Origin: an uncultured Alphaproteobacteria bacterium | GTDB taxonomy: Bacteria; Pseudomonadota; Alphaproteobacteria; Rs-D84 | NCBI GenBank assembly: GCA_944389385.1 | Contig: CALXMC010000005.1 | Location: 1 to 64,000, forward strand | Direction: 5' to 3' | DNA: 64,000 bases | Shown: positions 1-64,000 of the stretch, piece after piece | Layout: every line of letters begins with the position of its first letter | How positions within the stretch are numbered: position 1 is the stretch's first letter | Position numbers and translations under genes: made by a program | The notes under the pieces: generated by a model | What the model was told of the DNA's origin: nothing | What the model saw: the letters and a program-made list of their open reading frames with translations, nothing else | Database searches by the model: none

Positions 1-20
1 GATTCCTGTCGCCCCGACCA
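1..20 (+). tRNA. 3' end of a tRNA gene, probably tRNA-Pro (partial)
   Basis: The window opens inside a tRNA. The visible part reads as the 3' half of the T-loop (GATTC), the 3' T-stem strand, an acceptor strand CGCCCCG, discriminator A and an encoded CCA. The implied first base pair C1-G72 with A73 is the identity signature of bacterial tRNA-Pro, so Pro is inferred. The anticodon lies outside the window and cannot be checked. Confidence 0.65.
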
Positions 21-21
21 A

Positions 22-58
22 AAATAAAGAAACGCCCGCAGTGGCGTTTATTTATTTT
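22..58 (+). terminator. Terminator of the leading tRNA
   Basis: AAACGCC (30-36) pairs with GGCGTTT (43-49) around a six-base loop. Flanking AAATAAA and TTTATTT extend the stem, and a T-rich run follows. It starts two bases after the tRNA CCA. Confidence 0.8.
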
Positions 59-270
59 TGTATGGGTATTACGGAAATCGACATCGCATACGCAGTATGC
101 CCCGGTTCGACAATGAGTAGATTTGACAAGCACTGGCGCAGTCAAATCGTTACGAATGCCCCGCAGCCGACATTGAAAATGTCGTGCGAGGGATTCCTGT
201 CGCCCCGACCATCCGCTTTCGCTTACGCCGCGGCAAGATTGGCTGATAATGTTTATGAATTTTCGTTTGT
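59..270. repeat. Hairpin-rich stretch ending in a copy of the tRNA 3' tail
   Basis: No convincing gene is present. Three perfect inverted repeats follow each other: 86-100 (GCATAC/GTATGC), 120-148 (GATTTGAC/GTCAAATC) and 168-184 (CGACATT/AATGTCG). Bases 192-211 then repeat exactly the 20 bases at 1-20, i.e. the tRNA tail including CCA. The bases before 192 do not fold as a tRNA body. An identical tRNA tail some 190 bp away is what a small integrative element or its remnant leaves at an attachment site, but no integrase is visible. Bases 212-270 hold only the 3' flank of adk. Confidence 0.5.
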
Positions 271-828
271 TTATTTTTCGCCCAATGCGGCCAGAATGTT
301 TCTGAAATTATCGTCCAACACGTCCGTTACATCAACGTCTGAAAATTTGATGTTTGGCACAGTTTTCATCCATTCAATTGCCGGCAGTGTCGTTTTCCAA
401 AATATATCCAAACGTTTACGTATGGCCGTTGCGTCTGCATCATCGGCACGACCGCCACCCTCGCGGATGCGTTTTTGAATGCGCGCAATCATAATTTCTT
501 CGGGCACGTCCAGGTATAAAACGTGAATATTAAATTTGTCTGAGTAATTATCAACCAACCAAGTTGCCTGATCCATAGTGCGCGGAAATCCATCCAATAA
601 TACATCCGAATCACAATCCAAAGCATCAGACACAATTTTTGTCAGCATTTCAAATGGCAACAATTCACCGCGCGCCATAATATCGCCAACCGTGGGATTT
701 GTTTCGGCCGCATCGCGCAACATTTTGCCGGTTTCAATATATTTATATTCATGACGTTCACGCAGCATACGGGCAAATGTGCCCTTGCCTACGCCCTGAC
801 CGCCCATTAAAACAATCATCTTTTTCAT
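271..828 (-). CDS. adk: Adenylate kinase, short lidless form
   Basis: Converts AMP and ATP to two ADP in the cytoplasm. The P-loop GGQGVGKGT lies at residues 9-17, the AMP-binding TGKMLR and DGFPRT follow, and the C-terminal helix carries RKRLDIF. At 185 residues it is about 30 shorter than the common bacterial enzyme because the LID insertion is replaced by a short Gly/Asp-rich loop. I chose the ATG at 828 rather than upstream codons because homology begins there and a TATAAT box ends only 7 bases before it. It follows rpsA with its own promoter embedded in the rpsA terminator. Confidence 0.93.
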   Translation of the reverse strand: MKKMIVLMGGQGVGKGTFARMLRERHEYKYIETGKMLRDAAETNPTVGDIMARGELLPFEMLTKIVSDALDCDSDVLLDGFPRTMDQATWLVDNYSDKFNIHVLYLDVPEEIMIARIQKRIREGGGRADDADATAIRKRLDIFWKTTLPAIEWMKTVPNIKFSDVDVTDVLDDNFRNILAALGEK

Positions 829-835
829 GCCAGGC

Positions 836-864
836 ATTATAGCATAAAAAACAAAATCCGGCAA
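836..864 (-). promoter_or_regulatory. adk promoter, predicted leaderless
   Basis: On the minus strand, TTGCCG (859-864), a 17-base spacer and an extended -10 TGCTATAAT (TATAAT at 836-841). Only 7 bases separate TATAAT from the adk ATG, so transcription should start at or next to the A of ATG. The -35 box lies inside the rpsA terminator stem. Confidence 0.7.
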
Positions 865-879
865 GTGCCGGATTTTGTT
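845..879 (-). terminator. rpsA terminator
   Basis: A 13-bp stem (850-862 with 867-879, right arm GCCGGATTTTGTT) and a four-base loop, followed on the minus strand by a run of T. It sits 28 bases after the rpsA stop. Confidence 0.85.
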
Positions 880-906
880 TTTTTATCTGGAATGTATAAT
901 CCCAGA

Positions 907-2607
907 TTATTTTTTGCTGTTTTCAATCGCAGCACCCAGAATATCGCCCAAAACAGATCCACTGTCGGCCTGGTTCGCGTATTCTTTGACCGCCTGTTTT
1001 TCCAACGTTACTTGTAACGCACGGATAGACAGTTTTACCACGTTGTTATCAACGGATACAACGGATGCTTCGACTGTATCACCAACGTTGAATTTGCTGG
1101 TATCCTGTTCGGATTTTTCGCGCGACAGGTCTGTACGGCGAATCACACCGCGGATGTCGTTCGGCAAAGCCAAAATCAATTCGTCCGGTGTAATTTCGGA
1201 TACAGTTCCTGAAACAACCGCGCCTTTTTTTAATGATGCGCTGTTGTTTTCTGCACTTTCCGTCAATTGTTTGATACCCAAAGTGATACGTTCTTTTTCT
1301 GGGTTGATGTCCAGAATCTTTGCGGTGACTTCTTGGCCACGGACGAATTTTTTCAATTCTTCTTCGTCCAATTTGTTCCAAGACAAATCAGAGATATGAA
1401 CCATACCGTCCAATTCCGGTGTCAGCGCAACGAACAAACCAAATTCAGTTGTGTTCTTTATCGGACCGGTCACAACATCGCCAACATTGTGGGTTTCTGC
1501 AAATTCTTTCCAAGGATTTGGTTGCAGTTGTTTATATCCCAATGAAATACGACGTTTGTCTTGGTCAATGCCCAATACGACAACATTTACATCTTGGCCA
1601 ACCTGCAAAACTTTGCTGGGGTGGATGTTTTTGTTTGTCCATGACAATTCAGACATGTGAACCAGACCCTCGATATTATTGCCCAAGTCAATGAATGCGC
1701 CGTAGTCAGTCAAAGATGAAACTTTGCCCGATACTGTGTCGCCAACATTGAATGCACGGGATGCGTTTTCCCATGGGTCTTCTTCCAATTGTTTTGCACC
1801 CAATGAAATACGATGGGATTCAGGATCGAATTGGATAACTTTGACTTTGATTTTTTCGCCAACATGCACCAATTCGCGCGGATGATTAACGCGTTTCCAT
1901 GACAAATCTGTCACGTGCAGCAAACCATCGATTCCGCCCAAATCAACAAACACACCGTAATCAGTGATGTTTTTAACCGTACCTTCGATAACCGCACCCA
2001 AGGATATGTTTTTCATAGCCTCTTTCTGGGCGGCGGCAATGGCGTCGGCCTGGATAGCACGGCGGGAAACAATCGCGTTCGTGCGCAGCGCGTCCATTTT
2101 CAGAACACGGAATTTGTCGCGCAATCCAATCAAAGATTTCGGATCGCGAACAGGTTTGTGATCGACCTGGGACGACGGCATAAACGCAAATACGCCGTTG
2201 ATATCCACAGTGTAACCACCACGAACAACGTCGATAATTGTGCCTTCGGGGTCTGTGCCTTCGGCGACAGTCTTTTCCAATTCTTTCCATGCTTTTTCTG
2301 CACGTGCCTTGGTATAAGACAGAACGGCCGTGCCTTCACGCGATTCATAGCGTTCTACAAAAACGTCGATAATATCGCCGACAGATGGAACAGATGCACC
2401 AAATTCCTTTAACGGGATGCGACCTTCGGATTTCAGACCAACATCAACCATCGCGAAATCGCCGCGAATGTCTTTGACTGTGCCCTTGGTGGCGTATCCC
2501 TGTAAAGTTTCTTGTGTGCCATAGTTGTTGTTAAACATCTGGACAAAATCTTCGCCAGATATTGGATTATACAAATCTTTGGATAAATCTTTCATACAGA
2601 AATTCAT
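907..2607 (-). CDS. rpsA: 30S ribosomal protein S1
   Basis: Binds mRNA and the small ribosomal subunit and promotes initiation on weakly structured or poorly Shine-Dalgarno-marked messages. The 566-residue product carries repeated S1 (OB-fold) domains; the repeated GxVxxITDYGxFVDLG and ISLGxKQL signatures are easy to see from about residue 200 to 450, and the last domain is followed by a short Ala/Ser tail. Length is normal for the family. Two nearby starts are possible, ATG at 2607 or at 2595; neither has a clear Shine-Dalgarno. The leader of about 85 bases begins with a CCGCAG/CTGCGG hairpin (2682-2695), a place where S1 feedback could act, although that is inference. Confidence 0.95.
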   Translation of the reverse strand: MNFCMKDLSKDLYNPISGEDFVQMFNNNYGTQETLQGYATKGTVKDIRGDFAMVDVGLKSEGRIPLKEFGASVPSVGDIIDVFVERYESREGTAVLSYTKARAEKAWKELEKTVAEGTDPEGTIIDVVRGGYTVDINGVFAFMPSSQVDHKPVRDPKSLIGLRDKFRVLKMDALRTNAIVSRRAIQADAIAAAQKEAMKNISLGAVIEGTVKNITDYGVFVDLGGIDGLLHVTDLSWKRVNHPRELVHVGEKIKVKVIQFDPESHRISLGAKQLEEDPWENASRAFNVGDTVSGKVSSLTDYGAFIDLGNNIEGLVHMSELSWTNKNIHPSKVLQVGQDVNVVVLGIDQDKRRISLGYKQLQPNPWKEFAETHNVGDVVTGPIKNTTEFGLFVALTPELDGMVHISDLSWNKLDEEELKKFVRGQEVTAKILDINPEKERITLGIKQLTESAENNSASLKKGAVVSGTVSEITPDELILALPNDIRGVIRRTDLSREKSEQDTSKFNVGDTVEASVVSVDNNVVKLSIRALQVTLEKQAVKEYANQADSGSVLGDILGAAIENSKK

Positions 2608-2697
2608 ACAAAGTTGGCCGTCGCAAATGTAAAAAATAATGCGAGGACTTGTGGGGTTAATCGGATTCGTTCCACGCCCACCCGCAGAACTGCGGCA

Positions 2698-2726
2698 ATT
2701 ATAAATGAAATTTTTAGCAAAAGCAA
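2698..2726 (-). promoter_or_regulatory. rpsA promoter
   Basis: TTGCTT (2721-2726 on the minus strand), 17-base spacer, TATAAT (2698-2703). The predicted transcript starts just before a perfect 6-bp hairpin at 2682-2695. Confidence 0.7.
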
Positions 2727-2742
2727 GAGATTATCATAATTT

Positions 2743-2770
2743 TTGACAAAATGTTATTTAGTGATATAAT
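2743..2770 (+). promoter_or_regulatory. Full-consensus promoter for the 2797 gene
   Basis: TTGACA (2743-2748), 16-base spacer and TATAAT (2765-2770) preceded by TGA, an extended -10. Both hexamers match the sigma-70 consensus exactly. It diverges from the rpsA promoter. Confidence 0.8.
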
Positions 2771-2796
2771 TATGCCGTTGTAACAGGAATTAAGTC

Positions 2797-3159
2797 ATGA
2801 ACAGAAATTGGGAAAAAAGACAAAATCGAAAAAATATGTTTTTGGCAGGTGCGAAATCTGCGATTTTAACCGCTGCAGTTATACCTGTGTTGGGATTGGC
2901 GGTGCACGGTCTTAATAAACTGGGGACGGTTCGGGTTGAAAATTATTCTGTTAAAAATCGTTTTGAATGCGCGTATTGCTTTAATGTGCCTGAATCAAAC
3001 AAATATTATTATTCAACGCCGATAATTTTTGGCGATGCGTTAAATGGTTGCAGACAAAAAGAATACTATGCAGCATCCCCGTGGGCAACATACAGTTTAA
3101 TAGCCGGCGCAGGCGTCGCAGGCGCGGTTTTATATCGCAGAAAACAAAGACAATATTAA
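2797..3159 (+). CDS. Small two-helix membrane protein of unknown function
   Basis: I do not recognise this 120-residue protein. It has a basic N-terminus, a hydrophobic helix at about 18-38 (AILTAAVIPVLGLAVHG), a polar middle with three Cys (CAYC, then GCRQK) and a second hydrophobic helix at about 96-111 before a basic tail. Two membrane spans with a periplasmic Cys-bearing loop are likely. A CAGGAA Shine-Dalgarno precedes the ATG. It stands alone between a full-consensus promoter and a strong terminator, so it is probably well expressed. Confidence 0.75.
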   Translation: MNRNWEKRQNRKNMFLAGAKSAILTAAVIPVLGLAVHGLNKLGTVRVENYSVKNRFECAYCFNVPESNKYYYSTPIIFGDALNGCRQKEYYAASPWATYSLIAGAGVAGAVLYRRKQRQY

Positions 3160-3160
3160 A

Positions 3161-3188
3161 AAACGGTGCCATGTGGCACCATTTTTTT
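3161..3188. terminator. Bidirectional terminator
   Basis: GGTGCC (3165-3170), ATGT loop, GGCACC (3175-3180), with A-rich sequence before and T7 after. It serves the plus-strand gene ending at 3159 and the minus-strand gene whose stop codon is at 3187-3189. Confidence 0.85.
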
Positions 3189-3642
3189 ATTGTGCAATTA
3201 TGCGGGCGCGTTCGTCATAGTCTGCGTCCAAAACGTATACGCGTTGGCCAACAGAAAATACCACGTCATCGCCCTGGGTTAATGTGACGGATTTACCTGA
3301 ATCCAGTTTGACTATGTATTCCATGCCACGCTGCATGGACAGACCTTCTTGTGCTTTGCCACCCAAATATCCGCCCAAAACGGCACCGCCAACCGTTCCG
3401 ATTGTTTGTGCCAATGCGTTGTCACTGACCATACTGCCGGCGACGCCACCGACAATGCCGCCCGCCAATTGACCGACTTCGCCGTCTTCGGTGGCGATGG
3501 TGACCGGGCGGACGTTTATTATTACGCCTTCGGATACTGTGTTAACGTGACCTGCGCCAGATGTTTCGTATCTGTCGATATTCAAATTCGCACCACATGC
3601 CGCCAAAACCAACGCAAAAAATAAAGCAAATGTTTTTTTCAT
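3187..3642 (-). CDS. SlyB-like outer-membrane lipoprotein (glycine zipper)
   Basis: The 151-residue product starts with a signal peptide ending in the lipobox LAAC, so the mature protein begins with a lipid-modified Cys at about residue 16. The middle has two glycine-zipper helices (VGQLAGGIVGGVAGSMV and IGTVGGAVLGGYLGGKA), the hallmark of the SlyB/Pcp 2TM family, followed by a small beta-rich C-terminal domain. Family members sit in the outer membrane and help envelope integrity; the exact role here is inferred. A good AAGGGG Shine-Dalgarno precedes the start. Confidence 0.85.
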   Translation of the reverse strand: MKKTFALFFALVLAACGANLNIDRYETSGAGHVNTVSEGVIINVRPVTIATEDGEVGQLAGGIVGGVAGSMVSDNALAQTIGTVGGAVLGGYLGGKAQEGLSMQRGMEYIVKLDSGKSVTLTQGDDVVFSVGQRVYVLDADYDERARIIAQ

Positions 3643-3666
3643 GTCTTTACCCCTTTGGGGTATATA

Positions 3667-4143
3667 TTATCGCGTATATTGGTGTGTTGCAAGTAACATG
3701 TCTTCGATTCTGTGGCGCGGCAATATACTTAGTGCGACAGATGGCGTCCCGTTAAATTTGCTGTTATGATATACGCGCAATACGCGGGATTCTGGCAATA
3801 ATGATATATTTTTAAGTTTGCCCGTTTTATCAACAACACCGTTTATCATGTCGGCGCGCAAAGACCATGCCAAATCCATAACCAAGCCTGGATTTATCGG
3901 CGCAGTCGATTCAGGGTTGTATGGTAAATGGTATTTTTTATGGATATTTATATATCCCGGCAGCGTTTTGAATAATGTACCCATACGAGTGTCATATTCT
4001 TGGTATGTGCCGGATAAAACATAATCCTGGGCCGCCAAAGAAGAACGGCGAATCATGTCTGCGTTTGCGGTGTAAAATTCAGGGTTCATTGCACGCAGTA
4101 ATTGTATGCGTAATTCATAAATCGGTAACAGTTTTTGTTTCAT
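3667..4143 (-). CDS. Hypothetical protein, 158 residues
   Basis: Unrecognised soluble protein without signal peptide or membrane segment. The reading frame is open 70 codons further upstream, but that extension would overlap the neighbouring beta-barrel gene and has no translation signal; the ATG at 4143 has AAAGGGGAT nine bases before it and is the better start. The sequence is basic at both ends, with a YELRIQLLRAMNPEFYTANADM stretch suggesting a helical start. No function can be given. Confidence 0.7.
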   Translation of the reverse strand: MKQKLLPIYELRIQLLRAMNPEFYTANADMIRRSSLAAQDYVLSGTYQEYDTRMGTLFKTLPGYINIHKKYHLPYNPESTAPINPGLVMDLAWSLRADMINGVVDKTGKLKNISLLPESRVLRVYHNSKFNGTPSVALSILPRHRIEDMLLATHQYTR

Positions 4144-4203
4144 GCTTATCCCCTTTTGGATTGCCACGTAAATATATAGCATCGTTTGCAAATATGTCAA
4201 TAT

Positions 4204-4231
4204 AAAACGCCCCACAAAATGGGGACGTTTG
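4204..4231 (-). terminator. Terminator of the beta-barrel gene
   Basis: On the minus strand AAACGTCCCC, loop ATTTTGT, GGGGCGTTTT: a near-perfect stem with one bulge followed by T-rich sequence, 22 bases after the gene. Confidence 0.75.
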
Positions 4232-4252
4232 TTTAACAAGTTTGGCGCGCGA

Positions 4253-4822
4253 TTAAAATGCGTAACGCAGCCCCAAATATACCTGGTGCGATTCGATATC
4301 CATGGATAACATTTCGCCGCTGTTGATATATCTGTAACCCAAATCGATATCAAATGCGTCTGTCGCCGCGTATGTCAATCCAACGCCCAATTGCCATGCC
4401 AAATCATCGCCGTCAATATCGCCGTGCACGTATTCATTGTCAAGTGATATTGTTGTCCAACCATAACCGATACCTGCGGTAATATACGGTGTGACGGCAA
4501 GACCTGTTTTAATATCGCCGACCAAGTTTAACAATGCCGTGTGATTCGAGACATCCACAGAATCATCGCTTAAATCTGTGTAAATATATTCAGCCTCGAT
4601 ACGGGCGGCGAAATCTTCGCTGTCAAAGAATGTTGCGCCAACCACGCCACCAACCATCCATCCGTTGGTTGAATCGGTGGGGGTGTTTGAAGAATCAGAT
4701 GATGTTTTTGTTTCAAAATCATATCCGCCACGTACGCCGACGTATGGGTTAAATTCAAATGCTGCGTTTGCGCTGGATACCGCGAAAACAGCCAACAAAG
4801 ATGTTAATAATATTTTTTTCAT
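4253..4822 (-). CDS. Outer-membrane beta-barrel protein
   Basis: The 189-residue product has a signal peptide (cleavage after ANA, about residue 20), then alternating hydrophobic and polar strands rich in Gly and Tyr (YVGVRGGYDF, GIGYGWTTISL, DIDLGYRYI) and a C-terminal LGLRYAF ending in Phe, the BAM recognition signal. This is the eight-stranded OmpA/Omp25-like porin-family fold (OMP_b-brl). It lacks a peptidoglycan-binding domain. A strong AGGAGA Shine-Dalgarno precedes the ATG. Probable structural outer-membrane protein. Confidence 0.88.
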   Translation of the reverse strand: MKKILLTSLLAVFAVSSANAAFEFNPYVGVRGGYDFETKTSSDSSNTPTDSTNGWMVGGVVGATFFDSEDFAARIEAEYIYTDLSDDSVDVSNHTALLNLVGDIKTGLAVTPYITAGIGYGWTTISLDNEYVHGDIDGDDLAWQLGVGLTYAATDAFDIDLGYRYINSGEMLSMDIESHQVYLGLRYAF

Positions 4823-4885
4823 AAGTGTTCTCCTTTCGTAAGGTGTGTGTTCATTATGGGGTATAAATCCTGCATTGGCAAGAAA

Positions 4886-4907
4886 AAACGCCCCGTGTGG
4901 GACGTTC
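4886..4907 (-). terminator. thyA terminator
   Basis: AACG-CCCC (4887-4894) with GGG-ACGTT (4899-4906) closed by GTGT; on the minus strand the stem is followed by a T-run. It starts six bases after the thyA stop. Confidence 0.75.
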
Positions 4908-4912
4908 TTTGT

Positions 4913-5869
4913 TTATCGCGCAACTGCGCCACGTAATTTTTCGTGACACAGATAATTTTTCAATTTGAACCCGTTTGATGCAGACCAATTCAACATTCCA
5001 CGCCAATTTTCGTTCGGAATTTCCACAGTCGGCAATGGGTACGGTTTGCGTTTTAATTGCTCGCGAACCTGGGGGATATGGTTTTGATAAATATGCGCAT
5101 CATGCAATTCGCCCTTTAATGTACCAGGCTTTAATCCTGCTTCTTTGGCGTACAGTAACAATAACAACGCATAACTGGCGATGTTGTATGGCACGCCCAA
5201 GAACATATCGCATGAACGTTGTGTCCATATCAGTGACAATTTCCCATCGCGTACAACCAATTGGTGCATAACGTGACATGGCGGTAATGCCATTTGAGGA
5301 ATGGCAATCGGGTTCCATGCGCTGACCAATATGCGGCGGTCGTTTGGATTGTTTTTTAATTTGTTGATTGCGGATTGCACTTGATCCAGTCCTGGGTTTT
5401 GCGGGTTAAAATTATCTGTCGGATTTGCGTCAATGCGTTTTTGATCCCACTGATATTCGCCGCCAAAATGACGCCATTGAAAACCGTAAATCGGCCCCAG
5501 ATCGCGTTCTGCGTCCATGATTGCATTGCGCGTGACGGTTTGTTCTGGTTCGGTCATGGGCGGCAATTGCGCGGCGGCAATATTGTATTTTTGTTCAACC
5601 TTTACCGGATTTGCCCATTCGTCCCAGATGTGGCAATTTCTGTCTTGCAGCCATTTTTTATCTGTTATCCCGCGCAAGAAAAATTCCAGTTCCGTTGCGA
5701 TGTTTTTCAATCCCATTTTTTTCGTTGTAACCAATGGGAATCCATTGGACATATCATGTTCAAACACCGCACCGGCAGACAAACCAATGTCTGGTATGCC
5801 AGTTCTGTTCATGCGTAAATCGTGACCGTTGGTCATGATGTTATCCAAAATATCCAGGTATGCTTTCAT
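4913..5869 (-). CDS. thyA: Thymidylate synthase
   Basis: Makes dTMP from dUMP using methylenetetrahydrofolate. The nucleophile is Cys198 in LPPCHVMHQL; the substrate-binding DRRI, QRSCDMFLGVPYNIASYA and the HIYxNH motif are all present. At 318 residues it is longer than the 264-residue E. coli enzyme because of an insertion at about residues 82-118, a variation known in ThyA. No dihydrofolate reductase gene adjoins it. The start ATG at 5869 gives the conserved MKAYLDIL N-terminus. Confidence 0.96.
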   Translation of the reverse strand: MKAYLDILDNIMTNGHDLRMNRTGIPDIGLSAGAVFEHDMSNGFPLVTTKKMGLKNIATELEFFLRGITDKKWLQDRNCHIWDEWANPVKVEQKYNIAAAQLPPMTEPEQTVTRNAIMDAERDLGPIYGFQWRHFGGEYQWDQKRIDANPTDNFNPQNPGLDQVQSAINKLKNNPNDRRILVSAWNPIAIPQMALPPCHVMHQLVVRDGKLSLIWTQRSCDMFLGVPYNIASYALLLLLYAKEAGLKPGTLKGELHDAHIYQNHIPQVREQLKRKPYPLPTVEIPNENWRGMLNWSASNGFKLKNYLCHEKLRGAVAR

Positions 5870-5894
5870 TGTTAAATTCCTTGTTGATATAAAA

Positions 5895-5917
5895 ATACGC
5901 GCAAAACATGCGCGTAT
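5895..5917 (-). terminator. tig terminator
   Basis: Perfect 8-bp stem ATACGCGC/GCGCGTAT (5895-5902, 5910-5917) with a seven-base loop and a minus-strand T-run, directly after the tig stop. Confidence 0.85.
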
Positions 5918-5923
5918 CTTATT

Positions 5924-7210
5924 TTATTTAACAGACGCCTGTTGGAACAGTTCTTCTGGTTTTACATTTTTTTCTTTTGTTTTGACGTGTGTCAGCATTG
6001 CGTCCAATGCCTTGCGTTCAAAAATCATGCCGCGCAACATGGTCAAAGCATTTTGATTTTTGTTGTAAAAATCAAATACCTGTTTTGGGTCCGGGTATTG
6101 TGCGGCTTCTGCCCAGATGGCATGCTGCAAATCGTCACGGGTAACCTCGACTTTGTTTTGGGTTCCCCATTCTGCTAAAATCAAGCCCAGTTTAACACGG
6201 CGTTCAGCATCACGATGTTCTTGCTTTTCATCCCATTTGGATGTCTTGTTTGTGCGATCGTGTTCTTGTTTTGCCATGTTGTATTCTTGTTCAACCAACG
6301 TTTGTGGCAAATCCAGTTTGATTTTATCGGCCAAAATGTCTAACAGTTCATTACGCATTTCGCGTTTTGATGCTTCTTCATATTGTTCAGTTAAAATACC
6401 GCGGATATGTTCGCGCAGTTTTTCAACTGATTCTTGCCCCACGGATTTTGCCAATTCGTCATTTAATTCAGGTAATTTATGCTTGCGCACTTCGTGTACC
6501 TTTACAGCAAAATGCGCGTCTTTACCCGCCAAATTTTCAGCGTGATAATCAGATGGGAATTTGACATTTACATCAAATTCATCGCCAGATTTGTGGCCAA
6601 TAACCTGGTCTTCGAATCCTGGGATAAATGCACCAGAACCCAATACCAGATGATGTTTTTCGGCTGCGCCGCCTTCGAATGCCTCGTCGCCAATAAAGCC
6701 ACGAAAATCTATGACCGCAGTATCGCCATTTTGTGCAACGTATTTATCGTCTTGTTTTTCGGCAACGCTGCGAGATTTACGAATGTTTTCCAATGCTTTT
6801 TCAACTTCGGACTCGTCCAAGTTGGCCGTTTTTTTGGTTACTGTATATTTTTCTAAATCGACCGTTGGTAATGTTGGCAAAATATCGAATTCCAATGTGT
6901 ATTCTGCATCGTTACCCATTTCCCATTTAGATAAATCAGCACGTGGCGAACCCGCCAAACGTAACTTTTTTTCCGCCAGATATGCGTTCAAATCGCGGTT
7001 CATCAGTTTGTCAATCGCATCGGCAGTGGCAGATGTGTTATATTTTTGGCGCAAAATAGATAACGGAATATGTCCCGGACGGAACCCAGGCATTTTCGCC
7101 TTTTTACCATATTCTGTCAGTATTTCATCCGCCGCAGTTTGTAATTCCGCCGCAGAAATGGTGCCATTTACTGAATAGTGTAAATCTTTGATTTTTTCTT
7201 TCTTAAACAT
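5924..7210 (-). CDS. tig: Trigger factor, ribosome-associated chaperone
   Basis: Binds nascent chains at the ribosome exit. The ribosome-binding signature GFRPGHIPLSILRQKY lies near residue 40, the FKBP-type peptidyl-prolyl isomerase domain (GDTAVIDFRGFIGDEAFEGG to VHEVRKHKLPELND) spans about 155-245, and the helical C-terminal chaperone arms follow. The frame is open upstream to 7330, but the ATG at 7210 has GGGGAAAACA before it and matches the family start. The 428-residue length is normal. No clpP/clpX neighbour is present, unlike in many bacteria. Confidence 0.95.
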   Translation of the reverse strand: MFKKEKIKDLHYSVNGTISAAELQTAADEILTEYGKKAKMPGFRPGHIPLSILRQKYNTSATADAIDKLMNRDLNAYLAEKKLRLAGSPRADLSKWEMGNDAEYTLEFDILPTLPTVDLEKYTVTKKTANLDESEVEKALENIRKSRSVAEKQDDKYVAQNGDTAVIDFRGFIGDEAFEGGAAEKHHLVLGSGAFIPGFEDQVIGHKSGDEFDVNVKFPSDYHAENLAGKDAHFAVKVHEVRKHKLPELNDELAKSVGQESVEKLREHIRGILTEQYEEASKREMRNELLDILADKIKLDLPQTLVEQEYNMAKQEHDRTNKTSKWDEKQEHRDAERRVKLGLILAEWGTQNKVEVTRDDLQHAIWAEAAQYPDPKQVFDFYNKNQNALTMLRGMIFERKALDAMLTHVKTKEKNVKPEELFQQASVK

Positions 7211-7243
7211 TGTTTTCCCCATTGAATAATGAATTGCCGAATG

Positions 7244-7271
7244 ATTATACACAGTTTTTTTATAAACGCAA
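7244..7271 (-). promoter_or_regulatory. tig promoter
   Basis: TTGCGT (7266-7271), 16-base spacer, TATAAT (7244-7249) on the minus strand, giving a leader of about 27 bases. Confidence 0.6.
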
Positions 7272-7292
7272 CAGGCTTTTTTTAATATAATT

Positions 7293-7318
7293 AAAAAATC
7301 CGCCGATGGCGGATTTTT
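7293..7318 (-). terminator. rplM-rpsI terminator
   Basis: TCCGCC/GGCGGA (7299-7304, 7308-7313) with A- and T-tracts on both sides; it can terminate on the minus strand 18 bases after rpsI. Confidence 0.8.
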
Positions 7319-7335
7319 GTATTCGTACAAACGAA

Positions 7336-7833
7336 TTAACGTTTGCTGAACTGGGTTGAACGACGCGCTTTGTGACGACCAAAGTGTTTACGTTCAACAA
7401 CACGGCTGTCGCGGGTCAAGAACCCGGCCGCCTTTAATGTTTTGCGCAAATCTGGTTCGGCGCGTTCCAATGCCTTGGAAATGCCGTGTTTTACGGCGCC
7501 CGCTTGGCCCGACAGACCGCCGCCAACAACAATGGCGTGAACGTCGTACGCGGTTTCACGTTTTGTGATGCCGAATGGTTGGGCAATAATCATCTGCAAC
7601 ACAGGACGACGGAAATATTCCACCATCGGTTTGCCGTTAACGATAATTTGACCCCGACCCGGAATCATATAAACGCGTGCAACGGAATCTTTACGTTTGC
7701 CGGTTGCATACGTTGCGTTTGTTAATTTAACGTCCGCCACAACAGCTTTTTTTGCGGCTGTTTTTGCAGGGGCGGCCTTTTTAGTTGTTTTTGTTGCCGT
7801 TGTTTTTTTAACGGTTTTCTTTGCTTCTGTCAT
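7336..7833 (-). CDS. rpsI: 30S ribosomal protein S9 with Lys/Ala-rich N-terminal extension
   Basis: Component of the small-subunit head; its C-terminal tail reaches the P-site tRNA and is present here (RRSTQFSKR). The conserved core begins at about residue 41 ([15 protein letters not shown]) and contains [20 protein letters not shown] and [12 protein letters not shown]. The first 35 or so residues are a Lys/Thr/Ala-rich extension, as in many alphaproteobacterial S9 proteins. Its ATG shares one base with the rplM stop, so the pair is translationally coupled. Confidence 0.96.
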
Positions 7834-8306
7834 TATTCGCCCCTTTTATTTTTACGATTCAGTTCGGCAAAATTTATAACAATTGGGTTTTGTGCCGCAT
7901 GTTTATGTTCTGGGCCCGCATACACGTGCAGTTTGGTCAAACGTTTGTTCGCCAATGCAACCGCAGTGCGACGCCCCATCATGCGCTTTACCGCGTTGAA
8001 AACCAATTTTTCAGGTTTTTCATTACGCATCTGTCCCAGGGTACGTTCCTTAATACTGCCGGTCCATAAAGAATGCCAAAAGAATTTGGTTTTATCGGCC
8101 TTTTTCCCAGACAAAGCAACTTTGTCCGCGTTGATGATGATAACATGGTCGCCGCAATCCATATTCGGTGTCCATGTCGGCTTGTTTTTACCACGCAGAA
8201 TGTTTGCGGTATATGCCGCCAAACGTCCCAGCGTGCAATCGGTCGCGTCAATCAGATACCATTTTGCATCCAATTCGCATTTTTTTAACGATTTTGTCGC
8301 TGCCAT
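7833..8306 (-). CDS. rplM: 50S ribosomal protein L13
   Basis: Early-assembly large-subunit protein. The 157-residue sequence has the family motifs [29 protein letters not shown] and AVKRMMGRR, and an [16 protein letters not shown]-terminal region. First gene of the rplM-rpsI operon, with a promoter at 8342-8370. Confidence 0.96.
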
Positions 8307-8333
8307 AGTTTTTTACCTTTTTATTAAATTTTA

Positions 8334-8370
8334 GCGGGGCTATTATGCCCCGCCCCGTTGAAAAAGTCAA
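8334..8370 (-). promoter_or_regulatory. rplM promoter overlapped by a GC-rich hairpin
   Basis: TTGACT (8365-8370), 17-base spacer, CATAAT (8342-8347) on the minus strand. A perfect 7-bp inverted repeat GCGGGGC/GCCCCGC (8334-8340, 8347-8353) encloses the -10 box. The hairpin may also help end argS transcripts, but its T-tract is poor. Confidence 0.6.
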
Positions 8371-8397
8371 GAAAAATGTATGTGGTATTATTGTACC

Positions 8398-10107
8398 CTA
8401 CATTTCGTCCGGGATTTTTAATCCCATTAAATCGATTGCGGTTGCCAATGTGTCGCGTGCGATGCGTGTGATTTGAACGCGTTGTGCGCGTGTGGCATCA
8501 TCCACATCGTCGCGTAAAATCGGACAATTATGATAAAATGTATTTGCCAACTGGCACAAATCGTACGCATAGTTTGCAATCATATCTGTTGCACGATTGT
8601 CAAAAGCCGTCTGAACGGTACGTTCAAAGTCCAGTACCTCTATCAACAGGTTGCGTTCGTCGGAAGACAGATTGACAGTACTTACGTCGGCGATATCCCC
8701 TGCCCGCTTTAATACGCTGTTTAAGCGTACCGCTGTGTACAGAATATATGGTCCTGTTCTGCCTTCAAAACTTGTTACAGAATCAGGGTCAAATATGTAA
8801 TCTGAACGTAAATCATGCATCAGGTCATTAAATTTTAATGCCGCAAGCGCAATAGAATCTACTGTTTCTTGTGGTAGGTCTTTACCGCTTTCTGATACAC
8901 GCTTTTGCACAGCGGTATTTATCATTTCAATAATATCGTTTAAACCAGCCGCGTTTCCGTCACGGGTTTTAAATGGTTTACCATCTGCACCATTTATAGT
9001 GCCATACCCTATGTGTTCAAGATTTTCTGGTGGAAATAAACCAGTGATTTCTGCAACACGAAAAAGTTGTTCAAAATGCAATTTCTGACGGATGTCCGTT
9101 AGGTAGATGATTTTATCTGGGTTATCTGTAATTTTCCTGTAATACAACGCCATTATATCCGTAGCATCGTATGGTACCGCACCACGAGAATTATAAAACA
9201 TAACTGGTGGCATAGGTGCAGTATCGGTATCTTTTTTTACAATTATAACCTCGGCCCCGTCACTTTTTACCAATAGATTTTTCTGACGCAGCATTTTTTC
9301 AACAGGTTCGATATACTGTGCAGCGTTCTTTTCACCAAGATTTCTATCAAATGGCATGATGTTTAAACGTTTTACGGTTTCCATCATAGATTTTAATGAT
9401 ATTGGTAAAAAAACGTTATACAAAGCATTGTAACCTGGGTGCCCACGCTGTAATTCGGCTGTGATGATACGGGCCTCTTCCATGAATGCTTCGTCCGTTT
9501 TTGCCAATGCCGCCGCAGATGGGTAATATGTGTCTAATTCTTCAACGGGCATAGCATATTTACTGTAATCTGCGTTTTTATCAAAGTTAGATTGAAAGAA
9601 GGGCCAATCTGGATGGTTGCGCTTTATCCACGCAATAACCAGACCCATAGAACGTCCCCAATCACCCATGTGATTGTATGATATTGTTTTATGACCTAAA
9701 TATTTTGCAATTCTGTTTAATGTATCGCCAACTATGGATGTTCTAAGGTGACCGATGTGTAAAGATTTGGCCACATTATAAGAACCATAATCCATATCAA
9801 TTACCAAAGGTGCATCGGTTTTGCAGTCGTGTGGTTTCCCAGCGGCTTTCCATATAAAATCATCTTTTAATTTTATGTTTATAAAACCTGGACCGGCAAC
9901 AGATGCGTCCGCTATAAAATCAAGCTCTTTTAATTTTGGTAAAATTTCACCGGCCAATTCGCGCGGATTTTTGCCCGCAGATTTTGCCATAACCATTGCG
10001 GCATTTGTTGAAAAATCGCCAAAAGCGCGATTACGCGGCGTTTCCAAATTCGCGGTAAATCCCAATTTATTATTTATAGATTCTGATACATATTTATACA
10101 AATTCAT
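8398..10107 (-). CDS. argS: Arginyl-tRNA synthetase
   Basis: Class I synthetase charging tRNA-Arg. The N-terminal Add-1 domain (NRAFGDFSTNAAM) is followed by the HIGH motif (SLHIGHLRTS, about residue 115), the family's divergent KMSKS equivalent (GKPFKTRDGN) and a C-terminal DALR anticodon-binding domain (GRTGPYILYTAVRL onward). Length 569 is normal. It lies 20 bases after the sensor-kinase gene on the same strand, so it may be the last gene of that operon. Confidence 0.96.
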   Translation of the reverse strand: MNLYKYVSESINNKLGFTANLETPRNRAFGDFSTNAAMVMAKSAGKNPRELAGEILPKLKELDFIADASVAGPGFINIKLKDDFIWKAAGKPHDCKTDAPLVIDMDYGSYNVAKSLHIGHLRTSIVGDTLNRIAKYLGHKTISYNHMGDWGRSMGLVIAWIKRNHPDWPFFQSNFDKNADYSKYAMPVEELDTYYPSAAALAKTDEAFMEEARIITAELQRGHPGYNALYNVFLPISLKSMMETVKRLNIMPFDRNLGEKNAAQYIEPVEKMLRQKNLLVKSDGAEVIIVKKDTDTAPMPPVMFYNSRGAVPYDATDIMALYYRKITDNPDKIIYLTDIRQKLHFEQLFRVAEITGLFPPENLEHIGYGTINGADGKPFKTRDGNAAGLNDIIEMINTAVQKRVSESGKDLPQETVDSIALAALKFNDLMHDLRSDYIFDPDSVTSFEGRTGPYILYTAVRLNSVLKRAGDIADVSTVNLSSDERNLLIEVLDFERTVQTAFDNRATDMIANYAYDLCQLANTFYHNCPILRDDVDDATRAQRVQITRIARDTLATAIDLMGLKIPDEM

Positions 10108-10127
10108 TTTTTTGCACCGTTACATTA

Positions 10128-11408
10128 TTATATTGGTAATACAACGCGTACGCGCAGGCCGCCCAAATTGCTGTTTTCCAAGAATATCTGGCCACCATGG
10201 TTTTCAATGGCGGTTTGAGCAATTGATAATCCCAATCCGGTACCGCCTGTTTTATCGCTGCGCGATTCATCCAGACGCACAAACGGGCGCATAGCATCGC
10301 GTTTTTTGTTGTCTGGGATGCCGGGACCGTCGTCTTCGATTATGATTTCAATTTGGTCGTCTGTGTCGCGTTCGGATATACGGATAGTTTTTTGCGCATA
10401 TCGTGCCGCGTTTTCAATGATGTTTGCGAATGCGCGTGCCAACGCCATCGGTCGTGCGTAAAATTGCGCCGGTTCGTCCGGGAAATCGGTTTGGATATCT
10501 TTGTCGGGCGCTGCATCGCGTGCAATACGGATTAACATGGGCGGTAATTCTGTCGTTTGTTCGATTTCAGGTAATTCGCCCCGTGCAAACGACAAATAAC
10601 CGTTTACCATTTCGGTCATGCGATCGATGTCCTGTAATAAATCCTTTTTCGATGCAGAATCAGTCTCGACCGCCAAACGCATGCGCGTCAATGGGGCTTT
10701 CAAATCATGGCTTACCGCGTTTAACATGTCGCTGCGGGTGCGATTGTATCGGTTCAGGCGTTCTTTCATCGTAATCATTGCTGCGGCGGCTTCGCGTATT
10801 TCGCGTGATCCGGTTGGAACAAACCCAGGTGCGTCCAATCCGCGGCCAAAGCGCGATGCAGCACGGGCAATACGACGAATACTGCGTGTGTGCATAATGA
10901 TAAACGGTGTCACCAATATAGATACAATCAAAATCGAACCGATTAACCATATTATAAATACTTCGGTACTGGTGGAATAAATCCGATACAAAGACGTGCC
11001 AAATGTCACAATTTGTCCGCTGTTTGCGGGAATGTCTATAAAGACCAGACGTTTGCCTTTGTCGATATAGATTTGTGCAGGCCGTTTTATACGCGATGAC
11101 AATTCGTTTGCCAACAATCCCGCTTCGCGTGAATTATTATCATTTTTGTTGGGGCGGTTCAGTTTCGTATTTACAGATACGTTTATGCCCATGTCGCGTG
11201 CCATCGTGCGCGCCGCATCCGTGTTACCAGTGTCAATGAAATTCATCATTGTTGATATTTCCACGGCCAAACTGCGTGCCAATGTCGCATGTACGCGCGC
11301 CCAATGATTACCAAAAAATACATTGGCGATAATAACCTGGGCGATTATCAGCGGAATTAAAATCATCAAAATGGTGCGCCATAAAAAACTGCGTGGAATC
11401 AATCTCAT
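10128..11408 (-). CDS. EnvZ-like membrane sensor histidine kinase
   Basis: Two transmembrane helices (about 11-32 and 151-172) frame a periplasmic sensor loop of about 115 residues. A HAMP linker leads to the HisKA dimerisation domain with phospho-accepting His234 (SHDLKAPLTR) and a HATPase domain with the N box (FANIIENAARYA), G1 (EDDGPGIP) and G2 (GGTGLGLSI) motifs. HDLKAP in place of HDLRTP and the overall plan are those of the EnvZ branch. Partner of the response regulator two bases upstream. The signal sensed is unknown. Confidence 0.9.
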   Translation of the reverse strand: MRLIPRSFLWRTILMILIPLIIAQVIIANVFFGNHWARVHATLARSLAVEISTMMNFIDTGNTDAARTMARDMGINVSVNTKLNRPNKNDNNSREAGLLANELSSRIKRPAQIYIDKGKRLVFIDIPANSGQIVTFGTSLYRIYSTSTEVFIIWLIGSILIVSILVTPFIIMHTRSIRRIARAASRFGRGLDAPGFVPTGSREIREAAAAMITMKERLNRYNRTRSDMLNAVSHDLKAPLTRMRLAVETDSASKKDLLQDIDRMTEMVNGYLSFARGELPEIEQTTELPPMLIRIARDAAPDKDIQTDFPDEPAQFYARPMALARAFANIIENAARYAQKTIRISERDTDDQIEIIIEDDGPGIPDNKKRDAMRPFVRLDESRSDKTGGTGLGLSIAQTAIENHGGQIFLENSNLGGLRVRVVLPI

Positions 11409-11410
11409 AT

Positions 11411-12067
11411 TTATTCACCGTTGTCTGTATCATTTGCGCCGACATGTACCAATTTGTACCCGCGGCCACGAATGGTAATGATATCTGTGTCTGATAATAC
11501 ACCATTTAATTTGTTTCGCAAGCGTTTTGCAACCATTGGCGCCGCCGGTACAATATTGCCAATCGGGGTTATTAAATTACGTAATAATTTTTTTTCTTCA
11601 CCGGATAAAGGCAATATGCGTAAATTTTTGTCGCGTGATGTTATAAAAAATTCGCCGTCTGTGAATACCAGGCCATTTGGCATTTTTCCCGTTTCGTCCC
11701 TGTCTTTTTTGATAATGTTATTTAATCGCAATACCAATTCACGCAATTGAAATGGTTTGGCCAGATAATCATTTGCACCCCCAGATAATCCATCGATGAT
11801 ATTTTCGGCACCGCCCATTGCGGTCAACATTATAATCGGTGTTGAATTGCCATTTGTGCGCAGTTGCTTCAAAAAAGTTAATCCATCTGTGCCGGTCATC
11901 ATGCGGTCTAAGATTATCGCATCCACGTTTATGCGTGATATTATATCACTCCCAGATTCCGCATTGGCGGCGGTCAATACATTAAAACCGCTGTCGCGCA
12001 ATCCGTGCGCCAACGTTTTACGTAAAATATCATCATCGTCAATAATTAAAATAACTTTGTTCATCAA
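11411..12067 (-). CDS. OmpR-family response regulator
   Basis: Receiver domain with the acidic pocket at residues 10-13, phospho-acceptor Asp54 (IILDRMM), the conserved Thr of MLTAMGG and Lys of LAKPF. The C-terminal winged helix (LSGEEKKLLRNLI to IRGRGYKLV) is the OmpR/PhoB type that binds direct repeats. It starts with two Met; either 12067 or 12064 could be used. It forms an operon with the kinase and possibly argS. Likely to control envelope genes, by family analogy only. Confidence 0.92.
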   Translation of the reverse strand: MMNKVILIIDDDDILRKTLAHGLRDSGFNVLTAANAESGSDIISRINVDAIILDRMMTGTDGLTFLKQLRTNGNSTPIIMLTAMGGAENIIDGLSGGANDYLAKPFQLRELVLRLNNIIKKDRDETGKMPNGLVFTDGEFFITSRDKNLRILPLSGEEKKLLRNLITPIGNIVPAAPMVAKRLRNKLNGVLSDTDIITIRGRGYKLVHVGANDTDNGE

Positions 12068-12086
12068 AAATCAAAAGATGGCGATT

Positions 12087-13016
12087 TTATTTTTGTAATG
12101 GTTCAACCGCATATTCGCCCGGTTGGATTGTCAGTGTCGAATTTATGCCGTTCAAATCATCTTCGCCGGTAATTGCCGCCCTGAATTGCATTCCACCAGT
12201 TGTGAATTCCGTTTTGAACAGTGCATAACCAGTGCCGCCACCAGTGGTGGGACCCTGCATACCCAAAGAATAGTATCCGCCCAAAATTCCATAATCCAGG
12301 TCGATATAATCCAAATTTACCAACAATGATACGTTGCTTAAACCGTCACTGGTCATGTTGCATGCAAATTCACGATTTGATAATGTTGCTTGGGAATTAA
12401 CGGGAATGACAATGTCCATGATTGTGGGCTCGCACGTGCGGGCAATGCCATTTACCAGAAATTCGTATGTCATGTTTACAGTTGCGCGTGATAAACCAGT
12501 CGAAACATTAACCTGGGAAATTGTGGCCTTGGGAATTTTTACCAAAGCATTTGCAATACCACTGCGAACAGGGAATGAAATACCAGATTGCAGACAATCA
12601 CGTGAAAACGGATCCGCTTCGCATATATATACGCGGGAATGAGTGTTCATCATGAACATGTTTGCCAAACTGTTAAACAAAAATGTGCGCGTTATGCGGT
12701 CGTTTAATTTGGTGCAACCAAAATTACGGCAAATAATCATTGGACGATCTGCAAACATAACCCCAGGGTGCATCATAGATTCCATTTGTCGCGCCTGTTC
12801 TATGTTCAAATCGTAATCCAGACTGTCTGCACGGTTCATGAATTCTGTTTCAGGGATAAAATTCGGGTCGTCTGGGTACGCATAATATGATTGAACCGGC
12901 GTTTCTGTGTATATCGTTTGAAAATTATCGTAAACAATTTCTTCGGTTGCGGCATACGCAGACGCAGAAAACATAACCATAGCAGTCAATGCAGATGTTA
13001 AAATGAATTTTGACAT
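12087..13016 (-). CDS. Secreted protein of unknown function
   Basis: A 309-residue protein with a clear signal peptide (cleavage after AYA, about residue 22). The mature part has four to six Cys, among them IICRNFGC and YICEADPFSRDC, and a later part rich in beta-strand-like Val/Ser/Thr alternation. No membrane anchor or sorting signal. Probably periplasmic or surface protein with disulfides. It ends 19 bases before the response-regulator gene on the same strand and has its own promoter, so co-transcription with the two-component genes is possible. Confidence 0.75.
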   Translation of the reverse strand: MSKFILTSALTAMVMFSASAYAATEEIVYDNFQTIYTETPVQSYYAYPDDPNFIPETEFMNRADSLDYDLNIEQARQMESMMHPGVMFADRPMIICRNFGCTKLNDRITRTFLFNSLANMFMMNTHSRVYICEADPFSRDCLQSGISFPVRSGIANALVKIPKATISQVNVSTGLSRATVNMTYEFLVNGIARTCEPTIMDIVIPVNSQATLSNREFACNMTSDGLSNVSLLVNLDYIDLDYGILGGYYSLGMQGPTTGGGTGYALFKTEFTTGGMQFRAAITGEDDLNGINSTLTIQPGEYAVEPLQK

Positions 13017-13044
13017 AATTAACGACCCCTGTGCTCTTTGATAG

Positions 13045-13074
13045 ATATTAAAACATTCGCGCCTGTTCTGTCAA
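13045..13074 (-). promoter_or_regulatory. Promoter of the secreted-protein gene
   Basis: Perfect TTGACA (13069-13074), 18-base spacer, TAATAT (13045-13050) on the minus strand. Confidence 0.5.
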
Positions 13075-13158
13075 AACAAAAATTTATGTTGAAAATTGCG
13101 ATATGTTTGTTCTATAAGTATGTGTGATAAAAGTTTTTACATCAAGGAAGGTATTGTC

Positions 13159-13818
13159 ATGGTTGATATTATGATTACGGGCGAAGCCGGCAAAATACAT
13201 GCTGTTTATAATAAGTCAGATGTGCCCACTGCGCCGTTGGCGGTGGTGTTGTCTGGGAATCCGCGGCAAAAGCATCACATGAACGACCGGGTGTCGTATG
13301 CTATGTTTCGGGCGTTTATGGATGCTGGGTTTTCGGTGGTGCGATTTAATTATCGTGGTGTAAATAATTCCGAAGGCGCATTGGGAACTACGGCTGATAA
13401 TATGTTGGATATTGCAACTGTAATCGATTGGATTCAAAATAAAAATGAAGACAGTGACAGAATATGGTTGGCGGGAAACCAATTGGGTGCTTGGTATGTA
13501 TTGCAGGCCATGATGCGTCGGCCCGAGGTTTCTGGGTTTGCGTTGGTGTCGCCGGATCCATCGGTGTCTGATTTTGCGTTTTTATCGCCCCGCCCCAATC
13601 GCGGATTATTGTTACAGGGTGCAAATGAATCTGACGAGGCCAAAGCCTTTGCAACACATTTAACACAAGTTTTGAAAAAACAGGCCCAGATAGATTTGGA
13701 AACTATACGCGTAAAAAATGCAGATGAAAATTATTCTCAACCCATTGAATTGCGTCAAATGTATAATGATTTGAAGGCATACGTCGGGCGTGAAAATGCT
13801 GATAATAAATTGTTGTAA
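13159..13818 (+). CDS. Alpha/beta-hydrolase-fold protein lacking the Ser nucleophile
   Basis: The 219-residue protein follows the small alpha/beta-hydrolase plan of COG2945: [11 protein letters not shown] strand, [13 protein letters not shown] oxyanion region and a nucleophile-elbow strand [19 protein letters not shown]. The elbow should read G-x-S-x-G; here it is GNQLG, with Gln where Ser is needed, and no clear acid or His follows at the usual places. It may be a non-catalytic binding protein. The start at 13159 is chosen because AAGGAAGG lies just upstream; the open frame begins earlier. Possibly co-transcribed with ruvB, five bases downstream. Confidence 0.75.
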
Positions 13819-13823
13819 TAAAT

Positions 13824-14816
13824 ATGCAAAATAATACAGAACGTTTTTTGGATCCAAATATACCCGATGAAATGGCGGCGACCATTCGGCCACGTGCTTT
13901 GGCCGATTTTATAGGCCATGACGCGTTAAAGCAAAATTTGTCTGTATTTATTTCGGGTGCAAAATCCCGGGGCGAAGCCATGGATCATGTTTTGCTGTAT
14001 GGCCCGCCGGGGTTGGGTAAAACAACATTGGCGCATATTGTCGCAAATGAATTGGGGACCAATTTCAGGGCAACGGCCGCACCGATGCTTACCAAGCAAG
14101 GCGATTTGGCCGCTATATTAACATCGTTGGAACCGATGGATGTGTTGTTCATAGACGAAATACATCGTTTGCCCACCGCAATCGAGGAAGTTTTATATTC
14201 CGCAATGGAAGATTTCAAGTTGGATATTATGTTGGGCGAAGGTCCATCCGCCAAAAGCGTACGGATAGATTTACCGCCATTTACTTTGGTGGGCGCGACC
14301 ACGCGGACCGGTTTGTTATCAAATCCGTTGCGTGACCGATTTGGTATAGATTTACGTTTGTCGTTTTATTCGCCAGATGATTTGGCAAAAATTATTATGC
14401 GCAGTGCCAATATACTTGGAATGCCAATAGATGTCGATGGTGCAAAGGCATTGGCACGCAGCGCGCGTGGTACACCGCGTATTGCAAACCGGTTATTAAA
14501 GCGTGCACGTGATTTTGCGACCGCCCTGGGGCGCGATGCGATTTCGGCCGATACAATTAAAACGACTTTGGTTCAGTTACACATAGACGAAAGCGGTCTG
14601 GACGAAATGGATCGCGAATATATGACTGCCATTGTGCGGCACTATGCCGGTGGGCCGGTTGGGATTGAAAATCTGGCGGCGGCATTGTCTGAACCGGCCG
14701 ATACAATAGAAGATGTGATAGAACCGTATTTAATGCAGTTGGGATTTATTCAACGTACGCCGCGTGGTCGTATTGTGACTGATGCGGGTTATGCCCATTT
14801 GGGATTGGTGAAATAA
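13824..14816 (+). CDS. ruvB: Holliday-junction branch-migration ATPase RuvB
   Basis: Hexameric AAA+ motor that drives branch migration with RuvA. Walker [10 protein letters not shown] (about 59-67), Walker [10 protein letters not shown], sensor ATTRTG, arginine finger in LRDRFG, and the C-terminal winged helix ending in [12 protein letters not shown]. Length 330 is typical. The usual partners ruvA and ruvC are not in the window; instead it heads a run into the Tol genes. Confidence 0.97.
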
Positions 14817-14822
14817 TCAAAA

Positions 14823-15434
14823 ATGAATAATCTGGTAGATTTCTTTGCAATCGCAGAAAAATTGGAATGCGAATACAGAACGACCCGGATGTCAGATGGG
14901 GCGCAGCAATCTGTGGCATCGCATTCGTGGAATATGATTATAATTGCAATCGCGTTGCAACCGCATTTGACACGTCCTGTAAATATGGAACGCGTGATGG
15001 AAATGTGCGCCCTGCACGATTTACCAGAAGCGATTGTTCATGATGTTCCGTTGCATAAGCAAACGCCGGACGTGCGTGCAAAAAAACATGCCCAGGAATC
15101 TGGGGCTGTTTCGCAAATTACTGATTTGTTGGGGAATGACAAAATTCGTAATGTTTTGGATGAATATGAAGAACGTAAATCGTACGAAGCCCGATTGGTC
15201 AAGGCAATAGATGTTTTTGATGTGGCATTGCAACATTTATGTGCCGCAGATTTGAAATACGTCGGTGAATATGATGATAATTTTTATTGGAAATTATTTT
15301 TTTCAGATAAATTGGCATCTGGATTTGATTTTGAACCAATATTGCGGGATGTTTTTGACGAAGTTCGGCGACGGGTATCCAAGCGCTTGTTAAATGAACT
15401 GGGTATCGATTCAAGTGTGTTTGTGGGGAAATGA
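14823..15434 (+). CDS. HD-domain phosphohydrolase (YfbR/5'-deoxynucleotidase-like)
   Basis: The metal-binding residues of the HD_3 family are visible: His in SVASHSWN, the HD pair in CALHDLPEAIVHD, and the distal Asp in KAIDVFDVALQ. The 203-residue length fits YfbR-type nucleotidases, which remove phosphate from deoxynucleoside monophosphates. Substrate is inferred. It overlaps ybgC by four bases (ATGA), so the two are coupled. Confidence 0.8.
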   Translation: MNNLVDFFAIAEKLECEYRTTRMSDGAQQSVASHSWNMIIIAIALQPHLTRPVNMERVMEMCALHDLPEAIVHDVPLHKQTPDVRAKKHAQESGAVSQITDLLGNDKIRNVLDEYEERKSYEARLVKAIDVFDVALQHLCAADLKYVGEYDDNFYWKLFFSDKLASGFDFEPILRDVFDEVRRRVSKRLLNELGIDSSVFVGK

Positions 15435-15817
15435 AAAAAATGAAAACTTATACTTTTCCATTTGCGATTGCGTATGCGGATACTGATGCGGGCGGTATTG
15501 CGTATCATGGGCGATATATTGAAATCGCAGAACGCGCACGTATGAATATTTTGCGTGGGATAAAGTTCCCAGACGGTGATGTGGGATTTGTTATTCGCGA
15601 TTTAAGTATTCGTTATGTGCGGCCGCTGTTCTTGGGGGACGAGTTTGTTGTTGAAACAACGGTGACTAAATTCGGTGCGGCGTCAATGTCGGTTGAACAA
15701 AAATTCGTGAAAGATGGTGAAATTTGTGCTATACTGGTCGGAACGGCTGCGTATATTGGTGCGAATATGATGCCAAAGCGTATTCCTGATTCTGTGGCCG
15801 CACCATTTCGGGAATAA
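15431..15817 (+). CDS. ybgC: YbgC-type acyl-CoA thioesterase of the Tol cluster
   Basis: Hot-dog-fold thioesterase; the catalytic Asp sits in YADTDAGGIAYHGRYIEIAE, the hallmark of YbgC/4HBT. It usually opens the tol-pal operon and is associated with phospholipid metabolism at the inner membrane, as here directly before tolQ. 128 residues is normal. Confidence 0.92.
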   Translation: MKKMKTYTFPFAIAYADTDAGGIAYHGRYIEIAERARMNILRGIKFPDGDVGFVIRDLSIRYVRPLFLGDEFVVETTVTKFGAASMSVEQKFVKDGEICAILVGTAAYIGANMMPKRIPDSVAAPFRE

Positions 15818-15849
15818 GTATTAAATAAAAAGCCAAAGGAAAGAATAAA

Positions 15850-16359
15850 ATGACAAATACGTTTTCTTTAACTACTTTATTCACAGGCGATTGGATGACG
15901 TTATTTATATCCATTGTGCTTGTGTTGGGCAGCGTTGTGTCCTGGGCGGTGATTATTGAAAAAATTCGCCTGTGGCATTATCAAAAGAAAAATCCTGTCC
16001 ATGTTAAAAATGGCGATAATTTTGCCGTGATTGCAGATAAGTTAATTCGTCCGTTTGATAAAAACCTGTGGTTTTTGTCCATGGTGTCGTATGTTGCGCC
16101 GTTTATCGGGTTGTTTGGTACAATCTGGGGTGTTATGGATGCGTTTTCGTCAATCGGTGTGAATCAGTCTGTGTCGATTGGGGTTATTGCACCTGGATTG
16201 GCAACTGCGCTGGGGACAACTGCGTTGGGTTTGATTGCGGCGGTGCCTGCGGCGATTGCATATCAGTATTTCAGCAAAAAATCAGATGAATTGTACGATG
16301 ATTTGACCGAACGGGTTAAAGAATTGAAAACTGATAAACATTCCAAAAAAAATAATTAA
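15850..16359 (+). CDS. tolQ: TolQ proton-channel protein, short form
   Basis: MotA/TolQ/ExbB family subunit of the Tol motor. TM1 is at about 16-36, and the paired helices SYVAPFIGLFGTIWGVMDAF and IAPGLATALGTTALGLIAAVPAAIAY carry the conserved Gly/Thr pattern of the ion path. At 169 residues it is roughly 60 shorter than E. coli TolQ; the missing part is the cytoplasmic loop between TM1 and TM2. AAAGGAAAG precedes the start. Confidence 0.9.
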   Translation: MTNTFSLTTLFTGDWMTLFISIVLVLGSVVSWAVIIEKIRLWHYQKKNPVHVKNGDNFAVIADKLIRPFDKNLWFLSMVSYVAPFIGLFGTIWGVMDAFSSIGVNQSVSIGVIAPGLATALGTTALGLIAAVPAAIAYQYFSKKSDELYDDLTERVKELKTDKHSKKNN

Positions 16360-16373
16360 ACAGGAATTGTATC

Positions 16374-16778
16374 ATGACACGCAGAAGATACAGAAATGCA
16401 GACGTCAATATATCGCTGACCCCGATGATAGATATTATGACTGTGTTGTTGGCGGTGTTTATGGTGACGACGCCTATGCTGACGACGGGGATAGATTTGA
16501 ATTTGCCGCGTGCGGGAAATTCAGCACTGACGGGTAATGACCACGCAATACAAATCAGTGTTGATGCCGCGGGACGTTATTATGTTGGAAAAACTGAATT
16601 GTCGCGCGATGATGCTGTGCGGCGTGTGGCCGCCATGCGTGGCGAAAATCCAGATTTAACCATTATGATAAATGGGGACGAGACCGCTGATTACGGCGCG
16701 GTGATGTCAATTATGGGCAAATTAAAAGATGCAGGTTTTCAACGCGTTGGATTGCGGACGCGTCTGGGCGATGAATAA
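16374..16778 (+). CDS. tolR: TolR/ExbD-type protein
   Basis: One N-terminal transmembrane helix, LTPMIDIMTVLLAVFMVT, carries the essential proton-accepting Asp (MIDIM), followed by a periplasmic domain that ends in the ExbD-like GAVMSIMGKLKDAGFQRVGL. Works with TolQ to energise TolA. The 134-residue size is typical. Confidence 0.92.
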   Translation: MTRRRYRNADVNISLTPMIDIMTVLLAVFMVTTPMLTTGIDLNLPRAGNSALTGNDHAIQISVDAAGRYYVGKTELSRDDAVRRVAAMRGENPDLTIMINGDETADYGAVMSIMGKLKDAGFQRVGLRTRLGDE

Positions 16779-16790
16779 AATCGGAGAAAT

Positions 16791-17567
16791 ATGAATTTGG
16801 GTACCAGATTTTCGTCGGAAAATATGTTGTTGTCAGTGTTGGGGCATTTGGTGTTGGCGGCACTGATGGTGACTTCGTTTGCGGTGGTGGTGCATCGTGC
16901 GACATTGGTCGCGCCCGATCGCATCGAAATTTTGGAAATAGATTTGAATTCTGTCACGGTAAGTGGTGACGAAACAATACTGCGGAATGAAAATGCTGAT
17001 GCAGACGTGGCAGAGCCCGAGCCTGAACCCAAGCAGCAGCCGGCGGCGCAGCCATCGTCTGAACCCGAGCCCGAGCCAGAACCTGAACCAATTGTGGTTC
17101 CCAGTTTGGTCGAGCAAAAGCCGACTGCGCCCGAAATTCCAGAACCGACCGTCCAGAATATTGAAAGTTCGGATGAAACGGAATCGTCTGATACACCAAA
17201 AAAGAAAAAGCGCGTCATTCGCGTTAATCGTGAAGTGATGTCGTTGGACAGAACAATGACTGTGTCGGTTGTTGATGCGTTGCGTGTCGCGATGACGCGT
17301 TGTTGGGCAATCGATACGTCGCGCGATGATATTGGCGACATTCGTGCGGTTGCACATTTGACTATGCGGCGTAATGGAACTGTGCGCGATGTTTGGTTTG
17401 AATCGGCCGCGCGTGCGGAAACTGACCCCGGATTTGCGTACGTTTTGGAAACAATACGCAGCGCGATTAACACGTGTCAGCCCTTCAAAATGTTACCCGC
17501 AAATGAATTTGACAAGTGGCAGAAAATCCAACTGACGTTTTATCCCAATCAGGGCAAGGTTATGTAA
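16791..17567 (+). CDS. tolA: TolA-like energy transducer
   Basis: One N-terminal membrane helix (about 12-34), then a Pro/Glu repeat stretch (EPEPEP and similar, about residues 75-125), a basic KKKKR segment and a C-terminal TolA/TonB-type domain of about 110 residues with two Cys (TRCWAID and INTCQPF) that can form the TolA III disulfide. The Ala/Lys-rich helical rod of enterobacterial TolA is replaced by a short extended linker. tolB and pal do not follow; a repeat island does. Confidence 0.85.
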   Translation: MNLGTRFSSENMLLSVLGHLVLAALMVTSFAVVVHRATLVAPDRIEILEIDLNSVTVSGDETILRNENADADVAEPEPEPKQQPAAQPSSEPEPEPEPEPIVVPSLVEQKPTAPEIPEPTVQNIESSDETESSDTPKKKKRVIRVNREVMSLDRTMTVSVVDALRVAMTRCWAIDTSRDDIGDIRAVAHLTMRRNGTVRDVWFESAARAETDPGFAYVLETIRSAINTCQPFKMLPANEFDKWQKIQLTFYPNQGKVM

Positions 17568-17589
17568 AACCGGGGTGGATGCCCCGGTT
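17568..17589 (+). terminator. Probable tolA terminator
   Basis: AACCGGGG (17568-17575), five-base loop, CCCCGGTT (17582-17589). The T-tract is weak (GATTATT). Confidence 0.5.
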
Positions 17590-17931
17590 GATTATTCGTG
17601 ACTTGTGTCACCCTTCGCCGGGGCTTCGGGTGATAGACCACCCCGCCACAACCACCCACGAAAATTGCATTTTCGCGGGGCCCGGTATCGTGCCACCCCT
17701 CCGCAGAGGGGAACTTAGACCGCAACAAGACGAGAGATAGCAGCCATATTCTGCCGCTAGATGAGGAACTTTGTTCCGCGATGGGACGAGAGTCAGCAGC
17801 CATATCCGTTGTAAAGGGGAACTTGGACTGCGATGGGAACGTACTAAGTTCCCCTCCATTGGAGGGGTGGCGGCTTGCCGCCGGGGTGGTTAGAGACTGC
17901 GGGATTGGGTATTTACTCCCCTTTGTCATCG

Positions 17932-18057
17932 CGAGCGGAGCGTGGCGATCCAGTAAATAAAAAAGTACTGCGGGCATTCGCCCGCAGACATATTGCACTG
18001 GATTGCCGCAGTCGTACGACAACGTTTTCAACGTTTCACACTTCTTCGCAATGACAA
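17932..18057. repeat. MITE-like element with TTGTCATCGCGAG ends, copy 1
   Basis: Imperfect terminal inverted repeats (TTGTCATCGCGAG and CTTCGCAATGACAA), inner arms GGCGATCCAGT / ACTGGATTGCC, and a central hairpin CTGCGGGC/GCCCGCAG. No coding capacity. The ends resemble CATTGCGAG-type palindromic repeats known from many bacteria. Other copies: 18312-18448, 29098-29233, 39499-39645. Confidence 0.75.
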
Positions 18058-18311
18058 GGGGGCTCGTATTAGCCCCACCCCCCGTCGCACTACGTGCGAC
18101 ACCCCCCCCGCCCCCGGGGCGGTGGGCATTCATACGACTGGCGCGACGAATTATTATAATTCTTTCCGCTCTTGGGCGGTGGGCATTAGACCACCCCTCC
18201 GCAGAGGGGAACTTGTTACGTTCCCGTTGCGGGCTGAGTTCCCCTCCATTGGAGGGGTGGCACGAAGTGCCGGGGTGGTTAGAGACTGCGGGCTTGGGTA
18301 CTTAGTCCCCT

Positions 18312-18448
18312 TTGTCATCGCGAGCGGAGCGTGGCGATCCAGTAAATAAAAAAGCACTGCGGGCGAATGCCCGCAGACATATTATAACCTTAGATTGCCG
18401 CAGTCGTACGACAACGTTTTCAACGTTTCACACTTCTTCGCAATGACA
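18312..18448. repeat. MITE-like element, copy 2
   Basis: Same ends and central hairpin as the copy at 17932. The hairpin loop is GAAT here and ATTC in copy 1, i.e. reversed and complemented. Confidence 0.75.
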
Positions 18449-18677
18449 GCGGTGTTTCTGGTTACTCGTGATAAACCACCCCGCCCAGGTTCCACCCACG
18501 TCAACTTTGTTTGCGCGGGGCTCGGTGTGGGGCGGTGGCATTAGACCACCCCGCCGACTGCGTCGGCACCCCTCCGCAGAGGGGAACTTGTTACGTTCCC
18601 GTTGCGGGCTGAGTTCCCCTCCATTGTGGGTGATTATTATTATTTGGTTTCCATAATAAAAATTTTTATTTTTAATG

Positions 18678-18707
18678 TTGCCCCGATGGGTGATTTTTTG
18701 CTATTGT
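18678..18707 (+). promoter_or_regulatory. dnaE promoter, predicted leaderless
   Basis: TTGCCC (18678-18683), 18-base spacer, extended -10 TGCTATTGT (TATTGT 18702-18707). Six bases separate it from the dnaE ATG, the same layout as adk. Confidence 0.55.
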
Positions 18708-18713
18708 CGTGGC

Positions 18714-21700
18714 ATGGAAAATCAATTTGTTCATCTTCGTACGCATTCACGTATTTCAATCGGCGCGGGTACGCTGAAAATCAAGCAAATCCCCGAACTG
18801 TGTATCGCAAATAATATGGGGGCGTGCGCGCTGACGGATACGAATATGATGTCGGGGTGTGCCGAGTTTTCCGACGTTATGCCCAAAAATAAAGTCCAAC
18901 CAATTATTGGGACTGAAATCACATTGAACCAGCATAATGTGGATCCGAAAATTTTGCGTCAAAATGCGCTGTCGCGAATTGTTTTGTTGGCGCAAAATCA
19001 CGATGGTTATCTGAATTTGTGCGAATTAAGCCGAATCATGTATATGCGTGGCGAAAATCATCATTTGGGGCCGTATATTACTTTTGAAGAATTAACCGCG
19101 CACAGTGATGGTTTGATTTGTTTGTCTGGGGCGCATACGGGGCCGATTGGAATGGCTATCTTGAATGCCCAGGATAATTTGGCGCGTCAATATGCAGAAC
19201 AATTTTTGTCTGTGTTTGGCGACCGTTTTTATATGGAAATTCAGCGGCACGGGTTGGATGAAGAAATCAAGACTGAGCCCGGATTTTTGAAAATTGCGTT
19301 GGATTTGAATATTCCAATCGTTGCCACAAACGATGTCGAATTTGCGTCGCCACATGATTACGAGGCCGAAGACGCGTTAAGTTGCGTTTTGGGGCAAACC
19401 AAGGTTATCGATCCAGACAGACCACGAAAATCATCCGAACAATATTTCAAAACATCGGCCGAGATGGCTGAGTTGTTTTCTGACCTGCCCGAGGCGATTG
19501 AAAACACAGTCGTGATTGCAAATCGTTGCGGTTTTATGGTTAATGTTCATGAAAAACCGTTGTTGCCGCGCTTTGGTGATGATTTTGAACAAGAATGTCA
19601 AATGTTGCGCGATAATACTATGTCGGGGTTGGCACGCAATTTGGCGCAACATGGAATCACTGATACAAAACCATATTATGAACAGGCTGAATTTGAACTG
19701 GGCGTTATTATAAATATGGGATTCCCAGGATATTTTTTGATTGTTGCGGACTATATCGATTGGTGTCGGCGAAATGATATTATGACGGGGCCGGGGCGTG
19801 GGTCTGGCGCGGGGTCAATCGTTGCGTGGGCGTTGGGTATTACGCATGTTAATCCGTTACAGTATGGGTTGCTGTTTGAACGATTTTTGAATCCTGATCG
19901 TATTTCTATGCCTGATTTTGACGTGGATTTCGAGCCGACTGGTATTGAACGCGTGTTGGCGTATATTTGCGATAAATATGGGCATGATTCTGTGTGCCGC
20001 ATTATCACGTTCGGCAGTTTACAGGCGCGTGGCGCAATCCGTGATATCGGGCGCGTGTATGGGATTCCGTATTCTAAATCCGATCGGTTGTCCAAACTGA
20101 TTCCGTCGGATGCAAAAACGTTAAAGGATGCAGTTGATGCGTCGCCCGAAATTCAATCTGTTTTGCAGGGCGATGAAGATTTGAACAAAGTTGTTACAAT
20201 CGCCGAAGAATTGGAAGGTTCGCTGCGCAATTTGGGGCAACATGCGTGTGGCGTTGTTATTGGCGACCGGCCGACGACGAAAATCGCGCCTGTGTATCGC
20301 GATCCGGCGAACCCGTTGCCATCGTGTCAGTTTGATGGGCATTATTTGGAATCGTCTGGGTTAATTAAGTTCGACTTTTTGGGATTGGAAACGTTGGCGA
20401 TTTTGAAATATGCCACCAAGTTAATCCAACAAACGCGCGGAATCAACATCGAATTGGATAAAATCCCCACAGATGATGAAAAAACTATGAATTTATGGCA
20501 ATCGGGTAAAACCGAAGGCATATTCCAATTCGATGCCCCGTTCGTCCAGCAAACTTTGCGGAAAATGCACCCGACCAGTTTCTTGGAAATATCGGCTTTG
20601 AATGCGCTGAACCGACCGGGGCCAATTGCGTTCATTCCGCAATTTATCGCGCGTATGCATGGCGAAGAAAAAATCGAATATGTTCATCCGCGGGCTGAAC
20701 CGATATTAAAGGAAACATACGGTATTATCGTTTATCAAGAACAGGTTATGCAATTAACACGCGTGTTGGCGGGATTTACACGTGGACAATCGGACAACGT
20801 GCGTAAAGCCATGGGTAAAAAAATCGCCAAAATGTTGGATGAATTGGAAGGCAAATTTTACGATGGTTGTGAAAAAGAACAAACATTAAACCGTGACCAG
20901 GCCAAGGCTTTGTGGGAACAATTCAAAGAATTCGCCAAGTATGCGTTTAATAAATCACACGCGGTGGCGTATTCCATCGTTGCAAATCAGTGTGCTTATC
21001 TGAAAGCAAATTATACGCCTGAATTTTTGGCCGCGTCGATGTCCAGTAATTTGAATGATACGGATCAATTGGCGTTGTTCGTGGATGATGCCAAATCCAA
21101 TTTTGGAATTCAAATTGTCGCGCCGGATATTAACCAAAGTGAATCTTTATTTACTGTGCGTGATGGAAAAATTATATATGCGTTGGCGGCGATTAAGGGC
21201 GTTGGTACGGTTGCGACCGACGCGATTGTGGCCGAACGTAATGCAAATGGGAAATTCAAAAATCTGACTGATTTTGCCAAGCGGTGCGCGCCGATTATGA
21301 ATAAACGCATTTTAGAGGCGTTTGCCAAGGTTGGCGTTTTGGATTCTTTGGAGCCCAATCGTGCCTCGATTTATATGAATGCGGATGCGATTTTATCGTA
21401 TGCGTCAAAATCGCGTGAGGGGGCGAATTCTTTATCTCTGTTTGCGAATACGGTCGAAGATGATGTCGCCGAAGACAGATTAACAAAAAATCTGCCGCGT
21501 ACGCCGGCGTGGAATTTTGCCCAGCGTTTGGAAAACGAGTTGTCTGCGTTGGGATTTTATATTTCTGCGCATCCGTTGGATCAGTACAGGCATTTAATCG
21601 AACGGGCCAAGTTGGCAACCAGTGCGACTTTGGCATCCATGGGTGACAGAAAACCGGTACAAATTGCCGCGACGGTAAGTTCTTTTCCGCGGCGCAGAAC

Positions 21701-22124
21701 CAAAACTGGTAAAGATATGATTACGATAAATGCGTCGGACAGTTTTGGAAATATAGATGCTGTGGCGTTTGGTCAATCTGCGGCTGATTTTGCACAAATT
21801 TTATCTGGGGAAACGTTGGTGTTAATATCAGGAAAAACGTCTGTGCGGGATGATAATATTTCGATTTTTGTGGATTCAATTATGCCGCTGACCAAATGGG
21901 TGGCGAAAATTGCCAAGAAAATCACGTTGGATATATACAACGGGAATGTATTGCCGGATGTTAAAAAGGCTATTTTGGCTTTGCGTCCCGGGAAAACGCG
22001 CGTTGTGTTAAATCTGCATGCGGCCGATAAAGTTGCCACCATGGCGTTGCCTGGGGGGGTGGAATTGGGGGCAACAACCGCAAATGATTTTGTAAATCTT
22101 GGGATTCGGGTCGAGATAGAATGA
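18714..22124 (+). CDS. dnaE: DNA polymerase III alpha subunit
   Basis: Replicative polymerase of 1136 residues. N-terminal PHP domain (FVHLRTHSRIS), polymerase palm with GPGRGSGAGSIVAWALG (about 358) and the catalytic Asp pair in PDFDVDFE (about 400), fingers, a helix-hairpin-helix segment, and a C-terminal OB fold (PVQIAATVSSFPRRR, about 980). The ATG at 18714 gives the conserved N-terminus; codons upstream belong to the promoter. It overlaps rsmH by four bases. Confidence 0.96.
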   Translation: MENQFVHLRTHSRISIGAGTLKIKQIPELCIANNMGACALTDTNMMSGCAEFSDVMPKNKVQPIIGTEITLNQHNVDPKILRQNALSRIVLLAQNHDGYLNLCELSRIMYMRGENHHLGPYITFEELTAHSDGLICLSGAHTGPIGMAILNAQDNLARQYAEQFLSVFGDRFYMEIQRHGLDEEIKTEPGFLKIALDLNIPIVATNDVEFASPHDYEAEDALSCVLGQTKVIDPDRPRKSSEQYFKTSAEMAELFSDLPEAIENTVVIANRCGFMVNVHEKPLLPRFGDDFEQECQMLRDNTMSGLARNLAQHGITDTKPYYEQAEFELGVIINMGFPGYFLIVADYIDWCRRNDIMTGPGRGSGAGSIVAWALGITHVNPLQYGLLFERFLNPDRISMPDFDVDFEPTGIERVLAYICDKYGHDSVCRIITFGSLQARGAIRDIGRVYGIPYSKSDRLSKLIPSDAKTLKDAVDASPEIQSVLQGDEDLNKVVTIAEELEGSLRNLGQHACGVVIGDRPTTKIAPVYRDPANPLPSCQFDGHYLESSGLIKFDFLGLETLAILKYATKLIQQTRGINIELDKIPTDDEKTMNLWQSGKTEGIFQFDAPFVQQTLRKMHPTSFLEISALNALNRPGPIAFIPQFIARMHGEEKIEYVHPRAEPILKETYGIIVYQEQVMQLTRVLAGFTRGQSDNVRKAMGKKIAKMLDELEGKFYDGCEKEQTLNRDQAKALWEQFKEFAKYAFNKSHAVAYSIVANQCAYLKANYTPEFLAASMSSNLNDTDQLALFVDDAKSNFGIQIVAPDINQSESLFTVRDGKIIYALAAIKGVGTVATDAIVAERNANGKFKNLTDFAKRCAPIMNKRILEAFAKVGVLDSLEPNRASIYMNADAILSYASKSREGANSLSLFANTVEDDVAEDRLTKNLPRTPAWNFAQRLENELSALGFYISAHPLDQYRHLIERAKLATSATLASMGDRKPVQIAATVSSFPRRRTKTGKDMITINASDSFGNIDAVAFGQSAADFAQILSGETLVLISGKTSVRDDNISIFVDSIMPLTKWVAKIAKKITLDIYNGNVLPDVKKAILALRPGKTRVVLNLHAADKVATMALPGGVELGATTANDFVNLGIRVEIE

Positions 22125-22969
22125 TGAAACATATACCTGTTTTGTTGGATTCGGTTATGCGTGCGTTGGGCGATTTGCGCGGTCGCGTGGTGGTTGATGC
22201 CACATTTGGTGCGGGCGGATATTCGCGGGCTTTTTTGACCGCGGGTGCGCGCGTTATTGCGTTCGATCGCGATCCAAATGTTGTGGCGGACGCGCAAAAG
22301 ATTATGGATGAATTTGATGGCCGGTTTGAATTTGTGCCCCGCCCTTTTTCGCACATTGCAGATTTAACTGATACTTATGACGCAATTGTTTTTGATTTGG
22401 GGATTTCATCCATGCAGATTGACGTGCCGTCGCGCGGTTTTTCTTTCCGTGGGGATGGGCCGTTGGACATGCGCATGTCGGCCGATGGTGTCAGTGCAGC
22501 CACGTTAATCGAGCAATCTGATGCGGCAACACTGGCGCGTATTTTGCGGGATTATGGCGATGTGCGGCGCCCAGGCGCGTTGGCAAACGCGATGAAGCGT
22601 GCATTGCCCAAGACCACATTTGAATTAAAGAATTTGATACATAATCCGAATGACATCGCGCCCGTATTCCAGGCGTTGCGTATTGCGGTTAATGACGAGA
22701 TGGGCGAACTGACGCGGGCGTTGGCGGCTGTGCCGGGGCGACTGAAAGTTGGCGGGCGGTGCATCTGTGTCACGTTTCATTCAACAGAAGACAGAACGGT
22801 GAAAAACACATTTCGTGAATGGACCACTGTGCTGGGCGATCCGCGTATGCCGTCGGTTGGCACGGCCCAGTTTACGCCGATGCGGACAATAACGCCGACG
22901 GATGATGAAATCGCCGCCAATCCGCGTGCGCGCAGCGCGCACATGCGTGGCGTGATAAAATCATATTGA
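22121..22969 (+). CDS. rsmH: 16S rRNA (cytosine-N4) methyltransferase RsmH
   Basis: Methylates C1402 of 16S rRNA. SAM-binding DATFGAGGYSRAFL (about 25-38), the MraW signature GPLDMRM, and NDEMGEL / VTFHSTEDRTVKN near the C-terminus. It normally opens the division/cell-wall cluster with ftsL and ftsI; here it is coupled instead to dnaE, and no dcw genes follow. Confidence 0.95.
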   Translation: MMKHIPVLLDSVMRALGDLRGRVVVDATFGAGGYSRAFLTAGARVIAFDRDPNVVADAQKIMDEFDGRFEFVPRPFSHIADLTDTYDAIVFDLGISSMQIDVPSRGFSFRGDGPLDMRMSADGVSAATLIEQSDAATLARILRDYGDVRRPGALANAMKRALPKTTFELKNLIHNPNDIAPVFQALRIAVNDEMGELTRALAAVPGRLKVGGRCICVTFHSTEDRTVKNTFREWTTVLGDPRMPSVGTAQFTPMRTITPTDDEIAANPRARSAHMRGVIKSY

Positions 22970-22995
22970 CCGGCGATAAATATTTTTTGTACGAT
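22966..22995 (+). promoter_or_regulatory. Promoter candidate for the 23031 gene
   Basis: TTGACC (22966-22971) overlaps the rsmH stop; 18-base spacer; TACGAT (22990-22995). Confidence 0.4.
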
Positions 22996-23030
22996 TAAGG
23001 CAAATGATAAAAAAGTAAAGGAAAAATTAG

Positions 23031-23540
23031 ATGAAAAAAATTCTTTCGACTGTATTTTTTGGGGCTTTGGGGTTGGTTGCGGCGGTGCCCGCGGCTATGG
23101 CTGTGTGCCCGGTTTGTACCGTTGCCGTTGGCGCAGGACTTGAAGGCATGCGCTTGTTGGGCGTGGATGATGTGATAACCGGTATTTGGGCGGGCGCGCT
23201 GACATTGTCGCTGTTTTTATGGACTGTATCTTGGCTGAAAAAGCGCGGCGTTAAGAATGCGTTTTTGCAGATTATATTGCCGTTCATCGTTTATTATGGA
23301 TTGTTGGCGGCTGTGTACGCTTTGCCCAGTGTTACGTTCGGCGTAAATACGCTGTGGGGCATGGACAAGTTTTTATTGGGTATCATCGTCGGCACGATTG
23401 CGTTTTACGGTGGGGCGCGTTGGTACGTGCAGATTAAGCGTAAAAACGGCGGTCATGCCCAATTCGCATTCCAGAAAGTTGTTGTGCCGTTGTCGTTTTT
23501 GGTAATTGCGACGGTGGTGTTTTGGATTATTACTATGTGA
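23031..23540 (+). CDS. Multi-span membrane protein of unknown function
   Basis: 169 residues. An N-terminal helix that looks like a signal sequence (cleavage possible after AMA) is followed by CPVC and then four hydrophobic spans (about 46-64, 76-97, 107-126, 145-165). A CPVC motif at a membrane surface could be redox-active or bind metal, but nothing else supports that. AAAGGAAA precedes the ATG. Confidence 0.75.
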   Translation: MKKILSTVFFGALGLVAAVPAAMAVCPVCTVAVGAGLEGMRLLGVDDVITGIWAGALTLSLFLWTVSWLKKRGVKNAFLQIILPFIVYYGLLAAVYALPSVTFGVNTLWGMDKFLLGIIVGTIAFYGGARWYVQIKRKNGGHAQFAFQKVVVPLSFLVIATVVFWIITM

Positions 23541-23567
23541 TGGTTTTGTAAAGAAAAGGAAAGGATT

Positions 23568-24209
23568 ATGAAAGCAAAAAATACTAAAACAACCGCAAAA
23601 AAATCGACGTCAAAAAAGTCTGAAAAAATGACGTTGGAAGAAATGGTCGCGCGTGTTGATGCGTCTAAAAAGGTCAATCCGTTGGATTTGTCGTCAGACC
23701 AAGATTTGTCCATTGCGCTGATGAACCTGATTTCGTTGGAAGAACATTTCTTTTTCAGTGGTGCAAAAACTCAAAAGACTGGATTTTATGATTTGATTAA
23801 CACCGTTCGCGATATGCGTAAAGAACTGATGTCGCGCATAGTAAAAAAATCGTCGGCTGAAAATGGCGAAGTTTGGTGTATATCAAAACATTTGTTGGCT
23901 GCGTCCATGCGTTTGATGGAGGTCGGCACCAAAGCCCTGTCCGCGGGGAATACAGACGATGCGTACAATTTGTTTAATAAATCGTATGAATTGTATTCGC
24001 TGTTTTGGGGGATAAACATGGATTTGATTGACCTGAGTGGGGTTAAAAAAATCGCGCCGGACGTATATGAAAAATGTGTGGTTGACAATCACCAATCGGC
24101 GAAAACCGTTGCGCCGGCGGCGGATACGGCCGATGTTGCGCAATCGCGTTCGGTCGTGCGTCGTTTGGGCGATTGGGTAAAAAATGCAGTAAATTGTTGT
24201 ATCGAGTAA
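23568..24209 (+). CDS. Helical protein of unknown function
   Basis: 213 residues. A Lys/Thr/Ser-rich N-terminus (about 1-20) is followed by a predicted all-helical core (LEEMVARVDASKKVNP, DLINTVRDMRKELMSRIV, LLAASMRLMEVGTKAL) and a TPR-like stretch around GNTDDAYNLFNKSYELYS. No signal peptide. AAAGGAAAGG precedes the start; 27 bases after the membrane-protein gene, so probably one operon. Confidence 0.75.
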   Translation: MKAKNTKTTAKKSTSKKSEKMTLEEMVARVDASKKVNPLDLSSDQDLSIALMNLISLEEHFFFSGAKTQKTGFYDLINTVRDMRKELMSRIVKKSSAENGEVWCISKHLLAASMRLMEVGTKALSAGNTDDAYNLFNKSYELYSLFWGINMDLIDLSGVKKIAPDVYEKCVVDNHQSAKTVAPAADTADVAQSRSVVRRLGDWVKNAVNCCIE

Positions 24210-24218
24210 AATTGGGTG

Positions 24219-24248
24219 TTGATTGCCATGTGGAAAAAATGGTATAAT
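24219..24248 (+). promoter_or_regulatory. Promoter of the 24272 gene
   Basis: TTGATT (24219-24224), 18-base spacer, extended -10 TGGTATAAT (TATAAT 24243-24248). Confidence 0.6.
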
Positions 24249-24271
24249 GCCCAGAAAGAGAGATGTAAAGT

Positions 24272-26893
24272 TTGAAAAAACTGGTTGCTGATTTTTGCAA
24301 ATGCTTTGTCGCGATTGCGGCGGTTGTCGCGGGCGTGGACGCATTCGCGGCCCAGGCACCCAACCCGCGCGCGTCGGGTACGTCTGCATCGAATATTATT
24401 GCGACTGCGGCGGCCAAGTCTGAATCTTCGACGACATCGGCGCGTGTTGCGAATCGTGTTGTGCGCGGTGGGGCGACGACGGGTGTGGCGTCTGGGCGCA
24501 CATCGGGTACTGTTTCGCGCAGTGCGACCGTGCGGCCATCGGTTACCGTTTCGCGCAGCGCGGCCATGCAGCCGGTTCGTACAAATACGACAACAACGGC
24601 GCGCAGTGGGACTGTGCGTCAAACTGTGGCGGCTGGTTCACCGACGGCGGCGCGCAGTGGTTCTGTATCGCGTGCGGCGTCGTCCAACGTTGTTCGTGCA
24701 ACGCATAATCCGGCGTCAAATGCACGTGCGGCAACGACGAATACGGTTGTTGGTGCGTCGCGTGCCCAACCGCGTGCGACGGCGGTGTTTGATGATATTT
24801 CTGTATTGGGTGGCGGATACGCGGAATGTCGTACGGCGTATGCGACGTGCATGGATCAGTTTTGTGCCAATGCGAATGACACGTATCGTCGCTGTATTTG
24901 TAATGAACGGTATAACGAATTTCGTAACACTGAAATCGCAATTGAAGAGGCTTTGGATTTATTGGCCCAATTCCAGAATAATAATTTGACTGCGGTTGGT
25001 CTGTCCGCGGCCGAGGTTGCCGCCATGTACAGCGCGACCGAGGGCGAAAATGCGATTAAAAATGACACCAGTGCCGCGGGTCAAATGTTGGCCGAGATTG
25101 ACGATTTGTTATCAGGCCGGTCGCGTGGCGATGGTGTTGAAAATGCAAATGCCACGGCATCGTTGGGGATATTATCGGTTGATTTTACGTCTGATTTGGG
25201 CGACATTTGGGGCGATTCGGGTTCGTCGATATTTGACAATGATTCTGGGGTTGATTTGTCGACGCTGACCGGGCAAGAGTTATATTCCCAGGCCAGTCGC
25301 CAATGTTTGGAATTGGTTGCCGAAACGTGCGATAATCAGGCTGTATTAAACATGGCGCGCAGTGCATACGGAATCATGATAACCCAAGATTGCAACATTT
25401 ACGAACGCAACATCAACGCGCAAAAGGAAAGTTTGGAACAAACGGTTCGTACGGCTGAAAAATATCTGCGCGAGGCACGATTGGCTGAATACCAGTCCCA
25501 TAATTCTGCGGACGTGAACGAGTGTATAACAAACGTGCGTAATGCGATTATGACGGATGTTGCGTGCGGCGCGAATTATGAAAAGTGCATGGATCCGACG
25601 GGTGCGTATGTTAACGCCATTTCTGGCGAGTTGATTTATTCCCCGCGTTTATTCCAGTTGACTGATATAATAGTGTTGCCGGGCGTTAATGCTAATAGCA
25701 CTTATGATACCGATGTGTTGGCTGCGAATACGTCGTTTGATGATTTCTTGGATGAAAAGCGTATTTATGCGCAAACCGCGTTGGATTCTTGCCGTGATAT
25801 TGCGGATACAGTATGGACTGAATTCAAGCGTCAGGCTTTGATTGAAATTGCCCAGGCCCAGGATGAAAAATTGGAAGAAGTTAAAATGTCGTGCGTTAAT
25901 ACCATGGCGGAATGCTATGATACCCAGGCCGGCGCATTACGTGATTTTGATACGACAACGGCGCAATATTCCGGCGCAATCAGTGCCGCCGCCGCCCGTC
26001 AAATGTGCCAGGATCAGGTTATCGCATGCGCGTCGTTATATGGAAATACCGAAAAATGCACATTTGATGCGAATGGACATATACAGGCAGAAGGTGCTGA
26101 CACAACTACGTATGGCGGTATTAACTCGTCCGCCATGGCCAGCGAACGTTGTGGTCTGACCGCATTGTTGGCGTTTGTGGATACCGTTGATACCCAACGT
26201 ATAAACGAGGGCTGTGAAACCGCGATTGAAAATTATTTGACTGAATTGTGCACCCCGGCCAGTGGCGATATGGGATATCCATGGGGATGTATTGGTTTGT
26301 CCGCGGACGAGGTGTTTAATCAGGTATCTGCCTTTGCGCAGCGTTCATGCCGGTTGGGGGATGCTGATTTAACAACGGATATTGTCTCTATGGTGACCGA
26401 TTATGTTGAAAATATTCAATTTGGTGTGATGGAAATGTTGGCCGATCAATGTGAAACGTTGGGTGGATATTGGATTTATAATGGCGATTTGACATACGGC
26501 GAATTGGGCAGTGACGCAACCCCGTACACAGATTTCTATTCCCAGGTGTTCGGTGTGCGTTTAACCAATTTTGCCGAGGCCGCATCAACGGAAAATCGTG
26601 GAAATAATCAAACCAGTCCGAATTATGGCGATGGTGCTTATTCGTACACCGCATTGTCGGGCGCAAACCAATCGGCGCGATATGGCATGTCGTATGGGCA
26701 ATGTGCCGAAAATACTATCCAGGTTCGTTGTTTGGCGTATAACGAAATGTATGGTGACGATGTTGCATCGTATGACGCCCAACATAACGTGTGTAATTTA
26801 TCGGATGAATGGTATCGCCAACAATGTGAATCTATGTTGGGTGGGTATTATGAAGATGGCACATGCTATGCACGGAATCCGAATATAAATTAA
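24272..26893 (+). CDS. Large secreted Cys-rich protein, TTG start
   Basis: 873 residues. The start is TTG at 24272: no in-frame ATG fits, the reading gives a clean signal peptide (MKKLVADFCK..., cleavage after AFA at about 26), and a GAGAG Shine-Dalgarno lies upstream. Residues 28-170 are a low-complexity Ala/Thr/Ser/Arg/Val region, probably unstructured. The rest has well-spaced Cys, often in CxxxxDxxC-like groups (AYATCMDQFCANAN, RRCICNERYNEF), and long helical parts. Probably a surface or periplasmic protein with disulfides. Function unknown; eleven bases before another secreted-protein gene. Confidence 0.8.
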   Translation: MKKLVADFCKCFVAIAAVVAGVDAFAAQAPNPRASGTSASNIIATAAAKSESSTTSARVANRVVRGGATTGVASGRTSGTVSRSATVRPSVTVSRSAAMQPVRTNTTTTARSGTVRQTVAAGSPTAARSGSVSRAASSNVVRATHNPASNARAATTNTVVGASRAQPRATAVFDDISVLGGGYAECRTAYATCMDQFCANANDTYRRCICNERYNEFRNTEIAIEEALDLLAQFQNNNLTAVGLSAAEVAAMYSATEGENAIKNDTSAAGQMLAEIDDLLSGRSRGDGVENANATASLGILSVDFTSDLGDIWGDSGSSIFDNDSGVDLSTLTGQELYSQASRQCLELVAETCDNQAVLNMARSAYGIMITQDCNIYERNINAQKESLEQTVRTAEKYLREARLAEYQSHNSADVNECITNVRNAIMTDVACGANYEKCMDPTGAYVNAISGELIYSPRLFQLTDIIVLPGVNANSTYDTDVLAANTSFDDFLDEKRIYAQTALDSCRDIADTVWTEFKRQALIEIAQAQDEKLEEVKMSCVNTMAECYDTQAGALRDFDTTTAQYSGAISAAAARQMCQDQVIACASLYGNTEKCTFDANGHIQAEGADTTTYGGINSSAMASERCGLTALLAFVDTVDTQRINEGCETAIENYLTELCTPASGDMGYPWGCIGLSADEVFNQVSAFAQRSCRLGDADLTTDIVSMVTDYVENIQFGVMEMLADQCETLGGYWIYNGDLTYGELGSDATPYTDFYSQVFGVRLTNFAEAASTENRGNNQTSPNYGDGAYSYTALSGANQSARYGMSYGQCAENTIQVRCLAYNEMYGDDVASYDAQHNVCNLSDEWYRQQCESMLGGYYEDGTCYARNPNIN

Positions 26894-26904
26894 ATGGGTA
26901 TAAA

Positions 26905-28515
26905 ATGAGAAAGATTAACGCGCTGTTTTTTATATTCGCATTGTTTGCCACCCCCGCGGCATACGCCTGGGACGCGAGTGAATTTGCAGACGCATGGGGG
27001 GCAGATGTTAGTTCTGGTTGGACGTGCAAATCGCATGATCCACAGGATTCTATTATTGGTAATGGAACTTATGTAAACAACGTTTTTACCCCAACTTGCA
27101 CAGGAAATGGCGGTGATAAAGACAATGATAAGTGCGGGTTTAATAATAACGGACGATGGACTCAGGGTGTTATGATGCTTGTAGCGCGCAAGATCAATGC
27201 CAATGGTGCGTATTTTTGTCCGACAGGTGTTTTTTCGACACGTTCAAAATGGCAAAAGGTGTTAAAAAATAAGTATCCGATGTATACTTTGTATTATCAA
27301 AAGCCGGGACAAAGCGCGGCCGATTGTTTTTGGCTGTGCAAGCCTGGTTGGGCTGGTGATGGTTGTTCTATCGCAGCTGAAGATTATTCCAGTTGTGATC
27401 CTACAACGGTGAAACGCTCTAATTATGATGGTAAAACAGATGAAAATGGTAAGGCTAAGGAAAGTTTTGCAGTTACGACAGCTACAAAGGACGTGGAAAA
27501 TGATATTCCGATGTTTGCCACTTATGGCGATGATCCATGTAAGCCCTATGGAAGTTGTGATTGGGTGAATTGCCCGCCGGATGAAAATGATATTATTTTG
27601 GCTGTTTCACATTGGTTGCCCAGTGGTCATGGCGCGATAGTGCAACCGTTTTTGGTACGTACAGGGTACGATCGTTGGTATCAGGGACCAGGTTGGCCAA
27701 TTATTTCGGCCAATGGTATGGAGACTCTGGTGTGTAAGTCTGGTTATGAACCCAATTTTACGAATGATGATTGTGTTGCGGTTAATCCAGACATATGTGA
27801 TGTGGTGGTGGCGGCAGACGGTGATAACGCGTGTGGCGATAAATACGGCGAATTTTATGATTTAGATGATTTTAATGCTGAAACTATGGAGTTACATTTC
27901 TTTGGGTCTGAACCTGCGTATTCTTCTTCTGGAAAGCATGTGCTGACCGCGCATTATAATTGTTGGGGAATTTTGTGTACCACGCCTGGTTATGGGTTTG
28001 ATCCGAATGTTTCGCGGGCAACGTGTGTTGATTGTGGGGTAAGTGATCTGCGTAATGGGGTTAACTGGTTTGGCAAGTGTGTTCGTTGCGATGTGGGCGA
28101 GATATTTGACAGCACAACGGGGTCTTGTGTGACTGCAACGGCTTTAAGTCATGACCGGTTGTATTATGGGCCGGGTAAGGATGAAAATACGGCGATTATC
28201 GAACAATGTTGGACGGAACCTGATACACGTTCTTATTCTGATTGTGTGTGGGGGAACAGCGAAAGTACGGGTAAGTTGATTCGTGCTGTGGGTACCTCTA
28301 TTCGATTGTTGTCGCTGCCGAACGGCGGGAATGGTGGCGGTTCTGGTGGTAACGGTGGCGATAATGATAACGACAGTGGTGGCACCGGTGGTGGCTCGAA
28401 TGGACTTGTGGTTGGTGATGTTATGGTGCCGGGCCCGTCTGGTGGTGGTTCCGGGGGTGGAGCCGTGATAAACACGACGGAAACCGGTCTGAATTCAAAT
28501 ACTCGCATGTATTAA
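26905..28515 (+). CDS. Secreted Cys-rich protein with Gly/Asn-rich tail
   Basis: 536 residues from the ATG at 26905. Signal peptide with cleavage after AYA (about 21). The body has about 30 Cys in spacings like CDWVNCPPD, CFWLCKPGWAGDGC and CVDCGVSDL, in part resembling EGF-like or tenascin-like loops. Near the C-terminus is a low-complexity GGNGGGSGGNGG linker, followed by a Gly/Ser-rich tail. Probably exported together with the preceding protein. No catalytic motif seen. Confidence 0.8.
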   Translation: MRKINALFFIFALFATPAAYAWDASEFADAWGADVSSGWTCKSHDPQDSIIGNGTYVNNVFTPTCTGNGGDKDNDKCGFNNNGRWTQGVMMLVARKINANGAYFCPTGVFSTRSKWQKVLKNKYPMYTLYYQKPGQSAADCFWLCKPGWAGDGCSIAAEDYSSCDPTTVKRSNYDGKTDENGKAKESFAVTTATKDVENDIPMFATYGDDPCKPYGSCDWVNCPPDENDIILAVSHWLPSGHGAIVQPFLVRTGYDRWYQGPGWPIISANGMETLVCKSGYEPNFTNDDCVAVNPDICDVVVAADGDNACGDKYGEFYDLDDFNAETMELHFFGSEPAYSSSGKHVLTAHYNCWGILCTTPGYGFDPNVSRATCVDCGVSDLRNGVNWFGKCVRCDVGEIFDSTTGSCVTATALSHDRLYYGPGKDENTAIIEQCWTEPDTRSYSDCVWGNSESTGKLIRAVGTSIRLLSLPNGGNGGGSGGNGGDNDNDSGGTGGGSNGLVVGDVMVPGPSGGGSGGGAVINTTETGLNSNTRMY

Positions 28516-28539
28516 AAACGGGGCGTCCGCCCCGTTTTT
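28514..28539 (+). terminator. Terminator after the 26905 gene
   Basis: AAAAACGGGGC (28514-28524) and GCCCCGTTTTT (28529-28539) with a four-base loop. Confidence 0.9.
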
Positions 28540-28877
28540 GTTACCCGTGACTTGTTACTTGTGTCACCCTTTGCCAACGCTTCGGGTGATGAACCCCACC
28601 CCCCGTCGCACTACGTGCGACACCCCCCGCCCGGGTTCCACCCACGCGATGTGTCACGCGGGGCCCGGGGGCGGTGGGCATTCATACGACCGATGCGACG
28701 AATTATTGTGATTCTTTTTCACTCTTGGGCGGTGGGGATTAGACCACCCCGCCCTGCGGGCACCCCTCCGCAGAGGGGAACTTGTTACGTTCCCGTTGCG
28801 GGCTGAGTTCCCCTCCATTGGAGGGGTGGCACGAAGTGCCGGGGTGGTTAGAGAGTGTGGGATTAGGTACTTACTCT

Positions 28878-29067
28878 CTTGTCATTCCCGCGCCCGGGGT
28901 CCCCGCAAATACGAATGTATTTGTGGGGTGGATAAGGCGGGAATAGGGTCTATTAAATTCATATCGCGGATTACAGATAAATAAAAACACAACACAGAAT
29001 TATTCCCCCGATTAAAAATAACTAATAACAATCCAAGCCCTATTCCCGCCTGCGCGGGAATGACAAG
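28878..29067. repeat. Nested inverted-repeat element, copy 1
   Basis: Outer ends CTTGTCATTCCCGCGC (28878-28893) and its complement (29052-29067). A hairpin with arms CCCCGCAAATAC / GTATTTGTGGGG follows the left end. Inner inverted repeats GGCGGGAATAGGG (28936-28948) and CCCTATTCCCGCC (29038-29050) bound a core of about 90 bp. No open frame. The second copy at 39280-39468 has the same arms but an inverted core. Confidence 0.85.
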
Positions 29068-29097
29068 AGTGGTGTGTGTTTGGGTACTTACTCCCCT

Positions 29098-29233
29098 TTG
29101 TCATCGCGAGCGAAGCGTGGCGATCCAGTAAATAAAAAAGCACTGCGGGCGTTTGCCCGCAGACATATTGTACTGGATTGCCACAGTCGTACGACAACGT
29201 TTTCAACGTTGATCGCACTCCTTCGCAATGACA
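29098..29233. repeat. MITE-like element, copy 3
   Basis: Same family as 17932-18057: CATCGCGAG end, CTGCGGGC/GCCCGCAG central hairpin with loop GTTT, and CAATGACAA end. Confidence 0.75.
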
Positions 29234-29815
29234 AGGGGTGCTCGTATTAGCCCCACCCCCCGTCGCACTACGTGCGACACCCCCCCCGCCCGGGTTTCAC
29301 CCACGCGATGTGTCGCGTGGGGCCCGGGGGCGGTGGGCATTCATACGACCGACGCGACGAATTATTGTGATTCTTTTCACTCTTGGGCGGTGGGGATTAA
29401 ACCACCCTTCGCCGAGGCTTCGGGTGATGAACCACCCCGCCCCAACCACCCACGAAAATTGCATTTTCGCGGGGCCCGGTATCGGGGCACCCCTCCGCAG
29501 AGGGGAACTTTATTCCGCGACGGTATGAGAGTCAGCAGCCATATCCGTCGTAAAGGGGGACTTTGTTCTGCGACGGGAACGTGCCAATGCCCACCGCACC
29601 CTGTGGGGGCGGGGGGTGTCGCGCCCTGCGCGACGGGGGGTGGGGTTAGTGGTTACTTGTTACTCGTAACTCGTGATAAACCACCCTTCGCCGAGGCTTC
29701 GGGTGATAGACCACCCCGGCACTTCGTGCCACCCCTCCGCAGAGGGGAACTTGTTACGTTCCCGTTGCGGGCACCCCTCCGCAGAGGGGAACTTAGACCG
29801 CGGTGCTGTGGGGTA

Positions 29816-29842
29816 ATAAAAAAATCCCGCGGTGCGGGATTT
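29816..29842 (-). terminator. rnpB terminator
   Basis: On the minus strand AAATCCCGC, loop ACC, GCGGGATTT and a T-run (29822-29842), one base after the RNA. Confidence 0.85.
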
Positions 29843-29843
29843 A

Positions 29844-30180
29844 CAGATGGTCGATAAGCCGGATTTTGTTCCGCCCTGGGCCAGTCGTTTCCAACCACCC
29901 CAGGGTGGCGAGCATAATTAATCTGCGTTGCGTGTTGCCACGTACGTCAAGCCCCCTACCCGTTCCCTGGGTGGGACGCCCATTGGGAACCTATTTGAGG
30001 TTGCTGCGCATAGAGATTGCCCGTTTCACCCGATGTATTTCAATCGATTCGTCACTGTTGCTCTGATCGTCGGGTCGCCCCGCCCGGTATATTAGCCGGT
30101 ATGCTGTCCCATGCAGTCCGGACTTTCCTCCGCCACCTGGTGCGCGCATGGCGCGGTGACGGCTATGCTCTGACCATCTG
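29844..30180 (-). ncRNA. rnpB: RNase P RNA, bacterial class A
   Basis: Catalytic RNA that trims tRNA 5' leaders. On the minus strand the universally conserved GGAGGAAAGTCCGGACT near the 5' end, GGTGAAACGGGCAA in the middle and ACAAAATCCGGCTTATCG near the 3' end are all present, and the two ends pair as helix P1 (CAGATGGTC with GACCATCTG). About 337 nt. The P1 pairing sets the ends to within a few bases. Confidence 0.93.
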
Positions 30181-30307
30181 CGGGGTGTATGGTATCATGA
30201 TTTTTGTATTTTGCAATTTTATTTATCTTTTTCGCTTGCAACGCATACCCCGTTTTTCATAAAATGTGGTATAAAAGGGAAAAAGAAGTAGAAGTAGGAA
30301 GTGTTCT

Positions 30308-33300
30308 ATGTCAAGAATTCTGCGTTTTTTAATGTGCCTGTTTTGCATTGTTTTTATTGGTGATGCCGTATTCGCAGCGAGTTACGAATGCCCGACGTAT
30401 CGTAAATATACCACCTGTAACGAGGGGTATTATTTGGCATATTCTTATGCGGGGACGGCATATAATAATATCAAATGGTATTCGACGCCGCGAGCTGGGA
30501 ACGCGTGTCGTCCATGTACGGTTTATGATAATTACTATGATAGGCCCGAGGGTTCATATTACTGTGCGGGTGGAACGGCGAGACCGGTATTGAATACAGC
30601 TACAATTACATATAATTTGAACGGCGGCAGTGGCACACCACCCGCCAGTGAATCATGTACAAAGGAGGAAACCTGTACATTAAACAATGGCGAGACAACA
30701 TCGTTTTATCGTGCGGGATATGTGTTCAAGGGGTGGGCCTTGACCAGTACCGCAACCAGTGGCTTTACCAGTTACACATTTACCGGCAGTGATACCGTAT
30801 ATGCAGTATGGGAAGAATGTGGCATCGGTGAGTACAAGCCCGGCAGTGGAACCCAGGCAGCGGCCGCATGTTCGCAATGTCCAGACGTAACCCCAGGGGG
30901 GTTTGTATACTTGCCGACAACAGGCAATACCAGGTTAACGGCATGCATTCAGGGTATTGCAAAAGCCGCAAATGTTAATGAATATTGCGCGACATCATCA
31001 GAAGCAACCGAACAGTTTGATATCCAATGTCAGGCCATGTCTGATGGAACATGGGGTGATTGTGCAATAGGAAATACTTGGATGGCAAACCCCGGCAGTT
31101 ATGTTGGTATTTGGAAACAGACAATGCCAGCAGAGGATGTTATTGAAAATATGTGTATACCATGTGGTGTTGGCACATACAGTGAAGGCGGACTGATAAA
31201 CAGTTGTTACGCGTGTCCCGAAAATTACCAGGATATTGCCGCGACGTCACAGGCAAATTGCCAGGGGACATTTGAAAAAACTGGTTCACAAATAACACCA
31301 GATATGCAGACGGGGTGCGCAGAACGTACTTTGGGAACGTGTTCACCCGGAACGTGCAAATATACCAAAAAATACAGCGGCACAATTGTGAATGACTGTA
31401 CGCCGACCGATTGTACAAGGCGACAAACCTGTACTTCGGCGGAAAAGAATTATTATCTGGTCGGTAGCAATGCAGCATCTTGCGAGGAATTCAGCAGTCG
31501 GTATCCTTATTCCGATGGCGGAGATATTACGTATCCGTATTGTTACAGAATAGATACAAATACCGGCAGCCAGGTAAATGGACCGGTGCCAGATGGATGC
31601 AGTAGCGTCGATTCGTGGTATGATTGCGAACCTGGAACGTGCGAGTACAAGAATTATTACAGTGCAACCGATGAAACATGTACGCCCGCCAATTGTGAAA
31701 AAAAACCAGAGACGGTTCGCGCTGATGTTAATCATTATGTAAGTGGAACAAGTTGTCCGTCTTGTTCATCCTTTTCAACCAATTATCCGTACAGTGGTGG
31801 TGGCACCGGTGGTTATAGTATATGTTATAAAAATTGCAGCAAGGATTGTACGCAACAAACTTGCCCTAGTTCGGCATACAGTTGCACGCATGGCAGTTCA
31901 TCAACCGACGGTATCCAGTACTATGGTGATTCGTGCGATGCACCGTCGTCAACGTGCACTTTGACCGTAAACAGTTGCAAAAGCCGTTATTATAAGTCTG
32001 GAAACAGTTGTGCGTCGTGCAGTGATTTGGGGGATGGTTCGTACACGATGTCTGCAGATGGCAATTCCAGTGGGTCGGACGCGTGCTATAAATCCTGTAC
32101 GCGTGCGTGTACACGGCCGACATGCCCGGATAATGCAACTTGTTCGTATGGCAGTTCATCAACCAGCGGTACCCAGTACTATGGTGGTTCGTGCAGTGCT
32201 GAATCATCGACTTGTACAATGACGGTAACGTGTGACGCCGGTTATTACAAGAACAGCGGTGGCACATGCAGCCCCTGTGGCGGCAATGCGTATTATTGCC
32301 CCGGTGATAATACACGGTACAGTGTGGATTCTGGATATTATTCGACCGGTGGCACGTCAACCACACGTACCGGTCAATCACAATGCACGGGTGCAACATA
32401 TTGCAGTGGTGGTGTGAAGAATAATTGCCCGTCGCAGACGTCCGGATGGACACGTAATGGTGGCACCGGGTGGACATCGTATACCCAGTGTAATCAAACA
32501 CGTGCGGCAACATCGGCCAGTACGTATTGCAGTGCCGGTACATTAAAACAAAACGCAATCAGTGCACTCGCGTGGGGGGCAACGACTGTATCGTCGGCAT
32601 TATCTGCCAAGGCCGGTGCGTATGTAAATGGTCAGACCTGTTCACAATGTACGGCGGATAATTACTGTACTGGTGGCACGGCTGCACCAACAGATTGTCC
32701 GTCTGGATATCCGAACAGTGCGGCCGGGTCCGATGCGATAACCGATTGTTACAGTAATACAAAATCACGTCCGTGGTCTGGTGGTATGGTAAATGGGGAT
32801 GTGCCCACAAATTGCAGTGAGGTTACAGAATGGGGAACTTGTTCAAAGTCGGCGTGTGAATATGTTGCGTATTCCAACAGTGCCGGTACAGCCGACGGAA
32901 CATTAAAGTCTGGATGCAAAGATAACAGAGAAAATTGCGTCAGACCTGTGGTGGCAGTTGCTGCGAAATCTGGATATTATGATGCGGGCACAACGTGCAG
33001 TGCGTGTCCAAATGGGTATCCGAATTCCGCGAATGGTAACGAAGGTGGCGCATCTAAATGTTATGCAAGTGTGTCTGGTGGGCATTATATCGGTACAAAG
33101 AACAGTGCCACGCAATCAGAGTGTGTGGGTGGTACGTATAAAGCCGCGCATACCGTGTATTATGGCAGCACATCCAGTTGCGCTGTGTGCGGAACAAACC
33201 AATATTCTGATGATGGCGCGGCCAGTTGTACGGCTTGTAAGACTTCGGCCGGATATGGTAATTCTGGTACAACTGCGGCCAGTCACGATGGGGTTGCGTC

Positions 33301-35680
33301 TTGTAAAGTGACGTGCGATGCGGGTGAATATGTGCCGACAGCCGGTGGCGGGTGCGTCGCCGTAGGCAGTGGGTATTATAAAACTGGTACAATGACCGTT
33401 GCACAAAATGCAACCAATACAACACGCAGCGCGTGCAGTTCTCTGACGGGGGTGTCTGTATCGGGTGGAACTTATTCATCTGTGTCGCCGTATAACGCGT
33501 CAACGACATGTCGGTACAAGGCGCCAGACAAGACTATTACAGGGTGCGCCGCGGTGACAACAGCGACTGTGGCGTACAGTGGTTCGGCATGGCCGGCGAC
33601 GACGTATACTGTGTCGGCAAGTTCTGGATATTATATCAGTGGCAGCGGCACCGCCAGTGCAACGTGCGTCGGGTGCCAGGCCGGATATGCCTGTACCGGT
33701 GGAACGGCGGCGCCTGATGCGTGCGATGGCCAGACGCAATATCAGGATGCGGTGAGACAATCATCGTGCAAGACAGTTTCCAGTGGGTGGTACAAGGTGG
33801 ATGATACTAAACAGGCACAATGCACGGGTGCAACATATTGCACCGGTGGTGTTCAGAACAGTTGCCCGGCGCAGACGTCCGGATGGACACGTAATGGCGG
33901 TACCGGGTGGACAACGTATACTCAGTGCAATCAAACACGTGCGGCAACAGCGGTCAGTTCGTATTGCAGTGCCGGTACGTTAAAGCAAACGGCAACCAGT
34001 GCAACCGCGTGGGGCGCATCCACCATATCGACCGCGTTCCAGGCCAAGGCCGGTGCGTATGTAAATGGTCAGACCTGTTCACAATGTACGGCGGATAATT
34101 ACTGTACTGGTGGCACGGCTGCACCAACAGATTGTCCGTCTGGATATCCGAACAGTGCGGCCGGGTCCGATGCGATAACCGATTGTTACAGTAATACAAA
34201 ATCACGTCCGTGGTCTGGTGGTATGGTAAATGGGGATGTGCCCACAAATTGCAGTGAGGTTACAGAATGGGGAACTTGTTCAAAGTCGGCGTGTGAATAT
34301 GTTGCATATTCCAACAGTGCTGGTACAGCCGATGGAACGGTAATGTCTGGATGCAAAGATAACAGTGAAAATTGCGTCAGACCTGTGGTGGCAGTTGCTG
34401 CGAAATCTGGATATTATGATGCGGGCACAACGTGCAGCGCGTGTCCGTCGGGATATCCTAATTCTGATGACGATAACGAAGGTGGTATAACAAAATGTTA
34501 CAGTAATACAAAATCACGGCCGTGGGGCGGTGGACAAATATCTTGTGCAACACCAACTGGCTGTTCGGACAGTACGTGTAATATCTGTACTTTGCCGGCG
34601 TGTTCATACGTGGCATATTCCAACAGTACCGGCAGTGCAGACGGTGCAATTAAATCGGGATGTGCAACAAATAATAAAGATTGTCAGCAAACCGTGAAAT
34701 CTGTTACTGCAAAAGCAGGACGGTATGTCAGCGGCATAACCTGTCCGGCGTGTGCGGTTGGTACTTTCCAAGGTTCAAATGACAGTACCGCGACATCGTG
34801 CAGTGTGTGTTCCGGTAATACATATGCGGCGTCAACGGGTATGTCGTCATGCAGTGCTTGTCCATCTGGGTACACTATCAGTGGCACGGCGGCGTCCAAT
34901 CACGATGCAAAATCTGATTGCAGTATTACTTGTGCGGCGGGTACCCGTGTGGTAACAGCAGATGCTGCGTGTACAACGCCAACGGGCAGCTGGTACACTG
35001 CGTCACACAGTGTGACGGCGGGCTCAACAACACCGGCAGCGACGGTTAAAGCGTGCCTGACGAATTATTCAACGCCAAATACAACAACGCGTACGGACCA
35101 CGATGCATCAACGGATTGTAAAATCAGTTGTGCGGCAGGCACCAGAATTACCACGAAAAACGCAACAAGTTGTACTACACCAGCTGGTAACTGGTACGTC
35201 GGTGCACACAGTGTCGCCCAGGGCAGTATCAGTCCGTACAGCAACTGTTTGACCAACTATACAATCAGTGGCACCGCGGCCGCAAACCACGATACGGCAA
35301 GTGATTGTAAGATTTCCTGTGGTGGTGGTTCATATATCGCAACGGCAAACAACACAACGTGTTCTGATGTTGGTGCCGGATATTGGGCGGCAGCATCCAC
35401 CGTATCCCAGGGCAGCGCAGGTGTTCGCAATGCGTGTGATGACGGGTTGACCACGATAGGTTCCGGTGCCGGCGCTGATGAAGTCGGTGACTGTGGACGT
35501 GTGTTGAACGTCAACGGTAAAAAGATTTATCTGCGCAGTGAACGGAAAACTACCCCGTCCCTGAACGTAAGTATCAATGGAACAACTTTCTATGGGAATA
35601 TGGGGGCCAGTGGTATAGGTGCGTTGAAACTGAAATCCAATGGGACGACCTATTCCGTATATGACGACAGTATGCAATAA
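30308..35680 (+). CDS. Giant secreted Cys-rich repeat protein
   Basis: 1790 residues with a signal peptide (cleavage after VFA, about 23). Near residues 98-165 is an InlB B-repeat-like (Listeria-Bacteroides) domain: ITYNLNGGSGTPP, YVFKGWA, YAVW. From there on the chain is a tandem of short Cys-rich units with CxxC and GxYxxGTxCxxC patterns, like growth-factor-receptor-type repeats. A block of about 210 residues (about 692-900) recurs at about 1172-1380. The last 70 residues lack the repeats (GKKIYLRSERKTTPSLNVSI) and may be a surface-attachment or export domain. AGTAGGAAG precedes the ATG. Probable adhesin or surface layer protein, by inference. Confidence 0.85.
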   Translation: MSRILRFLMCLFCIVFIGDAVFAASYECPTYRKYTTCNEGYYLAYSYAGTAYNNIKWYSTPRAGNACRPCTVYDNYYDRPEGSYYCAGGTARPVLNTATITYNLNGGSGTPPASESCTKEETCTLNNGETTSFYRAGYVFKGWALTSTATSGFTSYTFTGSDTVYAVWEECGIGEYKPGSGTQAAAACSQCPDVTPGGFVYLPTTGNTRLTACIQGIAKAANVNEYCATSSEATEQFDIQCQAMSDGTWGDCAIGNTWMANPGSYVGIWKQTMPAEDVIENMCIPCGVGTYSEGGLINSCYACPENYQDIAATSQANCQGTFEKTGSQITPDMQTGCAERTLGTCSPGTCKYTKKYSGTIVNDCTPTDCTRRQTCTSAEKNYYLVGSNAASCEEFSSRYPYSDGGDITYPYCYRIDTNTGSQVNGPVPDGCSSVDSWYDCEPGTCEYKNYYSATDETCTPANCEKKPETVRADVNHYVSGTSCPSCSSFSTNYPYSGGGTGGYSICYKNCSKDCTQQTCPSSAYSCTHGSSSTDGIQYYGDSCDAPSSTCTLTVNSCKSRYYKSGNSCASCSDLGDGSYTMSADGNSSGSDACYKSCTRACTRPTCPDNATCSYGSSSTSGTQYYGGSCSAESSTCTMTVTCDAGYYKNSGGTCSPCGGNAYYCPGDNTRYSVDSGYYSTGGTSTTRTGQSQCTGATYCSGGVKNNCPSQTSGWTRNGGTGWTSYTQCNQTRAATSASTYCSAGTLKQNAISALAWGATTVSSALSAKAGAYVNGQTCSQCTADNYCTGGTAAPTDCPSGYPNSAAGSDAITDCYSNTKSRPWSGGMVNGDVPTNCSEVTEWGTCSKSACEYVAYSNSAGTADGTLKSGCKDNRENCVRPVVAVAAKSGYYDAGTTCSACPNGYPNSANGNEGGASKCYASVSGGHYIGTKNSATQSECVGGTYKAAHTVYYGSTSSCAVCGTNQYSDDGAASCTACKTSAGYGNSGTTAASHDGVASCKVTCDAGEYVPTAGGGCVAVGSGYYKTGTMTVAQNATNTTRSACSSLTGVSVSGGTYSSVSPYNASTTCRYKAPDKTITGCAAVTTATVAYSGSAWPATTYTVSASSGYYISGSGTASATCVGCQAGYACTGGTAAPDACDGQTQYQDAVRQSSCKTVSSGWYKVDDTKQAQCTGATYCTGGVQNSCPAQTSGWTRNGGTGWTTYTQCNQTRAATAVSSYCSAGTLKQTATSATAWGASTISTAFQAKAGAYVNGQTCSQCTADNYCTGGTAAPTDCPSGYPNSAAGSDAITDCYSNTKSRPWSGGMVNGDVPTNCSEVTEWGTCSKSACEYVAYSNSAGTADGTVMSGCKDNSENCVRPVVAVAAKSGYYDAGTTCSACPSGYPNSDDDNEGGITKCYSNTKSRPWGGGQISCATPTGCSDSTCNICTLPACSYVAYSNSTGSADGAIKSGCATNNKDCQQTVKSVTAKAGRYVSGITCPACAVGTFQGSNDSTATSCSVCSGNTYAASTGMSSCSACPSGYTISGTAASNHDAKSDCSITCAAGTRVVTADAACTTPTGSWYTASHSVTAGSTTPAATVKACLTNYSTPNTTTRTDHDASTDCKISCAAGTRITTKNATSCTTPAGNWYVGAHSVAQGSISPYSNCLTNYTISGTAAANHDTASDCKISCGGGSYIATANNTTCSDVGAGYWAAASTVSQGSAGVRNACDDGLTTIGSGAGADEVGDCGRVLNVNGKKIYLRSERKTTPSLNVSINGTTFYGNMGASGIGALKLKSNGTTYSVYDDSMQ
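32606..32868 (+). repeat. Long intragenic direct repeat, copy 1
   Basis: By eye these 263 bases are identical to 34043-34305, 1437 bases (479 codons) later. Flanking sequence on both sides is still similar but diverged. Confidence 0.85.
34043..34305 (+). repeat. Long intragenic direct repeat, copy 2
   Basis: Second copy of 32606-32868 in the same frame. The first difference after it is G to A in TATGTTGC(G/A)T. Confidence 0.85.
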
Positions 35681-35706
35681 AAAACGGGGCGAAAGCCCCG
35701 GTTTTG
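35681..35706 (+). terminator. Terminator after the giant gene
   Basis: CGGGGC (35685-35690), GAAA, GCCCCG (35695-35700), preceded by AAAA and followed by GTTTTGTT; it starts right at the stop codon. Confidence 0.85.
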
Positions 35707-36030
35707 TTATTCGTGACTTGCTACTCGTGTGCCCTCCCGCCCGGATTCCACCCACGCAAATTTTGTTTGCGCGGGGGCCGGGGGCGGTGGGCATTCATAC
35801 GACCGATGCGACGAATTACTGTGATTGTTTCCATTCTTTGGCGGTAGGTATTAAACCACCCTTCGCCGAGGCTTCGGATGATGAACCACCCCGCCCCAAC
35901 CACCCACGAAAATTGCATTTTCGCGGGGCCCGGTATCGGGCACCCCTCCGCTAGATGAGGAACTTTGTTCCGCGACGGTACGGGGGCAGCAGCAGACATA
36001 TCCTGACCCAGATGGGAAATTAGGTCGTGG
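35707..36030. repeat. Repeat island 3
   Basis: No gene. Two copies of the variable-stem hairpin unit (35755-35771 and 35907-35923), a degenerate CACCCCTCCGC palindrome arm near 35941 and a copy of the GGGCATTCATACGACCGATG unit (35788 onward), all shared with the other islands. Confidence 0.8.
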
Positions 36031-36035
36031 TGGAA

Positions 36036-36248
36036 TTATTCACCCTGGTGGCGGGCGGCGGATAATGCTGTGCGCAGGGACTGTTCCGCAATCTGTCGAA
36101 TTTTTTGCGCAAATGTCCGTAAATTCAGTGTGTCTGCAACACTGTCGGCAAAAATTTGCGATATGTATTCAATCTGTGTCGGTGCAACAATATATACTTC
36201 ACTGGTTATGTTCGCCGGATTCAGTCGGCGTGCCGTTGGTTCGCGCAT
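36036..36248 (-). CDS. Small protein of unknown function, divergent from secA
   Basis: 70 residues, Arg/Ala/Gln-rich, likely helical from about residue 25 (IEYISQIFADSVADTLNL) to the end; no signal peptide. It is short, but it has a strong GGGGGGAT Shine-Dalgarno six bases before the ATG and a promoter with TATAAT at 36309-36314. That support makes it likely to be real. Function unknown. Confidence 0.6.
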   Translation of the reverse strand: MREPTARRLNPANITSEVYIVAPTQIEYISQIFADSVADTLNLRTFAQKIRQIAEQSLRTALSAARHQGE

Positions 36249-36308
36249 AATATCCCCCCGTTTGTCAAATAATTTTATCGTTTTATACTTGTTTGTTTCA
36301 TCTTTTGC

Positions 36309-36355
36309 ATTATATCATAAAGTGCCTTGACCGCAAGGCGCAAAATTGCTATACC
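36309..36355. promoter_or_regulatory. Back-to-back promoters of secA and the 36036 gene
   Basis: Plus strand: TTGACC (36327-36332), 17-base spacer, extended TGCTATACC (TATACC 36350-36355) for secA. Minus strand: TTGCGG (36331-36336), 16-base spacer, extended TGATATAAT (36309-36314) for the small gene. The two -35 boxes share two bases, so polymerase binding at one should exclude the other. Confidence 0.65.
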
Positions 36356-36383
36356 TTTTGGGACAAGTACAGGGGAATTTGGT

Positions 36384-38993
36384 ATGTTACAAAATTTAAT
36401 TGGGAAAATTCTTGGCTCGGCCAATGACAGAATTGTTAAATCTTATGACAAGATTGTTTCTTTAATCAACGATTTGGAACCTAAATACGTCGCGATGTCT
36501 GATGAAGAATTGCGCGCCCAGACCGATATTTTGCGCAAGCGGTTGGAAAATGGCGAAAAAGAAAAGGACATTTTGCCAGATGCGTTCGCTGTCGTGCGCG
36601 AGGCCGGTAAACGTTCAATCGGACTGCGGCATTTTAATGTCCAGTTAATCGGCGGTATGGTGTTGAACAACGGGCAAATCGCTGAAATGAAAACCGGCGA
36701 AGGTAAAACGTTGGTTGCAACTTTGGCTTTGTATTTGAAGGCTTTGCATGGTCGTGGCGCGCATCTGATTACAGTGAATGATTATTTGGCGTCGCGTGAT
36801 GCGCAATGGATGGGGCAAGTTTATCGGTTCTTGGGCATGACGGTCGGTATTATCCAACATGATATGACCGACGATGAACGCCGTAATGCGTATGCGTGCG
36901 ATATTACGTATGTGACCAATTCTGAATTGGGATTTGATTATTTGCGCGATAATATGAAGTTTTCCAAGGCGCAACAGGTCTTGCGCCCGTTCTTTTTCGG
37001 TATCGTCGATGAAGTGGACAGTATTTTAATTGACGAAGCGCGCACACCGCTGATTATTTCTGGGCCGGCCGAAGATACCAGTGAATTGTATGAAAAGGTC
37101 GATGCGGTTGTCGCAAAGTTGGGGCCGGATGATTACAAGAAAGATGAAAAAGATCGCCACGTGACATTGACCGAGGGCGGTGTTGATACCGCGACGCGTC
37201 TGTTGCAGGAAGCGGGTTTGTTGGTTGGGGATAATCTGTATGCGTCCGAAAATGCCGCGTTGGTTATGCATATCCAGCAGTCTTTGTTGGCGCATCATCT
37301 GTATCAGAAAAATGTGAATTATGTCGTTCGTGATGGCGAGGTTTTAATCGTCGATGAATTTACCGGACGCGTGATGACTGGGCGTCGTTTTGGCAAAGGT
37401 CTGCATCAGGCAATCGAGGCCAAAGAACATGTGCGGGTCCAGCCAGAAAATCAAACTGTGTCCAGTATTTCGTATCAGAATTTGTTCCGTTTGTATCCGA
37501 CGTTGGCAGGTATGACTGGGACCGCCATGACCGAAGCGGCCGAGTTCGAAGAAATTTATAAATTGCGTGTGGTGTCTATCCCGACAAATCGGCCGGTTGC
37601 GCGTATCGATCATCATGACGAAATTTATCGCAACAAAGATGAAAAATACGATGCCATCATCAAGCAAATCGAAGATTGTATGGCGCGAAATCAGCCCGTT
37701 TTGGTGGGGACTGTTTCAATCGAAAAATCCGAAGAATTGGCCGCAATCGTGCGCAAGCGGTTGGGAATCAACCCAGCCGTGCTGAACGCGAAACACCACG
37801 AGTCCGAGGCAAAAATCGTTGCCCAGGCCGGTGCACCAGGGGCGGTTACAATCGCAACCAATATGGCTGGGCGCGGTACGGATATTAAATTGGGCGGTAA
37901 TGCCGAAGAGTTGATTGCAGAATTGTCGCCAGAAGATCCTGAATTCGACGCGAAAAAGAAAGAAATATACGACCGTATCGAGGCAAATAAAAAACAAGTC
38001 CTGGACGCTGGTGGGTTGTATGTAATTGGGACTGAACGTCATGAATCGCGTCGTATAGATAACCAATTGCGTGGGCGTTCCGGTCGTCAGGGTGACCCTG
38101 GGGATTCTAAATTCTTTTTGGCGTTGGATGATGATTTAATGCGTATATTTGGCGCCGCGCGTTTGCAAGGAATGCTGACCACGTTGGGGTTAAAGCCGGG
38201 CGAAGCCATTACTCATCCCTGGATTACCAAGGCTTTGGAAAAAGCACAAAAGCGTGTCGAAGCCCGGTATTTCGAGGCTCGTAAAGAGTTGTTAAAATAC
38301 GATGACGTTATGAATGAACAACGTGGTGTTGTGTATAAGCAGCGCGATGATTTAATGGTGACCGAAGATTTGGCACCTTTGGCGCGCGAAATGATTGGCG
38401 ATGTTATCGAAATGATTTGCGAAAATAATATCCCAGAAAAAGCAACCCCGCCGGATTGGAATCTGGGCGGAATTCACGACAGTATGGTGCGCGTGTTCGC
38501 GTTGGATATTACAGATATTGAAAAATGGAAAACCGATGAAACAATATCTGAACGGCGCGCGTACGAGGTTCTGTATAACTTGGCAATGCGTCGGTATCAG
38601 CAGCAAGCCGAAAAGTATGGCCCCCAGTTGATGCAAATGGCCACACGGCAAATGATGTTGGGGGCGTTGGATTCTGTGTGGAAACGGCACCTGCAACAGA
38701 TGGATTATTTGCAAACTGGTATCGGATTGCGTGGATATGCCCAGAAAAACCCGCTGTATGAATACAAGCGCGAAGCGTTGGCGTTGTTCCGTAATACGAT
38801 AAATAATTTCAAAATTATGTCTGTGTCGTATATTTGCCGTATGGAATTAACGCACGAAGACGTCGCAAAGACTGAACGCGAACGCGCCCAGCATGATGCT
38901 GAATTGAATCAGGCCGGTGAAGCGCGCAGAAATGCGCCGTGTCCGTGTGGGTCTGGATTAAAATACAAACATTGTTGTGGAAAGTTGAAGTAG
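36384..38993 (+). CDS. secA: Protein translocase ATPase SecA
   Basis: Drives preproteins through SecYEG. 869 residues. Walker A MKTGEGKT (about 101-108), DEAD-like VDEVDSILIDEARTPL, the preprotein cross-linking region, second nucleotide fold with TNMAGRGTDIKLGG and GRSGRQGDPG, helical scaffold, and a C-terminal zinc-binding SEC-C motif CPCGSGLKYKHCC that docks SecB. The ATG at 36384 with AGGGGAAT upstream gives the family N-terminus; the open frame before it covers the promoter. Confidence 0.97.
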   Translation: MLQNLIGKILGSANDRIVKSYDKIVSLINDLEPKYVAMSDEELRAQTDILRKRLENGEKEKDILPDAFAVVREAGKRSIGLRHFNVQLIGGMVLNNGQIAEMKTGEGKTLVATLALYLKALHGRGAHLITVNDYLASRDAQWMGQVYRFLGMTVGIIQHDMTDDERRNAYACDITYVTNSELGFDYLRDNMKFSKAQQVLRPFFFGIVDEVDSILIDEARTPLIISGPAEDTSELYEKVDAVVAKLGPDDYKKDEKDRHVTLTEGGVDTATRLLQEAGLLVGDNLYASENAALVMHIQQSLLAHHLYQKNVNYVVRDGEVLIVDEFTGRVMTGRRFGKGLHQAIEAKEHVRVQPENQTVSSISYQNLFRLYPTLAGMTGTAMTEAAEFEEIYKLRVVSIPTNRPVARIDHHDEIYRNKDEKYDAIIKQIEDCMARNQPVLVGTVSIEKSEELAAIVRKRLGINPAVLNAKHHESEAKIVAQAGAPGAVTIATNMAGRGTDIKLGGNAEELIAELSPEDPEFDAKKKEIYDRIEANKKQVLDAGGLYVIGTERHESRRIDNQLRGRSGRQGDPGDSKFFLALDDDLMRIFGAARLQGMLTTLGLKPGEAITHPWITKALEKAQKRVEARYFEARKELLKYDDVMNEQRGVVYKQRDDLMVTEDLAPLAREMIGDVIEMICENNIPEKATPPDWNLGGIHDSMVRVFALDITDIEKWKTDETISERRAYEVLYNLAMRRYQQQAEKYGPQLMQMATRQMMLGALDSVWKRHLQQMDYLQTGIGLRGYAQKNPLYEYKREALALFRNTINNFKIMSVSYICRMELTHEDVAKTERERAQHDAELNQAGEARRNAPCPCGSGLKYKHCCGKLK

Positions 38994-39017
38994 AAAACGG
39001 GGCGAATGCCCCGTTTT
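38994..39017 (+). terminator. secA terminator
   Basis: AAAACGGGGC (38994-39003), GAAT, GCCCCGTTTT (39008-39017), directly after the stop codon. Confidence 0.9.
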
Positions 39018-39279
39018 ATTTACTCGCGATTTGAGTTTCACCCTTCGCCAGGGCTTCGGGTGATAAATCATCCTTTGCCGAATTTTCTGGAAACAGACCA
39101 CCCCGCCCCAGAATCCACCCACGCAAACTTTGTTTGCGCGGGGCCCGGTGTGGGGCACCCCTCCGCTAGATGAGGAACTTGTTACGTTCCCGTTGCGGGC
39201 TGAGTTCCCCTCCATTGGAGGGGTGGCACGAAGTGCCGGGGTGGTAAGAGAGTGCGGGATTATCCACTTAGTCACTTAA

Positions 39280-39468
39280 CTTGTCATTCCCGCGCCCAGG
39301 GTCCCCGCAAATACGAATGTATTTGTGGGGTGGTTAAGGCGGGAATAGGGCTTGGGTTGTTAATAATTATTTAATTTTGGGAATAATTCAGCGTTATATT
39401 TTTTATTCACCCGCAATCCGCGATATGAATTTAATAGACCCTATTCCCGCCTGCGCGGGAATGACAAG
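39280..39468. repeat. Nested inverted-repeat element, copy 2, core inverted
   Basis: Outer ends 39280-39295 and 39453-39468 and the left-arm hairpin match copy 1 in the same orientation. The core between inner repeats 39338-39350 and 39439-39451 matches the reverse complement of copy 1's core (AGGGTCTATTAAATTCATAT is at the left in copy 1 and, inverted, at the right here). Confidence 0.85.
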
Positions 39469-39498
39469 AGTGGTGCGGGCTTGAGCACTTAGTCCCCT

Positions 39499-39645
39499 TT
39501 GTCATCGCGAGGGAGTGAAACGACCGTGGCGATCCAGTAAATAAAAAAGCACTGCGGGCGAATGCCCGCAGACATATTATAACTGGATTGCCGCAGTCGT
39601 ACGCCAACGTTTTCAACGTTGTTCGTACTCCTTCGCAATGACAAG
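39499..39645. repeat. MITE-like element, copy 4
   Basis: Same family as 17932-18057, with a short extra segment (GGGAGTGAAACGACC) in the left arm. Confidence 0.7.
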
Positions 39646-39826
39646 GGGGCTCGTATTAACCCCACCCCCCCCGCCCCAGAATCCACCCACGCAAACTTTG
39701 TTTGCGCGGGGCCCGGTGTGGGGCGGTGGCATTAGACCACCCCGGCGGCAAGCCGCCACCCCTCCGCAGAGGGGAACTTTATTCCGCGACGGTATAGGTT
39801 AAGTCGAGAAGGATGGCAATGGTGGG

Positions 39827-40906
39827 TTATTTTGTTTCGCCCAGGTATATGCCCATATTTGTTGCAATTTCCAATAATGGATCGTCGGGTGATACGTATG
39901 CGTCCGATGTCTTCAAATCTGGGATGTTGGGATCGGTTGTTACATCACCAGATGCGAAAAAGTCCGCCAAACTGACCGTTTCGCATTTGCAATTATTTAT
40001 TGCCGTCATAACATACGTTTCATTATTTTCAATCGCACGTAATGCGCAATCGGCCATACGTGCGGCCAAAATTCTGTCTGATGCAGTTGTGTCGCCCACG
40101 CGTTGAGTATGCTCGGGGTAAGCGGTGCGATTTTCCAATCCGGCCGCAGTCAATTTTCGTGAAATCATATCCGCAGGACGGCCTGAATGCCCGCGCAGGG
40201 ATATGCCTTCGGATACCAAGATAATCCCGTAATCGCGCGGTGATTTTTTTATGTGCTTGATTAACGAATTTACATCAAATTTTATTTCGGGTATTAAAAT
40301 CGCGGTTGCCCCGATGGCTATACCCGCGTTCAGTGCCAATTGACCGCAATCACGCCCCATTGTTTGTGTCACAAACCAACGGTGATGGCTGCGTGCGGTA
40401 AGCATTAACTGGTCACAGAATGATGTTAATTGTTGAACCGCGGTGTCGAATCCAATGGTTTTGTCCGTTAATGGAATGTCCATATCGATCGTTTTTGGGA
40501 TGCACACCAATTGCAGACCCGAGTAAATTTCGCGGTTGCACCATGCCAAAGATAAACTGCCGTTGCCACCGATTAAAATAACTGCGTCCAGTTTTAATTC
40601 CAATAATGATTTGCGCAATTTTCTGTTGAAACGTGCCAAATCGCCAGTTTTTGCCGCAGTTTCAAAATTCAGTGCGCCTGTGCGACCGTTGTGCAAAAAA
40701 CTGCCCGCAAGGCGTGCGGCCTCGATCGGTAATGTCGTGTTATCAAAAGTTATCGCACGCGGTGGTGTGGCGCACAGGCCATCTGTGCCGTCCAATATGC
40801 CGACCAGTTCCCATCCGCGCAAAGTTGCGCCACGGTACAGGCGTTGGATTACCGTGTTTAATCCCGAACAATCGCCGCCTGTGGTTAATACACCCAATCT
40901 TTTCAT
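39827..40906 (-). CDS. pfkA: 6-phosphofructokinase family enzyme with unusual active-site residues
   Basis: Phosphorylates fructose 6-phosphate in glycolysis. Recognisable parts: GVLTTGGDCSGLN, the phosphoryl-donor loop ILIGGNGSL, catalytic PKTIDMDI, MGRDCGQLAL and GRPADMISRKL. Compared with E. coli PfkA, Asp103 of GGDG is Asn (GGNG), Gly124 is Lys (PKTID, often seen in PPi-dependent or mixed forms) and the Asn of TIDND is Met. Donor specificity (ATP or PPi) therefore cannot be called from sequence alone. 359 residues; good GGGGGAA Shine-Dalgarno. Confidence 0.88.
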   Translation of the reverse strand: MKRLGVLTTGGDCSGLNTVIQRLYRGATLRGWELVGILDGTDGLCATPPRAITFDNTTLPIEAARLAGSFLHNGRTGALNFETAAKTGDLARFNRKLRKSLLELKLDAVILIGGNGSLSLAWCNREIYSGLQLVCIPKTIDMDIPLTDKTIGFDTAVQQLTSFCDQLMLTARSHHRWFVTQTMGRDCGQLALNAGIAIGATAILIPEIKFDVNSLIKHIKKSPRDYGIILVSEGISLRGHSGRPADMISRKLTAAGLENRTAYPEHTQRVGDTTASDRILAARMADCALRAIENNETYVMTAINNCKCETVSLADFFASGDVTTDPNIPDLKTSDAYVSPDDPLLEIATNMGIYLGETK

Positions 40907-40932
40907 TAAATTCCCCCGTTTATTTCCGTGTA

Positions 40933-40977
40933 ATTATATCATAAATAAATTGACAAAGAAATTATATTTGCAATAAT
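40933..40977. promoter_or_regulatory. Divergent promoters of pfkA and the LysM gene
   Basis: Plus strand: TTGACA (40950-40955), 16-base spacer, AATAAT (40972-40977). Minus strand: TATAAT with a TGA extension (40933-40938) in front of pfkA; its -35 (about 40956-40961) lies within the LysM spacer. Confidence 0.5.
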
Positions 40978-41020
40978 TTGTCCAAAGATTTTAACTTTAT
41001 CCCGCACAGGAGATTTCAGT

Positions 41021-42178
41021 ATGGCGAACAATAACAATATTGGTAAAATTAAACGTTCCACAGATGATTTGATTAACAGCGCAATTGCCCAACAAAACGA
41101 TTGGATGGAAAATCGGCGTACGTTTGCACGTCGTTTTTTGAAAACGCTGAATATTTTTGCGCGGCCGAATCCTGATAAAAACGCAGATGCAAATGCGGGC
41201 GATGTAAAGCGCGACAATCGTCGCAGCAATGGGGTGCGTGCGTATTGGTTTCCAATTCTGTGCGCGGTGGTGGTTGTGTTGATTGCGGTTTGGGTCGCGT
41301 TTTTTCATCGTCCCAGTCAGACTGTTGTGATTGTGCCACCGGTTGCAGAACCAACAACACGCATCGTGGCGGAACCCGTTGTCCAGGTGTCTGAACCAAC
41401 GTTTGATATTGTGCGTATCGAACCATCGGGCAATGTTGTAATAGCCGGCCGATGGATTGCAAATGACAGTGTTTCAATCGTTGTAAATGGCGAAATTGTT
41501 GCGACTGAACGCACAAATGAACGCGGCGAATTTGTTTATTCCCCTGCCCGTGCGTTTGATGCAGGTAATTATAATATCAGTTTAATCGGTGTGCGCGGAA
41601 ATGTTAAATCCATGGATAATGTGTTTGTGTATATTTCGCCACGTGGGTATAAAAATTCTGTGTCTTTGTTGATGACCGAAGATGGCAGTACTTTATTCCA
41701 GGCGCCGACCATGTTGGTTGATGGCGATTTGGCCGTTACAAAAATCGATTATTTGGATACTGGACGTTTGGTTGTGACTGGCGATGCGTTGCCGCGATTG
41801 CGTGTGTCGTTGTCTTTGAATGACGAATATTTGGGATGGACACGTGTGTCTGACCATAAGCATTTTGGATTGGGCGCAGATGTTGATAATAAATTAACGC
41901 CGGGCGCAGAATATAAATTGACTGTGCGTTTGCACGATGGCGATGGGCGTACTATTGCCGAAGTTACACATAAATTCGAAATGCCAAATATGACCGGCGA
42001 TGATGACACATTCTATACAGTGCGTCGCGGGGATTGTTTGTGGATTATCGCGCGTAATTTCCTGCGTCGTGGTGTGTTGTTCAGCATTATCGCAGATCGC
42101 AATAATATCGAAAATCCAAACCTGATTTTCCCAGATCAAAATTTACAAATTCCAACAAATGCAACCGTGGATAACTAA
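41021..42178 (+). CDS. Membrane-anchored LysM protein
   Basis: 385 residues. Basic cytosolic N-terminus, one membrane helix (about 75-95, WFPILCAVVVVLIAVWVAFF), then Ig-like beta domains (VVIAGRWIANDSVSIVVNG, LVVTGDALPRLRVSLSLND) and a C-terminal LysM (FYTVRRGDCLWIIARNFL to IFPDQNLQIP) that binds peptidoglycan. This plan is known in alphaproteobacterial LysM proteins near the cell wall. CAGGAGA precedes the start. Confidence 0.88.
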   Translation: MANNNNIGKIKRSTDDLINSAIAQQNDWMENRRTFARRFLKTLNIFARPNPDKNADANAGDVKRDNRRSNGVRAYWFPILCAVVVVLIAVWVAFFHRPSQTVVIVPPVAEPTTRIVAEPVVQVSEPTFDIVRIEPSGNVVIAGRWIANDSVSIVVNGEIVATERTNERGEFVYSPARAFDAGNYNISLIGVRGNVKSMDNVFVYISPRGYKNSVSLLMTEDGSTLFQAPTMLVDGDLAVTKIDYLDTGRLVVTGDALPRLRVSLSLNDEYLGWTRVSDHKHFGLGADVDNKLTPGAEYKLTVRLHDGDGRTIAEVTHKFEMPNMTGDDDTFYTVRRGDCLWIIARNFLRRGVLFSIIADRNNIENPNLIFPDQNLQIPTNATVDN

Positions 42179-42436
42179 ATGAACGAAAAACGCCAAGAAA
42201 AGCAACAATTTTTTAAGCCGACTGTTGATATGCAACAGGTTGAGTCTGCGGAAATTGTGGCAATGGCGGAATCGTTAATACGGCGTGCCGATGCGGCGGG
42301 TGCGTATGCCATTATGCGGCAATTGGAACAGTTGCGTAAAAATTTGTTATCATCACGTGCAAATAAAAAAATAATGCGCGCCGCGGTTACAAAAATGGAA
42401 AAACTGCAACGCGAATTAAATCAGAAAGTCAGGTAA
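42179..42436 (+). CDS. Small coiled-coil protein of unknown function
   Basis: 85 residues, charged and helical (VAMAESLIRRADAAGAYAIM, then KMEKLQRELNQKVR), probable coiled coil, no signal peptide. Its ATG follows the LysM stop with no gap, so the two are translated from one message. Confidence 0.65.
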   Translation: MNEKRQEKQQFFKPTVDMQQVESAEIVAMAESLIRRADAAGAYAIMRQLEQLRKNLLSSRANKKIMRAAVTKMEKLQRELNQKVR

Positions 42437-42443
42437 GCGCATT

Positions 42444-42725
42444 ATGAAAAATATATTTGGATACTTCGTTGGTGTTTTACTGTTTTTGGTGTTCTTTCCG
42501 GCGTTGATGTATGCCGTTGCGGTTAATTTTGTTGTACCTGTGGATTCGTTAATCGCCAGTACTGTGGGGGCGATTTTTGTTTTAATTGGTGCGGTATTTA
42601 TGGTTTGGTCAAATATAGATATGGTAAAAATTGGACGCGGATGTCCAACAGACGGTTTTAATATCGCATTGGGGGAACGTACAAAAAAACTTATTGTTCA
42701 GGGACCGTATAAATATATCGATTGA
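42444..42725 (+). pseudogene. Truncated isoprenylcysteine/phospholipid methyltransferase-family gene
   Basis: The 93-residue remnant has two membrane helices (about 5-27 and 36-58) and ends at VQGPYKYID. In this family (ICMT/PEMT-like, COG2020) the motif GPYxYxRNPMY continues into the SAM-binding half, which is missing. The break coincides with the end of a serine-recombinase fragment on the other strand, so the loss came from a recombination event. Its start follows the preceding gene by seven bases. Confidence 0.7.
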
Positions 42726-42821
42726 AATCCCAGTGTTTGTTGCAAACTGTTCTATTTCAAAGTACTGATGTTCGTGCGTTTGTTTATTGGAGCTGACGCG
42801 AATATACCCGATTACAGACAT
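42718..42821 (-). pseudogene. N-terminal fragment of a serine recombinase
   Basis: MSVIGYIRVSSNKQTHEHQY and the next 15 or so residues match the N-terminus of resolvase/invertase-type serine recombinases, with the catalytic Ser in RVSS. AAAGGAAA precedes the start. After GISID the frame runs into the opposite strand of the methyltransferase remnant, so the catalytic remainder and the DNA-binding part are gone. Marks the left edge of the glycan island. Confidence 0.75.
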
Positions 42822-43052
42822 AATATTTTCCTTTATTTTTTGTTAATACCTGGTCATTTTTATAGAACGATTGTGTCTGGATACAGACCGACGGAATGAT
42901 GTATTGACTCAAGAATCAAAAAATGCTTGTTTTTCAACAAAAAATTACAATTTGACAATTGAAATTACAAAGTTTTAACAGGAAAAAAGCGGTTGATTTA
43001 ATCGTTGGATTGTGATAAGTCTGAAATAGGAAAAATATACAAAGGAATCCAA

Positions 43053-43477
43053 ATGTTGATTAACAATCCTAAAGTCTCAGTATTAACCCCTATATACAAT
43101 ACAGATCCAGAATATCTTCGAGAAAGGATTGAGTCTATATTGAATCAGACCTTTTCTGATTTTGAATTTTTAATTCTCAACGACTCTCCTGACAATAATG
43201 AAATCGAAAAAATAGTCTTGGAATGTGCAAAAAAAGACAAACGCATCAAATATTCAAAAAATGATTATAATATGGGAATTACGCCATCTAGAAATAAGTT
43301 ATTAGAAATGGCGAATGGTGAATACCTGGCAATATTTGATCATGACGATATTTCTTTACCAAAACGTTTGGAAAAAGAAGTAGACTTAGAATGGGACGTA
43401 TTCCTTTATTAAAAATCAAAAATAACAAAGTTTATTTGTTTGAGTTTATACCAATCTTAAAAATAAAGTGGAACTGA
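43053..43477 (+). pseudogene. Family 2 glycosyltransferase remnant
   Basis: Starts normally (VSVLTPIYNTDPEYLRERIE, and DHDD as the metal-binding motif) with AAAGGAAT before the ATG at 43053, but stops after about 120 residues at 43412, before the acceptor half. In another frame, from 43391, the DNA encodes GRIPLLKIKNN...YLFEFIPILKIK, a tail typical for the C-terminus of such glycan enzymes, ending exactly where the next gene starts. An internal deletion plus frame change explains this. Bases 42822-43052 upstream are AT-rich without a gene. Confidence 0.65.
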
Positions 43478-45117
43478 TGCCAAAAATTTCAGTGATTATT
43501 CCGGTATATAATTGCGAACAATATATCGCAGAGACCTTAGATAGCATCATACACCAGTCTTTTATTGACTGGGAGGCGATATGTATTGACGATGGCAGTA
43601 ATGACAATTCATTAAAAATTCTAGAGAAATATGCAGACAAAGATAATAGAATTAAAATTATAACCCAAAAAAACTTAGGGGTTGTTACAGCAAGAAACGT
43701 CGCCATCAAACAAGCCAAGTCTGAATATGTATTTCCACTTGATGCAGATGATATAATTACGTCCGATTGTCTTGAAAAACTATATAGGGCAATGCTGGAT
43801 GGTAAAGGCGATATAATCACCTGCAGAGTGATGTATTTTGGACGCGAAACTCATGAAATGGAATTTAAAAAAGCCACAAAATACAATATGCTTCATGAAA
43901 ATTGCTTAGTCAATGCCGCTTTGTTTAGAAAATCTGATTTTGAAAAATCCGGTGGATATGATACAGAATTTAATATTGCCCTAGAAGATTATGATTTTTG
44001 GTTAAATATGGTTATAAATCATAAGAAAAAAATATATCGTGTTCCAGAAATTCTGTTTTATTATAGGTTAAAAGATAAAAAAGAAGCCAGAAATTTCCAG
44101 CACCGCTCGGAACATGCATTATTACAAAAAAAGCTAGAAAAAAAATATCCTGTCATTAAGCGTTGTTTCTTAATAGAAAAATTATTAAAACCAATTAGAA
44201 AAATTGTAAGATTTTTCTTTAGAATAGAGGACGGTAATATAAAAATATTTAAAACAATCCGTTTCAGAATAAAAAAATATATAAATGTTTTTTATTTTGA
44301 TAGTGTAAGCAATTTTGGTGATCTATTGAATATAGATCTTATAGAAGGCTTATCTGGACAAAAAATAAAGCAAAAATGGGTTGGAAAGGCAGAAGTTGTC
44401 GCAATTGGTAGCTTGTTGCAAATGCTGGTTATACCAAAGATGACTCTTAAGAAAAAATTATCGCTATTATTACGAAAACCACTGATTGTTTATGGAACAG
44501 GATTTATAGAGGATACACCAGATAAGAACGTGGTAAGAAAATTGGATATAAGAGCAGTAAGGGGAAAGGCTTCATTAGCAAAACTATGTGAGCTAAAACA
44601 TGTAAAAATATCAAAAAATGTTGTAATAGGCGATCCTGGGTTATTGGCGTCTTTATTGATAGACTCTTCAAAAATAGAAAAAAAGTATGACTTGGGGATA
44701 ATACCGCACTATGTTGATGCAGAAAATCCACTATTAAAGAAAATAAAGGTGAAGAATTCAATCGTATTAGATATTAAACAACCTCCATATATTTTGTTAT
44801 CACAGATGGCCCAGTGTAAATGTATTATAAGTTCAGCTATGCATGGTTTGATTGCCGCCGATTCTCTTGGTATTCCAAATGTTCGAATGATTCTGTCTGA
44901 TAAAATAACAGGAGGGGATTACAAATATAATGATTATTATTCTGCATTTGGTATAAAAAATCACAATCGTTTTGATTTGCGCAAAGAGTCATTTACTGAA
45001 AAGGATTTATCTGAACTACCTGGTAAATATCAAATAAAGCCAGACTTAGTTAGACGAAAGAAAACAGAATTGCTGAAAGCATTTCCATATAAAATTAAAG
45101 GGAAAATATGTCTGTAA
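43477..45117 (+). CDS. Glycosyltransferase family 2 - polysaccharide pyruvyltransferase fusion
   Basis: 546 residues. Residues 1-210: GT-A fold (ISVIIPVYNCEQYIAETLDS, LDADD as DxD, EDYDFWLNM). From about 265: pyruvyltransferase of the ExoV/GumL/CsaB type (FYFDSVSNFGDLLN, YGTGFIED, IGDPGLL, SAMHGLIAADSLGIPNVRM). One protein may both add a sugar and put a pyruvate ketal on it. ATG at 43477 overlaps the preceding TGA. AT-rich codon use like the rest of the island. Confidence 0.88.
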   Translation: MPKISVIIPVYNCEQYIAETLDSIIHQSFIDWEAICIDDGSNDNSLKILEKYADKDNRIKIITQKNLGVVTARNVAIKQAKSEYVFPLDADDIITSDCLEKLYRAMLDGKGDIITCRVMYFGRETHEMEFKKATKYNMLHENCLVNAALFRKSDFEKSGGYDTEFNIALEDYDFWLNMVINHKKKIYRVPEILFYYRLKDKKEARNFQHRSEHALLQKKLEKKYPVIKRCFLIEKLLKPIRKIVRFFFRIEDGNIKIFKTIRFRIKKYINVFYFDSVSNFGDLLNIDLIEGLSGQKIKQKWVGKAEVVAIGSLLQMLVIPKMTLKKKLSLLLRKPLIVYGTGFIEDTPDKNVVRKLDIRAVRGKASLAKLCELKHVKISKNVVIGDPGLLASLLIDSSKIEKKYDLGIIPHYVDAENPLLKKIKVKNSIVLDIKQPPYILLSQMAQCKCIISSAMHGLIAADSLGIPNVRMILSDKITGGDYKYNDYYSAFGIKNHNRFDLRKESFTEKDLSELPGKYQIKPDLVRRKKTELLKAFPYKIKGKICL

Positions 45118-46049
45118 AGGTAAGCGTCGTTATCCCGGTTTATAATGTTGCGCCATATTTAACAAAATGTATGGAATCTGTATCTGGTCAGACACTGCAC
45201 GATATTGAGATAATCGCTGTCAATGATGCATCGACAGATAATTCTTTGGCGATATTAAAAAAGTTTGCAAAACATGATTCCAGAATAAAGATTATAAACC
45301 ACAAAAAGAATACGAAAACAGCCGGATGCAGAAATGACGGATTAGATGCAGCAACTGGCGAATATGTTTGTTTCCTGGACGGTGACGATTATCTGGATGA
45401 CGACTTTTGTGAAAAATTATACAAATTAGCCATTTCTGAAAAAGCAGACATTGCAAAAGGTGTCACAAAAACATTTAATACAGAAGGTACAGTTACTGTT
45501 GCGGATGATAATAAGAAAATAATCAGTGATGGCAAATATGCATTTATGGGGCATTTACTTACAGGTTTGTACAATCGCAAGAAATTATTACTAAAAAATA
45601 ACATAAGATTTCATATAGATTTCTTTTGTTTTCAGATTCAGGCAGTTTATTTCGCAAACAAGATAGTATGTGATAATACCGCATTTTATAATTATGTCCG
45701 ACATCCAAACAGTTGTGACAGCGAAACTTTTACAATTGAAAAATGGGTCAGATTAAATCTGGGGCATGCGAATTTTATGTATGATTGGATAAATTCACAT
45801 AATTATTCGGACGATGTACGCGAATTATACCTTGAACGCATACATGGATTATATTTTTACGGATTTAATAAGCTTGCAAAATCTGACATTATAAAAGGTT
45901 GTGAAATATTATCTGAAAACATGTTGCAAAATTATAATTGCAGATATGCTTGTTCAGATATAAAGAATCTAAAACGTAGATTATATAAAAGTCATCCAAA
46001 GACCACAAAATTTGAATACTTTATGAACATAATTCGCCACAGGATATAA
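45108..46049 (+). CDS. Family 2 glycosyltransferase
   Basis: 313 residues, GT-A fold: VSVVIPVYNVAPYLTKCMES, NDASTDNS, and LDGDDYLDDD as metal-binding DxD. Transfers an unknown sugar from a nucleotide donor on the cytosolic face. Starts inside the end of the previous gene (ten-base overlap), so both are co-translated. The acceptor half (about 200-313) is divergent. Confidence 0.88.
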   Translation: MSVKVSVVIPVYNVAPYLTKCMESVSGQTLHDIEIIAVNDASTDNSLAILKKFAKHDSRIKIINHKKNTKTAGCRNDGLDAATGEYVCFLDGDDYLDDDFCEKLYKLAISEKADIAKGVTKTFNTEGTVTVADDNKKIISDGKYAFMGHLLTGLYNRKKLLLKNNIRFHIDFFCFQIQAVYFANKIVCDNTAFYNYVRHPNSCDSETFTIEKWVRLNLGHANFMYDWINSHNYSDDVRELYLERIHGLYFYGFNKLAKSDIIKGCEILSENMLQNYNCRYACSDIKNLKRRLYKSHPKTTKFEYFMNIIRHRI

Positions 46050-46051
46050 CA

Positions 46052-47599
46052 ATGAATATACAAAAATCAGATAAAATATTGGTCATTGCACCACACCCAG
46101 ACGATGAATCATTGGGGTGTGGCGGTTTTATGATGAAATATGCAAAACAGGTTGATTCCTTTTGTTTCTTGTCCAGCGGGATTTCCCCAGATGCAAAAAG
46201 CAAATCTGATACGCGTATATCTGAATGGAATGCTGCACAAGAATTTATTGGTTGCAACAATCTTGGAATTTGTGAATTGTATGGTGACAAACCTTTGTTG
46301 CCAAGAATCAAAGACAACATGGATTATTACTTAAAAACACTGGATACTTCAAAATATGATTATATTTTTATGCCTCATTTTGATGACAACCATCCGGAAC
46401 ATCAATATGTTTCAAATGAATTGATGCGTAATATTATCATCCAAAACGGGTATAAAAAGAATGCAACAGTATGCTTTTACGAGGTCTGGAAGCCATTACC
46501 CGCACCAAATGATTTTGTTGAAATTGATCCTGACAAGAAACAACAACTGTTATCGCTTTACAAGACCCAGTGGTCTGTTTGTAATTTACCAAAAAAGATT
46601 ATCGGATTGAATTACTATCGTGGCGTTGATTGCGGTTTCATTGATTGTGCTGAGGCATTTTTTATTCTATCAGTTGATGAATATTTAAACCAATCACATC
46701 CAATTACAGAAATAACAGAAAACAAAGACGAAGTTTTAGAAAATCGCATACAGGTCAATTTCATAAGCAATCGGTTTGATTTGTTATATGGCAAAGATTA
46801 TGAATTATATGACCTAGGGACTGGTGTGGTTCCGGTGCATATTGATGGGAACACTGCGAAACTGGGATTGTCTTTATCGGCTTATACGCAAAAACAGTTA
46901 AATAAATTGTATGAACTGTTGTTTGCGAAACACATATCATTGACACAAATCGAAATAAAGCACAGTCTGGTACCTGGTGGAATTAGTGAACGCAACAATA
47001 TGTTTTATCATTATCCATATTGGCATATAGATTTACCAAATACAGTAGAAGAATTTGATTCAACATTGGCACATCGCGTAAAATATAATACCAAATGGTA
47101 TCCAAAGAAAATTCGTGAGGATATCGGTGATTTTACAATCAATAAATATACACGCAAAGATGTGTCGTCAGATGTCATAAACCTGTTCTTTGAGTGGAAA
47201 AAGCAAAGCCATAATTTTGACTATAAAATGACCCCGGAAAAATACATGGATACATATGGTGTTACGGAAATATATACGCTGGAAATAAGCGGCAATATCT
47301 TGGCAGTTGGTTTTACATGTACAACTGGTGACAATGTTTTCTTTGAACAATTTTCATATTCCCAAGACAAGAAATATGCAAAATACTCACTAGGCATGGT
47401 CTTGTATTATGGAATTATATGCGATTTGATAAAGCTGGGACGTAAAAAGTTTTATTTGTCTGGTGGATGGCTGGATTATAAAAAGCGTTATAATGGTATT
47501 TTACAATATACATATTCTGGCATCATAAATCGTGGTAGCACAACCAAACACAAACATCACCATTCATTTTGGTGGCACTTAAAACATCTTAAATTTTAA
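46052..47599 (+). CDS. PIG-L deacetylase - GNAT/FemAB-like acyltransferase fusion
   Basis: 515 residues. Residues 1-235: LmbE/PIG-L fold with the zinc-binding APHPDDESLGCGG and HFDDNHPEHQ motifs, which removes N-acetyl groups from amino sugars. From about 330 to 490: an acyltransferase of the GNAT/CelD type (YTLEISGNILAVGFT, SLGMVLYYGIICDLIKLG, YLSGGW). One polypeptide could thus replace the acetyl group on an amino sugar by another acyl group; that coupling is inference. Two bases after the preceding gene. Confidence 0.85.
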   Translation: MNIQKSDKILVIAPHPDDESLGCGGFMMKYAKQVDSFCFLSSGISPDAKSKSDTRISEWNAAQEFIGCNNLGICELYGDKPLLPRIKDNMDYYLKTLDTSKYDYIFMPHFDDNHPEHQYVSNELMRNIIIQNGYKKNATVCFYEVWKPLPAPNDFVEIDPDKKQQLLSLYKTQWSVCNLPKKIIGLNYYRGVDCGFIDCAEAFFILSVDEYLNQSHPITEITENKDEVLENRIQVNFISNRFDLLYGKDYELYDLGTGVVPVHIDGNTAKLGLSLSAYTQKQLNKLYELLFAKHISLTQIEIKHSLVPGGISERNNMFYHYPYWHIDLPNTVEEFDSTLAHRVKYNTKWYPKKIREDIGDFTINKYTRKDVSSDVINLFFEWKKQSHNFDYKMTPEKYMDTYGVTEIYTLEISGNILAVGFTCTTGDNVFFEQFSYSQDKKYAKYSLGMVLYYGIICDLIKLGRKKFYLSGGWLDYKKRYNGILQYTYSGIINRGSTTKHKHHHSFWWHLKHLKF

Positions 47600-47616
47600 T
47601 CACAGGATTACAAAAT

Positions 47617-49914
47617 ATGGCAAATATAGAAAGTGTTGGGAATCGTTGTTGTGGTTGTGGGGCTTGTATGAATATTTGTCCCAAGGGGGCAATCACAATG
47701 CAAAGAAATGCAGAAGGTTTCCTGTACCCAATTATAGATAAAGACAAATGTATAAATTGCGGTCTGTGTGTTCGGTCGTGTCCACTTTCAAATACAGCGT
47801 TCAAACCAGATACAAATTTGCCAAAATGTTATGCCGTACAATCAACAGGCGATATTATGAAACATAGTTCCAGTGGTGGTGTTTTTTCTGTACTGGCAAA
47901 CTATGTCTTTGATAATGGTGGTTATGTTTGTGGGGCGGCTTTTGATAAAAAATGGTTGGTGGAACATAAAATTATATCCGATAAGACTAATCTATATGAA
48001 TTACAAACCAGTAAATATGTTCAATCGGACACAAAAAAAGTATATACGAAAATAAAAGAATTATTAAACGATGATAAAATGGTCTTGTTTTCAGGTACGC
48101 CATGTCAGGTTGCAGGGCTATATTCATTCTTGGGGCATGATTATGATAAATTGATTACAGTTGATGTATTTTGTCATGGTGCACCATCACCAATGGTTTG
48201 GGAACGTTATCTGAAAGAAGTAGCCGCTGACAAAATTACCGACATAAATTTTCGCGACAAACCAAAAGATAATTTTGGCAACTATAACTATAACTTTAAA
48301 TTAGAAACAGAAAAAGAAACATATTCAACATTGCATCGGGACAATATATATATGCTCGGTTTTTTACGTAATTTGTATTTAAGAAAGTCTTGTCATCATT
48401 GTCCATTTGCAAAAACGCCGCGAACAAGTGATTTTTCGCTGGGTGATTTTTGGGGATATGAAACGATTGATAAAACGATAGATACGAATAATGGCACGTC
48501 CGCTGTTCTGCTAAACACAGAAAAAGCCACTAAAATATTCAATCAGATAAGATCAAATTTCTCGTATGTTAAATCGGTAAGTTTATCTGATATTTCTCGC
48601 TACAATGATGTTTTATTTCAATCTGGCCACGAACATCAAAATCGTGATGCTTTTTTTGCGGATTGTAAAAAACAAGGGAAAATCATACCGCTGATACAGA
48701 AACACCTGATTAAACGCGATGTGGCAATCTTGAATTTTTCATCTTTTTCTAAACCAAATTTTGGAGCAGGATTGGTTGGATATGCAATGGAACGGGCAGT
48801 CGAAAAATTAGGTTATATTCCGCATACAATCAATTTTATTTCCGAAGACGAACTTTATAAATATACACAACAAGATAATTTTTCACATTTCCAAAATAAA
48901 TTTCTGCATTTAACGGGAATATGCAGAAATAAATCAGAATTACGGGATTTTATAAATCAAGAATTTGATAAGTTTGTAATCGGCAGTGATCAGGTGGTTA
49001 GACATCCATGGCACTATAATTTTATATATTATCTAGACTGGGTTTATGGGAAAAAGACTTTGTTGGCATACGCCGCAAGCTTTGGTATCTCTGAACTTGG
49101 TATGAATGATGATGAAAAACTTTATGCAAAAAAATGCCTTGACCGTTTTGATGCATTTTCTGTGCGCGAACACAGTGGTGCCGATATTATGAAAAACAAC
49201 TTTAATATATCAGATACGCCTGTTGTTTGCGATCCAACAATACTATTAGATGCAGAAGATTATCAACCAATTATTGATGCAGAAAGCACTAGTATTCCAA
49301 ATCAAGAATATGTTGCGTATTATTTGTTAGACGAAAATCCAAATGTATTAGCGGAACTTGCTAAAAAATACCCATTGATAAATGCACATAAGGATGATCA
49401 GGGAATTTATCGTACTTTTGGTCAATGGTTAAGCATTATAAAAAATGCAAAATATGTTGTTACTGATTCTTTCCATGGCAGTGTGTTTTCAATAATTTAC
49501 CGGAAACAATTTGTCACATTAACCACAAAAACACGTGGTAATGAACGTTTGGAATCCTTGATGAAAATACTGGGTGAAAACAGGTTGATTACAGAACATG
49601 ATAATTTAACAGAATCAAATTTATTCGAAAAAACAATTGATTACAAAAAAGCAGAGCATGGAATAACTAATGCGAAACAACATGGTATGGATTTCTTGAA
49701 ACATGCATTACAAATTGATCCGAACAAAAAGTCTGATTTGTTAAGCGAAAAAAAGAATGTTAGATTTTGGTTGTTTGGTATGTTACCAATAATCCGAACA
49801 ACCAAGAAACCTAACAAAACGATTATTTGTATGTGTGGCGCACCATTTATCAGAATTCGCAGCAATAATGGTTTTTACTTGTTTAATATAATAAAAATTG
49901 GTGTATTAAAGTAA
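47617..49914 (+). CDS. FrhB-like iron-sulfur protein - polysaccharide pyruvyltransferase fusion
   Basis: 765 residues. Two 4Fe-4S ferredoxin motifs (Cys11, 14, 17, 21 and Cys45, 48, 51, 55), then the FrhB/FdhB N- and C-domains (SSSGGVFSVLANYV, FSGTPCQVAGL, FRDKPKDNFG; to about 350), then a pyruvyltransferase domain (NFGAGLVGYA, IGSDQV, VVCDPTILLD, TDSFHGSVFSIIYRKQFV; about 360-690). This pairing is common in polysaccharide loci, where the FrhB-like part may reduce or modify a sugar; its reaction is unproven. Ends the island operon. Confidence 0.88.
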   Translation: MANIESVGNRCCGCGACMNICPKGAITMQRNAEGFLYPIIDKDKCINCGLCVRSCPLSNTAFKPDTNLPKCYAVQSTGDIMKHSSSGGVFSVLANYVFDNGGYVCGAAFDKKWLVEHKIISDKTNLYELQTSKYVQSDTKKVYTKIKELLNDDKMVLFSGTPCQVAGLYSFLGHDYDKLITVDVFCHGAPSPMVWERYLKEVAADKITDINFRDKPKDNFGNYNYNFKLETEKETYSTLHRDNIYMLGFLRNLYLRKSCHHCPFAKTPRTSDFSLGDFWGYETIDKTIDTNNGTSAVLLNTEKATKIFNQIRSNFSYVKSVSLSDISRYNDVLFQSGHEHQNRDAFFADCKKQGKIIPLIQKHLIKRDVAILNFSSFSKPNFGAGLVGYAMERAVEKLGYIPHTINFISEDELYKYTQQDNFSHFQNKFLHLTGICRNKSELRDFINQEFDKFVIGSDQVVRHPWHYNFIYYLDWVYGKKTLLAYAASFGISELGMNDDEKLYAKKCLDRFDAFSVREHSGADIMKNNFNISDTPVVCDPTILLDAEDYQPIIDAESTSIPNQEYVAYYLLDENPNVLAELAKKYPLINAHKDDQGIYRTFGQWLSIIKNAKYVVTDSFHGSVFSIIYRKQFVTLTTKTRGNERLESLMKILGENRLITEHDNLTESNLFEKTIDYKKAEHGITNAKQHGMDFLKHALQIDPNKKSDLLSEKKNVRFWLFGMLPIIRTTKKPNKTIICMCGAPFIRIRSNNGFYLFNIIKIGVLK

Positions 49915-49916
49915 GA

Positions 49917-50416
49917 TTATTCTGCAATCCCTAGTACGGTCCACCAAAAACCAACACCTGTCCCCTTGTTGGAACCATTTTCAACATAATTATTCACATA
50001 AAATTGTGTTGTTGTGATAGCTCCATAATCTGTTGAAACGCTCGCTGTATTTCCGGCAGTACCAGAATGTAAAAATCCAGTAAGATTTATTTGATAGTTT
50101 GTGTTTGCCATTCTTTTTATTAAAGAAACCAAGACACCAGAACCGCCATCGGCAACATACCCACCCTGTTCAATCCAACCAGATCGATATTTCCGGTACC
50201 AGGTATAGTTGTTATCAGCGGTTGGGTTTTGTATTTCAACAACATAATCATGGACACCGTCACGAAAATTATTCAATGTTGTTATATTTGTATTGGCTGT
50301 ATCCAATGACGTATTCAGGTTGCTAATAGAATTAATTCCTTCATGTAATAAAATACATTGTTGCGCAAATAAAGATTATCATTTGCTTGACAATTTGCTT
50401 TACACTTCTTGAACAT
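49917..50416 (-). pseudogene. Tail-fibre-like C-terminal domain, frameshifted from its start
   Basis: The last 129 codons (49917-50306) encode NFRDGVHDYVVEIQNPTADN, YRKYRSGWIEQGGYV and TQFYVNNYVENG, a type of domain seen at the ends of phage tail-fibre and related surface proteins. Upstream, the only ATG with a good site (AAAGGAAATAACT before 50416) opens a frame (MFKKCKANCQANDNLYLRNN) that stops after 33 codons; the tail domain continues in another frame through about 50335. One indel would join them. Either a recent frameshift, or a tail fragment translated from a non-ATG codon. Confidence 0.5.
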
Positions 50417-50507
50417 AGTTATTTCCTTTTATTTTTCAAGTATGCCAAAGCAAAAAAAATTGAAAAACCAAGACGTTATTTGCACTGATATATTTTGCAT
50501 ATCAAAC

Positions 50508-50534
50508 AAAAAATCCGGTTAAAGTGCCGGATTT
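50508..50534 (-). terminator. tRNA-Gly terminator
   Basis: AAATCCGG (50511-50518) with CCGGATTT (50527-50534), minus-strand T-run after the stem. Confidence 0.8.
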
Positions 50535-50548
50535 ATATAATTTTATCT

Positions 50549-50622
50549 TGGTGCGGGCGAAGGGAATCGAACCCTCGTCTTCAGCTTGGGAAGCTGACGT
50601 GCTGCCATTATACCACGCCCGC
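50549..50622 (-). tRNA. tRNA-Gly (anticodon CCC)
   Basis: Full cloverleaf on the minus strand: acceptor GCGGGCG/CGCCCGC, D-arm TGGTATAATGGCAGCA, anticodon loop TTCCCAA, T-loop GGTTCGATTCC, discriminator A and encoded CCA. Its 3' end faces the glycan island, the usual orientation for an integration site. A promoter TGGACA-17-TAGAAT lies at 50633-50661. No copy of the tRNA tail was found at the island's other end. Confidence 0.95.
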
Positions 50623-50744
50623 GTGTTGTGTGATTCTATAACACACGCGAAAAAATGTCCAGTTTTTATTTGTTGTTGATTTTTTTGTCTGATAGGCCTA
50701 TGCTTTCTTATTGCTGTATATAAACCAATAAAGGGGGAATAATT

Positions 50745-51998
50745 ATGGCAAATGAAAATATGAATCCGTTAATCGGCGCCCAGCAACGTGTTAAAGTTGC
50801 ATGTGAAAAACTGGGGATGCCGGCGGATGTTTATGAAATTCTGAAATATCCGCAACGTATCATAGAGGTTTCGATTCCGGTTAAAATGGACGATGGTTCA
50901 ATTCGTACTTTTACAGGTTTTCGTGCCCAACATAATACGGCCATTGGTCCGTCCAAGGGTGGCGTGCGTTTCCATCCAAATGTAACACGTGACGAGGTTG
51001 CCGCCCTGTCCATTTGGATGACGTTCAAATGCTCTGTGACCGGGATTCCATACGGTGGCGGCAAAGGCGGAATTATCGTTGATCCAAAAGAATTGTCAGC
51101 CGGCGAATTGGAACGTCTGTGCCGCGGATATGTTGATGCAATTTATCCGATTTTGGGTGAAAAGCGCGATGTGCCTGCGCCCGATGTTAATACCAATGGG
51201 CAAATTATGGCTTGGATGATTGACGAATATATCAAATTGTCGGGTGAATCTTCGTTTGGTACTTTCACAGGCAAACCGGTTGAGTTGGCGGGTTCCAAGG
51301 GACGTAATGCCGCGACCGGGTTGGGGATTTCCATCATCATTGCCAAGGCATTGGAAAAACAAGGCAAAGAAATGCGCGGCGCGCGTATCGCCATCCAGGG
51401 ATTTGGCAACGTGGGCAGTTTTACCGCAAAATGCAGCCATGACATGGGTGCGAAAATCGTGTCGATTGCCGAATGGAATACAACGCTGTATAACGAAGAC
51501 GGTATCGATATCGATGCTTTGATGAAATTCAAGGCCGATAATAAAGGCAGTATCAAAGGTTTCCCGGGTGCGTCCGAAATCAGTATCGAACAATTCTGGG
51601 GATTGGATGTTGATGTTTTGTCGCCGTGCGCGATGGAAAATACAATCAACAAAGATACTGCGCCGTTAATCAAAACTAATTTGGTTGTCGAAGGTGCAAA
51701 CGGTCCAACCACACTGGAAGGCGAAGAAATATTGTTGGCAAACGGCGTGACTGTGGTGCCTGATATTTTGGCGAATGCCGGTGGCGTGACGGTTTCTTAC
51801 TTTGAATGGGTGCAAAATCGCTATGGTTATTATTGGGGCGAAGAAGAAGTCGAAGAAAAAGAAGAAATCGCAATGAAAGATGCGTTCGACGCCATTTATA
51901 AAATCAAGGAAGAATACAATGTTTCCATGCGCGAGGCCGCTTATATGCACTCGATTAAGCGCGTGGCGGGCGCAATGAAATTGCGCGGTTGGTATTAA
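50745..51998 (+). CDS. gdhA: Glutamate dehydrogenase
   Basis: Interconverts glutamate with 2-oxoglutarate and ammonia. 417 residues. Substrate-binding GPSKGGVRFHP, catalytic Lys in YGGGKGGI, PAPDVNTNG, and the nucleotide-binding Rossmann motif IAIQGFGNVGS. The hexameric NAD-type short form of the RocG/GudB kind is the best fit; the cofactor cannot be fixed from sequence. AGGGGGAAT precedes the ATG. An acidic EEEVEEKEE stretch near 365 is unusual. Confidence 0.93.
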   Translation: MANENMNPLIGAQQRVKVACEKLGMPADVYEILKYPQRIIEVSIPVKMDDGSIRTFTGFRAQHNTAIGPSKGGVRFHPNVTRDEVAALSIWMTFKCSVTGIPYGGGKGGIIVDPKELSAGELERLCRGYVDAIYPILGEKRDVPAPDVNTNGQIMAWMIDEYIKLSGESSFGTFTGKPVELAGSKGRNAATGLGISIIIAKALEKQGKEMRGARIAIQGFGNVGSFTAKCSHDMGAKIVSIAEWNTTLYNEDGIDIDALMKFKADNKGSIKGFPGASEISIEQFWGLDVDVLSPCAMENTINKDTAPLIKTNLVVEGANGPTTLEGEEILLANGVTVVPDILANAGGVTVSYFEWVQNRYGYYWGEEEVEEKEEIAMKDAFDAIYKIKEEYNVSMREAAYMHSIKRVAGAMKLRGWY

Positions 51999-52020
51999 AC
52001 CGATATGCAAGCAAAATAAA

Positions 52021-52042
52021 AAATCCCACAATCGTGGGATTT
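52021..52042. terminator. Bidirectional terminator after gdhA
   Basis: AAATCCCAC (52021-52029) and GTGGGATTT (52034-52042), with A-run before and T-run after; also serves the minus-strand lipoprotein gene. Confidence 0.88.
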
Positions 52043-52061
52043 TTTATATGTGTGCTTTTTA

Positions 52062-52475
52062 TTATTCCGAGCACAATTCAACCGCATAAAATTCGTTGTT
52101 GGTGATGTCTTCGGCTGTGCCACAGAACAGGCGGAAATTGCACTTGTTTTCAGGTGTGTTCATTGCCGCCATTGTGTTGTTTGGGATAATGTTCAGCAAA
52201 CATGTGCCTTCGGTAATGTATTGTTCCGGTGTTTCAACGGACAAAAATGTTACCGATTTTTCTTTGGCTGCGACGGCCAAAACGGCTTCATTCGCAGGCA
52301 ATGAAATGATGTAATCGCCCGCTGCGCCCAATGCGACAATGGAAATTGGTTGTTCGGATGATGTCGTGTTGTTTATTTCTGCTTCGATTGTTGCAAAGTC
52401 CGCAGGTGTCGGTTTTTGATCGCCACAGGCCGCCAAAGCCACCGCCGCGATTGCCAATAATGACAGTTTTTTCAT
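52062..52475 (-). CDS. Small lipoprotein of unknown function
   Basis: 137 residues. Signal peptide with lipobox LAAC (Cys at about 17). The mature part has three more Cys (GTCLLN, NKCNFRLFC) and a final VELCSE, so one or two disulfides are likely. No known domain. AGGAGAAA precedes the ATG. Confidence 0.8.
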   Translation of the reverse strand: MKKLSLLAIAAVALAACGDQKPTPADFATIEAEINNTTSSEQPISIVALGAAGDYIISLPANEAVLAVAAKEKSVTFLSVETPEQYITEGTCLLNIIPNNTMAAMNTPENKCNFRLFCGTAEDITNNEFYAVELCSE

Positions 52476-52560
52476 GTTTTTCTCCTTGGGTTTTTGTGTG
52501 TTATCACGTCGTTAAGTATAGCAAAAAAAATCATATTGCACGTAAAAATTTACAAAATAT

Positions 52561-52589
52561 TTGACTTTTTTGCTTTTGTGGGTAATAAT
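52561..52589 (+). promoter_or_regulatory. rpsP operon promoter
   Basis: TTGACT (52561-52566), 17-base spacer, AATAAT (52584-52589). It leaves a leader of about 135 bases before rpsP, long enough for control by a ribosomal protein, though no known leader motif is evident. Confidence 0.55.
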
Positions 52590-52729
52590 CCGTAACGCAA
52601 ATCCCAAAGATTGCCATCATTATTACCCCAGTACGCGGTATGCGTATGGTACATCATCCGACGAGTGTTCGTCCTTGGTGTGTGGCTTTCTGTATGGATT
52701 AAACAGTTAAAATTAAAAGGAGCAAAATT

Positions 52730-53212
52730 ATGGCAACTGTTATCAGATTGGCGCGTTTCGGTGCAAAAAAACGCCCGTATTATCATGTGGTTGTGACTGA
52801 TTCACGTAATGCGCGTAATTCAGGCAATGTTTTGGCGACCGTCGGTAAATATGACCCGATGTTGCCGCGCGATAATGAAAAACGCGTTGTGTTGAAAATT
52901 GACGAAATCAAAGAATGGTTGGGCAAAGGTGCAAAACCGTCTGACCGTGTTTATCGTTTCTTGGCAAATGCCGGTTTGGTTGCTGCGCGTGTTGTGCCGA
53001 ACCAGACGAAAAAGAATCTGCAATCTGAAAAAACTTTGCAGAAAATCAAAGATAAACAAGACAAATTGGCCAAAATAGCCGAAGAACAAGCAGCAGCAGA
53101 AGCCGCAGCCAAGGCCGCAGCCGAAGCCCCGGCCGAAGAATCTGCGCCGGCTGCCGAAGAAGCACCGGCCGAAGCACCAGTTGCGGAAGAATCTGCACCG
53201 GTTGCTGAATAA
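52730..53212 (+). CDS. rpsP: 30S ribosomal protein S16 with acidic Ala/Glu tail
   Basis: The conserved S16 core (VIRLARFGAKKRPYYHVVVTD, VGKYDPML, GAKPSDRVYRFL) fills residues 1-85. It is followed by a Lys-rich helix and, from about 117, an Ala/Glu/Pro-rich tail; the 160-residue total is about twice the E. coli size. C-terminal extensions of this sort occur in alphaproteobacterial S16. First gene of the rpsP-rimM-trmD-rplS operon; AAAAGGAGC before the ATG. Confidence 0.95.
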   Translation: MATVIRLARFGAKKRPYYHVVVTDSRNARNSGNVLATVGKYDPMLPRDNEKRVVLKIDEIKEWLGKGAKPSDRVYRFLANAGLVAARVVPNQTKKNLQSEKTLQKIKDKQDKLAKIAEEQAAAEAAAKAAAEAPAEESAPAAEEAPAEAPVAEESAPVAE

Positions 53213-53275
53213 TTTTGCGTATGCCCGGGCGTGCCCCGGGCATAAATTTCTGATTAAATAAAGGATTGTGTTAAA

Positions 53276-53464
53276 ATGCCAAAATGTCCAGTTGATAAAA
53301 ATGTAGAATGCGATTATTCTTTTCGTGCGTGGGAATGCCGCCGTCAAATAGATTTCGCCGCTGCGCATAATTATAAATACTATATTTATGAAAATGGCGA
53401 TTGTCCTGCTATGTCGAAATATTGCAGCCGTTTGTATAAATTAAAAAAGCAACAACAAAGATAA
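53276..53464 (+). CDS. Small Cys-rich protein inside the rpsP operon
   Basis: 62 residues with Cys in PKCPVDKNVECDY, WECRRQ, GDCPAM and YCSRL, basic C-terminal end. The pattern suggests a small metal-binding or disulfide-held domain; no signal peptide. AAAGGATTG precedes the ATG and rimM begins on the next base after its stop, so it is a real member of the operon. Not recognised. Confidence 0.7.
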   Translation: MPKCPVDKNVECDYSFRAWECRRQIDFAAAHNYKYYIYENGDCPAMSKYCSRLYKLKKQQQR

Positions 53465-53932
53465 ATGGCCGATAATAAAAAAATCTTGGTCGGTAAAATT
53501 GTCGCACCCCAGGGAATCCGCGGCGAAGTGCGCGTTAATGCTTATACCGCAAATCCAACAGATATGCGGGATTTGCGCGTTATGTCGTCGCGCTTTGCCG
53601 ATGGCGCATTTCATTTTGTGCGTGCTGTGCCGGCATCAACCGTTATTATTGCGCGCGTTGATGGTGTAAATGACCGTAATGCGGCTGAGTTATTACGTGG
53701 CGCAGAATTGTTTATAAATCGCGATGATTTGCCCCAACCTGCCCCTGGTGAATATTATCATGCTGACTTGATTGGTTTGTCGGTCGTGCGTGATGGGGTG
53801 CAAGTTGGTGTGGTGGATAATGTCCAGAACTATGGCGGTGGGGATATATTGGAACTGGATAACGGCGATTTGATTGCTTTTAACAGCGTCGATGTGGATT
53901 TAGAAAATAAAACCATTTACATTCGGGGATGA
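53465..53932 (+). CDS. rimM: Ribosome maturation factor RimM
   Basis: Helps 30S head assembly near S19. 155 residues: N-terminal beta-barrel (LVGKIVAPQGIRGEVRVNAY) and C-terminal PRC-barrel (GEYYHADLIGLSVV, GGGDILELDNGD). Size and order are usual. Confidence 0.95.
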   Translation: MADNKKILVGKIVAPQGIRGEVRVNAYTANPTDMRDLRVMSSRFADGAFHFVRAVPASTVIIARVDGVNDRNAAELLRGAELFINRDDLPQPAPGEYYHADLIGLSVVRDGVQVGVVDNVQNYGGGDILELDNGDLIAFNSVDVDLENKTIYIRG

Positions 53933-54312
53933 ATATGAAAAATAAAATGCAGGGTTTGCCCAGAACTTTTATATTGGAATCCGAAAGATTCATATACGCG
54001 TATGTGCCAAAATCGCCGTATGTTTCCAAGACTGGCGTACGAATGGCGTCTTGCGTTTTTGCGTGTCCCCAATTTATGGATTACAGTGTGGATAAATATG
54101 GTCGTCGGATTATTTCAAAAAATACGATGTGTCCGTATGCCACTGCGAGAATGGGACGGCCTGTGCAGTGTGATGGACAGCGGGTTTGTTTGGATGGCGA
54201 AATCACGTGCGCTTTGTATGGATATAATCCCGTTAAACAAAGGGGTATCCCAGAACAAGAACGTCAAATGATTATAGCAGATTTAGCAAAAAGGAATCAA
54301 AATGGCAGATAA
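53929..54312 (+). CDS. Unknown Cys-bearing protein in the rpsP operon
   Basis: 127 residues. Cys in MASCVFACPQF, TMCPYATARM, VQCDGQRVCLDG and TCALYG are grouped like zinc ligands. Basic, no signal peptide. It overlaps the rimM stop (ATG at 53929; a second Met at 53935 is possible) and the next gene by eleven bases. Not recognised. Confidence 0.7.
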   Translation: MNMKNKMQGLPRTFILESERFIYAYVPKSPYVSKTGVRMASCVFACPQFMDYSVDKYGRRIISKNTMCPYATARMGRPVQCDGQRVCLDGEITCALYGYNPVKQRGIPEQERQMIIADLAKRNQNGR

Positions 54313-54568
54313 AAAATCAGGTATCCAAGTATTTTTCAAGTTCGGTGATTATGGTTATAATGATTTGGTCGCCACTTGTGCAGATGATACATCGTGCCCA
54401 ATATTTAATTTGTTGGATGCGTGCAAAACGCACTATACAACATACCGGTATATTGCGAACAAGTTGCGCGCAGTCAGTGTTGCTGCGTTAAAAGAAAAAG
54501 ACGCAACAAAAAGCATGATAAATTTGTCTGAATATTTATGCCAAAAATGCAAAAATCGGATTCGTTAA
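54302..54568 (+). CDS. Small unknown protein in the rpsP operon
   Basis: 88 residues with Cys in ATCADDTSCPIF, DACKTHY and LCQKCKNRIR; a final CxxC near the basic end suggests a metal site. It starts inside the previous gene and ends one base before trmD. Not recognised. Confidence 0.7.
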   Translation: MADKKSGIQVFFKFGDYGYNDLVATCADDTSCPIFNLLDACKTHYTTYRYIANKLRAVSVAALKEKDATKSMINLSEYLCQKCKNRIR

Positions 54569-54569
54569 T

Positions 54570-55256
54570 ATGCACTTTAATATACTGACCATTTTTCCAG
54601 AAATGTTTCCCGGTACGTTGGGCGGCGGGGTTGTTGGACGTGCGATGAACAACGGTGTGTGGTCGTATGACGCAATAAATATTCGCGATTTCGCGCACGA
54701 TAACTATGGCAGTGTTGATGATGAACAATTTGGCGGTGGTGTGGGGCAAGTTATGCGGCCTGATGTATTGGGGGACGCAATCGATTCAATTAAAAATCGC
54801 GGCAAAATCATATATTTTTCACCGCGTGGGCCGCGTTTGACGCAAAAGATGGTGCGTGAATTTGCGGCGAACAAAGATGCTAATTATACCCTGGTGTGTG
54901 GGCGGTACGAAGGAATTGATCAACGAATCATCGAAGAATATGATATAATGGAGTTGTCCATCGGCGATTACATACTGTCGGGTGGTGAAATTGCGGCGCA
55001 AGTTTTTATTGACAGTGTCGTTCGCGTGATGGATAATGTGTTGGGCGGTGGCACAGATGCCACAGCCAACGAAAGTTTTGAAATCGGGGGGTTGGAATGG
55101 CCGTTATACACCCGCCCGTCGGCATGGCGTGGACGTAATGTCCCAGAAGTCCTGCTGTCCGGTCACCACGGCAATATCGAACGGTGGCGGAAACAACAAT
55201 CGGACGAGATAACAAAACAACGTCGTCCGGATTTAATAAAGGAAAATGAAAAATGA
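54570..55256 (+). CDS. trmD: tRNA (guanine-N1)-methyltransferase TrmD
   Basis: Makes m1G37 in tRNA. SPOUT-fold knot with [11 protein letters not shown] and the SAM-binding [11 protein letters not shown]; the conserved catalytic Asp is in [15 protein letters not shown] context, and HHGNIERWR is near the C-terminus. 228 residues. Overlaps rplS by four bases. Confidence 0.96.
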
Positions 55257-55654
55257 GCATTATTAAAAAAATCGAACAGGCGCAAATCGAAAAACTGCGC
55301 GGTGACAAAAAAATCCCTGCGTTCAAATCTGGGGATACCGTCAAAGTGCATGTGCGAATCAAGGATGGCGATAAATTCCGTATCCAGGTGTTCGAAGGCG
55401 TTGTTATCGCACGTGATGGTGGCGAAGGCAACAATGCGTCTTTTACCGTGCGTCGTGAATCATACGGCGTTGGCGTGGAACGCAAATTCCCGCTGTACAG
55501 TCCTGCGATTGCAAAAATCGAAAAAGTGCGTACCGGTAAAGTTCGTCGTGCTAAATTGTTCTTTTTGCGTGGGTTGTCCGGCAAAAAGGCGCGTATTGTG
55601 GAAGATTTGTCCGCCACGGCCGCTGAAAAGGCTGAAAAGAATGCTGATAAATAA
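55253..55654 (+). CDS. rplS: 50S ribosomal protein L19
   Basis: Large-subunit protein at the subunit interface. Conserved [50 protein letters not shown] and [18 protein letters not shown], with a short Lys/Ala tail. Last gene of the operon. Confidence 0.96.
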
Positions 55655-55670
55655 TTCGCAAGTTATATAA

Positions 55671-55692
55671 AAATCCCGCGTCTGCGGGATTT
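55671..55692 (+). terminator. rpsP-rplS operon terminator
   Basis: AAATCCCGC (55671-55679), GTCT, GCGGGATTT (55684-55692), long T-run. Confidence 0.92.
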
Positions 55693-55709
55693 TTATTTTT
55701 TTTAAGCGT

Positions 55710-55738
55710 TTGACTTTATATGCGCGCAAATGTAACAT
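55710..55738 (+). promoter_or_regulatory. Promoter of the DUF2155 gene, predicted leaderless
   Basis: TTGACT (55710-55715), 17-base spacer, TAACAT (55733-55738), seven bases before the ATG. Confidence 0.5.
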
Positions 55739-55745
55739 TATAAGC

Positions 55746-56099
55746 ATGAAAAAAATTATAAAGTTTTTGTTTGTGCTTGTCCCGGTTTTTGCGCCAATGT
55801 GTGCGGATGCGTATATCGATCGTCAAACGGCGGTTGTGCGTGTTATGGATAAAACCGCGGGAAAGGTTCAGGTGCTGAATTTGCCGGTTGGATTACCGCA
55901 AACGTACGAAAAGTTAACTATGTTGGTACAGTCGTGCAAGCAGACTGACCCGTTTGATGCCCAAGATTATTTTATGTTTATCGAAATCAGTAAATCAGAC
56001 GAAGGTAAAATTTTCAGTGGTTGGATGAGTGCGAATGAGCCTGGTAATAATCCTTTGCAGAATGCTGATTATGATGTTTGGTTGGTAAATTGTGAATAG
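55746..56099 (+). CDS. DUF2155 secreted protein
   Basis: 117 residues from the ATG at 55746 (an upstream in-frame start would cover the promoter). Signal peptide, cleavage after ADA. The rest is a DUF2155 domain, largely restricted to alphaproteobacteria: MDKTAGKVQVLNLPVG, the Cys in QSCKQTDPFD, KIFSGWMSANEPGNNPLQ and a final VWLVNC. Periplasmic; function not known. Confidence 0.85.
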   Translation: MKKIIKFLFVLVPVFAPMCADAYIDRQTAVVRVMDKTAGKVQVLNLPVGLPQTYEKLTMLVQSCKQTDPFDAQDYFMFIEISKSDEGKIFSGWMSANEPGNNPLQNADYDVWLVNCE

Positions 56100-56116
56100 C
56101 CTTTTGGGGGAGCCAG

Positions 56117-56422
56117 ATGAAATTTTTGAAACGATTTTTGAAAATTATTATCGGCATCGCCGTTTTGATTTTTGTCGTGGTTATGTTTTTCTTTGTAATG
56201 CGATCGGGCGAATTGGAAAGCGCGAATTTGAAACAATGGCGGCGGGCGGATTTAACACGCCGGACGGCGGCTGCACAAATTATTACCGCCAGTAATGAAG
56301 ATTTGGAATTGTTGGTACAATGTGTTGATAAAATTGCGACTTTGCCGGGTGCAAATGATATGGCCGTGCGTGATGCGGTTGCATTGTGCTATACCGGGAT
56401 TCAGGTAAATAAAAATAATTAA
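56117..56422 (+). CDS. Small single-span membrane protein
   Basis: 101 residues: basic start, one strong hydrophobic helix at about 9-28 (IIIGIAVLIFVVVMFFF), then a mixed helical domain with two Cys (LVQCVDK, ALCYTG). Unknown. GGGGGAG precedes the ATG. Confidence 0.7.
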   Translation: MKFLKRFLKIIIGIAVLIFVVVMFFFVMRSGELESANLKQWRRADLTRRTAAAQIITASNEDLELLVQCVDKIATLPGANDMAVRDAVALCYTGIQVNKNN

Positions 56423-56424
56423 GT

Positions 56425-57114
56425 ATGAAATTTATTTCCTTGTTCGTTTTTGCGTTTTTAATTGCGGGTTGTACGGCCAATCATGATATTGGACATGAAT
56501 ATTTGGGGGCAAAATACGTCGCCGATCCGTTGGGCGAAGGCCGTGGGTATGATGCAGATCCACTTATACGCAAAGACGCGTTCGATTGTGTCACTTTTGT
56601 CGAGACTTCGTTGGCAAATGGAAAATTAAAAAACTTAAATAAAATCAGATACAAAGACGGTGATGTTAATTTTCTTTCTCGGAATCATTTTATTGAATCT
56701 GATTGGTTGGAAAATAATGCAGATTTGGTCGAAAATATGTCGTCAAAATATGGTGATGTGGCCGTGCGACATGTCATAATCGACAAACAAAATTGGTTGC
56801 GTGTTGTGCATAAAATGGATTCTGAATTTCCAGTTCGCGAAATCGATTTGGAATATATACCGTATGAAAAATTGGGGCGAATAAACACAGATGATGCCCT
56901 GATAGTTCTTTTTATTACTGGAAATTCAAATAAAAGTGGTACAATAGGGACTGATTTGGCGGTGGTACATGTTGGGTTTTTGTTGCCGAATGGTGTGCTG
57001 CGTCATGCTTCGTCGCAATATGGACGTGTTATGGATGTTGATTTTTATGAATATGTTGCGGCGCGCGCCAAAAACAAAAATAACATAGGTGTAACTTTGG
57101 TGGAAATAAAATGA
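56425..57114 (+). CDS. DUF1460 lipoprotein (amidase-like, NlpC/P60 fold)
   Basis: 229 residues. Lipobox LIAGC (Cys at about 16). The DUF1460 family signature is present: catalytic Cys in FDCVTFVETSL, IRYKDG, SRNHFIESDWLENN, and the His of AVVHVGFLLPNG. Members are thought to cut peptidoglycan amide bonds; cleavage here is inferred. The gene overlaps tsaD by four bases. Confidence 0.85.
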   Translation: MKFISLFVFAFLIAGCTANHDIGHEYLGAKYVADPLGEGRGYDADPLIRKDAFDCVTFVETSLANGKLKNLNKIRYKDGDVNFLSRNHFIESDWLENNADLVENMSSKYGDVAVRHVIIDKQNWLRVVHKMDSEFPVREIDLEYIPYEKLGRINTDDALIVLFITGNSNKSGTIGTDLAVVHVGFLLPNGVLRHASSQYGRVMDVDFYEYVAARAKNKNNIGVTLVEIK

Positions 57115-58241
57115 GTGCAGACAAAATAATTCAGATGGATATGGGGGCTTTGGCGGCGGCCGGTGGTACGCACGACGCGACGCGTCCGATACTGTGTTTG
57201 GGGATTGAATCTTCGTGCGATGAAACATCGGCTGCGATTGTCGATTCCAATCGAAATATTTTGTCACATATAATTTATTCTCAAATCCCAGAACATCAAA
57301 AGTATGGCGGTGTGGTGCCTGAATTGGCGGCGCGTGCACATATTTTGGCGATTGACGATGTTATAAAAAGAACTTTGGATACGGCGGGTAAAAATTTGAA
57401 TGATATTGACGTGATTGCGGCCACAGCCGGTCCGGGGTTGATTGGGGGTGTCTTGGTTGGTTGGATGGCGGCGACCGGGATTGCGCAATCCATGCAAAAA
57501 CCGTTGGTTGCGGTTAATCATCTTGAAGGTCACGCACTGGTTCCGCGTTTGCATTCGGCGGCGGCCAATGGCACAGATGGCGCGGTTGATGTTGATTTTC
57601 CTTATTTGTTGATGTTGGCGTCTGGTGGGCATTGCCAGATTTTATTGGTGCGTGGTGTCGGTCAGTATGAAATGATTGGTCAAACTTTGGATGACAGCGC
57701 GGGCGAAGCGTTCGATAAAGTTGCAAAAATGTTGGGACTGGGGTATCCGGGCGGACCGGTTGTTGACAAGCGTGCCGCCACGGGCAATCCGCGTGCGTTT
57801 AATTTTCCGCGGCCGCTGTGTGACAAGCCTGGTTGTGATTTTTCGTTCAGTGGTATTAAAACCGCCGCGCGTACGTTTTTGTCGCGTGAAACGTCGCCGT
57901 ATTCAGATGAATTTATAAATGATTTTTGTGCATCTTTCCAGGCGGCTGTTGTTGATTGTATTATTAACCGATTGGAAAATGCGTTTGGTGATGCGCGTGT
58001 AATTACCGCAAATCCCCAGACTTTGGTGGTTGCGGGTGGCGTTGCCAAAAACAGCGCTGTGCGCAGCGCAATGGAACATTTGGCCATAAAGCATAATGTA
58101 ACGTTTGCCGCGCCACCGATGAATTTATGTACTGATAATGGCGCAATGATTGCGTGGGCCGGGATTGAAAATTATCGGTTGGGTCGTGTGGTAACCACGC
58201 CAATTGCGCCCCGCCCCCGTTGGCCTTTGACGGAGTTGTAA
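57111..58241 (+). CDS. tsaD: tRNA threonylcarbamoyladenosine synthase subunit TsaD
   Basis: Transfers the threonylcarbamoyl group to A37 of ANN-reading tRNAs. ASKHA ATP-binding fold with GIESSCDETSAAIV, metal-binding His pair in NHLEGHAL, ASGGHCQILLV and the metal-binding Asp in CTDNGAMIAW. About 25 residues precede the usual start, so a later start cannot be excluded. 376 residues. Confidence 0.95.
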   Translation: MSADKIIQMDMGALAAAGGTHDATRPILCLGIESSCDETSAAIVDSNRNILSHIIYSQIPEHQKYGGVVPELAARAHILAIDDVIKRTLDTAGKNLNDIDVIAATAGPGLIGGVLVGWMAATGIAQSMQKPLVAVNHLEGHALVPRLHSAAANGTDGAVDVDFPYLLMLASGGHCQILLVRGVGQYEMIGQTLDDSAGEAFDKVAKMLGLGYPGGPVVDKRAATGNPRAFNFPRPLCDKPGCDFSFSGIKTAARTFLSRETSPYSDEFINDFCASFQAAVVDCIINRLENAFGDARVITANPQTLVVAGGVAKNSAVRSAMEHLAIKHNVTFAAPPMNLCTDNGAMIAWAGIENYRLGRVVTTPIAPRPRWPLTEL

Positions 58242-58242
58242 G

Positions 58243-58782
58243 ATGACGGATATGACGCGGTATAACGCCGCTACAGAATTGTTAGCGAACCAGGTTCAAT
58301 CTCAGTGGTTGAATTTGCCGAATGATTTTAATTCAAAATACGATATGGTTGAAATGGTGTGTGATTTTCGTGCCGCGTTTTGTAACAAGAATCTGCGCCG
58401 TTGGACTGTAAATCAAAAATACGAAAATGCCCGTATTGCGCGTGGTGCGTTTTCAGCCGGTTTTTGCGGAATTGCCAGTTATGCTTGGAATCATTTGTTC
58501 CGTATGCCCGATGGTGGTGAAATTTGGCGGCTGAAATTGGTAAGCCATAAAAAATTTAACCATGTTTGGTTGGAAAATAAATTTACCGGCCAACCGTTGG
58601 ATTTAACATTTGACCAGTTTATAGATGATGACGGTCAGTATATAAAAATTCCGTATGATAAATGCGGAACTTTCACTGACAGCAATTTTGATTTTGAACG
58701 TGCGTATGTTTTTGCGCGGGGATTGGGAATAAACTTAAAGCGTATTGCATTTATAAATGCTTTGTCGCATCGCAACAGATAA
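58243..58782 (+). CDS. Putative Cys-His-Asp-fold protein, first of a pair
   Basis: 179 residues, no signal peptide. SAGFCGIASYAWNHLF offers a Cys at the start of a helix, FNHVWLENKF a His in a strand, and LDLTFDQF an Asp two strands later: the order of a papain-like/transglutaminase-like triad. The neighbour at 58822 has the same arrangement in different sequence. Peptidase or amidase activity is only a suggestion. One base after the tsaD stop. Confidence 0.7.
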   Translation: MTDMTRYNAATELLANQVQSQWLNLPNDFNSKYDMVEMVCDFRAAFCNKNLRRWTVNQKYENARIARGAFSAGFCGIASYAWNHLFRMPDGGEIWRLKLVSHKKFNHVWLENKFTGQPLDLTFDQFIDDDGQYIKIPYDKCGTFTDSNFDFERAYVFARGLGINLKRIAFINALSHRNR

Positions 58783-58784
58783 AC

Positions 58785-58812
58785 TTGTTTTTATCGGTAA
58801 ATGTGCTATAAT
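58785..58812 (+). promoter_or_regulatory. Promoter of the 58822 gene
   Basis: TTGTTT (58785-58790), 16-base spacer, extended TGCTATAAT (58807-58812). The ATG follows after nine bases, so the leader has three bases or fewer. Confidence 0.6.
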
Positions 58813-58821
58813 CTGCACATT

Positions 58822-59316
58822 ATGACAACAGACGAATATTTGAAACAATATGATGCCGCCACACGTAAAGTAATGGCTTTGGCCGCGCAAATTGACGCAC
58901 GGGTGCGGGATGAATATTTATTGGAATATCGGTTACAGGATATTACGTACGTTTTGCGCAGTAAATTCCGCGATGCGGCGTTTCGTAAAAGGTATGTGGG
59001 TAATTTGCCGTTTAATGGATTTGTTCCGTATCCAAAGGGTTTTTGCGCGCTTTCCACAATATGTATTTATAATCTGTATGGCGGCGACAGTATTTGGCGG
59101 CCGTCTGCGATAAAACTTGGCGCGTGGGAGCATGCACCCGTCGTATATCTGCAAAATTATGCGTTGGATGTGCCGTTCGATGTAACCAGCGACCAATTTG
59201 CGCCGCTGCGCGTTCCGTACGAGGTTGGCGAACCCATTAACAGACGTATGCAGGATATGCGTACACCAAATAAAGAAAAGTTTATTGCAGAAATTAAACA
59301 AGAATTGGACAGATGA
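58822..59316 (+). CDS. Putative Cys-His-Asp-fold protein, second of a pair
   Basis: 164 residues from the ATG at 58822; an earlier in-frame ATG at 58801 overlaps the promoter. PKGFCALSTICIYNLYGG (Cys), WEHAPVVYLQN (His) and FDVTSDQF (Asp) repeat the pattern of the preceding gene, and both end the motif with DQF. Long helical N- and C-terminal parts. Function unknown. Confidence 0.7.
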   Translation: MTTDEYLKQYDAATRKVMALAAQIDARVRDEYLLEYRLQDITYVLRSKFRDAAFRKRYVGNLPFNGFVPYPKGFCALSTICIYNLYGGDSIWRPSAIKLGAWEHAPVVYLQNYALDVPFDVTSDQFAPLRVPYEVGEPINRRMQDMRTPNKEKFIAEIKQELDR

Positions 59317-59323
59317 TAAAATT

Positions 59324-60571
59324 ATGATGGAAAAACCACAGCCTTTTGTTCAGCCTGATATGATTTTCAGTGTTTCTGATGCGTCGGCGTTGTTAAAGAA
59401 TGTTGTCGAAACCGCTTTTCCGCGGATTCGTGTTCGTGGCGAATTGTCGCAAATTACACGGGCATCATCTGGGCATACCTATATGACGATAAAGGATTCT
59501 GGGGCCGCCATTTCCGCCATTGTTTGGCGCGGCACGCCCGTTCCTTTTAAGTTGGAAGATGGGTTGGAAGTTATTATAACCGGTCGTTTTACAACGTATC
59601 CCGCGCGCAGTAATTATCAGATTATATGTTCTGAAATCGAAATGGCGGGCGCGGGCGCAATTCTGAAAATGTTGGAAGAACGCAAGCGTAAATTGGCGGC
59701 CGAGGGATTGTTTGACGCGTCGCGTAAAAAGCCTTTGCCGCACCTGCCCCAGCGTATTGGTGTGGTAACCAGTCCTACGGGCGCGGCATTCCAAGACATT
59801 CAAAATCGTTTGCGCGAACGTTTCCCGGTGACGGTTGTTTTATATCCCGCCACTGTCCAGGGCGCGACTGCCGCAGCCGAGGTTGCCGCCGGTATTGAAT
59901 ATTTTAATCGTGCAAAGAACGTGGATGTAATTATCGTCGCACGTGGCGGTGGTGCGTTGGAAGATTTACTGCCCTTTTCCGAAGAAATTGTTGTTCGTGC
60001 CGCGGCGGCCAGTGAAATACCGCTGATTTCAGGTGTGGGACATGAACCTGATTGGATGCTGATTGACTATGCGGCCGATGTGCGCGCGCCAACGCCAACC
60101 GGCGCGGCCGAGATGGTTGTTCCAACAAAACTGTCTTTAATCCAAGAATTGGATAATTTGTGGCACAGGTTATCGAATAATTTTACAACGCGATTGACGA
60201 ACGCGAAAAATCGTATGGAGTCAATTGTTGTTAAAAATCCACGTCAGTTGATTATGGAGCATCAGCAACGTATCGACGATGTTGCGCGTACATTAAATAT
60301 TATCATAGATGGCAAAATTGTTGCCGCGCGTGGGCGTATGGATGTGGTGGCCGGATTTCAGAATGTTTTTCAGAACAAAGTTGCGTCTTTGGCGCAATCG
60401 GTTAATCATTTGGGGCAAATGTTGAATTCATTAAGTTATAAAAACGTGTTGGCGCGCGGGTACGCAATCGTGCGCGACGATAAAAATCAAATTATCAGTC
60501 GCGCAGACGGCGCACATCCCGCGGCCATCGAATTTGCCGATGGGGTTATCACTGTGCAAATAAAACAGTAA
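59324..60571 (+). CDS. xseA: Exonuclease VII large subunit
   Basis: Degrades single-stranded DNA with XseB. 415 residues from MMEK at 59324; the frame is open earlier, inside the preceding gene. OB-fold (IRVRGELSQITRASSGHTYM), then the nuclease domain (IGVVTSPTGAAFQDI, VARGGGALEDLLPFSEE, ISGVGHEPDWMLIDYAADVRAPTP), coiled-coil and C-terminal RGYAIVRD. xseB is not adjacent. Confidence 0.95.
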   Translation: MMEKPQPFVQPDMIFSVSDASALLKNVVETAFPRIRVRGELSQITRASSGHTYMTIKDSGAAISAIVWRGTPVPFKLEDGLEVIITGRFTTYPARSNYQIICSEIEMAGAGAILKMLEERKRKLAAEGLFDASRKKPLPHLPQRIGVVTSPTGAAFQDIQNRLRERFPVTVVLYPATVQGATAAAEVAAGIEYFNRAKNVDVIIVARGGGALEDLLPFSEEIVVRAAAASEIPLISGVGHEPDWMLIDYAADVRAPTPTGAAEMVVPTKLSLIQELDNLWHRLSNNFTTRLTNAKNRMESIVVKNPRQLIMEHQQRIDDVARTLNIIIDGKIVAARGRMDVVAGFQNVFQNKVASLAQSVNHLGQMLNSLSYKNVLARGYAIVRDDKNQIISRADGAHPAAIEFADGVITVQIKQ

Positions 60572-60725
60572 TCAGAACTGCATTCGAAAACCTAATTTGA
60601 TTCCATCGCCATCGGCGGCAACTGTTATTTTATTGTCATATTTGCCAACCAACAGCCATGTAAAAAGTGCGCTGACCGCGGCACCGCCCAACAGAAAGTA
60701 TGGCAAAAGTTCTACGTTTTGACAT
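60572..60725 (-). pseudogene. Tiny membrane-protein gene with a +1 frameshift near its start
   Basis: An ATG at 60725 with AAAGGATAGG upstream opens a frame (MSKRRTF) that stops after 28 codons. The protein-like sequence lies in another frame: VELLPYFLLGGAAVSALF, a membrane helix, then VGKYDNKITVAADGDGIKLG and a stop at 60572. Removing one A from the run of four at 60717-60720 joins them into a 50-residue one-helix protein (MSNVELLPYF...). A frameshift mutation, a programmed shift or an assembly error are all possible. Confidence 0.45.
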
Positions 60726-60744
60726 ATTTTCCTATCCTTTGTGT

Positions 60745-60905
60745 AAAAAAAGACCACATATTTCAGTGGTCGGGAGTTAGAACAGTCAAACATTGATGAC
60801 CCTCGCCATCTTGCGAGTGGCGACATCCCGACCAGATCCGTCGGGACAATATTTCGTGGTATTTCAATGTTTTGGTGTTCTAGGCCAATCCACTGGATAT
60901 GTCGT
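60745..60905 (-). ncRNA. Structured RNA of unknown class, ending in a terminator
   Basis: On the minus strand about 160 nt fold into: a closing helix between ACATAT/CAGTGG at the 5' end and CCACTG/ATATGT at the 3' end; helix TAGAACA/TGTTCTA (plus strand 60778-60784 with 60876-60882); helix AAACATTGA/TCAATGTTT (60788-60796 with 60864-60872); hairpin TCCCGAC/GTCGGGA (60826-60846); and a small hairpin that can pair in two ways (60802-60822). It ends in GACCAC/GTGGTC plus T7 (60752-60771), which shares bases with the closing helix. A promoter TTGAAA-17-AATAAT can be placed with its -10 at 60910-60915. It lies in the leader of the 60572 gene. No known RNA family was recognised. Confidence 0.6.
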
Positions 60906-60934
60906 GCATATTATTGAATAATATTTTTATTTTT

Positions 60935-62590
60935 TCAATTGTTTTTAATCAGTGTGCGCGCCGTTGCCAATGATTCAGGTGTAATTTGCGCCCCACTTAT
61001 GATGCGTGCGATTTCGTTAATTCGGTCGTCGCCGTGAATTTCTGCAACGTCTGTTGTTGTCGTATCGTTCGCAGAATGTTTTGAAATTTTGAAATGTTTG
61101 TCTGCATATCCCGCAACCTGGGCCGAATGGGTTATGACCAATGCCTGGGACGATTTTGCCAATCTGTTTAATCGGTTGCCAACCGCCGATGCGGTTGCGC
61201 CACTGATGCCGGTATCTATTTCGTCAAATACAAATGTGTGCGCATTGCCGCCATCCGCCAATACCACGCGCAGCGCCAACATAAAACGCGCCAATTCGCC
61301 ACCAGATGCCGCGCGGTGCAATGGTGCGAATGGCATGCCTGGATTTGTTTTTATCATAAATACAACGTCGTCAATTCCGTGCGCGGATGGGGTTGCGTCT
61401 GTGCGCGATACAATAAAGTCGGCCGCGCCCAATTTCAGATCTGGCAATTCCGCCAAAATTTGTTTGCGTAACATTTCGCCCGCGGCAATGCGTGCAGACG
61501 ATAGCCCAGCGGCCGATTTTTCGAATTCTGATTTTTTGTTTGCCATATCGGCGGTTAATTTTTTTAATTCGGCGTCTGAATTTTCAATCGCGTTTAATTC
61601 AGCCGACATTTGTTTTAATTTTTCAGGCAATTCATCCGCAGAAACACGATGCTTGCGCGCGGCGGCGCGAATTGCGAACAATCTTTCTTCGATTTCGTCC
61701 AGTGTTGCTGTGTCAACATCGGTTGGTGTTAATTTTTCTGCCACATCTGATACGATTTGCGCGGCGTTGTATAATGCGTCAATTTGTTCAGAATATGGAT
61801 TTGGGTCGGTTTTTATGCGTTCCAAAATATGTGCGACCGAAAAAATTACAGATTCCAACGACGTGCCATGCGGGTTTAATTCCGCGGCTGCATCAGACAA
61901 TATGGCTGCGTCCTTTTCCGCGTTCATCATGGCGGTGCGTTTGGTTGACAACATTTCTTCTTCACCAATTTGAACGTTTAATGATTCCAATTCGCGCACG
62001 TTGTGTTCCAAAAATTCCCGTTCCGATGCCGATTTTTGCAACGTTTCACGCAATTCGTCCAATCGTTTTTGCGCGTTATAATATTCTTGATAGTTTTTAT
62101 TAACACATAAAAGCAACTGATTGTAATTTGTATTGTTTTTAATTCCGAATAAATCCAAAGATTCGCGGTGTGTTGCCGGATTTAACAGTGCGTGATTCGC
62201 AAATTGTCCGTGTATTTCAACCAGGTTGTCGCCGATTTGTTTTAATAACTTTATTGACACAGGTGTATCGTTTGCCCATGCACGACTTTTGCCGTCCGAC
62301 GACAATGTTCGGCGTAAAATTAACACGTCTTCGAATTCGATTCCATTTTCATCCAATAAAGATTTTAATTTGTCGTCAATCGAGTCAAATTCTGCAATGA
62401 CGGACGCAGTATCGCATCCATGACGCACCAGACCGGCGTCTGAACGCGCGCCCAATGCCAGCGCCAATGCGTCCATTAAAATACTTTTGCCCGCACCCGT
62501 TTCGCCCGTCAGTATATTCAGCCCCGCCCCGAATTCCAGATTCAGTTTTTCAATCAGTACTATGTTCGAAATGTATAACCGTGTCAGCAT
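60935..62590 (-). CDS. recN: DNA repair protein RecN
   Basis: SMC-like ATPase acting at double-strand breaks. 551 residues from the ATG at 62590: Walker A GETGAGKS (29-36), coiled-coil arms (about 150-350), ABC signature ASGGELARFMLALR, Walker B FVFDEIDTGISG, and VITHSAQVAGYAD. A promoter ends six bases before the ATG. Confidence 0.95.
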   Translation of the reverse strand: MLTRLYISNIVLIEKLNLEFGAGLNILTGETGAGKSILMDALALALGARSDAGLVRHGCDTASVIAEFDSIDDKLKSLLDENGIEFEDVLILRRTLSSDGKSRAWANDTPVSIKLLKQIGDNLVEIHGQFANHALLNPATHRESLDLFGIKNNTNYNQLLLCVNKNYQEYYNAQKRLDELRETLQKSASEREFLEHNVRELESLNVQIGEEEMLSTKRTAMMNAEKDAAILSDAAAELNPHGTSLESVIFSVAHILERIKTDPNPYSEQIDALYNAAQIVSDVAEKLTPTDVDTATLDEIEERLFAIRAAARKHRVSADELPEKLKQMSAELNAIENSDAELKKLTADMANKKSEFEKSAAGLSSARIAAGEMLRKQILAELPDLKLGAADFIVSRTDATPSAHGIDDVVFMIKTNPGMPFAPLHRAASGGELARFMLALRVVLADGGNAHTFVFDEIDTGISGATASAVGNRLNRLAKSSQALVITHSAQVAGYADKHFKISKHSANDTTTTDVAEIHGDDRINEIARIISGAQITPESLATARTLIKNN

Positions 62591-62596
62591 GTCGTG

Positions 62597-62626
62597 ATTA
62601 TAGTCGTTTAATGTAAAATAATTCAA
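62597..62626 (-). promoter_or_regulatory. recN promoter, predicted leaderless
   Basis: TTGAAT (62621-62626), 18-base spacer, TATAAT (62597-62602), six bases before the recN ATG on the minus strand. No LexA box was noticed. Confidence 0.6.
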
Positions 62627-62631
62627 GATTT

Positions 62632-63075
62632 TTATGAAAATTCAACCAATTCAAAATCTTGTAACCATAATATGTATCCGTGCACCGTGTAATCGGGATA
62701 TGCGTCACGCAGCAAAGCGATATATTCGCGAATTTGGGCGGCGTATTTGTCGCGATATGCCGTTTTGTCGGTGTCTGATTTATAATCCAGTACGTAAATG
62801 TTTTTTGTTTCGTCGTCAATTACCAGGCGGTCAATGCGGCGGCTGATAAATTTGCCATTTATGTTGCCTGCGATTGGAACCTCGGTGCGTGATGTGGGGA
62901 CAAAAAATTTTATCAGTTGTGGATTTGCGGTTATTTTGTTTACCAATTCGTCATCGCCGTGTGGTTGGTCGCCAATTGTAATACGCTGTAATTTGGCGTG
63001 TATTTTGCGGCCTTCTTGGGTGGCGTGGGTTGCGTTGTTTATTTCTGATAATACATCTTTTAATTTATTTGACAT
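62632..63075 (-). CDS. PD-(D/E)XK nuclease, detached AddA C-terminal domain
   Basis: 147 residues from the ATG at 63075. RRIDRLVIDDE and YVLDYKSD give the Asp...Asp-x-Lys active site of the RecB/AddA nuclease family; AQIREYIALL gives the QxxxY motif. In AddA this domain is normally joined to the helicase; here it is a separate frame that starts eleven bases inside the helicase gene's end. The start at 63075 was chosen because the codons before it lie over the helicase C-terminus. Confidence 0.75.
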   Translation of the reverse strand: MSNKLKDVLSEINNATHATQEGRKIHAKLQRITIGDQPHGDDELVNKITANPQLIKFFVPTSRTEVPIAGNINGKFISRRIDRLVIDDETKNIYVLDYKSDTDKTAYRDKYAAQIREYIALLRDAYPDYTVHGYILWLQDFELVEFS

Positions 63076-64000
63076 TTTGTATCCTGAATCCGTCGTTTGT
63101 CTGAATTGCTTTTTTGTCTGTGGACAATACGCGCCACAGTTCATAAAACCAAGTTAATTCGTGTGCGTTTTTTTGCTGTGTCGCATAGCCATAAATATAT
63201 AACCGATTTTCAGCGCGCGTCATTGCGACGTATAACAGTCTGTAATGTTCGGCTGTTTTTATCCGATTATACTCGTTCGATGCAGTAATATACGCGTCAG
63301 CAGATTTATTTTGGCGTGGAAACCACAGCCATGGTGTTGGCATGTCTGTGCCACGCGCACGATTTTGTGGTGATTGCATTTTTGGAGCAATGTGAAAAAC
63401 AGTTTCAGATTTTGGGGTGCTGATTGTGTCTATTAAAAACACAACGGACGCTTCCAAACCTTTGCTGCTGTGGATTGTGACTATGCGTACACCTGGCGCA
63501 GCGTCCATGTCGCGTTTGATAACACTGCCACCGGTGATAAACCATTTTATAAAATCGCGCATTGTGCCGCTTTGGGTACGTTCGTATGCCAGGCATATTG
63601 TTAAAAACTCTTCGATTGGGTCGATGATTTGCTCGCCCAACGCCGCAATCATATTTTTTCGCGTGTCGTTCGTGTTCAATACATTTGTAAAAAACGAATA
63701 TGGCGACAACGTTTCAGACCATTTTATGATTTCGTCCAGGCGGTTGTATATATCCGGATGCAATGTTGGTAAAACGTCAAAAACAGTCGTTGGTGTGTAT
63801 TGTTTTGATTGTCGTTTTTTTATATTATTTTCATCGTTTCGCGTTTTGCAAATATTAAAAATATCGCGTTCGGTCAATCTGAAAACCGGACTTTTTAACA
63901 CGCAACATAAACTGTAATCGTCGCCGTGGTTTATACAAAAACGAACCAGGTTTAACAAGTCGCGTATTGCTGGAAAATCGGGCAGTTTTATTCGGTCGCT
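63065..64000 (-). CDS. addA: AddA-like UvrD/Rep-family helicase, C-terminal part (runs off the window)
   Basis: The frame is open to the window edge, so only about 311 codons are seen. Superfamily 1 motif V (VRIVTIHSSKGLEASVVFL) and motif VI (LLYVAMTRAENRLYIYG) are clear, with the AddA-type ELWRVL region after them. It stops at 63065 just where AddA would enter its nuclease domain, which follows in another frame. Double-strand-break processing with AddB is the expected role. Confidence 0.8.
   Translation of the reverse strand, partial: SDRIKLPDFPAIRDLLNLVRFCINHGDDYSLCCVLKSPVFRLTERDIFNICKTRNDENNIKKRQSKQYTPTTVFDVLPTLHPDIYNRLDEIIKWSETLSPYSFFTNVLNTNDTRKNMIAALGEQIIDPIEEFLTICLAYERTQSGTMRDFIKWFITGGSVIKRDMDAAPGVRIVTIHSSKGLEASVVFLIDTISTPKSETVFHIAPKMQSPQNRARGTDMPTPWLWFPRQNKSADAYITASNEYNRIKTAEHYRLLYVAMTRAENRLYIYGYATQQKNAHELTWFYELWRVLSTDKKAIQTNDGFRIQNVK

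Follow-up and report, generated by a model that had tools for sequence, protein, structure and literature searches.

Between xseA and recN, the minus strand of the 64,000-nucleotide stretch of DNA analysed here (the window) encodes a structured RNA whose parts have more than one possible pairing partner, and the locus raises the question of whether such an RNA is a switch on the gene behind it or a regulator in its own right. The first-pass annotation had allowed for both, a switch-type leader or a stand-alone regulatory RNA; the many copies of the RNA, with same-strand open reading frames (ORFs) directly downstream, favour the leader part of that proposal and disfavour the stand-alone part. 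We consider it probable that the RNA is a cis-acting 5' leader of about 160 nt, with its own promoter, a terminator before the ribosome-binding site and two exclusive folds that would control read-through. Most likely it is a transcription attenuator, a variant of the sRNA-Xcc1 superfamily that falls outside the Rfam family RF02221 by cut-off. Read 5' to 3', the leader is composed of a 5' strand, P2, P3a, J3/4, P4a, P4b, P5, P6, a short strand, CTCCCGACC and the terminator, and the parts of the window copy are located as follows.

60745-60903, minus strand: leader RNA, window copy, about 160 nt, between xseA and recN
60910-60938, minus strand: putative sigma70 promoter recognised in the sequence, -35 TTGAAA at 60938-60933, 17-nt spacer, -10 AATAAT at 60915-60910
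about GACAT (60903), minus strand: expected transcription start, placed from the putative promoter
60890-60903, minus strand: 5' strand, partner of either J3/4 (P1x) or the terminator loop and 3' arm (P1t)
60872-60888, minus strand: P2 hairpin TTGG/CCAA, loop TAGAACA at 60882-60876 forming the pseudoknot 5' strand
60864-60871, minus strand: P3a AACATTGA, partner of the P6 loop TCAATGTT at 60796-60789 (P3b)
60847-60863, minus strand: J3/4, alternative partner of the 5' strand by the partner-swap test
60840-60846, minus strand: P4a TCCCGAC, partner of P4b (GTCGGGA, 60832-60826)
60826-60833, minus strand: P4b GGTCGGGA, partner of P4a or the ALT 3' strand, and 5' end of the sRNA-Xcc1-like core
60803-60823, minus strand: P5 hairpin TCGCCA..TGGCGA, with a GCAA loop in the window copy and ATACAA..CCAAAG in other members, as in RF02221
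60785-60800, minus strand: P6 hairpin GTCA/TGAC, loop TCAATGTT at 60796-60789 (P3b)
60778-60784, minus strand: pseudoknot 3' strand TGTTCTA, partner of TAGAACA at 60882-60876
60768-60775, minus strand: ALT 3' strand TCCCGACC, partner of P4b, with four bases in common with the terminator 5' arm
60745-60771, minus strand: intrinsic terminator recognised in the sequence, GACCAC 60771-60766 / GTGGTC 60757-60752, then T7 at 60751-60745
60740-60729, minus strand: ribosome-binding site AAAGGATAGGAA ahead of the PAP2 gene remnant
60572-60725, minus strand: remnant of a PAP2 phosphatase gene with signal peptide, delimited by alignment to the intact L018 gene

All of the pairings quoted in the first-pass annotation (closing, long-range, inner hairpin, terminator and ACATAT/ATATGT) were located on this strand, ACATAT near the leader 5' end being complementary to ATATGT in the terminator. 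The helices it called nested do pair, and are refined here as the P2-loop and P6-loop pairings of a second fold; the second pairing it saw for the inner hairpin is that of P4b at 60833-60826 with the ALT 3' strand at 60775-60768. The structure goes far beyond chance: the fold reaches -62.2 kcal/mol, whereas 200 shuffled sequences give -38.8 +/- 4.1 (z -5.8) and not one is as stable. At the expected 5' end, 14 of 41 representatives have a TATAAT-like hexamer (no more than one mismatch) 6-8 nt before GACAT, an enrichment at that spacing. Rfam yielded no match beyond chance at the window locus at gathering or relaxed thresholds, even at E 10, and the known riboswitch and leader families were rejected on this basis, as was 6S RNA, RF00013 being without a match in the window's genome. 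An integron attC site was rejected as well: the copies are flanked by housekeeping genes of the chromosome (recN, leuS, xseA), and the covarying helices are those of a long RNA that has a terminator.

The window RNA belongs to a multi-copy family. A first BLASTN search found homologues in 13 genomes among the first 99 relatives, and covariance models were built from 14 sequences (R1) and from 63 (R2). At E<=1e-6 the RNA is present in 132 of the 156 genomes of the genus, which includes Candidatus Enterousia avistercoris (L019 = L205), with up to 16 copies per genome; the window's own genome holds 5 at that threshold and 10 at E<1e-3. Of 22 genera sampled from the order, 14 have the RNA by R1 at E<=0.01; R2 at E<=1e-4, run on 289 genomes across the class, places it in only 6 that lie outside the genus, a search that doubles as a negative control. 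Weak R1 matches (E 1e-4 to 1e-2) are excluded from our claims, and we regard pattern-scan matches in Micromonospora, Corallococcus, Planctomycetales and Acidiferrales as chance. The named hosts are mostly ruminant, horse, chicken or termite-gut MAGs.

Among these relatives, compensatory changes support every helix, and in each of two mutually exclusive pairs they support both alternatives. In a partner-swap test, the partner strands of each helix were exchanged among 42 representatives of <80% identity, and own pairing was compared with swapped pairing. The signal was strongest for P3, between P3a and the P6 loop (z 18.0, with double changes at all 8 pairs), and for the pseudoknot between the P2 loop and the strand after P6 (z 15.7), followed by the P6 and P2 hairpins (z 7.9 and 7.7), ALT, between P4b and CTCCCGACC (z 7.5), and P4 (z 4.2). 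Both partners of the 5' strand were likewise upheld, J3/4 in P1x with z 7.5 and the terminator in P1t with z 5.2 (0/5000 each), while three control segment pairs gave z of at most 0.4. Column counts agree: in P2-P5 plus terminator, 92.9% of cells are paired and 22 pairs have double changes (0/500 shuffles), P4 and the terminator being paired in 99.8% and 95.8% of cells across the family, and ALT has 5 pairs with double changes (0/500 shuffles). Moreover, triple changes in several members preserve P4 and ALT together, as in GGTTGGGATG with CCCAACC and CATCCCAACC, or in GGTCAGGA with TCCTGAC and TCCTGACC. Since the P6 and P2 hairpins and ALT all covary, a second fold exists, and a plain nested structure is ruled out as the whole story. 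The pairings are also copy-specific: when 40 copies from 16 genomes were compared with sister copies of the same genome, own pairing prevailed for the pseudoknot (z 5.9) and for P3 (z 5.1).

Downstream of the RNA, 60 of the 66 diverse loci have a same-strand ORF that begins no more than 40 nt away (median distance 21 nt), usually with a good ribosome-binding site. Pfam searches of 60 downstream proteins returned PLD-like (8) and PAP2 (7) domains, together with outer-membrane barrels, porins, surface antigen, the YadA anchor, and surface-glycan glycosyl-, methyl- and pyruvyl-transferases. In the window itself, the short membrane-protein frame (ORF 60572-60826) reported by the first-pass annotation exists, but it is no intact gene; it is a broken PAP2 remnant whose real start is at 60725. 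Alignment to L018 indicates that the first 34 bp and the last part are kept and 389 internal bp are deleted, with loss of the frame, whereas relatives carry an intact 180-aa PAP2 gene in the same recN-xseA interval (Pfam PAP2 2.4e-16 for that of L016). Because the PAP2 gene that it would control is broken, the window copy is probably either a relic or active as nothing more than a short RNA.

The RNA had been called unassigned, which is correct insofar as the window copy matches no Rfam family (RF02221 included, up to E 10), but its family proves to be a remote relative of RF02221 and is thus not wholly unassigned. The curated cut-off of RF02221 is 53 bits, which the window copy does not reach; six relatives match below it, at 48.1, 43.6, 42.3, 38.8, 33.4 and 33.2 bits, the best of them in the window's own genome. 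Three divergent copies in that genome match RF02221 over its full length (48.1, 42.3 and 38.8 bits), always at the same place and strand, and L128 and L123 can be aligned to the full model. The closing helix of RF02221 corresponds to ALT, its first hairpin (ATACAA..GAA) to P5 and its second to P6, and each of these three elements of the core covaries. On canonical RF02221 loci, the full-length R2 gave a single chance match only; therefore a further model, R3, was built solely from the core of the window leader family. R3 recovered 18 sites of RF02221, coinciding in position and strand (best E 1.1e-6), with no off-target match in 101 kb, and its sole match in the window is the leader RNA itself (core 60768-60833). 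At the level of sequence profiles, the leader family and RF02221 thus share only the core. P5 (alignments A3 and A7) occurs in two forms that interchange, a short stem with a GNRA cap and an extended ATACAA(Y)AGG..CCAAAG; a subgroup (L087, L105, L107, L108 and L116) keeps core and terminator and has a fixed TTATGATTTTTCTAAC strand, with a 5' domain that differs as aligned.

Canonical RF02221 members were found to possess a counterpart of the 5' element as well. Upstream of the 30 members examined lie a P2 hairpin and a P3a strand with complementarity to the core (z 5.9, 0/3000, against 101/3000 for a control further upstream), and Rfam therefore models only the 3' half of the RNA. The ribosome-binding-site region of these loci in turn mimics the 5' element and can likewise pair with the core (z 7.4), as in Aaphi23, where TCGAAAATAACAAACAGGAG stands against TCGAAACCTTACAAACAGCGG; in the window leader family the mimic signal is weak (z 3.1). 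A T-run terminator usually follows the 5' element in canonical loci, and so lies between 5' element and core, whereas it lies after the core in the window leader family, which further differs in its tight P4a-P4b hairpin, its many copies and its envelope targets instead of antirepressors. RF02221 occurs above cut-off in 35 of 299 Pseudomonadota genomes, and the genes behind it encode Bro-N, Rha, P22_AR_N and KilA-N antirepressors, SymE and others. In annotated phages, the next gene encodes an antirepressor or KilA-N protein in 4 of 4 cases, the RNA of VHML being below cut-off; the phage loci L228 (1786-1909), L229, L230 and L231 have the RNA directly 5' of such a gene, with the 5'-element mimic at the ribosome-binding site. 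Among plasmids, a BLASTN search with the RF02221 consensus turned up four matches, all weak and unannotated. Like the window leader family, sRNA-Xcc1, which occurs in Xanthomonas, integron cassettes and prophages, lies just upstream of a gene. It has been placed upstream of symE in integron cassettes (PMC12444791), and in a Xylella genome RF02221 has been listed close to isrK and C4 (PMC12189769).

How might such a leader operate? Two features point to attenuation: the conserved exclusive pairings involve an intrinsic terminator, and the RNA lies upstream of a same-strand coding region. The leader would be transcribed from its own promoter and end at the terminator just before the ribosome-binding site. 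In one fold, P4a would hold P4b and J3/4 the 5' strand, leaving the terminator free (OFF). In the other, P4b would pair with CTCCCGACC and close the three-way core (ALT, P5 and P6) known from sRNA-Xcc1, the 5' strand could pair with the terminator, and ALT and P1t would each break the terminator up (ON). The 5' element (P2 loop and P3a) would bind the target strand of the core, namely the P6 loop and the strand before ALT, of its own copy. The attenuator logic follows from P4b having a single partner at a time, P4a or CTCCCGACC, and from the use of terminator 5' arm and loop bases by ALT and P1t; the J3/4 and terminator pairings of the 5' strand cannot coexist either. At the level of sequence comparison, every helix, both alternatives, the placement before ORFs and the homology of the core to RF02221 are seen, while termination as the output and the roles of the two folds are what we infer from them. 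The exclusion between ALT and the terminator may be partial, because in many members no more than 2-4 bases are common to both. Which fold is ON and which is OFF is itself uncertain, because nested folding, in which pseudoknot energies are not counted, prefers P4 with P1t in the window copy (-59.7, against -54.9 for P4 with terminator and -46.4 for ALT alone).

Other explanations must be weighed against the attenuator. The sRNA-Xcc1 RNA is reportedly trans-acting, and it was detected as one RNA species about 100 nt long (88 nt by RACE); by extension, the RNA studied here could be a stand-alone trans-acting sRNA, with a terminator that merely ends it and an incidental gene behind. Its own putative promoter and its terminator fit this reading, as do the two copies with a degraded gene (window and L011) that retain a well-formed RNA, a finding we count against the leader. 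We nonetheless regard it as rather unlikely, given the same-strand ORF a median of 21 nt downstream over 66 diverse loci, the relatedness of the downstream gene classes, and conserved exclusive pairings with the terminator that are hard to explain in a plain sRNA. A metabolite-binding riboswitch with ALT, P5 and P6 as its predicted aptamer would account for a multi-copy leader with terminator and pseudoknots before functionally related envelope genes, and is nevertheless very improbable: few unpaired bases are conserved outside P5, the loops of the would-be pocket vary freely provided that pairing is kept, and no metabolite is shared by the targets of the canonical relatives, which are phage antirepressors and SymE.

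A closer analogy is provided by IsrK of the Salmonella Gifsy-1 prophage (RF01394), which has two isoforms, the read-through form encoding a phage antirepressor; like the window leader family it is a leader or small RNA with a terminator and alternative structures, though its short form binds in trans (PMC4825925). No sequence or profile match was found between IsrK and the window leader family. By analogy, the terminated short form of the present RNA might act in trans on its own or a paralogous read-through form, freeing translation or termination. In favour of such a dual function stand this two-isoform precedent, the mimicry at the ribosome-binding site of canonical leaders, the weaker third element in the window leader family and the copy-specific pairing. 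It appears quite unlikely all the same, for the mimic signal downstream is weak in the window leader family, which moreover has no terminator between its halves, so that 5' element and core are always one molecule. The C4 antisense RNA of phages P1 and P7 (RF01695; c4-2, RF02944) offers an analogy rather than a membership: there, too, two short complementary stretches, in an upstream RNA and a downstream target, would be involved with antirepressor genes. RF01695 had no match at the window RNA, at the RNAs of its relatives or at canonical RF02221 cores.

Returning to the attenuator, we give an even chance to a broader history, in which sRNA-Xcc1 would primarily be the 3' half of a widespread two-part leader whose 5' element, core and, in phages, ribosome-binding-site mimic compete as an antirepressor switch of temperate phages; this leader would have been taken over and multiplied in genome-reduced gut alphaproteobacteria as copy-specific transcription switches of envelope genes. 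A leader that works as proposed would offer a mechanism for RF02221, an Rfam family without known function that is seen here to hold only half of the RNA, and would connect the genes of prophages, integrons and hosts through a single leader RNA. It would also define a class of copy-specific bistable RNA switches in which both states are predictable and testable, and, for the host group of uncultured gut Alphaproteobacteria with genomes of about 1 Mb, would point to a regulatory layer over many envelope genes.

Two further variations were noted within the family. L009 carries, at about 1655-1720, a partial second leader 5' part (P2 and P3a) in tandem after the terminator of the first leader. 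Leaders of the PLD type (L043, L057, L064, L067 and L074) have one more hairpin, located after the promoter-like -10 and before GACAT, possibly a stabiliser of the 5' end.
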